A DNA stretch of 30,026 bases, taken from a virus. The translations under genes were made by a program, and so were the position numbers. The stretch is taken from the IMG/VR virus record IMGVR_UViG_3300021594_000545, positions 1-30,026 of that record; one strand, 5' to 3'. The notes beneath the pieces were generated by a model. The model was not told where the DNA came from. It did no database searches and was given only the letters and a program-made list of their open reading frames with translations. Numbering within the stretch: the first letter of the stretch is position 1; the number at the start of each line of letters is the position of its first letter. Below, piece after piece: positions 1-30,026 of the stretch.

Positions 1-756
1 GACACAGAAAATATTAGAGTAAGATATAAGTATGTAGGACCAATTTCTTCAAATTCTAGGGCATTTTGTAGACAAATGATTTCAAGAAATAAAGTTTACA
101 GAATAGAAGATATTGAGAATTTATCAAATCCTGAATTTGGCAATTACAATATATTTTTATATCGTGGATCATTCAATTGTAAACATGCTTGGGTTAGACT
201 AATATACAAACAACAAGGTAATATTAGAAATTCTGGATCTTCATCAAAAGGTGTAATAGATCAAGAAGTTGTCGTTGCGGCAGATACAAGAAACAAAGGA
301 ACAATAGCAGTTGGTGAAACAGGATTATATGCCCCTCGTGATGTAAAAAATCCAAGAAAAGCAACACAAAGACAAAGAGAAAAAGATCGAGACCCAAGAG
401 ATGGATCTCAATTTATTCCAAAATATAATAGAGAACCATTTTCAGAAGATTATTTCGAAGGATTAGAAGATGCATGTTGGGAAGGATATGAACCAATTGG
501 ACTTAAAGAAAAAGATGGTAAAATGGTTCCGAATTGTGTTCCAATTAAAGAAGCCATGGCAATGGAAAAAGAAGAATTTAAAACTTATAATGATTATCCA
601 GAGTCAGCAAAAAATAATGCGTGCAAAGCATTGAGATGGAGAGATGAACATGGTGATGAGGTTAAAGGAATGACACAAGTAGGTTGGATCCGTGCAAACC
701 AATTATGTAAAGGTGAAAACATTTCAGAAGAAACAATTTCAAGAATGAGTGGTTAA
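1..756 (+). CDS. Phage head morphogenesis protein, C-terminal part (5' end outside window)
   Basis: The frame is open from base 1, so the start lies upstream; the ATG at 76 is internal. The visible N-terminal part has a Cys/His pattern (RAFCRQM, then about 35 residues on, NCKHAWVRL) like the C-terminus of Mu F/SPP1 gp7-type minor head proteins, which sit at the portal and act in head assembly. Next comes a GxKxKDGKMVPNCVP motif known from other phage head proteins. The last stretch (YPESAKNNACKALRW..., then RANQLCKGENISEETISRM) is the first half of a small domain that in related phages runs on into the prohead protease. The gene stops inside a perfect 38-bp tandem duplication (717-792). With one copy removed, it reads through in frame into the protease at 783. 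Family assignment is from memory of motifs. Confidence 0.7.
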   Translation, partial: DTENIRVRYKYVGPISSNSRAFCRQMISRNKVYRIEDIENLSNPEFGNYNIFLYRGSFNCKHAWVRLIYKQQGNIRNSGSSSKGVIDQEVVVAADTRNKGTIAVGETGLYAPRDVKNPRKATQRQREKDRDPRDGSQFIPKYNREPFSEDYFEGLEDACWEGYEPIGLKEKDGKMVPNCVPIKEAMAMEKEEFKTYNDYPESAKNNACKALRWRDEHGDEVKGMTQVGWIRANQLCKGENISEETISRMSG

Positions 757-792
757 ACATTTCAGAAGAAACAATTTCAAGAATGAGTGGTT
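717..792. repeat. Perfect 38-bp tandem duplication splitting a head gene
   Basis: Bases 717-754 and 755-792 are identical (AAACATTTCAGAAG... to ...GAATGAGTGGTT). Because 38 is not a multiple of three, the second copy shifts the frame: the first copy ends in the TAA at 754-756, and the second supplies the ATG at 783 that opens the next reading frame. Removing one copy joins ...ISRMSG to FQRHKT without a break. It is either a real duplication or an assembly error. Confidence 0.95.
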
Positions 793-1409
793 TTCAAAGA
801 CATAAAACAAATTCAGAAGTTTCTCCTGAGTTTAAAGATACACCATGGAAAGATAGAGGATATGTTGCATGGTTAGGTTGGGGTGGAACTACAGGAATTG
901 AATGGGCATCAAACAAATTGGAAACAATCAAAAACCAAAAAATGACATTTGCTTATGATGAAGATAAAAAAATCTTGATCGGTGCAGCAATGGTGCCAAA
1001 TAGAATGATTCACCGTTATGACGAACTTGGAAATTTATATTATGTTTATTTTTCAAAAGAAAGTATTGCAAAAATGGCAAAAAAGTTTCTGAAAGAACAA
1101 CGCACTGATGACACGTCCATAGAACATAACGGAATTAAATTAGGAAAAGATAAAGTATTTATATCTGAGTCTTGGATTAGTGAAGATCCAATTTATGATA
1201 AATCACATAAATACGGTTTTTCACTTCCTGAAGGGACTTGGTTTGTAAGCATGAAAGTCAATGATGATAAAGTCTGGAAACTTATAAAATCAAAAACTCT
1301 CAATGGATTTTCTGTTGAAGGATTATTCGCAGAAAAATCAGTTTTCTCAAAAGAAGACAAACAAATAAACCAAATAACGAAAATACTAAAATCAATTAAA
1401 GATGACTAG
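783..1409 (+). CDS. XkdF-like prohead serine protease (S78_2 type)
   Basis: The 208-residue protein has two parts. Residues 1-50 (SGFQRHKTN... GYVAWLGWGG...GIEWASNKL) are the second half of the small domain that starts in the preceding gene. Residues 55-185 look like an XkdF-type head maturation protease: ILIGAAMVPN, then H115 in SIEHNG, S130 in ISESWI, then GTWFVSMKVNDDKVW and GFSVEG. His115 and Ser130 are the expected catalytic pair. Such enzymes cleave scaffold and capsid proteins during head maturation. The ATG at 783 lies in the second copy of the 38-bp repeat, so this start exists only because of the duplication. The natural product is probably a fusion with the upstream gene. The 3' end overlaps the next gene by 8 bases. 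Confidence 0.75.
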   Translation: MSGFQRHKTNSEVSPEFKDTPWKDRGYVAWLGWGGTTGIEWASNKLETIKNQKMTFAYDEDKKILIGAAMVPNRMIHRYDELGNLYYVYFSKESIAKMAKKFLKEQRTDDTSIEHNGIKLGKDKVFISESWISEDPIYDKSHKYGFSLPEGTWFVSMKVNDDKVWKLIKSKTLNGFSVEGLFAEKSVFSKEDKQINQITKILKSIKDD

Positions 1410-2418
1410 TAAACAAGCAATCGAAAAAATCAAAAGATTACTTAGTTTGGAACCACAAAAATTTTATGAGGCGAAAACTGAACAAGGTGTTCAACTCAAA
1501 ATGGAAGGTGAACTTGAACTAGGTGCTCCGATTTATGTTGCAACCGATGAAGGAATGATTCCTGCTCCAGATGGTGTTCACAAACTTGATGATGGTGCTG
1601 AAATTGAAGTCGCAGACGGCAAAATAAGCAAAATCAAAATGGGTGAAATGAAAACCAAAGACGAGATCAAGGAAGTCAAAGATGAAGAGGAAGCAATTGC
1701 AGATGAAAACATGTCTCAGGTTGAATTAGAATTTGGCGATGTTAAACTAAAAAATGGCGAAATAATTCGTATTGGTGGAGATGAACCAAGTGTAGGCTTA
1801 CTTGTAAAAAAAGTAAGTTATGATGGCACATTATCTGCAATCTCTGATGGAGAATATGAAACAACAGGTGGAAAAGTAATTTCAATTGTTGGTGGCGCAA
1901 TTAAAGGTTATCAAGATACCAAAGACTATGAGGCCAGAAAGACAGGTAAATTCGTTGAAGCAAAAACGGCTGATGGTGCAAAAGTGGAATCACCTACTTT
2001 TGACGTTGGCGAATCAATTGATGTTGTAGATCAGGATGGCAAAAAAACTCCGGCACCTGATGGAGAACACCAAGTGGTATTGAAAGATTCTGAAGGCAAT
2101 GATGTTAAAATTCGTGTTATTTCAAAAGATGGAAAAATTGTTGAACGTGAAAACGTTGAAGAAAAACCAGAACAAGAAATGGAAGACGAAAAAATGACAG
2201 AAATTGCAGAACTTTTCAAAAAGGCACTTGAAAAATTTGAAAATAAATTAGACAAAATGGAATCAAGATTTTCAACTCTTGAAACAAAATTTAATAAGTT
2301 TTCAAAAGAACCGGCTGGAGAAAAAGTTTATACCCAAAAAACTATAAATGAAGAGATTCCATCATCTTCAAAATTAGATGGATACAGAAGATTAGTAGAA
2401 ATACTATCTCAAAAATAA
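1402..2418 (+). CDS. Probable capsid scaffolding protein
   Basis: This 338-residue, strongly acidic and lysine-rich protein lies between protease and major capsid gene, the usual place for a scaffold. Its N-terminal two thirds contain repeated short beta-type units: an APDGVHKLDDGAEIEVADGK stretch near residues 53-72 is echoed by APDGEHQV...DGKI near 215-245, and a similar DGEYET..GGKVISIVGGAI lies between. The C-terminal part (about 262-300, EIAELFKKALEKFENKLDK onward) is a predicted coiled coil, followed by a polar tail. The beta repeats with a helical tail match proteins seen upstream of capsid genes in Bacteroidetes phages. Function is inferred from position and architecture, not from a catalytic motif. 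Confidence 0.6.
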   Translation: MTSKQAIEKIKRLLSLEPQKFYEAKTEQGVQLKMEGELELGAPIYVATDEGMIPAPDGVHKLDDGAEIEVADGKISKIKMGEMKTKDEIKEVKDEEEAIADENMSQVELEFGDVKLKNGEIIRIGGDEPSVGLLVKKVSYDGTLSAISDGEYETTGGKVISIVGGAIKGYQDTKDYEARKTGKFVEAKTADGAKVESPTFDVGESIDVVDQDGKKTPAPDGEHQVVLKDSEGNDVKIRVISKDGKIVERENVEEKPEQEMEDEKMTEIAELFKKALEKFENKLDKMESRFSTLETKFNKFSKEPAGEKVYTQKTINEEIPSSSKLDGYRRLVEILSQK

Positions 2419-2441
2419 ATTAGAAAAAAAAACAAACTCAA

Positions 2442-3344
2442 ATGAAAAATTCTTTAAAAAAATTGAACTTTTCTTACGACCTTGCAGGTTTGAGCTCATA
2501 CGTAGACCAATTGTCAACTGATATTATATCTGAGGCGGTTCTTGAACCAATCAGTATGAAATATTTGAATGTCATTCCGGGAATTAAAGGCACACAAAAT
2601 GTCAATCTACTTTCAGAAACTTTGCAAGTTCAAACTGGAACCAACTGTGGTTTCACAAACTCTGGAACAACAGAATTTACTGTGGCTCCATTGACAGTTC
2701 AGGCATATAAGGTGAATCAATCCCTTTGCCTGGAACAATTAAATACACTCTGGCTCGGGCAGTTTTTAAATGCAGGATCTTATAATGAAACTGCACCATT
2801 CGAAGCAGCAATCACAGATTTGCAAACTAAACAAATTAAGCGTTTCAACGAAGATCAATTATGGCAAGCAACTTCTGGTTCAAGCACATATTCTGGTTTC
2901 CTTGAATTATTTGCTAATGCAAACTCTGGAACTGGATTCAATGTTCTTACTGGTCAAACTGCACTTTGTTCCGTGACTGGTTCATCAACTCAACAACAAG
3001 CATACAACGTGCTTACACAAGTTGATAATATTATCAACGGTCTTGATAGAAATATTTTCCAGCGTGATGACGTTGTTATCTATATGTCGTTGAGTCAATT
3101 CAAATGCTACCTTACCGCAATTAGGAACGTTAATAACTTTCATTTCACTGAACCAAAACTTGGTTCAATTTACGAGGTATTCCACCCACAAACTAATTTT
3201 AGAGTTGTAGGTTGTCCTGGTATTGGATCATCTAACAAAATCATTGCAGGTCCCTCCCAATATATGCTAGCAGGCACGGATCTCATGAGCGACGAAGATT
3301 CATTTAGAGCGTGGTGGTCTATGGTGATACGATCACAGCAATAA
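2442..3344 (+). CDS. Major capsid protein (HK97-fold family), C-terminus apparently lost
   Basis: The 300-residue protein matches the remembered pattern of a Bacteroidetes-phage capsid family: NFSYDLAGLSSYVDQLS near the start, GIKGTQNVNLL near residue 48, a Cys-containing middle, RFNEDQLW, RDDVVIYMSLSQF near 207 and YEVFHPQTNFRVVGCPG, then the E-loop/P-domain-like end with GPSQYMLAGTDLMSDEDSFRAWW. In relatives the sequence goes on after the WxS motif with about 20-25 residues of the DNRE-V-R type. Here it ends abruptly in SMVIRSQQ. The next gene starts inside this end, in another frame, and seems to lack its own N-terminus. A deletion or misassembly at about 3320 explains both. The ATG at 2442 follows an A-rich leader. 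Confidence 0.75.
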   Translation: MKNSLKKLNFSYDLAGLSSYVDQLSTDIISEAVLEPISMKYLNVIPGIKGTQNVNLLSETLQVQTGTNCGFTNSGTTEFTVAPLTVQAYKVNQSLCLEQLNTLWLGQFLNAGSYNETAPFEAAITDLQTKQIKRFNEDQLWQATSGSSTYSGFLELFANANSGTGFNVLTGQTALCSVTGSSTQQQAYNVLTQVDNIINGLDRNIFQRDDVVIYMSLSQFKCYLTAIRNVNNFHFTEPKLGSIYEVFHPQTNFRVVGCPGIGSSNKIIAGPSQYMLAGTDLMSDEDSFRAWWSMVIRSQQ

Positions 3345-3739
3345 GTGGCACAGGGACCTTTTACGCTTTTGAGTTAATCCGAACTTCATCTCAATTTACC
3401 GAGACTGTCAACGCTTCTTTAGAAAACGGCACAATTTTTTATACTGATGAACTTACAACTTATTTTGCAAAAATGACACAAGATAAACGAAATGTTTTGA
3501 AGGTGTTAGCACAAAATCAAAAGTTGGCAATTGTATTCTCAGATAATAACGGTACATATTGGTTGATGGGACAGAATTATGGCTCATTCATTAGCGCAGG
3601 TTCACAAGTTAGCGGAAAAGCATTGGGAGATCAAAATGGTCTGAACATGACTTTCCAAGCGCTTGAACAACAACCGATCAATTCACTATCTGGTTCTTTG
3701 GCGTCAATCGCTCAAGGTATCACAGTAGAATCAATCTAA
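3311..3739 (+). CDS. Head-associated structural protein, N-terminally truncated
   Basis: The frame opens at the GTG at 3311, inside the capsid gene, but the protein only looks natural from GDTITAISGTGTFYAFEL onward. The rest (QFTETVNASLENGTIFYTDEL, DKRNVLKVLAQ, LAIVFSDNNGTYWLMG, GKALGDQNGLNMTFQALE) matches a Bacteroidetes-phage family, recalled from memory, in which an N-terminal stretch of about 60 residues normally precedes this point. No ATG with a leader fits a complete protein. It probably sits on the virion (tail tube or head decoration have been suggested for such proteins). The likely cause is the same deletion that shortened the capsid protein. A -1 fusion with the capsid gene is a less likely alternative. 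Confidence 0.5.
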   Translation: MVVYGDTITAISGTGTFYAFELIRTSSQFTETVNASLENGTIFYTDELTTYFAKMTQDKRNVLKVLAQNQKLAIVFSDNNGTYWLMGQNYGSFISAGSQVSGKALGDQNGLNMTFQALEQQPINSLSGSLASIAQGITVESI

Positions 3740-3752
3740 AAAAAAATAAAAT

Positions 3753-3782
3753 GGTATAAGGGGTCTAGTGATCCCTTATATC
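3753..3782 (+). terminator. Strong hairpin after the capsid block
   Basis: GGTATAAGGGGTC pairs with GATCCCTTATATC around a TAGT tetraloop: 13 base pairs, two of them G-T. No T-run follows on the + strand; an A-rich run precedes it, so it would look like a complete terminator only on the - strand. It could be a weak terminator, an RNA-processing or stability element, or an attenuator between the highly expressed capsid genes and the portal genes. Confidence 0.5.
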
Positions 3783-3793
3783 ATATTTAGCCT

Positions 3794-4216
3794 ATGTTAG
3801 TAATAAGACCAAATCAAGTAAATTCTCTTGTCGTCACGGTTAGTCAAAATGCTGAGTTGCCAAATCCAGAATGGTTATTTAGTTTCACACATATATTTTC
3901 AAAACAAAGTGTGCAATTTATACCAACAGATATTTCAACTCATAAGACTAGGTATGATGAATTTTTATTTACAGAAGGTAATGGTGTTGGACAAATAAAT
4001 TTTCCATACCAAGGAGAATATACTTATGGTGTCTTTGAGCAAACTCAAGGATCTGGAAATTTAAATCCAGCACTTGCGTATAATAAAGTTGAAACAGGTA
4101 TGGCAATTGTATTGCCACAAAGTGCACAAACTACAAATGACTTCTATGATGAATATATTTCACCTAATGAAGACAATAGCAATATAATTTTTGCCCCTGG
4201 AGAACTTAATCCATGA
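3794..4216 (+). CDS. Conserved virion-associated protein of unknown function
   Basis: The 140-residue protein has no motif I can assign to a function. It is rich in aromatic beta-strand segments (EWLFSFTHIFS, VQFIPTDIS, TRYDEFLFTE, INFPYQGEYTYGVFEQ) and ends with an acidic DEYISPNEDN tail. Similar short proteins sit between capsid and portal genes in Bacteroidetes phages. The pattern of a beta-sandwich with RYDEF and G-x-Y-x-Y suggests a structural component. The start at 3794 lies 12 bases after the hairpin at 3753-3782, so its translation could be affected by that structure. The next gene follows after 30 bases. Confidence 0.6.
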   Translation: MLVIRPNQVNSLVVTVSQNAELPNPEWLFSFTHIFSKQSVQFIPTDISTHKTRYDEFLFTEGNGVGQINFPYQGEYTYGVFEQTQGSGNLNPALAYNKVETGMAIVLPQSAQTTNDFYDEYISPNEDNSNIIFAPGELNP

Positions 4217-4246
4217 TTATTGAACAAATAATCTATATTTAATAAT

Positions 4247-5446
4247 ATGAGTGAAACAAAAAAAGAATTTGATTTGAAGGTTTTGGACTTTGGTGCTGTT
4301 GCCCAAGTTCCAATAATTGAAGAAAATCTTATAGTAAATACAAGAACTCCTTGGGTTTATTATGGCATCGCAAATCTTGCACCTCAAGAATTGATTAGAC
4401 TTTACAATACAAGTCCAACGCATAGAGCATGTATTACATCAAAATGGTATGCAACAAGAGGAGAAGATATTACACTCAAAAGCCTAGAAGATACAAGACT
4501 TGAAATGGTCAATTCTATTGGTGATAAAGTATATGATCTTTGGAGTAAAGCATGTCTTGATTTTATATTGTATGGTGCATTTGCATTGAATATCGTTTGG
4601 AGAAGAGATCGTGAACAAGGTTTTGAAATGTATTATATGGACGCATCAAAACTGAGAGCCGAAAAATCAGATCTCAATGATAGAATAAATAATTTTTATT
4701 ACTCAGCGGACTGGGCTTTTCCAAAAAAATTCCAACCAAGAAAACTTCCTGCATTTAATCCAAATCATGAAGAAAATTCGCAAGTGTTTTATTATACCAC
4801 TCATAGTTGTGGGAATAATTATTACGCAACACCTTCATATTGGGGCGGCGCCACGGCAATTGCTACACAAATTGAAATTTTTAACTGGCATTTCAATAAC
4901 ATTAAAAATGGCTTAACACCATCTTTATTTGTTTCACTTAATACAGGAATACCAGGACCTGAAGAACGCGAGATGATCTATAATCAAATGAATGCAAAAT
5001 TTGGTGGATCGAACCAGGCTGGAAAATTATTTTTAACTTTTAGTGATTCAAAAGATAATGCCCCAGAAATTACACCTATTTCAAGTAATTCATCTGACAA
5101 AATGTGGGTTGAATTAAATCAAATGGTTCAAGAAACAATCCTTACATCACATCAAATTAGTTCACCAGAACTTTTGGGTATACAAGTTCCAGGATCACTT
5201 GGATCAAGTGAACACCTTGAAGCACAAGATCATTTTCAAAGACTTGTTGTGGCTCCGATCCAGACTGAAATTAAGGCAGTATTTGAAAAGTTATTGGCAC
5301 TTCGTGATGGTGGTGCACCTACAGAAATTGAGATCAAACAATTCCAAATGGTTTCTCTTCCTGATACAAAGCCAATTGAAACTGTCAATGTAAATAAAGA
5401 AGAAGGTGTTGATGTAAATAAAAATGAAACAATAACTGAACAATGA
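4247..5446 (+). CDS. Portal protein
   Basis: The 399-residue protein resembles HK97/PBSX-type portal proteins, which form the dodecameric ring at the packaging vertex. Supporting segments are NLAPQELIRLYNTSPTHRAC near the start, the FILYGAFALNIVWRRD stem-type segment, YMDASKLRAE, a long middle region with YWGGATAIATQIEIFNWHF and a C-terminal half with NAKFGGSNQAGKLFL, then an ISSPELLGIQVPGSLG...HLEAQDHFQ segment typical of these proteins. Its position after the capsid gene, rather than before it, is unusual. The start shares the 16-base sequence ATATTTAATAATATGA with the start of the gene at 17260. The stop overlaps the next start (ATGA). Confidence 0.8.
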   Translation: MSETKKEFDLKVLDFGAVAQVPIIEENLIVNTRTPWVYYGIANLAPQELIRLYNTSPTHRACITSKWYATRGEDITLKSLEDTRLEMVNSIGDKVYDLWSKACLDFILYGAFALNIVWRRDREQGFEMYYMDASKLRAEKSDLNDRINNFYYSADWAFPKKFQPRKLPAFNPNHEENSQVFYYTTHSCGNNYYATPSYWGGATAIATQIEIFNWHFNNIKNGLTPSLFVSLNTGIPGPEEREMIYNQMNAKFGGSNQAGKLFLTFSDSKDNAPEITPISSNSSDKMWVELNQMVQETILTSHQISSPELLGIQVPGSLGSSEHLEAQDHFQRLVVAPIQTEIKAVFEKLLALRDGGAPTEIEIKQFQMVSLPDTKPIETVNVNKEEGVDVNKNETITEQ

Positions 5447-6051
5447 GTCAAGCACTAATTCCTCAGAACATACTTCTCATAAGCGAAACGAAAATTAAAT
5501 CTTTCACTGACATCGACCAAAACGTGACGAGTTCAGTGCTTTTACCTTTCATTGGTGTAGTCCAGCAAACAAAATTGGAATACATAATTGGAGGAAGATA
5601 TTATAAAGAGTTATTGGATCAAGTTTCAGGAAATACTTTAACAACAATCAATAGCAATTTTTTAAATTACTTTGTATCTCCGATGTTGCTGTGGGCAGCG
5701 TATATGGAATGTCTCCCTTCCATTTTCATGAGAATTAAAAATAACGGAATTGTTAACGGATCAGAGCAAACTGTATCAATAAAAGAGATGCAATACATGC
5801 AACAAAGAGCCGATGATAGATCTCAATTTTTTGAACAAAGAATGATTGATGAACTAATTTTTAACTCCAACAATTATCCTCTTGTTTATAGTTGGAATCC
5901 ACAATCAGGCCTTCAACCACACCTCGGAAAAAATTACTTTTCCGGAATCCATTTGTATAATGGAAATAGATATGGAAATTTAAACCCAGACATAATTCCA
6001 AGAGACATGGTAATTTATGGAGACCCAACTTTTTATTGCTGTGGACTATGA
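5443..6051 (+). CDS. Probable head-tail connector (DUF6712-like)
   Basis: The 202-residue protein begins with ISETKIKSFTDIDQNVTSSVLLPFIGVVQQTKLEYIIG, a mostly helical pattern recalled from head-completion proteins encoded next to the portal in Bacteroidetes phages (DUF6712-like). A central helical part contains LLWAAYMECLPSIFMRIKNNG and a glutamine-rich MQYMQQRADDRSQFFEQR helix. The C-terminus is polar and aromatic. Such proteins bridge portal and tail. Its start overlaps the portal stop by ATGA and its own stop overlaps the next ATG, so the three genes are likely translationally coupled. Assignment rests on the N-terminal pattern and position. Confidence 0.6.
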   Translation: MSQALIPQNILLISETKIKSFTDIDQNVTSSVLLPFIGVVQQTKLEYIIGGRYYKELLDQVSGNTLTTINSNFLNYFVSPMLLWAAYMECLPSIFMRIKNNGIVNGSEQTVSIKEMQYMQQRADDRSQFFEQRMIDELIFNSNNYPLVYSWNPQSGLQPHLGKNYFSGIHLYNGNRYGNLNPDIIPRDMVIYGDPTFYCCGL

Positions 6052-6302
6052 CAAATGATTTAATTCTTATCTTATCAAATGCTTTAACTGGTATTGCAGG
6101 TTGGGTAGTTGGTAGAAGAAAACAACAAGTTGAAGTTGAGAATTCTGTATTAAGAAATTTGGAAATTTCTGTAAATCTTTATAAGACAATTATTGATGAT
6201 TTGAAAGAAGAAATCCATAATCTCAATATAAAGATCCAAGAACTTGAAAGAAAAATTGATGAATTACATGCAGAAAATAAACGCCTAAAAGCAAACTTAT
6301 AA
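6048..6302 (+). CDS. Small membrane-anchored coiled-coil protein
   Basis: I place the start at the ATG at 6048, which overlaps the preceding stop as ATGA, rather than at a TTG 12 bases earlier. The 84-residue product has one N-terminal hydrophobic segment (DLILILSNALTGIAGWVVG), then a basic RRKQQ turn, then about 60 residues of coiled coil rich in Leu, Ile, Glu and Lys. A single N-terminal membrane anchor with a long coiled coil is the layout of inner-membrane spanins (Rz-like) and of many small phage proteins of unknown role. No lysis gene is seen next to it, so spanin function is only a possibility. Confidence 0.65.
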   Translation: MTNDLILILSNALTGIAGWVVGRRKQQVEVENSVLRNLEISVNLYKTIIDDLKEEIHNLNIKIQELERKIDELHAENKRLKANL

Positions 6303-6303
6303 A

Positions 6304-6780
6304 ATGCCAATTCCAAAATTACAACCAGGAGAAGACAAAAATAAATATATCTCACGCTGTATCAGTAAAATTAGTGAAGAATATGATCATGACCAAGCGG
6401 TTGCGATATGTATTGGTCAAACACAAAAAATGTCAGAAGATATTTTTGTTCTTAAACCTAAAAAGGCAGAAAATAGAGGAATCTATTTAAGTAGATGCAT
6501 GAAAAATAATAAAATGAGACTTCAATTTCCTTCAATGAAAGAAAGAGGTGCATTTTGTTTATCATCATTTAATGAATTTTATAAGTATTGGCAAAAGCAA
6601 GAAGACTTCGGAGATATTCCGAAAGACTCAACACTTGGCCAATGTATTGCTCAAGAAAAATCAAAAGGTTCAGATTATAGAACGGCGTATGCCAAATGCT
6701 CAACGAAGGTTGTTGCACCAAGTGGCCCAGTTGTCCTCTCTGATGACGACGATATTATAGAAGAACCCGTTTTATCTTAA
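6304..6780 (+). CDS. Protein with three cysteine-pair modules, unknown function
   Basis: The 158-residue protein repeats a short module three times, each with two cysteines: C19/C36 (PIPKLQPGEDKNKYISRC ... AVAIC), C65/C85 (RGIYLSRC ... ERGAFC) and C114/C132 (TLGQC ... AYAKC). The first matches the P-x-P...GE...FI-x-RC...D-x-x-x-A-x-x-I-C pattern found in some phage head and portal-linked proteins. The spacing of the pairs suggests zinc binding or disulfides. The last 20 residues are acidic. It ends 13 bases from the end of a convergent leftward gene, so the rightward transcription unit stops here. Function is unknown. Confidence 0.6.
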   Translation: MPIPKLQPGEDKNKYISRCISKISEEYDHDQAVAICIGQTQKMSEDIFVLKPKKAENRGIYLSRCMKNNKMRLQFPSMKERGAFCLSSFNEFYKYWQKQEDFGDIPKDSTLGQCIAQEKSKGSDYRTAYAKCSTKVVAPSGPVVLSDDDDIIEEPVLS

Positions 6781-6793
6781 TTGATATATTATA

Positions 6794-7321
6794 CTAGTTC
6801 ATTAAAACATGGTCAGATTTTGACCCTAATGAGTCAAATAATTGTCTATATTGTTTTTGTGTGAGTTCATAAAATGGACCCACAGTTTGTTTTCCTGTTT
6901 TTGTATCCACAGTTATTTTATTTTGTAAACTTTTGTAGAAGATCTCAAATAACAATTCATCACTAGGATCTTCTGGTTGAATATCATTGGACTCATTTTT
7001 TTGCCAGAAATAATCTTCTGTTATATCAACTTGAACAAAGTTTAGTTTTGATGGGTGAACACGACCTTGAACTGTGTATACATTTACACCTTGGTATGAA
7101 TTTTGATTATGATCACTTCCAATTTGTGCCTCAGATTCAAATATAACCATACCCAACTTTGATATTTTTTTGCCTCTAATAGTTTCACGGTCTAATACCC
7201 ATTCCAAGGCATCTTCACTATTATCACAAGCATATATTAAGTTGTCAATCCTACTTGGGATCAAACCATATTTCTTGATTTGATACATTTTGTCATAAGT
7301 GAAAGCATGAAATAGTTTCAT
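6794..7321 (-). CDS. Hypothetical protein, possible ADP-ribosyltransferase-like fold
   Basis: The 175-residue protein opens with KLFHAFTYDKMYQIKKYGLIPSR, then IYACDNSEDALEW. This resembles the start of small ADP-ribosyltransferase-like or RNA 2'-phosphotransferase-like domains (His in the first strand, a GLxP turn, then a strand with a downstream ED-A helix). A glutamate late in the domain would be needed for catalysis; candidates exist but I cannot place one with confidence. It is the last gene of the leftward block and begins in the same ACAACTATG context as the genes starting at 7607 and 8984. It could equally be an inactive or unrelated protein. Confidence 0.55.
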   Translation of the reverse strand: MKLFHAFTYDKMYQIKKYGLIPSRIDNLIYACDNSEDALEWVLDRETIRGKKISKLGMVIFESEAQIGSDHNQNSYQGVNVYTVQGRVHPSKLNFVQVDITEDYFWQKNESNDIQPEDPSDELLFEIFYKSLQNKITVDTKTGKQTVGPFYELTQKQYRQLFDSLGSKSDHVLMN

Positions 7322-7334
7322 AGTTGTTTAGTTT

Positions 7335-7607
7335 TTAGGAAGTTAAAATTTTTTTTCTACTTTTAATTGTCTTGTTTACTTTAACCAATCTTTCCCAATT
7401 GTCAAGAAAGCAAACATAAGATCCTATGAGACCTTGTTTATCTCTCAACTCAAAAAATACTTGAAAGTCGGTAATTTCTACATTGGACAAAATATAATGT
7501 AAATTTCCGACTAAAAACCATCTTTCTTTTAAATATTTGTCGGTACCTTTCAAAGGTTTAATTTCCCAAAGGGGTAAATCGTGTTCAATAAAAACATGCA
7601 TTTTCAT
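7335..7607 (-). CDS. Hypothetical protein, 90 residues
   Basis: I recognise no family. The product has alternating hydrophobic strands (HVFIEHDLPLWEIKPL, RWFLVGNLHYIL, VEITDFQVFFELRD, LIGSYVCFLD) and a strongly basic C-terminus (KVNKTIKSRKKIL), which suggests a small beta-rich fold with a nucleic-acid-binding or polar tail. The ATG at 7607 is in an ACAACTATG context. A second ATG two codons on could also be used. It lies 13 bases from its leftward neighbour and 12 from its upstream neighbour, so it is part of one transcript. Confidence 0.6.
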   Translation of the reverse strand: MKMHVFIEHDLPLWEIKPLKGTDKYLKERWFLVGNLHYILSNVEITDFQVFFELRDKQGLIGSYVCFLDNWERLVKVNKTIKSRKKILTS

Positions 7608-7619
7608 AGTTGTATAGTT

Positions 7620-7799
7620 TTATCTTTCTAATTGTTTCATAATTTTGTTGTGAACCGATCTTACAAATTCAATTTGTTCTTTAATGGCATCGGTTTGTTC
7701 TAGTGTTTGCAAGTAATCATACTTCTCAACTAGAAATCCTACCATAAATCTAGCTTCGAAATAACTAAGTTTTGGTTTAATTACGTCTTCGTATCCCAT
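7620..7799 (-). CDS. Small hypothetical protein, 59 residues
   Basis: This short frame fills what would otherwise be a 200-base gap in a tightly packed leftward block. It reads from the ATG at 7799 (MGYEDVIKPKLSYFEAR...) to the TAA at 7620-7622 (...HNKIMKQLER). The product is charged and mainly helical, with no cysteine, signal peptide or membrane segment. I know no family. Support comes from the packing (12 bases to the next start), codon use like the neighbours and an A-rich leader (AAATAAAAAAAAC) before the ATG. Confidence 0.6.
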   Translation of the reverse strand: MGYEDVIKPKLSYFEARFMVGFLVEKYDYLQTLEQTDAIKEQIEFVRSVHNKIMKQLER

Positions 7800-7806
7800 G
7801 TTTTTT

Positions 7807-7995
7807 TTATTTAAATTGTTCTGGATAATTTGGAATAGTTAGTCTAAAACCTGCAGACTCCAATTTATCTGCAAGTAATTCATCTTGCTCACTCCAAGGA
7901 TCCGTCCTATGATTGTCTCTAATGTTCCAGATCCAGTGTGCAATGAGTTCTAATTCAGTTTCAGAAAGTCTTACAAGTGTTGTTTTTGTTGTCAT
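7807..7995 (-). CDS. Small hypothetical protein, 62 residues
   Basis: The open frame can be extended to a TTG at 8016, but that TTG is part of the promoter element TATATTTG. The true start is therefore the ATG at 7995, about 20 bases downstream of the promoter. The product reads MTTKTTLVRLSETELELIAH, with W residues and a D-N-H-R-T-D-P-W segment, then DELLADKLESAGFRL. It resembles a short alpha-helical regulator or adaptor but matches no family I know. Confidence 0.6.
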   Translation of the reverse strand: MTTKTTLVRLSETELELIAHWIWNIRDNHRTDPWSEQDELLADKLESAGFRLTIPNYPEQFK

Positions 7996-8013
7996 GATTA
8001 TTGGTTTAGAGTG

Positions 8014-8021
8014 CAAATATA
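8014..8021 (-). promoter_or_regulatory. Bacteroidetes-type promoter -7 element, TATATTTG
   Basis: On the - strand TATATTTGCACTCTAAAC matches the Bacteroidetes -7 consensus TAnnTTTG and shares TATATTTGCACTCTAA with the other promoters of this block. No clear TTTG is seen 19-20 bases upstream. It serves the gene ending at 7807 and lies just after the stop of the gene ending at 8025. Confidence 0.7.
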
Positions 8022-8024
8022 CAA

Positions 8025-8288
8025 CTATTTTTTTGATCTAGTAGTTTTTTCTGTAAAAGTATCAAATAATTCTAGTGATAATGATTGACACAAACCTGCA
8101 ATCGCAAAAAAAGTTTTGTTGTCTAACTTTGGATCACAAATATCTAAAAAGTTATTTTCGGTATCCAAAGTAATTTCTGTTCCATTCTTGCAATACCATA
8201 CAATAAGATTGTCTTGTGTTGTTCCAACTTCTTCATTGATCCATACTGAGATTTGTGAAACTGCCCAAATGATGTTTGATTGTGTCAT
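8025..8288 (-). CDS. Hypothetical protein, 87 residues
   Basis: I recognise no family. The product starts MTQSNIIWAVSQISVWINEE and has two strand-like segments (NLIVWYCKNGTEITLD, FLDICDP), then a helical FFAIAGLCQSLSLELFDTF part and a basic tail (TRSKK). It has three cysteines but no recognisable metal site. It is expressed from its own promoter at 8307-8314. Its stop abuts the promoter of the next gene, leaving only a few bases between coding and regulatory sequence. Confidence 0.6.
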   Translation of the reverse strand: MTQSNIIWAVSQISVWINEEVGTTQDNLIVWYCKNGTEITLDTENNFLDICDPKLDNKTFFAIAGLCQSLSLELFDTFTEKTTRSKK

Positions 8289-8306
8289 GTTTTATTGTTT
8301 AGACAG

Positions 8307-8314
8307 CAAATATA
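8307..8314 (-). promoter_or_regulatory. Bacteroidetes-type promoter -7 element, TATATTTG
   Basis: The - strand reads TTTACTTTC, 11 further bases, then TATATTTGCTGTCTAAACAA. The TTTAC about 20 bases upstream is a plausible degenerate -33 element and recurs in the promoter at 9802-9809. It lies directly after the terminator of the preceding gene and drives the 87-residue gene starting at 8288. Confidence 0.7.
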
Positions 8315-8330
8315 CAACTTTATTTGAAAG

Positions 8331-8364
8331 TAAAAAAAAAGAGGTAGAATTTTTCTACCCCTTT
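8331..8364 (-). terminator. Rho-independent terminator
   Basis: On the - strand GGTAGAA pairs with TTCTACC around an AAA loop (8343-8359) and is followed by TCTTTTTTTTT. This is a typical intrinsic terminator for the gene ending at 8397. It separates that gene from the promoter at 8307-8314. Confidence 0.85.
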
Positions 8365-8396
8365 TGACATGAAAAACTAGAACACAACACAAAATC

Positions 8397-8984
8397 TTAC
8401 CAACTTGAAGTATAATACCAATCAGTCCAAGCCTTTTTTTCTTTGTCTTTTTGTATTTCTACAAGAATGTCTTGTAATTCTTGGATCAAGGTTTCAACAT
8501 TTTCTTTATAATAATCATCTATAAGTTGTGATCCAAAGAAAAATCCAGGAGAGGGCGGTAAAAGTTTCAATGCAACTTCTGTATCAATGTAAACTTCTAC
8601 ATCTTCATATAAAGGAACAAACTTACCATCTTCTGTTTTTTTTGATCCAACCTCTTCTTGAATAATTTTTTTACCAGATTTTCTGAGACTTGTGTCAACA
8701 GTGTTGGCAATATCAAGTAGTTTTTCAAAATCTTCTTTGTGTAAATAGATGGGACTAGTTAAAGTCAAATCATCACTACAATAATGTGTCATGATATAAC
8801 CTTGAAGGGCATTGAATTTTCTCCAACTACAAACAAGTTCTGTAATACTCGAAATTCTTTCTTTTTTTACAATGTCTACTTGTTTACCATCTTGAATAAT
8901 ACTAACATGATGTTTTTCATTGTCTTCAAAAAACTCATGTGTTTTGAGTGCTGTTCTCTTGTAAAGATATTGATCTAGTCCCAT
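8397..8984 (-). CDS. Conserved phage protein of unknown function (MGLDQYLY family)
   Basis: The 195-residue protein begins MGLDQYLYKR, a start shared by a widespread family of small phage and bacterial proteins of unknown function (remembered pattern MGLDMYL...WRK.NA.h..). The WRKFNALQGYI segment near residue 54 matches the second conserved block, and the PPSPGFFFGS...DDYY segment near 145-160 matches the third. The C-terminal third is a charged helix with many Glu, Lys and Gln residues. It is expressed from its own promoter at 9032-9039, begins in an ACAACTATG context and has a terminator right after its stop. Role unknown. Confidence 0.7.
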   Translation of the reverse strand: MGLDQYLYKRTALKTHEFFEDNEKHHVSIIQDGKQVDIVKKERISSITELVCSWRKFNALQGYIMTHYCSDDLTLTSPIYLHKEDFEKLLDIANTVDTSLRKSGKKIIQEEVGSKKTEDGKFVPLYEDVEVYIDTEVALKLLPPSPGFFFGSQLIDDYYKENVETLIQELQDILVEIQKDKEKKAWTDWYYTSSW

Positions 8985-9031
8985 AGTTGTGTGTGTTCAG
9001 AATCCTGTCCCCGAGTTTGTTTGTTAAAGTG

Positions 9032-9039
9032 CAAATATA
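9032..9039 (-). promoter_or_regulatory. Bacteroidetes-type promoter -7 element, TATATTTG
   Basis: The - strand has TATATTTGCACTTTAACAAAC, close to the other copies. A T-rich TTTCAC lies a little more than 20 bases upstream. The leader to the ATG at 8984 is about 40 bases, longer than for the other copies. Confidence 0.7.
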
Positions 9040-9048
9040 AACCTCTTT

Positions 9049-9255
9049 TTACAATTGTGAAAAAAAATTTTCAAAAAAGTCTCTTGTGATGATTTCTCTT
9101 ACTGACCTACAGGCTTGTTTATTACCAACAAACTTACCTTCTTTTTTAGTAAAAACATGTCCCGTGTCAGGCCAAATATAAACACCACCTTCATTCATGA
9201 GATTCAAGGTTATCTTAAAATAGTGTTCATTCCTTCTTTTCATTTCTAAGTTCAT
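9049..9255 (-). CDS. Small hypothetical protein, 68 residues
   Basis: The frame can be extended to a TTG at 9285 that belongs to the promoter element, so the ATG at 9255 is the likely start (MNLEMKRRNEHYFKITLN). The product is basic, with a GGVYIWPDTGHVFTKKEGKF hairpin-like segment and then a helical ACRSVREIITRDFFENFF part. It looks like a small DNA- or protein-binding domain but matches no family I can name. Confidence 0.6.
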   Translation of the reverse strand: MNLEMKRRNEHYFKITLNLMNEGGVYIWPDTGHVFTKKEGKFVGNKQACRSVREIITRDFFENFFSQL

Positions 9256-9282
9256 AATGGTATGTTTTTGATTGTTAGAGTG

Positions 9283-9290
9283 CAAATATA
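9283..9290 (-). promoter_or_regulatory. Bacteroidetes-type promoter -7 element, TATATTTG
   Basis: The - strand reads TATATTTGCACTCTAACAA, nearly identical to the copy at 9802-9809. A TTTCTC lies about 21 bases upstream. It drives the 68-residue gene and touches the stop codon of the upstream gene at 9291. Confidence 0.75.
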
Positions 9291-9485
9291 CTAATTCTTT
9301 TGATCGAGAAAAAAATTTTCTTTATCTTTTTCTAAAAATTGAATTATGTCAAGATAAGTTTTCTTTTGGAGTCTAACTTTTGATCTATCGAGTGTGTCGA
9401 AAAATTTACGGTTAGATTCAGTCATTGGCAATGAAATTACATAATCATGTAATTCATCAATCTTCATATACTTAGGATTTTTCAT
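9291..9485 (-). CDS. Small hypothetical protein, 64 residues
   Basis: I recognise no family. The product (MKNPKYMKIDELHDYVISLP...) is helical and highly charged, with the pattern of a small three-helix protein. The gene is separated by only 5 bases from its upstream neighbour (ends 9491) and shares that gene's promoter. Its stop codon abuts the promoter element of the next gene. Confidence 0.6.
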   Translation of the reverse strand: MKNPKYMKIDELHDYVISLPMTESNRKFFDTLDRSKVRLQKKTYLDIIQFLEKDKENFFLDQKN

Positions 9486-9490
9486 ATTTG

Positions 9491-9775
9491 TTATTTTTTA
9501 TTTTCTAACCACTCTTCAATTTTCGAATAAAGTAATAACCAATTTCCATCTTCTTGTTCATAGAAGTTTGTAAATCTTAGTTTAAGAATTTGCCTATGTT
9601 CTTCAAACCATTGTTCAGCGAGTTCATCTTTTTCATCTTCATCTAAAATACCATCATGTAGCCATTCTATTGCATCTCTCACATCTTCAACTATTCGGTC
9701 TTTATCAATAATTTCTAATTGAATACAATCAGGGTGATTTTTAAGTTCAAAGTAGATTTCATCTAATGTTCTCAT
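9491..9775 (-). CDS. Acidic hypothetical protein, 94 residues
   Basis: The product is strongly acidic and aromatic (IEWLHDGILDEDEKDELAEQWFEEHRQIL, then EDGNWLLLYSKIEEWLEN). It has no cysteine pairs, signal peptide or membrane segment. Acidic small early phage proteins often act as DNA mimics or as inhibitors of host enzymes, but nothing here shows that directly. It is the first gene after the promoter at 9802-9809 and is co-transcribed with the 64-residue gene that follows. Confidence 0.6.
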   Translation of the reverse strand: MRTLDEIYFELKNHPDCIQLEIIDKDRIVEDVRDAIEWLHDGILDEDEKDELAEQWFEEHRQILKLRFTNFYEQEDGNWLLLYSKIEEWLENKK

Positions 9776-9801
9776 GTTTATAGTTTTTGATTGTTAGAGT
9801 G

Positions 9802-9809
9802 CAAATATA
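9802..9809 (-). promoter_or_regulatory. Bacteroidetes-type promoter -7 element, TATATTTG
   Basis: The - strand reads TTTACTTTC about 20 bases upstream, then TATATTTGCACTCTAACAATC. Together with 9283-9290 it shares about 20 identical bases. It lies 25 bases beyond the end of the dCMP hydroxymethylase-like gene and starts the transcript for 9775-9291. Confidence 0.75.
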
Positions 9810-9833
9810 ACCTTTTGTTTGAAAGTAAAAAAA

Positions 9834-10481
9834 TTATTTTTGTTTCATATCATAGTGTCTACTATAAACATGCATATTACAAGCATAATGAAAATAAGAT
9901 CCAATTTCATAATCTACTTCTCTTGAAACCAATTTTTGTAATTCACTAAAACAATATTGATCATTACAAAATCCAAAAACAAGATCGTTGGATCTCATCA
10001 TAACTTGCATATTTAATCTTTGATTACTTATGTAGAAATTGATTGCGTATGTGCAAACTGTATCTTTTGTGTATAAGTCTATTTCTTTTCCATCATATAA
10101 AGAAATGCTTGCCCTTCTTGTTGTAGGATCTTTTCTAAGCATTTCAACTACTTTTTCGAGTTGATTATTCCTTGACCATTGATAACCATAATTGGAATTT
10201 ACATTGCCATTATGATCCATCATATTTTTCCATATTGGTGCACGTTTTGAAATCTCAACTGCACTTGGGTTTTTACTCAAATACCAATCCCATTCATATT
10301 CTGCATAATTTTGACTCCATTTTCTCCATGGAGTTGTGATCTTATTATCTTCTGGAAGTAAGATTGTAAATCCAACGTTATACAATACTTTTGTATCATT
10401 TACTATCTCACCATATTCAATGATTTGATCAAAGTAATACTCAAACGCTTCTTGTGAATTAGTGAATATATTGCCAAACAT
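9834..10481 (-). CDS. dCMP hydroxymethylase-like enzyme (thymidylate synthase superfamily)
   Basis: The 215-residue protein belongs to the thymidylate synthase fold. It has the NVNSNYGYQW segment, the phosphate-binding RR at 122-123, the catalytic Cys143 (DTVCTY), the MRSND segment at 162-166 and MHVYSRH at 203-209. The base-recognition Asn of thymidylate synthase (the N of LGLPFN) is replaced by Asp174 (VFGFCND), as in T4 gp42, and MRSNDLVFGF is almost the same as the T4 segment MRSNDVVFGF. In T4 that Asp selects dCMP. The enzyme would make 5-hydroxymethyl-dCMP with methylene-tetrahydrofolate. It lies beside a dCMP deaminase and overlaps it by 23 bases. Methylation of dCMP is the main alternative; plain dUMP activity is less likely. 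Confidence 0.75.
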   Translation of the reverse strand: MFGNIFTNSQEAFEYYFDQIIEYGEIVNDTKVLYNVGFTILLPEDNKITTPWRKWSQNYAEYEWDWYLSKNPSAVEISKRAPIWKNMMDHNGNVNSNYGYQWSRNNQLEKVVEMLRKDPTTRRASISLYDGKEIDLYTKDTVCTYAINFYISNQRLNMQVMMRSNDLVFGFCNDQYCFSELQKLVSREVDYEIGSYFHYACNMHVYSRHYDMKQK

Positions 10482-10872
10482 CTATATTTGCTTTTTTTAA
10501 TAAGTTTATCCCAGAAATATCTCTGTATTCATGCAAATATATGACTTCTTTTATTTCACTTTGGATAATAAGTTTGGCACATTCAATGCATGGACTGATT
10601 GTTGTGTATAAAGTTGCACCACTGGAACTATAATTGGATTTGGCACATTTTGTTATGGCATTACTTTCTGCATGAAGAACCCAAGGAGTGGTTTTATTAT
10701 TATGATCTTCACACTTGTTATCAAATCCTCTTATAGTTCCATTATATCCGAAAGAAATAATATTATCATCTTTAACAAGTAAAGCACCGACTTTATTTCT
10801 CTCACAATATGATGCACTTGAAATCTGGATTGCAAGATCTAAATAAAATTTATATTTAGTATGCACTTCCAT
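10459..10872 (-). CDS. dCMP deaminase
   Basis: The 137-residue enzyme has the zinc-dependent cytidine deaminase signature HAE at 67-69 and PCIEC at 94-98. The Tyr/Asn-Gly motif GYNGTIRGFDNKCED near residue 42-56 is typical of dCMP deaminases (ComEB/T4 cd type). It converts dCMP to dUMP, the precursor of dTMP, and it would draw on the same dCMP pool that the next gene uses for hydroxymethylation. The length is short but normal for phage members. It overlaps both neighbours (10459-10481 with the hydroxymethylase, 10856-10872 with the MazG-like gene), so these genes form one operon. Confidence 0.9.
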   Translation of the reverse strand: MEVHTKYKFYLDLAIQISSASYCERNKVGALLVKDDNIISFGYNGTIRGFDNKCEDHNNKTTPWVLHAESNAITKCAKSNYSSSGATLYTTISPCIECAKLIIQSEIKEVIYLHEYRDISGINLLKKANIDVWQYIH

Positions 10873-11437
10873 CTTTTACAAAAGTCCCATTGATCATGGT
10901 CCCTTTTCTATTTTTGATTACTGAATAAGCAAGTTTAATGCAATCTTCTAGTTTAAGATCACAAAGGTGAGCAAGATTTGTAAGAACAACAACAATATCA
11001 CCAAGTGAATCAATAATCTCAGATTTGTTATTATCCAATATTGCTTTTGCAAGTTCACCTACTTCTTCTTGTAGTTTTATTGTTTGAGTTTTAGGATCAC
11101 CTTTTTCATACAATCCTCTTTGTTGTGCCCAATCTCTAATTGCTTGTAGATCCAAATTGAGATCATTAAGAACAGTTTTAGGTTTTTTGACAAGACTTAC
11201 ATTATAATAAATTGGAAGACCAATTTTAGGAAGTGGCATGTGTTTAGGTAATTTGCTTTGTGCATAATACGTTTTACCTCCTCTTGAAGATTTATAACTT
11301 ATACTACAATTATAGTCATTGTAATACAATAAAATTTCTTCACTAGGATTTTCACCAACTAATTTTTTTACTTCACCAATGGTGATGGTTGGTTTGTAGT
11401 CATGAGATGACGCGAGAGTGTGTTTAATACTTAACAT
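10856..11437 (-). CDS. MazG-like nucleoside triphosphate pyrophosphohydrolase with an extra N-terminal region
   Basis: Residues from about 95 to 180 carry the MazG metal-binding pattern: KLQEEVGELAKAIL, then IIDSLGDIVVVLTNLA. These enzymes hydrolyse NTPs or dNTPs to monophosphates and often clear non-canonical or excess nucleotides. In phages they are also thought to modulate host alarmones. The first 85 residues (GEVKKLVGENPSEEILLYY..., then a YKSSRGGKTYYAQSKLP region) do not belong to MazG and match nothing I recognise. The gene is flanked by a methyltransferase (16 bases away) and the overlapping dCMP deaminase. Confidence 0.8.
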   Translation of the reverse strand: MLSIKHTLASSHDYKPTITIGEVKKLVGENPSEEILLYYNDYNCSISYKSSRGGKTYYAQSKLPKHMPLPKIGLPIYYNVSLVKKPKTVLNDLNLDLQAIRDWAQQRGLYEKGDPKTQTIKLQEEVGELAKAILDNNKSEIIDSLGDIVVVLTNLAHLCDLKLEDCIKLAYSVIKNRKGTMINGTFVKDGSAY

Positions 11438-11453
11438 GATTTTTGTTTTTTAT

Positions 11454-12221
11454 TTATTTATTGTTTAATACCCACAAAATGTTTCTGGATTGTTTTGGAA
11501 AAAATGGTGCCATTATATTTGAAATAAGATTTGAATCATAATATTTTGTTAGTTCATTAAACATATTTTTTTGCCATTCATTCATAACTGGTTTATAATC
11601 TGATTGAGAAGCAAAAGTTCCAAAATGTGTTTTGATTGTAAAATATTTTTCAAGGTGTGTTTTTAATTCATCATATCCAAATTCTTGAACTGCAACTCCT
11701 CTACCATCACCTGAGTCATAGGTATGATTTCCTGCTGCCCCTACCTTTTCATCATAATTGGGTGTAGACAAATAATATGTTGCAGTTGAATTTCCACATG
11801 CCTTGAAATTTTGCAAGAATAAATCAATATTTTGTCTTCCAATGTGCTCAGCAACTTCAAAAGAACAAACTTTATCTGCTTGAAACTGTTGAAATATTGA
11901 ATCTTCTTTTACAAGATCCATACATAAAAATTCTGCCCAATCAACCATATTGTATTTTTCATTGGCTTTATCTATGGTTAGTTTTCTAATATCAATACCA
12001 ATAAATTTTTTACACTTGAATCTATTTCTATAAAGGACTTCTAATAAATTGCCTTTACCACAACCAAAGTCAACAATTGTTTCTCCAATTTTACTTTCTT
12101 TGAGAATGTGTGTCCATCTTAAATAATGGGCAAATTGATCTCTATGAAACACATGTCTTTCAAATGTTGTTTCAGGATCTAAATCAGTTGTGTTGTAATT
12201 TTTCGTTGAAATTTTTTTCAT
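11454..12221 (-). CDS. Class I SAM-dependent methyltransferase
   Basis: The 255-residue protein has a Rossmann-type methyltransferase core: motif I VDFGCGKGN near residue 50-58, an acidic strand end GIDIRK near 75-80, AEFLCMDL for the adenine pocket and a FEVAEHI motif near 127. The N-terminal ERHVFHRDQFAHYLRW segment recurs in phage members. The target is not evident. There is no DPPY/NPPY or PCQ motif, so it is not a typical DNA base methyltransferase. It could act on a small molecule, a protein or a modified nucleotide. It overlaps the upstream gene by 4 bases and precedes the MazG-like gene. Confidence 0.75.
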   Translation of the reverse strand: MKKISTKNYNTTDLDPETTFERHVFHRDQFAHYLRWTHILKESKIGETIVDFGCGKGNLLEVLYRNRFKCKKFIGIDIRKLTIDKANEKYNMVDWAEFLCMDLVKEDSIFQQFQADKVCSFEVAEHIGRQNIDLFLQNFKACGNSTATYYLSTPNYDEKVGAAGNHTYDSGDGRGVAVQEFGYDELKTHLEKYFTIKTHFGTFASQSDYKPVMNEWQKNMFNELTKYYDSNLISNIMAPFFPKQSRNILWVLNNK

Positions 12222-12490
12222 TGTTTTGTTTTTTGATATTCATTTAATGATGCAAGATATGCGACTATGTCTAATAAGTTGTCTTCTTTATGACTATATG
12301 CCTCTCTGGATAACTTTAAGGCCACCATTATCTTATAACAATCTTCTACTGTTATTTCTTTATTACACATCTCTGTGGCAATCCTAGACATTCTAGTCAT
12401 TGATTCAATGAAATCACCATATTGTCTTGTTTTTTCTTCACTACGTGAATAGACAATTTCATTTGCTTGTAGTAGGATATTATTTTGCAT
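12218..12490 (-). CDS. DUF6378-like small phage protein
   Basis: The 90-residue protein fits the remembered DUF6378 pattern: an EAN-type start (LLQANEIVYS), R...YGDF, a helical MTRMSRIAT segment, an IT-x-x-D segment (ITVEDCYKIMVALKLSR) and a final D-x-x-D-x-x-AYLA region. Members occur widely in phages, often near nucleotide-metabolism genes, and their role is not known. It overlaps both neighbours by a few bases, so it is part of the leftward operon that runs to the hydroxymethylase. Confidence 0.6.
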   Translation of the reverse strand: MQNNILLQANEIVYSRSEEKTRQYGDFIESMTRMSRIATEMCNKEITVEDCYKIMVALKLSREAYSHKEDNLLDIVAYLASLNEYQKTKQ

Positions 12491-12680
12491 ATTGTAAGTT
12501 ATTTAATACTTCAATTTCAAGATAAGTAAGTCCATCACAATATGGACCAATAGTGTTGTCAGTATTGTATTGATTGATTGTTTCTAAATCCCAATCCTTG
12601 GATCTAGTTTTTTGTTCTAAGATATCATTGATATCCCATTCAGTGAAGACAGTTGTGCTTGATAATATAAGATTACCCAT
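12480..12680 (-). CDS. Hypothetical protein, 66 residues, first gene of the leftward operon
   Basis: I recognise no family. The product (MGNLILSSTTVFTEWDIND...) has a helical middle with several acidic residues and ends TYLEIEVLNNLQYAK. The ATG at 12680 follows a leader with TATATTTATAC about 20 bases upstream, a near match to the TAnnTTTG promoter element but with A in the last position. Its end overlaps the next gene by 11 bases. Confidence 0.5.
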   Translation of the reverse strand: MGNLILSSTTVFTEWDINDILEQKTRSKDWDLETINQYNTDNTIGPYCDGLTYLEIEVLNNLQYAK

Positions 12681-12790
12681 AATTTTACCTTTGTATAAAT
12701 ATAAATACTTCCATTTACAAAGTAAAATGGGTTGAGAAAAATTTTTTTTTGTGTTTTACTTTTTTATGAATCATTATATTTATTTGTATA

Positions 12791-13055
12791 GTTCCAATGG
12801 CGGGGTTATCTACGTGGCGTTGGAATGTAATTAAGATTTACCAGGGCCCGTATGATAAGATCAATACCAGCACAAAGAAGAAAGGTATAATACGGTTGAT
12901 AAGTGAATATCAAAAAGTTGTCTTCTAGTTTTATCTTTCACTGATGATAAAACCTCTTCCTATTTCAGGATCTGAGTGTCAACCAGATATAAAATTCTGG
13001 TAAGGCACTCACTTACTCAAACCTTTTCAAGAGATAAAAAATTAAATTCTCTTAA
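12791..13055 (+). ncRNA. Candidate structured non-coding RNA in the divergent intergenic region
   Basis: This intergenic stretch is unlike its surroundings: its first 110 bases contain 46 G+C (hand count). It can form a chain of stems. TTCCAATG (12792-12799) pairs with CGTTGGAA (12818-12825). CCGTAT...ATACGG and, inside it, ATACC...GGTAT lie at about 12848-12895. GTTTTATC pairs with GATAAAAC at 12928-12953. TGAGTGTC (12973-12980) pairs with GGCACTCA (13004-13011) and encloses ACCAGA/TCTGGT. AAGAGA pairs with TCTCTT at 13029-13053. A weak promoter-like TATATTTA lies at 12775-12782. It matches no RNA family I know. A 43-codon frame at 12797-12928 overlaps it and uses codons unlike the neighbours. 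The + strand orientation is assumed; expression is not shown. Confidence 0.4.
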
Positions 13056-13079
13056 TTACTTCTAATAATTCTTTTATTC

Positions 13080-13087
13080 TATATTTG
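13080..13087 (+). promoter_or_regulatory. Bacteroidetes-type promoter -7 element, TATATTTG
   Basis: TATATTTGTCC fits TAnnTTTG and lies 16 bases before the ATG at 13103. No TTG is seen about 20 bases upstream. It is the only exact copy that clearly serves rightward genes. Confidence 0.6.
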
Positions 13088-13102
13088 TCCAAAATAGAAC
13101 AT

Positions 13103-13324
13103 ATGGGCAAATTAAAACATTATTACTTTTCAAAAGAACAAGATCCAATAGATGACTCAATTGATCTTGATGAAGACTACAAACAATATTTATTAAAAAA
13201 ATATATTTCATCAGAAGAATTTGATCTTTTAGATAATGATCAACTTGATGAGATATATGGTGATACCCAGAACACCATTAGAAGTGAAAGGGTTTATCAA
13301 GAATCACCTGAAATTAAAAAATAG
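13103..13324 (+). CDS. Acidic hypothetical protein, 73 residues
   Basis: The frame opens at a TTG at 13085, but that TTG is part of the promoter element TATATTTG, so the ATG at 13103 is the likely start (MGKLKHYYFSKEQDPIDD...). The product is acidic, with a DSIDLDEDY run followed by a helical segment with YLLKKYISSEEFDLLDNDQLDEIYG. I recognise no family. It is the first rightward gene of a short two-gene unit that ends at the terminator at 13615-13641. Confidence 0.6.
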   Translation: MGKLKHYYFSKEQDPIDDSIDLDEDYKQYLLKKYISSEEFDLLDNDQLDEIYGDTQNTIRSERVYQESPEIKK

Positions 13325-13338
13325 TATAAACACACATC

Positions 13339-13608
13339 ATGGAAAATTTAACTCAAAAAAATGAATCTATCAAACAAATTGTAATGGAAAGACTTTTGGA
13401 AGATGGATATACAATGTCAAATAAACAATGGGATAAAATAAGTAATATGCCATTTTTAATGACATACATAACTGGAACAAAAATAGTAAATGAAGAAGAT
13501 TATACTTACAATTTTATTAAACACTATATTGATACATATGGTCTTCCAACTAATGATGAAATTGAAGTAATGAATGAGATTGAAAAAACAATATTGACAC
13601 AAGAATAA
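13339..13608 (+). CDS. Hypothetical protein, 89 residues
   Basis: I recognise no family. The product is helical with MENLTQKNESIKQIVMERLLEDGYTMSNKQWDK at the start and a second part with FIKHYIDTYGLPTNDEIEVMNEIEKTIL. It begins 14 bases after the preceding stop in a CATCATGG context and is followed at once by a strong terminator, so it is the second and last gene of a short rightward unit. Confidence 0.6.
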   Translation: MENLTQKNESIKQIVMERLLEDGYTMSNKQWDKISNMPFLMTYITGTKIVNEEDYTYNFIKHYIDTYGLPTNDEIEVMNEIEKTILTQE

Positions 13609-13614
13609 AAAAAG

Positions 13615-13641
13615 AAAGGAGGACATTAAGTCCTCCTTTTT
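13615..13641 (+). terminator. Rho-independent terminator
   Basis: AAAGGAGGAC pairs with GTCCTCCTTT around an ATTAA loop, followed by two more T. This is a near-perfect 10-bp stem. It ends the transcript of the two small genes before it. An A-rich run on its left would also help termination from the other side. Confidence 0.9.
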
Positions 13642-13739
13642 GACTAACTACGAAGGAGCATTTTTTGAATTTAGGTAAAACAATGGATAAATAGAGTTCC
13701 GTAGTTGTCTTAGTTAAATATAAAAATTTTTATACCCAA
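13642..13739. other. Short intergenic region with inverted repeats
   Basis: About 100 bases without a gene. AACTACG (13646-13652) and CGTAGTT (13700-13706) can pair across 47 bases. Near the right edge is the 16-base palindrome TATAAAAATTTTTATA (13719-13734), which on the - strand may help terminate the leftward gene ending at 13740. I see no coding frame. Whether the first pair forms a small RNA is unknown. Confidence 0.4.
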
Positions 13740-14141
13740 TTAAATATTTTTATTTTTTTTATTTTCATAAACATTCGGATTTCTTGATCCATCTGGAAGA
13801 AATAAGTTATAAATCTTTTTTACTCTTTTTTTATATTTCAAATTGTGTTTATCACAAAACTGTTGATGAACGTCTTGATTTACATCATACCCAATTTTGG
13901 TTATGAATTCATACATCAATAAAAAGTCTTCTTTATGTGCGGCTTTTATATTGAATTGATCTTCCCATTTTTGTTGATATGGTTTAACTTTTTTCCAATC
14001 ACCATCTCCTTTATAAATTTTTTTATTCTGACTTTTGCAAATTTTACATCTACTGTCATATCCATCTTTGAATACATTATTCTTGTAAAATTGTTTAATT
14101 GGCTTTTCAATGTTGCAGGCTTTACATATTTTCTTATCCAT
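13740..14141 (-). CDS. Zinc-ribbon protein, possible HNH endonuclease relative
   Basis: I place the start at the ATG at 14141 (MDKKICKACNIEKP) instead of one nine codons upstream. The 133-residue product has a zinc ribbon, C6-x2-C9 and C32-x2-C35, with FY-x-N-x3-KDGY-x-S-R-C-x2-C between them. This is the N-terminal ribbon common in phage HNH homing endonucleases. However, no HNH catalytic triad is visible in the rest: the remainder is basic and helical with a DVHQQFCDKHNLKYKKR part that has one His-rich cluster. It may be a nuclease relic or a DNA-binding protein. It is a lone leftward gene between rightward ones, as expected for a mobile insertion. Confidence 0.6.
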   Translation of the reverse strand: MDKKICKACNIEKPIKQFYKNNVFKDGYDSRCKICKSQNKKIYKGDGDWKKVKPYQQKWEDQFNIKAAHKEDFLLMYEFITKIGYDVNQDVHQQFCDKHNLKYKKRVKKIYNLFLPDGSRNPNVYENKKNKNI

Positions 14142-14182
14142 AATGATAAATATATTGTATCTAGGCAATATTTATATTTAGT

Positions 14183-14674
14183 ATGATTGATGATTGGATC
14201 AATAATAACATAAAAGAAATGAAAAAGATTGTAAATGCAATTTCAAAAAAGAATGATCTTGACTTATTTCAAATATGTGTTGAGCAATTTTTAACTAATC
14301 AGAGATTGAAAGAAATTCCTGATAAAGAAAAATTATATTTCTTCTCAAAGATTGTAAAGAATAATTTTTTTTCCAAGTCAAGCCCATATTATTATACTTA
14401 TGGTAAACATAAATTTAGTGAATTTACTCAAAAGATTGAAATTATTGATGATCCAATTAAAGAATATGTTGATCTTGAATGGGTAAAAAATGAATTAAAA
14501 AAAATTGATTGGTATTATAGAAAATTATTTGAACTCTATATTGAAGAAAATTGTAGTATAACAAAACTAAGCCAAAGAACTACAATACCCATCAATAGTG
14601 TGTCAAGAGATATAAATAAAGTTAGAAGGATATTAAATAAAAGGAGAATTAAATTTTTAGAAAATGGGTTGTAA
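14183..14674 (+). CDS. Sigma-like transcription factor (region 4-type helix-turn-helix)
   Basis: The 163-residue protein ends in a helix-turn-helix of the sigma-70 region 4 type: residues 112-150, YRKLFELYIEENCSITKLSQ, then RTTIPINSVSRDINKVRRIL. Upstream is a helical part (DLFQICVEQFLTNQ ... FFSKIVKNNFFSK, YYYTYGKHKFSEFTQKI) as in region-2-like domains of minimal sigma-like phage factors. It is probably a phage regulator that redirects host RNA polymerase to later promoters. The family is inferred from the C-terminal pattern. The ATG at 14183 sits beside an AT-rich divergent region whose other side carries the zinc-ribbon gene. Confidence 0.65.
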   Translation: MIDDWINNNIKEMKKIVNAISKKNDLDLFQICVEQFLTNQRLKEIPDKEKLYFFSKIVKNNFFSKSSPYYYTYGKHKFSEFTQKIEIIDDPIKEYVDLEWVKNELKKIDWYYRKLFELYIEENCSITKLSQRTTIPINSVSRDINKVRRILNKRRIKFLENGL

Positions 14675-14963
14675 TTGCAAACAAGCACCAACAATAAAGA
14701 AACCAAACGTGGTTAGAGTAAATGGTGTAAATACCATAACAGAAAAAATACCATTACCATATACAAGAGAGAATTTAAATAGATGTAATGATTATTTTAT
14801 CTCAAGGATCCAAAGTGATAATGAAAAAAATTGGGTTATAGATTTTCATAATGAACATTTCGATGAACAATTTCCACATGGTTATTCTGGTGATGGTTGG
14901 CTTAGAATAAAAAAAAGAATAGATCATCTTAGAAGACAATTAGATGATTTTGAAAACAACTAA
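14664..14963 (+). CDS. Hypothetical protein, 99 residues, Cys-rich N-terminus
   Basis: I recognise no family. The first residues MGCNCKQAP contain a C-x-C that could bind a metal or be lipid-modified, although there is no signal peptide. The rest has NVVRVNGVNTITEKIPLPY, then a helical part with RENLNRCNDYFISRIQSDNE and an acidic C-terminus with HLRRQLDDFEN. It overlaps the sigma-like gene by 11 bases (ATG at 14664 inside its last codons) and so is probably translated with it. Confidence 0.6.
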   Translation: MGCNCKQAPTIKKPNVVRVNGVNTITEKIPLPYTRENLNRCNDYFISRIQSDNEKNWVIDFHNEHFDEQFPHGYSGDGWLRIKKRIDHLRRQLDDFENN

Positions 14964-14974
14964 AAAACAATTAT

Positions 14975-15361
14975 ATGGGTTATAAAAATATAGAACCAAG
15001 ATGGAAGAAAGGTGAATCAGGAAATCCAAATGGAAGACCAAAAAAACTTCATCCAACTTTGATGAAAACAACTGCGTATTCAAAGAGTCAAATTGTAGAT
15101 ATAATACAATACATGGTGTCATTAACTGAAAAACAATTGAATGAAATATTAGATGATTCCAACTCAACGGTATTTGAAAAGACAATTGCAAGTGCAATAA
15201 AAAAATCAATCTCTAAGGGTTATCTGGATTCAATAGAGACATTATTAAACCGTGTGTATGGTAAACCTAATGAATCACTGGATATCACGTCTAATGGTAA
15301 AACTCTCAATGATAAAATTGAGATTGAAATAATAACAACTAAAATGAAAAACAATGATTGA
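14975..15361 (+). CDS. Probable small terminase subunit (DUF5681 type)
   Basis: The 128-residue protein starts with RWKKGESGNPNGRPKK, the DUF5681 signature found in small proteins next to phage large terminases. A helical domain follows (KSQIVDIIQYMVSLTEKQL..., then a STVFEKTIASAIKKSISKGY segment and LDSIETLLNRVYGKPNE). Small terminase subunits bind DNA and start packaging. The gene lies two genes before the large subunit, from which it is split by a methyltransferase gene and a tiny basic gene. Its stop overlaps the next start by 8 bases. Confidence 0.7.
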   Translation: MGYKNIEPRWKKGESGNPNGRPKKLHPTLMKTTAYSKSQIVDIIQYMVSLTEKQLNEILDDSNSTVFEKTIASAIKKSISKGYLDSIETLLNRVYGKPNESLDITSNGKTLNDKIEIEIITTKMKNND

Positions 15362-15974
15362 AACAAATCCCAACATGGAAAGATGTGATCTTCATGTTGT
15401 AAAAGAAATGGTAGATAAATATGGTCTTCAAGGAGACATAATTGAATTTGGAACATTTTCATGTGAAAGTGCATTATACCTTGCATCACAATTTCCTGAC
15501 AGAACCATTTATACAATAGACCATTTTGAAGGTCTTGAAGCGAGTAATCAACCCCTTCCAACGTCAAGTAATTGGACTGAAGGTCAATTTGCTTTGGGGC
15601 ATCCTGATTATCAAGCAGGTCATATTCCAAAAACAATTGATGAAGCAATACAAAAATTATCTCAAAGACCAAATATCCAATTGATCGTAAAAGATGTTCA
15701 CAAATTGGAGCATCCTTATCAACATGGGATCTTACAAAAAATTGCTTTTGCAAATGTTGATGTTGACATATATGAACCAACAGTAAGTTCATTAAAATTC
15801 TTGGCTGCTTGTGATTGGAAAGAAATTTTTATACGTTTTGATGATTGGCACGGTGGAGAAAGTGAATATGATTTTCATGAAAGACTTGCATTTAAAGAGT
15901 GGATCGAAGAACATGGATATGAATATGAAATAACTCACGGTGGTTATATTGGTGGTGTATTTGTAAAAAGATAA
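15354..15974 (+). CDS. TylF/MycF-like O-methyltransferase
   Basis: The 206-residue protein has the macrocin O-methyltransferase (TylF) pattern: GDIIEFGTFSCESALYLAS near residue 27, DRTIYTIDHFEGLE near 49, VDVDIYEPTVSSLKFL near 135-150 and RFDDWHGG near 161-168. In the family the aspartates at 136/138 and 163-164 bind metal. Such enzymes methylate sugar hydroxyls, for example in surface glycans or in natural products. The substrate here is unknown. It lies between the terminase genes, where it is not needed for packaging, and may change a phage or host surface sugar. Confidence 0.75.
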   Translation: MIETNPNMERCDLHVVKEMVDKYGLQGDIIEFGTFSCESALYLASQFPDRTIYTIDHFEGLEASNQPLPTSSNWTEGQFALGHPDYQAGHIPKTIDEAIQKLSQRPNIQLIVKDVHKLEHPYQHGILQKIAFANVDVDIYEPTVSSLKFLAACDWKEIFIRFDDWHGGESEYDFHERLAFKEWIEEHGYEYEITHGGYIGGVFVKR

Positions 15975-15975
15975 T

Positions 15976-16101
15976 ATGGCAAAAACAAAATCATTAGATT
16001 CAAGAAAAATATCATTTGGTAAAAGAAAAGGTAGAAAGGCAAAAAAATCCAAAGGACCCAAGGATAAAAGTGTTTCAAAATATAGAGGTCAAGGTAGATG
16101 A
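15976..16101 (+). CDS. Tiny basic protein, 41 residues
   Basis: Too short for usual annotation, but it fits exactly between a TAAT junction and the large terminase: the ATG is at 15976 and the stop TGA overlaps the terminase ATG (ATGA at 16098-16101). It is extremely basic (MAKTKSLDSRKISFGKRKGR..., ending VSKYRGQGR) with no acidic cluster. I recall similar short Lys/Arg-rich proteins just before the large terminase in Bacteroidetes phages. Its charge suggests DNA or RNA binding, perhaps in packaging. Function is inferred. Confidence 0.65.
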   Translation: MAKTKSLDSRKISFGKRKGRKAKKSKGPKDKSVSKYRGQGR

Positions 16102-17237
16102 AGATACAAACAACAAGAGTTTTTCAAGATTTAATTTCAACTGACAAACGTGTTTGTATATTTCAAGGATCAAGTCGTGCCAGCAAAACTTATAACATTT
16201 TAATTTATTGGGTTTATAAACTAATTCAAGAAGACAATAAAGTTTTATCAATTGTTAGAAAAACACTTCCTGCACTCAAAGGATCCGTGTTGAGAGATTT
16301 AAAAGAAATTTTACAATTATTTGGTGTGTATGATCCAGATAAATGGCATGTAAGTGATGGTTATTATGAACTTGGAACAAATATAATTGAATGGTTTAGT
16401 TGTGATGATGAAACAAAACTCAGAGGTAGAAAAAGAGATTATTTATTTGTAAATGAAGCCACAGAAATAACTTATGATGAATACGTTCAATTGATTCTTA
16501 GAACTTCTGATCGTATAACAATGGATTTCAACCCAAGTTTATGGAAGAGTTGGTTATATGATTTAGAAGGTCAACCAGATGTATTTTATACCATTACAAC
16601 ATATAAAGACAATCCATTTCTTCCACAAACACAAATAGATGAAATTGAAAAATTAAAAGATCGTGATCCAAATTTGTGGCGTGTTTTTGGGCTCGGTGAG
16701 AAAGGAATTCCAACTAGGGCGGTATTTACACACCATCAATTTTATTATGATTTACCTCAAGGTGCAAAGTTATTGGCTTATGGAATAGATTTCGGGTATA
16801 ATGATCCAAGTGTATTGATTAGTGTTCACAAGTTAAATGATTCAATTTATTGTAAAGAACTATTATATTTAAAAAATATAACAATCCCTGATTTTATTTA
16901 TAAGATCAAAGATCTTGGAATCAATTTAACTGATGATTTTATTTGTGATAGTGCAAATCCGCAAGCCATTGCTGAGTTGCATAGAAATGGAATAAATTCA
17001 AAAAGTGTAAAAAAAGATACCATACTTGCAGGAATTGATTTAATCAAAAGAAGCAAATTTTATGTTGAAGCAAACTCACAACATTTAATTGAAGAATTAC
17101 AAATGTATCAATGGAAACAAGATAAGAATGGTAATAACTTAGATGAACCTGAAGATAAAAATAATCACTTGCTTGACGCGATCAGGTATGTTTTACAAAT
17201 GAAAGTTATGAGAAATACAGGAACTTTTGTTTATTGA
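16098..17237 (+). CDS. terL: Terminase large subunit
   Basis: The 379-residue protein is the ATPase-nuclease of DNA packaging. The ATPase has a Walker A-type loop, QGSSRASKT at residues 23-31, and a Walker B with glutamate, RDYLFVNE at 113-120. The nuclease shows its acidic residues in GIDFGYNDPS (Asp231), FICDSANPQA (Asp284) and NNHLLDAIRY (Asp360). The GSSRxSKT loop is typical of Terminase_3-type enzymes. The length is somewhat short but normal for this group. The ATG overlaps the stop of the basic gene before it. The following gene starts 22 bases after its stop. Confidence 0.92.
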   Translation: MKIQTTRVFQDLISTDKRVCIFQGSSRASKTYNILIYWVYKLIQEDNKVLSIVRKTLPALKGSVLRDLKEILQLFGVYDPDKWHVSDGYYELGTNIIEWFSCDDETKLRGRKRDYLFVNEATEITYDEYVQLILRTSDRITMDFNPSLWKSWLYDLEGQPDVFYTITTYKDNPFLPQTQIDEIEKLKDRDPNLWRVFGLGEKGIPTRAVFTHHQFYYDLPQGAKLLAYGIDFGYNDPSVLISVHKLNDSIYCKELLYLKNITIPDFIYKIKDLGINLTDDFICDSANPQAIAELHRNGINSKSVKKDTILAGIDLIKRSKFYVEANSQHLIEELQMYQWKQDKNGNNLDEPEDKNNHLLDAIRYVLQMKVMRNTGTFVY

Positions 17238-17259
17238 TAAAAAAAAGATATTTAATAAT

Positions 17260-18000
17260 ATGACCACTAATTACATTGACTTTAAAGGAAAGAAATATGT
17301 TCTTAACGAACCAACAGTTTCCAACTGGGCTGAAATAATGAAAATGAAAGATCTTCTTACTGAACAAGAAATGTATGTCAAAATGATTTCCAAGGTTTCA
17401 GGAATAGATGAAAAAGAAATACTTGAAACAGACGCCACAACCATAGCCCATATTGGATCCATCATACAAAGTTATTTGAATGATGAAGATCAAGAATATT
17501 ATCCATACATAACACATAAAGGAGTTGAGTATCAAATTGTGGATATAGAAAAAATAACGTTTGGTCAATTTGTAGATATTGACACATTTCTTGGCAAAGA
17601 TGAAAATTATAGAATTGCAAATCTAAGTGAACTTGCCGCATATTTATATGTTGAAAAAAACACAGAATATTCTCAAAGTAATTTCAAAAAGAGAATTGAG
17701 TCATTTAAAGATCTTCCATTAAAGTATGTTGAAGGATCAGTTTTTTTTTTAATAAATTTAGAGAAAGTATTGCAAGAACTTACACCGGTTTATTTAAACA
17801 ACAAGATAATGTGGCAGATGATGAGACTGAAAATAGTTTTATCAAGTTTTGGGGCTGGTATTCGTGCATATCTCTCCTTGCCCAAGACAAAGTTTGGAAA
17901 ATTGACAGCATTACTGACCTTAGTCTTATTACCTGTCTTAACCATCTTTCTTACATTAACGACCTTAATCAAGAAAGGAATAAGCAAATTAAAGAAATAG
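17260..18000 (+). CDS. Probable tail assembly chaperone, unshifted product
   Basis: I place the start at the ATG at 17260 (MTTNYIDFKGKKYVLN), which shares the 16 bases ATATTTAATAATATGA with the portal start, not at an earlier frame start at 17227. The 246-residue product has an early helical domain (VSNWAEIMKMKDLLTEQEMY...), an ITFGQFVDIDTFLGKDE segment near residue 104 and an LPLKYVEGSVFFLINLEKVLQELTP segment near 152-176. This layout is that of a tail assembly chaperone. After the U UUA AAC site at 17793-17799 this frame continues as leucine-rich sequence, whereas the -1 frame gives a more ordinary protein end. It is thought to hold the tape measure protein during tail assembly, which fits the tail genes that follow. 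Confidence 0.6.
   Translation: MTTNYIDFKGKKYVLNEPTVSNWAEIMKMKDLLTEQEMYVKMISKVSGIDEKEILETDATTIAHIGSIIQSYLNDEDQEYYPYITHKGVEYQIVDIEKITFGQFVDIDTFLGKDENYRIANLSELAAYLYVEKNTEYSQSNFKKRIESFKDLPLKYVEGSVFFLINLEKVLQELTPVYLNNKIMWQMMRLKIVLSSFGAGIRAYLSLPKTKFGKLTALLTLVLLPVLTIFLTLTTLIKKGISKLKK
17793..17799 (+). promoter_or_regulatory. Putative -1 ribosomal frameshift site, U UUA AAC
   Basis: TTTAAAC lies in the exact reading register for X XXY YYZ slippage: zero-frame codons TTA and AAC. After slipping, reading goes on at CAA (17799-17801). This is one of the strongest known slippery heptamers. No clear downstream stem-loop is seen, which is not always needed in bacteria. A T10 run at 17741-17750 is a second possible slip or sequencing-error site. 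Confidence 0.65.
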
Positions 18001-18005
18001 ACTAA
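17799..18005 (+). CDS. -1 frame C-terminal extension of the tail chaperone
   Basis: The -1 frame is open from at least the T10 run to the TAA at 18003-18005. From the slippery site it reads QQDNVADDETENSF, then IKFWGWYSCISLLAQDKVWK, then IDSITDLSLITCLNHLSY and a charged INDLNQERNKQIKEID end. The WGWYS...LA...I..IT.L....CL..L pattern resembles C-termini of chaperone-like tail proteins in Bacteroidetes phages. The stop overlaps the next start as TAATG, a coupling that supports this frame. The shifted product (180 + 68 residues) is about the same length as the unshifted one. A single-base assembly error in the T10 run is the alternative. Confidence 0.6.
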   Translation, partial: QQDNVADDETENSFIKFWGWYSCISLLAQDKVWKIDSITDLSLITCLNHLSYINDLNQERNKQIKEID

Positions 18006-19681
18006 TGCCAACGCCAACTCCAACGCCAACACCAACTGTTTCTCCACTTCCAGATACAGTAAATCTCAGATCATTTGCTGATGATTTCTATTATCTAACA
18101 CAGAAACACAAGCAATTAAATTCATTTGGTCTTGGTAATTTGGAGTATATCACATATCTTCAACAACAAAGACAAGCACAAGAAAATACACATGATCAAT
18201 CACCATTGTATCCTTTGTTATTTGTTGTTCCATCAAAAGTTGTAAATAATTTAAGATATAAAGAGTGGAATTTCAACACTCTTGTAATGGATATTGTATT
18301 CAGAGATAATACAAATCTTGTTGATACAGTTTCTGATACATTGCAAATATTACAAGATGTAATTAGTCAATTCAAATATTCTGTTGAACAATCTCAAGGA
18401 GATTATTATAGAAAATATTTTATAACTGAAACAATCAATTGTATACCATTTATTGAGAAGTATGCAGACATGACAAATGGTTGGAATGCTGAATTAAAAG
18501 TTGAGACAATTTCACCATTAGATAGGTGTGCTGCGGCTTATAATACATTTACAGGAACACCTATATTTCATTTGGCTGGAATAAATCACAAAACAATTGT
18601 TGATGATTTTCAGTTATTAGCCAATTATCACAAACAATTAAATTCATTTGGTTATGGTGATCTTGGTGAATTTAGTTATAATGTGGATCAAAGACTAAAA
18701 CAAGATAATCCTAGTGATAATGCCGTAGTTTATCCTTATTTATATGTCATACCAGGAAATGTTGAACAACAATCAACACACATGACTTATAATTTTGATT
18801 TGATTGTGTCTGATATTATTGAAAGAGATTTAAATAATCAAGTAGATGTATTGAGTGATACATTACAAATAATGGATGATATTATAGGTCAATTTAGACT
18901 TAGTGTTGAAGATTCACTTGGTAATTTTAATAAAGAGTATTATTTGGATCAACCTGTTGTTTGTATTCCATTTATTGAAAAATATCATGATCTTCTTGGT
19001 GGTTGGAGTGCAAATATCCAGATCCAAGTTATGACACCACTTGACCGCTGTGATGCTGCGTTTTATCCATTTGAAACACTCACACCAACACCATCACTGA
19101 CTCCAACACTTACTCAAACACCAACTAATACTAATACTCCTACAACAACTCAGACCCCAACGAATACATCTACAAATACACAAACCCCAACTCAAACACC
19201 TACAAATACTCAAACATCAACTCCTTCTAATACACCAACTCATACACCGACTGCAACCAATACAAATACACCAACCACTACTTCTACTCCAACAAACACG
19301 CCAACAAATACAGAAACAAATACACCTACACCTACCCCTTCATTTACACCTACACAAACAATAACAAATACTCCATCAATAACATCAACACAAACTCAAA
19401 CTCCAACAAATACAGAAACAAATACACCTACACCTACTCCGTCTATTACTCCAACAAATACAGAAACTTCTACACCAACACCAACCCCATCAATAACACC
19501 AACATTTACTCCAACACCTTCTTCAACACCAGTTGTAGTAATAAACGAATGTATTTGGAATGAGAATGCTGATCAATGGAATCAAGAATATATTACATGG
19601 GATAACTGTCCAAGTTATTTATTACAAGAAAACTTGGATTATATCTTACAAGAAAATAACGACAAAATTATAATAACTTAA
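18005..19681 (+). CDS. Tail protein with duplicated domain and long Thr-Pro linker
   Basis: The 558-residue protein starts with a short MPTPTPTPTP run, then has two copies of one domain, about residues 17-180 and 196-355. Shared landmarks are DDF..L...HKQLNSFG.G.L, VYP.L.V.P, VD..SDTLQI..D.I.QF..SVE and C.PFIEKY.D...GW.A, then PLDRC. A 155-residue Thr/Pro/Asn/Gln-rich linker follows (about 357-512), then a short aromatic C-terminus (CIWNENADQWNQEYITWDNC). The domain looks like a tail-terminator or other small virion protein that was duplicated. The linker is probably an extended flexible spacer. It contains a 35-base in-frame direct repeat (19301-19335 and 19403-19437). Function is inferred from position. 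Confidence 0.6.
   Translation: MPTPTPTPTPTVSPLPDTVNLRSFADDFYYLTQKHKQLNSFGLGNLEYITYLQQQRQAQENTHDQSPLYPLLFVVPSKVVNNLRYKEWNFNTLVMDIVFRDNTNLVDTVSDTLQILQDVISQFKYSVEQSQGDYYRKYFITETINCIPFIEKYADMTNGWNAELKVETISPLDRCAAAYNTFTGTPIFHLAGINHKTIVDDFQLLANYHKQLNSFGYGDLGEFSYNVDQRLKQDNPSDNAVVYPYLYVIPGNVEQQSTHMTYNFDLIVSDIIERDLNNQVDVLSDTLQIMDDIIGQFRLSVEDSLGNFNKEYYLDQPVVCIPFIEKYHDLLGGWSANIQIQVMTPLDRCDAAFYPFETLTPTPSLTPTLTQTPTNTNTPTTTQTPTNTSTNTQTPTQTPTNTQTSTPSNTPTHTPTATNTNTPTTTSTPTNTPTNTETNTPTPTPSFTPTQTITNTPSITSTQTQTPTNTETNTPTPTPSITPTNTETSTPTPTPSITPTFTPTPSSTPVVVINECIWNENADQWNQEYITWDNCPSYLLQENLDYILQENNDKIIIT
19301..19437 (+). repeat. 35-bp direct repeat in the linker of the preceding gene
   Basis: CCAACAAATACAGAAACAAA... 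occurs identically at 19301-19335 and 19403-19437. The spacing is 102 bases, a multiple of three, so unequal recombination would keep the frame. A shorter third copy begins near 19451. Confidence 0.9.
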
Positions 19682-19682
19682 T

Positions 19683-20249
19683 ATGGCAAACTTACCAATT
19701 AGTCAATTACCATCAACAACAGCAATTACAAAAGACACACTTTTTGTTTGTGTTGCAAGTGGAACAACATACCAAGTAAAATCACCTTATATTGGACTTG
19801 GAAATTTACATGGATCATTTTATTCAACTGTGTCTCAAACTGCGGCAACAACAACATCCGCTTATGCGATGAGTGCAGAAACAACGGCATTCGGTCAAGG
19901 TATAACAGTGGTTGATGGATCAAAAATAACTACTGAAAGTGGAGGAACATTTAATGTCCAATTTTCAGTTCAACTAGACAAATCAGGAGGATCTGCTGGT
20001 ATTGTTTCAATTTGGTTTAGAAAAAATGGAACAAATATTGCTTATTCAAATACTGACGTGACGCTTGCAAATAATAATAATCTATTGGTTGCGGCATGGA
20101 ATTTTGTTGAAGAATTAAATGCTGGTGAATACATTGAAATTATGTGGTCAACAACAAATACAAATGCTTTTCTTGTTGCCGCTGGTGCACAAACAAATCC
20201 AACAAGACCAGAAACACCATCAGTTATTATAACGATGACACAAGTATAA
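19683..20249 (+). CDS. Tail fibre-type protein with C1q/TNF-like jelly roll
   Basis: The 188-residue protein starts with ANLPISQLPSTTAITKDTLF, a beginning common to phage fibre proteins (ISQLP...). Then comes a GSFYSTVSQTAATTTSAYAM segment, ITVVDGSKITTESGGTFNVQFSVQL, IVSIWFRKNGTNI and LNAGEYIEIMWSTTN. This is the strand pattern of a C1q/TNF-like jelly roll, a trimeric fold that in phages and bacteria binds sugars or receptors. The short size and fibre gene neighbourhood suggest a receptor-binding tip or fibre adapter. It overlaps nothing and starts in a TTAATATG context. Confidence 0.65.
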   Translation: MANLPISQLPSTTAITKDTLFVCVASGTTYQVKSPYIGLGNLHGSFYSTVSQTAATTTSAYAMSAETTAFGQGITVVDGSKITTESGGTFNVQFSVQLDKSGGSAGIVSIWFRKNGTNIAYSNTDVTLANNNNLLVAAWNFVEELNAGEYIEIMWSTTNTNAFLVAAGAQTNPTRPETPSVIITMTQV

Positions 20250-20272
20250 ATTAAAAATTAAAACAAAATAAT

Positions 20273-21079
20273 ATGCCTACTTTAAGTGGACAAACAATAC
20301 AATCGACATACCAAGGCTTATTGAAATTAGCCAACTCAACATCAGGTATAACATCAACTCCTCAACAAATTCAAGATGGCTTGGGTAATGACACAGGAAC
20401 AAGAATTGCAACAAACTTCTTGTCTGCACCAAATGTGTTTCCAATGACCTCATCAGCAAATTTCATTCCTGATTATATGGGACCTGGATTTCTTTCTGCC
20501 GCGGTTGTCCCACAAGCAAACCAACAAAATAAACTAAATGCTTTCTTATTTTATGACACAGGTAAATATGATTATTCGGCAATTACCTATTCAATTGTTT
20601 CTGCAACAACCACGACTGATGTTGTAGATGTTGCTTTTTATAATACACAATATTCATCTCAAACAGGAGTAATCCCCTACCAATTGATCATGTCAGGAAT
20701 AACACTGTCAACATCACCAGGTGGAACATTTTTTGTTCAAACTAATTTACCATCAACACTTTCTTTTTCAGGATCTGGTGGTGGTTGGTATTACATGGTT
20801 ATGAAAATTTCTAATTCTGGCGTAACGCCCACCATTAGGTATTCACAAAATGCTATTTCTGTAAGTCCTACCGCTTCATTGATGGGTTTCCAAAATGGGC
20901 TTGTGAGAAATAGATCTGTAAACGCAACTTCTGCTGGTATTGGAACAAATAATAATATTCCATGTTATATTTTGAACGGGACAACCAATTTCCAAACATC
21001 ATTCTCAACCACTGATGGAGCAATAAACACAGGTGTGAATCCATACATTATGGGATTTGCTTTAAGATGTATTAAGTAA
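20273..21079 (+). CDS. Tail fibre or structural protein
   Basis: The 268-residue protein begins PTLSGQTIQSTYQGLLKLAN and STPQQIQDGLGNDTGT, a start I recall from fibre proteins of Bacteroidetes phages. The main part is rich in Ser, Thr and aromatic residues with many beta-strand patterns (KYDYSAITYSIVSATTTTDV..., GTFFVQTNLPSTLSFSGSGG, MVMKISNSGVTPTIRY). It has no coiled coil. Its 23-base spacing from the C1q-like gene suggests that the two form one receptor-recognition unit. Confidence 0.55.
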   Translation: MPTLSGQTIQSTYQGLLKLANSTSGITSTPQQIQDGLGNDTGTRIATNFLSAPNVFPMTSSANFIPDYMGPGFLSAAVVPQANQQNKLNAFLFYDTGKYDYSAITYSIVSATTTTDVVDVAFYNTQYSSQTGVIPYQLIMSGITLSTSPGGTFFVQTNLPSTLSFSGSGGGWYYMVMKISNSGVTPTIRYSQNAISVSPTASLMGFQNGLVRNRSVNATSAGIGTNNNIPCYILNGTTNFQTSFSTTDGAINTGVNPYIMGFALRCIK

Positions 21080-21080
21080 T

Positions 21081-21662
21081 ATGTGGGAATATTCTGAAGA
21101 AGCATTAAAGATCATGGTTAAACTTTTTGTTGATAAACTCAGAGAAAGAGTTGCAGCAAAAGATTATCCATATGGTAATCCTGAAAGAGGACAGTCAAAT
21201 AAAATTGCTAGTGGTCAATTATACAATTCAATTACTGGTGATGTTGAAATTGATGAACAAGGAAATCCTGTTGCTGTTCTTGAATATGTGGATTATTTCA
21301 AATTTGTAAATCAGGGTAGACAACCATATACAAAACGTGTCCCACTCAATGCACTTTTAGAATGGATCGATATTAGAGGACTTAGAGGAAGAAATAGAGA
21401 TAGAAGAGGAAGATTTCGTTCAATGACAAATCTAGAACTTGCGTGGGCGATACAAACTAATATATTTAAGTATGGTATAAGACCAACAGATATTTATGAT
21501 AGAGGATTAGATGATTTAGAAAATATATTTGCTGACTTTCCAAATAATCTACCATCAAATTTAAGAGGTGCGGCAGAAAATATATTAGAAGAAGCAGCAA
21601 GAGATATTGCGGCATTTATTGATAATCAAGTAATCATAGAAAAAATAACAATAGAAGAATAA
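21081..21662 (+). CDS. Tail completion protein (HK97 gp10-like)
   Basis: The 193-residue protein fits HK97 gp10-type proteins that join tail tube and head. It has a helical start with KLFVDKLRERVAA, VLEYVDYFKFVNQGRQPYTK near residue 75, VPLNALLEWIDIRGLRG near 93, and LAWAIQTNIFKYGIRPTDIYDRG near 121-143. The VNQGR-x-P...V-x-L-x-A-L...W motif is characteristic. Its position among the fibre genes rather than next to the connector gene is unusual. Start and stop overlap or adjoin the neighbours by one base or so (TAATG at 21661). Confidence 0.7.
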   Translation: MWEYSEEALKIMVKLFVDKLRERVAAKDYPYGNPERGQSNKIASGQLYNSITGDVEIDEQGNPVAVLEYVDYFKFVNQGRQPYTKRVPLNALLEWIDIRGLRGRNRDRRGRFRSMTNLELAWAIQTNIFKYGIRPTDIYDRGLDDLENIFADFPNNLPSNLRGAAENILEEAARDIAAFIDNQVIIEKITIEE

Positions 21663-23305
21663 TGAGTTTAGATTTACAAATAAAACAAATGCCATTGGGT
21701 ATGACCAGATCACATGCTGATCACACATGGAACATACAAATGAATGATTACTCTGCTTATACTGATATAAGATTAGTTGTTGACATCTATAAAAATCCAT
21801 ATCTCAATGACAGTGGATCAACACAAGACTCAGGGAAAGTTGCAAGATTATTGGTTCCAGTAAATGAAGTTGGTCATTGCATTTTCAATGTTGAAACAAT
21901 CATTGTTAACTTAGTAGATAAAAATCCTAGAAACTTAGGTGGAATTTCTACAACTGGTATTACAGGGACTGAGTTAATGGATCCATATTTGGTTAGAGTT
22001 GCAAATTCACAAACAACATCAATTAGTGCCAACACATCACAAGCAACTATTGTCAATGATAGAACATCAACCATTTCATTTTCTAATGGTTTTAATGGAG
22101 GTTATGAAGGGTTTAGTAATATCTATCAGATCAATGAATATCGTTGTCTCTTTGGTGTCCAGTTTACGTCTGGTGGAACAACTAATACAATCATACCAAC
22201 AAATTATTCTGCATATACATCTTATACTGGTGGAACCATATCTCCATACTCCGCCGAGACACAACCTTATGGTGTAATGATATGGCCAGGAGTTATGGAT
22301 AACAAACAACTCTCAACAAAATATTATTATTCAGGAAATAATTTAACTGGTCAATATAATTATCTTGATACAAAAGTTTATGATTGGCAAATGTCAACCG
22401 GATCTACAAGAGGAGAATTTATGTCAACCTTTGGTAGTGAAACAATCCCAATGACAATCCTCGGATCCAATGTTTATCAAACAAGGTGGAGAACACACTA
22501 TTATAAATGTCCAATTGTAATTGGTTTCATGTATGGTGGAAATCCATTATACAACAATACAACACAAGTTGGTGGAATAATGTATCTACAAAAAACAAAT
22601 GGTAATGGTCAATATAATTATGATACAATACAATCCAACAAAATAGATTTTACATCAAGACTCAATTTACAAACAGTTGCCCCATATTCTTACCTACAAC
22701 AAAGAATTGCGTATGGAGTTTTTAAACCAAACCCAACTATAAGAACAGATTCTGATGTGGCAATTTATTTAACAAATGGTGTATTAAATTATGATTATGA
22801 TGTATATGGTTCAAGTGAAATAGTTCAATATAAAATGGTAGGTGAAGAATGTTTGAATGATCCTATTTCATTTCTATTTATGACCCGTAATGGTATATGG
22901 GACACATACACATTTACAAAGAAAAGTGAAAAAAGATATGCACCAAATAAAAAAACATATTCACAACAAAAATCATTAAATACAAAGTGGTGGAATAGAC
23001 AATCTTATGATTCAAGTGAGACAGTATTTTTTGGTTATGCAGATGAGATAATGACAATTGATAGTGGATATGTTTTACAAAATGATGGAGTTATCATTGA
23101 AGAATTATTGTTATCTCCGTATGTTTATATGATTATGGATAATTGGTTGCCATCAAACAATCAAGATTTCATTTACCCCTATTTAATTCCATGTAATATT
23201 TTAAATAAAGATGTTAAAGTATTCCAACAAAAATATCAGAGGATTTTCCAATATACAATGGAAGTGAGACAAACTCCATATAGACAATACGATTTAGCAA
23301 TATAA
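21662..23305 (+). CDS. Tail structural protein (baseplate or distal tail candidate)
   Basis: The 547-residue protein is a beta-rich virion protein without a catalytic motif I can see. It is rich in Tyr, Asn and Thr. Landmarks are MPLGMTRSHADHTWNIQMNDYSAYTD at the start, VPVNEVGHCIFNVETIIVNLV near residue 68, and a C-terminal MIMDNWLPSNNQDFIYPYLIP and QKYQRIFQYTMEVRQTPYRQ. Size and position (before a 1251-residue tail-tip protein) suggest a distal tail or baseplate part. Fibre attachment is another possibility. Confidence 0.5.
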   Translation: MSLDLQIKQMPLGMTRSHADHTWNIQMNDYSAYTDIRLVVDIYKNPYLNDSGSTQDSGKVARLLVPVNEVGHCIFNVETIIVNLVDKNPRNLGGISTTGITGTELMDPYLVRVANSQTTSISANTSQATIVNDRTSTISFSNGFNGGYEGFSNIYQINEYRCLFGVQFTSGGTTNTIIPTNYSAYTSYTGGTISPYSAETQPYGVMIWPGVMDNKQLSTKYYYSGNNLTGQYNYLDTKVYDWQMSTGSTRGEFMSTFGSETIPMTILGSNVYQTRWRTHYYKCPIVIGFMYGGNPLYNNTTQVGGIMYLQKTNGNGQYNYDTIQSNKIDFTSRLNLQTVAPYSYLQQRIAYGVFKPNPTIRTDSDVAIYLTNGVLNYDYDVYGSSEIVQYKMVGEECLNDPISFLFMTRNGIWDTYTFTKKSEKRYAPNKKTYSQQKSLNTKWWNRQSYDSSETVFFGYADEIMTIDSGYVLQNDGVIIEELLLSPYVYMIMDNWLPSNNQDFIYPYLIPCNILNKDVKVFQQKYQRIFQYTMEVRQTPYRQYDLAI

Positions 23306-23306
23306 T

Positions 23307-26300
23307 ATGCTCCAAATAAGAACAATCATACAAGGTGAAAGTAAATTCATTGATTTATATCAAAATGAACCAATACTTCTATCTCTATCATTTGCAGAAT
23401 TACAAGATATAACCAAAAAAAATTCATCTTATTCCAAGGCATTTTCAGTCCCTGGATCCAAGCAAAATAATGAGATATTCAATTTCTTTTTTGATCTAAA
23501 TTCCATTCCAACAACATTTAACCCTAATAATAAATTTGAAGCACAATTATTATGGGATGGTTATCTCATTTTACAAGGATATATTAGACTCAACGGCGTG
23601 ACGGTTGCCAATGGTGAAATAATTTATCAGTGCACCTTCTATAATCAAGTTGGAGATTTAATGGCAAATATTGGAGACAAATATTTGTTTGATTTAGATT
23701 TATCTTATTTGAGTCATCCATATGATGATAATGTAATCAATTATTCAAACTTAGATCCAAATTTATTTCCATTAACAGGAAATACAAATTATTCATATCA
23801 AAATGGAAAAACTTTTTGGGGGTTATTTAATATTGGGTATGAGTATGTGAGTGGAACAACACTTAATTTTGACGAAACACCTTTAATACAATTCACACCA
23901 GTTGAATATACAACAGGTTCTACGGTTTATGCCCCCGTGACGCCATTTTTTGATTATTCAGGAACACCAGTACACAATTATTATTTCAAACCTGCATTAC
24001 AAATTAGAGAGTTATATGAATCTATTTTCAGAGAAGCAGGTTATCAATTACAAAGTGAATTCATGGACACAGCATATTTCAAAAGGTTTTATATGCCTTT
24101 GAAATTTGTTGATGAAAGTATATTTTCAAGAAATGCAATTATTCCGTGTTATACATATACAAATATAGATCCAACACCAACACTTAGTATTTATACTCCA
24201 ACATATACAAATCCATCATCAGGTCTTACTTGTAATACATTGGGATTATCTGCAAATACAACAACCTTAGTTTTACCAGAAGAATTTTCTGGAACATATA
24301 CATTCAGATTTACTTTCGATGTAAATAGAACACAACCATGTGATCAATTCAGTTTCATTATACCACTTGTTTATTTGACTTTTGATGATGGCACACAACA
24401 AACAGTAATATACTCAAATTATTTTTGCACAGAGCCAATTACAACACAAGTTAGTTTTGATCAAACATTTAATTTTACTGGAACATCAAATATTCAATTT
24501 TATTTCCAAGGTGAATATGCAACAATTAGTAATTTTAATTTCCAAATTATAAGTTCACAGAGATATATTCCAACTGGATCAACAGTGAATTATGATATTG
24601 AATTTCCAGATAATGATTATAAGCAAATTGATTTTTTGACAAGCATAAATAAGTATTTCAATTTAGTTGTTGTTCCAAACCCAGATGATCCTGATAAACT
24701 AATAGTTGAACCAATAGTAGATTATATTGGTAAAGGAGATACATTAGATTGGACAACAAAGATAGATTTTTCTGCAACACAAAATCTTTATCCAACTACA
24801 GAACTTGTTAATGGAACACTTGAATATGAATTTAGATTAGATCAAGATTATGCCAATCAAGATTTTAAAACACAAACAAATAGAATATTTGGGACAGATC
24901 GATTCCAATTAGGATTAGAATATAAAGATGAAACAACAAAATTTACTTATTTATTCTCAAGTCCAATAGAAATTACAGTTCAAAACGCCTATGTCCCATT
25001 GATTACTCTTGAATCAATGTCAAAAGTAAAAACTATAGATAAGTCTGGCCAAACACAACAAACTTTTGTTCCATTCAAAATTTTACCTAAAGTTATTTTT
25101 AGAGGTCCAACAATTCCAAATGATAACTATGGTCTTATTGGTGGAACTGGTCAAACAACTGGTTCATCTAGTTGCACATCTGGAATTACATTTAATCTAT
25201 CTACATCATTATCTTATCCTCCTTATGGTGTAAGTTATACAGATTGTTTTGGTGTCCAACAAGACCTTTATTTATATCCTGGGTCAAATTCAATTCCTGG
25301 TTGTGCAGATCCATCAAGTTTGAGACAAGCAGTCCCTTATCTTCCGCCACTAAGCATTACAATTACAAATTCTGGAACTACTTGTGGAACAGTTTATGAA
25401 GGGGCATCATATCAATATTGGTATATGGATGAATACCAACAAGACCGTTGGAGTAATATAAATAGATTTACAACATATCCATTCTCATATACAGGATTTA
25501 GTCATTATACAAATTTTAGAGGTGAAGATAGAACAAATATTACACCATCTGAATTTTCATTTATTGCAGATGATTTGTATAATGTTTATTATGAAGATTA
25601 TGTTCAAGATATAATTTCAGAAGAAAATAAAATTTATTCAGCCAAGATTTATTTATATCCACAAGACATACAAAAGTTGAGATGGAATGAAAGAATTATT
25701 ATCAATAACACATATTTTAGAATCAATAAAATATCAAACTTCAATGCCCTTGAACCAAGTATATGTGATATTGAATTAGTGAAACTAACAAGAGAATATC
25801 AATCACACCCGGTTTTATATTATGATTTAATACCTTGTGCTTCAGGATCCACATTATATTCCAATAGTGATTTAATGTATAATCTTTATGCTTATGCAGG
25901 AAACTATGTTAAATTATTTACAGATGACCTAAATTATTTAGGTTGTTATAATGTTCAAATTGGTCAATATGATTCAACTAGAACATATAATCACTATTAT
26001 TTATCTTCAGGATATACACAACAATTAGTTGGATTATACCCTGATTGTGGTTGCACGGGTAGAACAGGTTTTAATATAATTCAAGAAGAACCTGGTGATT
26101 CTAGATTTTTCTTTTTCTCAGGTCTTAGTTGTGTTGATTCAGCCACAACATATAATTTTGTTTCAACATCTTATGTATTGAGTGGTGGTAGTGCGTCATA
26201 TAAAATACAAAATAGTGCAACAACATTGACTGAGTGTGTCTACGCTGTTGGTCAAACATATAGTTCAATAACGGATTGGATTGAAATTTCTGGCTATACT

Positions 26301-27062
26301 GATTGCACTGATTGTAATTATGTGCCGCCTACACCAACTCCAACAATGACACCTACAGTTTCAATAACACCATCTAATACTCCAACTGTATCAATTACTC
26401 CTTCAACAACTCCTTGTATTGAATGTTATGAAACAACATTCCAAGCAACAGGATATGGTCTTGTAATATGGCAAGATTGTGATGGAATAACACTCGATTA
26501 TTTTGTTATTCCTGGTGAAACATTCAATGTAAATTGTGGTGGTGGCGGAGTTAGATATGGAACGATGACAGGGCCAGGTACCGTGACGTATGATAATCTT
26601 TGTTCAACAAATTGTATAACTCCTACACCTACACCTACAAATCAAGAATCACCTACACCAACTCCTACAATTGGAACAACACCTACTCCTACACCAACAG
26701 TTTCAATTACTGCAAGTAATACACCAACTCCATCACCAAGTGCAAGTGGGACTGATCTTTATATTTATGCAAAGTATATCAATAATCAATCATCAGGTGA
26801 TTTAACTTATTCTGTAAATATGGGAACCCCTGCAAATATTGGACCAATTACAACAAGTTCATGTTTGTATTTTTATACAATAAATGGTCTACAAATTGGA
26901 GACACAGTTGAATTTACAGATTCAAATACACAAGCAATTGCAGGATCTACAACAGTATGTCCTAGTGGACCTGGAGGTTTTGGTTGTAATTACAATCATA
27001 CCGTATTGAGTTCAGGTGCTGAATTTGTTTACATAACGGTTGATGGGCAAAATGCATGTTAA
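23307..27062 (+). CDS. Large tail-tip protein with C-terminal Thr-Pro linkers
   Basis: The 1251-residue protein opens with ESKFIDLYQNEPILLSLSFA, then AELQDITKKNSSYSKAFSVPGSKQNN, the pattern of tail-tip proteins of Bacteroidetes phages (a peptide before ...FSVPGS.. is recurrent). The long middle part (about 100-1000) is beta-rich, with WTTKIDFSATQNLY, EFRLDQDYANQDFKTQTNRIFG and TPLITLESMSKV segments. Two short Pro/Thr linkers (about 1008-1035 and 1105-1148) flank a small domain with paired cysteines (CIECYETTF...CGGGG), and a last domain follows (1149-1251). It is probably a baseplate or tail-tip hub that carries recognition domains. Confidence 0.6.
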   Translation: MLQIRTIIQGESKFIDLYQNEPILLSLSFAELQDITKKNSSYSKAFSVPGSKQNNEIFNFFFDLNSIPTTFNPNNKFEAQLLWDGYLILQGYIRLNGVTVANGEIIYQCTFYNQVGDLMANIGDKYLFDLDLSYLSHPYDDNVINYSNLDPNLFPLTGNTNYSYQNGKTFWGLFNIGYEYVSGTTLNFDETPLIQFTPVEYTTGSTVYAPVTPFFDYSGTPVHNYYFKPALQIRELYESIFREAGYQLQSEFMDTAYFKRFYMPLKFVDESIFSRNAIIPCYTYTNIDPTPTLSIYTPTYTNPSSGLTCNTLGLSANTTTLVLPEEFSGTYTFRFTFDVNRTQPCDQFSFIIPLVYLTFDDGTQQTVIYSNYFCTEPITTQVSFDQTFNFTGTSNIQFYFQGEYATISNFNFQIISSQRYIPTGSTVNYDIEFPDNDYKQIDFLTSINKYFNLVVVPNPDDPDKLIVEPIVDYIGKGDTLDWTTKIDFSATQNLYPTTELVNGTLEYEFRLDQDYANQDFKTQTNRIFGTDRFQLGLEYKDETTKFTYLFSSPIEITVQNAYVPLITLESMSKVKTIDKSGQTQQTFVPFKILPKVIFRGPTIPNDNYGLIGGTGQTTGSSSCTSGITFNLSTSLSYPPYGVSYTDCFGVQQDLYLYPGSNSIPGCADPSSLRQAVPYLPPLSITITNSGTTCGTVYEGASYQYWYMDEYQQDRWSNINRFTTYPFSYTGFSHYTNFRGEDRTNITPSEFSFIADDLYNVYYEDYVQDIISEENKIYSAKIYLYPQDIQKLRWNERIIINNTYFRINKISNFNALEPSICDIELVKLTREYQSHPVLYYDLIPCASGSTLYSNSDLMYNLYAYAGNYVKLFTDDLNYLGCYNVQIGQYDSTRTYNHYYLSSGYTQQLVGLYPDCGCTGRTGFNIIQEEPGDSRFFFFSGLSCVDSATTYNFVSTSYVLSGGSASYKIQNSATTLTECVYAVGQTYSSITDWIEISGYTDCTDCNYVPPTPTPTMTPTVSITPSNTPTVSITPSTTPCIECYETTFQATGYGLVIWQDCDGITLDYFVIPGETFNVNCGGGGVRYGTMTGPGTVTYDNLCSTNCITPTPTPTNQESPTPTPTIGTTPTPTPTVSITASNTPTPSPSASGTDLYIYAKYINNQSSGDLTYSVNMGTPANIGPITTSSCLYFYTINGLQIGDTVEFTDSNTQAIAGSTTVCPSGPGGFGCNYNHTVLSSGAEFVYITVDGQNAC

Positions 27063-27081
27063 AAAAATATATTTATAAAAA

Positions 27082-29754
27082 ATGAGTTGCAATACATACA
27101 TACATAATGATACATACGGTGGCAGTAAAAATATTTCAGGCACAACTTGTGATGGAACTGTTGGCTATTATACTCTCACTTATGGTCAAAGTATATGTAT
27201 GGATGATTCAAAACCATTACTCAATTTAAATGGTCTAGAATTATCAGGATCATGTTTGGCAATTACTCCAACACCAAGTCCAACAAATCCAGCATATTGT
27301 ATTTTTACAGGTCAAACTTATTTTAATGCTCCATTTCAATGTCCAAATGATGGACTTACTTATTTTGACACTTATGGAAAATGGTTATTTAGTATTGACT
27401 CAACTTCTGGTGGATTTACAGGGCATCCTGATCTAACTTTTACAATGACAAATGGAACACAAACACAAAATGTTATATTGTATTCAGGAGACACATTTAC
27501 AGAATTTATTTATCCAAGGTTAAATTTTGTTTATACAGAAACAGGTTGTGTATCTACAACATATAATGATTGGGTTATTTCATCAGTAAATCCAAATTAT
27601 CCATTATGTCCATTCATTACACCAACCCCAACAATGACTCCTACAGCAACATTAACACCATTTGCACCGACCCCAAGTATAACTGCAACAAGGACATCTA
27701 CACCAACGCAAACTCCAACACAAACACAAACTCCAACAAATACTCCTACATATACACAATCACCTACTCCTACAATAACATCAACTAATACACAAACGCC
27801 AACTAATACTAACACACAAACACCAACAATAACACAAACGCCAACACAAACAACTTTTGATCCTGAATGTGAGAAATTGTATTTCTCAGGAACTGGTGGA
27901 ATATCAGGATTTACAGGAAATTATACATTACAAAGTGGAACAACCAGAACAGGAATTTATAGAAAAGGAAATCTACAAATGGATTGTGGACCACTCAATG
28001 GAAATAATTGGTCATTCTGGATCCAAGATGCTGGACTTGGAAGAATATGGTATAATATTTCTGATCCTAATAAATTGGAATATTTTGTGTTGTCAAATTC
28101 TAATCCACTTCCTAACTGTGGAACATTCCAAAATTCTGTAAATATAGATTACATTGCAACAGGTTATACAAGTGGAGACTTAGTTTACCCACAAATAGGA
28201 ACAGGTCAAACTACATTTGGTGGTTGGAGTTATTCAATTGAATTATTATATTGTATTACCCCTACACCTACACTCACTCCATCTAATACACCAACGCCAA
28301 GTAATACTGCCACACAAACTCCAACACAAACACAAACTCCAACAAATACTCCTTCAATTACTTCCACTAAAACTCCTACACCTACACAAACAGCAACACC
28401 AAGTAATACTGCGTCAAATACACCAACACCTACACAAACAAAAACACCAACGCCTACTCCAACGAGAGCATATTTTTCATTTAATTTAGAAAGTGCAGGC
28501 TTTACTAATGCGTGCAATGCATGTCAATATGGAATGCCAAGTCCACAAACAGTTTATTTACCAGCAACAGGAGATACATTCCCAGATGTTGGAAGTATAA
28601 TTTATTCAGATTCTAGTTTAACAACTCCATATAATGCTGGGTCTACTCCTTATCATTATTATAATATTTCTGGTCCATTTGTTATGCAAATAAATGGATC
28701 AACTGGTTATATTTTATCTATTACAGATTGTAATACTTGCCCAACACCTACACCTACTCCATCATTAACTCCAACCAATACACCAACAATGACTAATACC
28801 CCAACAAATACAGCAAGTCAAACACAAACTCCAACTAATACACAAACACCTTCTCAAACTGCAACTAATACACAAACACCAACGAATTCAATGACTCCAA
28901 CTAAGAGTCCAACACCTACCCAAACTATAACACCGACAAATACAAACACAGGATCTCCTACTCCTACACCAACAGCAACAGTTGGTTATGATGCCGATGC
29001 TGAAGCATATCTTAATGCTTTGGTTGCAAGTGGAGCAACAGGTATGAGTGCAACAATAAGCGCCGCAACATTTACATTATTTACTTCATTGAAAAGTAAT
29101 AATCTTTATACTAAGATTGATGTAATGTATCCATTTGTTGGTGGCACATCTGGATCAACAAGAATTGATGCAAAAAATCCTAGTAGTAGTTCATATCATT
29201 TATCATTCCAAGGCACAGGATGGACTTATAATGCGTCTGGTGCAACATCTAATGGTGCATCAAATACTTATGCCAATACTTCATTTAATCCAAGTAATAA
29301 TACATTGAATGATCAACACGCTTCAATTTACATGTTAGATAATACTGTTTTGACTGGAACTGGAAAAAATTATATTGGAGCATCATCTGGTGGTAGATAT
29401 TTTGTTATTGCTCAAGATGGAACACCAAAAGAATTTTATGGTATTTCCAATACTGGTGGATCTACAGCAAATGCACCACTTCCACAAGGTCAATATTTGA
29501 TTTCATCAACAGCAAATACAATGAGTAATTTGTATAGAAATGGATCATTGAGGACAAGTGGAACGAGTTCAAGTGCACAAAATATCAATATCCCAGTTTA
29601 CATTGGGGCCATGAATAATGGTGGAACTGCAATACAAAACTATGCAAATACATATTCATTCGTCACGATCGGTAATGGATTAAATAATACTGAAATATCA
29701 AATCTATACACAATAATACAAACTTATCAAACAAGTTTATCAAGAAACGTTTAA
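27082..29754 (+). CDS. Multidomain tail fibre with four Thr-Pro linkers
   Basis: The 890-residue protein is a string of beta domains joined by Thr/Pro/Asn/Gln-rich linkers. Linkers are at about residues 62-70, 179-258, 392-462 and 553-635. Domains lie between them and at the C-terminus (636-890). The last domain begins YDADAEAYLNALVASG and contains YTKIDVMYPFVGGTSGST and KNPSSSSYHLSFQGTGWTY, the pattern of a lectin-like (LamG/concanavalin-type) C-terminal fibre domain seen in freshwater phage fibres. This is likely the receptor-binding fibre. Linker 2 and linker 3 share a 39-base identical repeat that is 606 bases apart, in frame. An A-rich leader (AAAAAAATATATTTATAAAA) precedes the ATG. Confidence 0.65.
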   Translation: MSCNTYIHNDTYGGSKNISGTTCDGTVGYYTLTYGQSICMDDSKPLLNLNGLELSGSCLAITPTPSPTNPAYCIFTGQTYFNAPFQCPNDGLTYFDTYGKWLFSIDSTSGGFTGHPDLTFTMTNGTQTQNVILYSGDTFTEFIYPRLNFVYTETGCVSTTYNDWVISSVNPNYPLCPFITPTPTMTPTATLTPFAPTPSITATRTSTPTQTPTQTQTPTNTPTYTQSPTPTITSTNTQTPTNTNTQTPTITQTPTQTTFDPECEKLYFSGTGGISGFTGNYTLQSGTTRTGIYRKGNLQMDCGPLNGNNWSFWIQDAGLGRIWYNISDPNKLEYFVLSNSNPLPNCGTFQNSVNIDYIATGYTSGDLVYPQIGTGQTTFGGWSYSIELLYCITPTPTLTPSNTPTPSNTATQTPTQTQTPTNTPSITSTKTPTPTQTATPSNTASNTPTPTQTKTPTPTPTRAYFSFNLESAGFTNACNACQYGMPSPQTVYLPATGDTFPDVGSIIYSDSSLTTPYNAGSTPYHYYNISGPFVMQINGSTGYILSITDCNTCPTPTPTPSLTPTNTPTMTNTPTNTASQTQTPTNTQTPSQTATNTQTPTNSMTPTKSPTPTQTITPTNTNTGSPTPTPTATVGYDADAEAYLNALVASGATGMSATISAATFTLFTSLKSNNLYTKIDVMYPFVGGTSGSTRIDAKNPSSSSYHLSFQGTGWTYNASGATSNGASNTYANTSFNPSNNTLNDQHASIYMLDNTVLTGTGKNYIGASSGGRYFVIAQDGTPKEFYGISNTGGSTANAPLPQGQYLISSTANTMSNLYRNGSLRTSGTSSSAQNINIPVYIGAMNNGGTAIQNYANTYSFVTIGNGLNNTEISNLYTIIQTYQTSLSRNV
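27709..28353 (+). repeat. 39-bp direct repeat between two linkers of the fibre gene
   Basis: CAAACTCCAACACAAACACA... occurs identically at 27709-27747 and 28315-28353. The offset of 606 bases is a multiple of three, so recombination would delete or duplicate one whole domain (28 to 392 in residue terms about 202 residues) without losing the frame. Confidence 0.9.
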
Positions 29755-29756
29755 CT

Positions 29757-29915
29757 ATGGAAATAAAGATATTTAGTAATAAGGAAAAAAATAATAATAG
29801 AAATATCAATGTGAGATTGAATGAGTTAAAAATTGCATTACCAAAACTCATACAGAACAAAAATATTTTATCCATAATAGCAAAAGAAGAAAAACTACAT
29901 GGCAAAGAAAGTTGA
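29757..29915 (+). CDS. Small hypothetical protein, 52 residues
   Basis: It reads from the ATG at 29757 (MEIKIFSNKEKNNNRNINVR) to the TGA at 29913-29915 (...IAKEEKLHGKES). It is basic and helical. The frame is too short for confidence by length alone, but it fills the 150-base gap before the tape measure gene, and the tape measure ATG at 29899 lies inside its end (17-base overlap), as expected for coupled translation. Tape-measure-associated chaperones often occupy this position. Confidence 0.45.
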   Translation: MEIKIFSNKEKNNNRNINVRLNELKIALPKLIQNKNILSIIAKEEKLHGKES

Positions 29916-30026
29916 AATAGATATAATACTCAACTCGGCTGACTCAACGAAAAAACTTCGTGAGTTAAAACAAGCGTTGAAAGAAGTTCCGGCAGGAAGT
30001 GCTGAGTGGAAAAAAATATATGGTGA
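29899..30026 (+). CDS. Tape measure protein, N-terminus only
   Basis: The gene runs off the end of the window. The 42 visible residues (MAKKVEIDIILNSADSTKK, then LRELKQALKEVPAGSAEWKK) match the beginning of tape measure proteins in Bacteroidetes phages: a KVEIDI-type strand, then helical LREL-K...GSAEW. Tape measure proteins set tail length. The position after fibre genes, rather than before them, is a little unusual but the pattern is distinctive. Confidence 0.7.
   Translation, partial: MAKKVEIDIILNSADSTKKLRELKQALKEVPAGSAEWKKIYG

Follow-up and report, generated by a model that had tools for sequence, protein, structure and literature searches.

The perfect 38-bp tandem duplication near the left end of the viral DNA stretch analysed here (30,026 nt; hereafter, the window) most likely does not represent real biology. 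Comparison with related contigs argues that the additional 38 bp are very probably an artefact of assembly, in which pieces of one phage contig overlapping by 38 bp would have been joined with the overlap left unmerged. We favor this explanation because the unit occurs once in relatives, whose gene is unbroken, because the junction is blunt, and because the same contig holds a second gene-breaking junction. The source record of the window is a single 30-kb viral contig, with no sequence beyond it.

The tandem repeat and the gene it interrupts

Positions 717-754 and 755-792 of the window (+ strand, as are all features below) are exact, adjoining copies of a 38-bp unit (100% identity), with no divergence between them. 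Since the unit length is not divisible by three, the copies are out of frame, as the original prediction had described. The window contains no other exact tandem duplication with a period of at least 10, and the computed chance expectation (~1e-16) means that this one cannot have occurred by chance. The self-match run at a shift of 38 is exactly 38 long, leaving zero microhomology at the ends of the repeat. As read from the sequence and its ORFs, the junction creates a TAA stop codon at 754-756, with the T supplied by the first copy and the AA by the second. The first ORF ends at this stop; the second frame runs open through 756-1409, and its earliest ATG is at 783. The first copy (717-754), which is present once in contigs L001, L002, L003 and L020, corresponds, in P0003 numbering, to residues N357-G368 of the unbroken protein. 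Of the two copies, one, designated here as the second (755-792), is extra and, by comparison with these relatives, probably an assembly artefact.

Sequence comparison indicates that the two ORFs on either side of the repeat are one gene and not two. The intact gene is a single ORF of 573 aa in L002 and of 560 aa in L003, where it is open at the contig start, and in L001 the reading frame continues unbroken across the duplication site. By family match, its product is assigned as an XkdF-type prohead protease. The C-terminal part (756-1409; ORF and Pfam evidence) carries the Peptidase_S78_2 domain of XkdF-type phage serine proteases (PF14550, E 2.5e-14) and also matches head maturation proteases in PHROGs; proteins P0002 and P0003 score 53.8 and 51.5 bits for PF14550, above its curated cut-off of 24 bits. 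The N-terminal part (1-756; recognized from its ORF, relatives and a PHROG search) is open at the left end of the contig and shows a weak match to a portal-annotated PHROG. The single unbroken ORF of the relatives agrees with the proposal that one protein had been cut into two frames, and with the suggestion that a single gene could be turned into two by faulty assembly. What that proposal named a “head protein” and a “protease gene” is, in relatives, the same gene. Nor does the second copy create a protease start, as had been claimed, because the ATG at 783 corresponds to the internal Met366 of the intact protease.

The cut falls in a conserved region. Alignment of 21 sequences shows no variation in the motif GE.IS..T..RM ... 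RHK to either side of the break. The AlphaFold2 model of the intact protein is poor overall (mean pLDDT of 58), but residues 311-370 are modelled as helical with pLDDT of ~70-88, and the break occurs at the end of a predicted helix spanning residues 360-368. In the intact protein, the match to phrog_2859 extends across the break (residues 311-410), but in the first ORF of the window it halts there. The cut is thus predicted to lie inside one helical domain with an invariant motif; alignment of the joined protein to its homologues likewise places the junction within one conserved domain, in line with the earlier reading of RANQL..GE.IS..T..RM..RH as a single domain.

As a separate observation, the helical RANQL domain (P0003 residues ~265-415) is optional in this group. 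It is absent from some relatives (in the set L058, L060, L061, L062 and L069-L071), and in L062 and L069-L071 a piece matching it sits elsewhere or in a different order.

Relatives of the window at the duplication site

An IMG/VR search with the 38-mer returned three contigs (L001, L002 and L003), each with one copy, and a protein search additionally found L020, which is near-identical downstream and also carries a single copy. These four contigs, from four other metagenomes, all have an open frame at the site and represent independent assemblies in which the repeat does not occur. They share 99.1-99.9% identity with the window over downstream blocks of 2,334-2,570 bp, and the 751 bp upstream of the duplication are 98.8% identical to L003. 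We found no relatives in a scan of contigs from 84,980 bacterial and archaeal genomes, and the only match among GenBank phages was one short stretch at 79% identity.

The original prediction had left room for a functional split, with two proteins made from the two frames, or with fused and split forms produced by frameshifting or re-initiation. Both frames are indeed open and meet inside the repeat, and the second has an ATG at 783, as such an arrangement would need. However, a stop at the duplication site occurred in none of 60 tblastn segments spanning it (those covering residues 347-378 of the intact protein), which represent 59 distinct contigs, all single-copy and open in frame there, L005 being the same contig as L003, and the 38-bp repeat is private to the window contig. 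The cut also lies within the invariant motif and a predicted helix, and no Shine-Dalgarno-like sequence is seen before the ATG at 783, although some phage hosts do not use this sequence. We consider a functional split or switch highly improbable. An equally slim prospect is phase variation, in which a duplication real to the lineage would reversibly toggle the protease between intact (one-copy) and split (two-copy) states through slippage or recombination between the copies; no relative supports such a switch.

Two further candidates were rejected. An intron or mobile-element insertion site at the split is contradicted by the relatives, none of which has an insert at this spot in the protease gene, and by the lack of any Rfam match in the window. 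Tandem duplications are also not a common trait of this phage group, as the other exact tandem repeats of relatives mostly have extra overlap; one other blunt case (L007, position 13547, period 66) lies within a low-complexity, PT-rich repeat.

The strains differ upstream of window position ~664 and are nearly identical downstream of it: L002 shows 24 mismatches to the window in positions 460-754, with zero between 664 and 754. L001 starts at position 664, 53 bp ahead of the repeat.

Further junctions in the window and in related contigs

A second lesion is found 2.5 kb from the duplication. At 3323/3324, the window is missing 263 bp that are present in L001 and L003, and the two sides of the junction overlap by 2 nt. 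The deletion truncates a capsid-like ORF (2442-3344) from 323 to 300 aa, leaving it with an incorrect tail; the gene that follows (3311-3739) loses its start and shrinks from 176 to 142 aa. Neither gene is damaged in L001 or L003, and most relatives have complete versions of both. The sole family match of the capsid-like ORF is a PHROG of unknown function, and we presume its capsid-like nature from its position in the gene order and our own reading. L002 stops at window position 3317, 6 bp from the junction. The start of L001 and the end of L002 appear to mark places that are hard to assemble, which alone cannot separate artefact from real variation.

Pairwise comparison of near-identical contigs revealed private deletions of 103-371 bp in five of them, at sites where other contigs are continuous: 277 and 371 bp in L003, 231 and 135 bp in L077, 103, 348 and 321 bp in L081, 270 and 119 bp in L012, and 175 bp in L082 (relative to L083). 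Near window positions 5290-5630, two contigs fail in overlapping yet different ways. The overlap at most of these junctions, taken from BLAST coordinates, is 0 or 1 nt, and random end-to-end joins at this base composition are expected to overlap by 0.8 nt on average. Overlaps of 0-1 nt are the signature of non-homologous joins, and by this sequence evidence the private near-blunt deletions are probably assembly joins. We infer the same status for the 263-bp deletion, so that join errors would be present both in the window contig and in others of the set. This second gene-breaking junction, typical of misassembly, also counts against a functional split or switch at the protease.

A third difference between the window and its relatives is intergenic. 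A 227-bp segment kept in L003 (locus L003:9540-9780), L077 and L074 is missing from the window at 9279-9291, where it would lie between two copies of a 13-bp repeat, AGTGCAAATATAC. Its loss may be natural or a repeat collapse, and the 13-bp repeat is perhaps a promoter element. The stretch between ~9,306 and 30,026 is collinear with L075, L079 and L080, bar a few tiny gaps. Long ORFs in this part (18005-19681, 23307-27062 and 27082-29754) contain Thr/Pro-rich repeats of 12-102 bp (window 18008-28904), as in stalk or fibre-like proteins.

Introns and intron-like inserts in the capsid-like gene of relatives

In at least five relatives, the capsid-like gene is interrupted by group I introns (Rfam RF00028, 55-68 bits; L073:2022-2292, L007:11839-12066, L054:3737-3959, L037:5789-6025 and L050:3229-3556), all five near residues 297-300 of the 323-aa protein. 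A second family of inserts, 220-270 bp long and accompanied by a frame change, occupies about four other positions in this gene (residues ~45, 100, 105 and 229; L006:12749-12998, L018:8374-8625 and 8804-9070, L029:9645-9896, L030:12978-13241, L055:3820-4085 and L008:3675-3895). These inserts have in common a conserved core as well as a fold that shows covariation, with two-sided changes in 30 of 53 pairs, and a possible GCATA/TATGC P7-like pairing was read by eye. The inserts of L006 and L018 gave no Rfam match at E 0.1; from their sequence, the family looks like small group I introns missed by Rfam. More generally, phage capsid genes are known to harbour introns (PMC3706429).

Discussion

A single process could explain both gene-breaking lesions of the window. 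If two pieces of one contig truly overlapped by 38 bp within the conserved section of the XkdF-type protease gene and were simply placed one after the other with no overlap check, the outcome would be a perfect tandem duplication lacking any additional microhomology, and the duplicated overlap would shift the frame and lead to a stop. Were the pieces instead separated by a real gap of a few hundred bases, the same kind of joining would leave a near-blunt deletion, such that a negative gap yields a duplication and a positive gap a deletion. The mixture of strains around position 664 is a possible reason for a break of the assembly graph there. We infer that the duplication arose in assembly or scaffolding software and not in the phage or during DNA amplification, though a library chimera may instead be responsible.

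A real and recent duplication arising in a single phage lineage (or a chimera formed during library amplification), inactivating the protease in a dead or complemented mutant, is in our estimate unlikely, though well above the prospects of a functional split. Exact identical copies are what a fresh duplication would leave, and a duplication in one strain would give the same contig sequence. Against this, the repeat has zero microhomology at its ends, whereas most slippage duplications have some; and the duplication would break the protease, normally essential for prohead maturation, while this contig also carries a break in a second essential head gene. The single copy in near-identical contigs from four other metagenomes also speaks against it.

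Under the assembly explanation, the window clearly illustrates how a metagenomic contig with an unmerged overlap turns one conserved head gene into two false genes. Since private near-blunt joins recur across several of the group's contigs, any gene split or truncated capsid gene in such contigs should be compared with sister contigs before it is given a biological reading.

The interrupted gene resembles known XkdF-type prohead maturation proteases (PF14550) in that its C-terminal ORF matches the family and sits upstream of a capsid-like gene. It differs from them, in this phage group, by the fusion of the protease to a long preceding N-terminal region that weakly matches a portal PHROG, and by the optional inserted helical domain. 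As for the duplication, falsely duplicated sequence close to contig boundaries is a known type of assembly error (PMC8081667). The present case is akin to the “homotype” false duplications of that work, in having identical copies near contig ends, one copy in better or independent assemblies, and a false gene structure; unlike those, which were described in long-read vertebrate assemblies at about read length, it involves 38 bp in a metagenomic phage contig.
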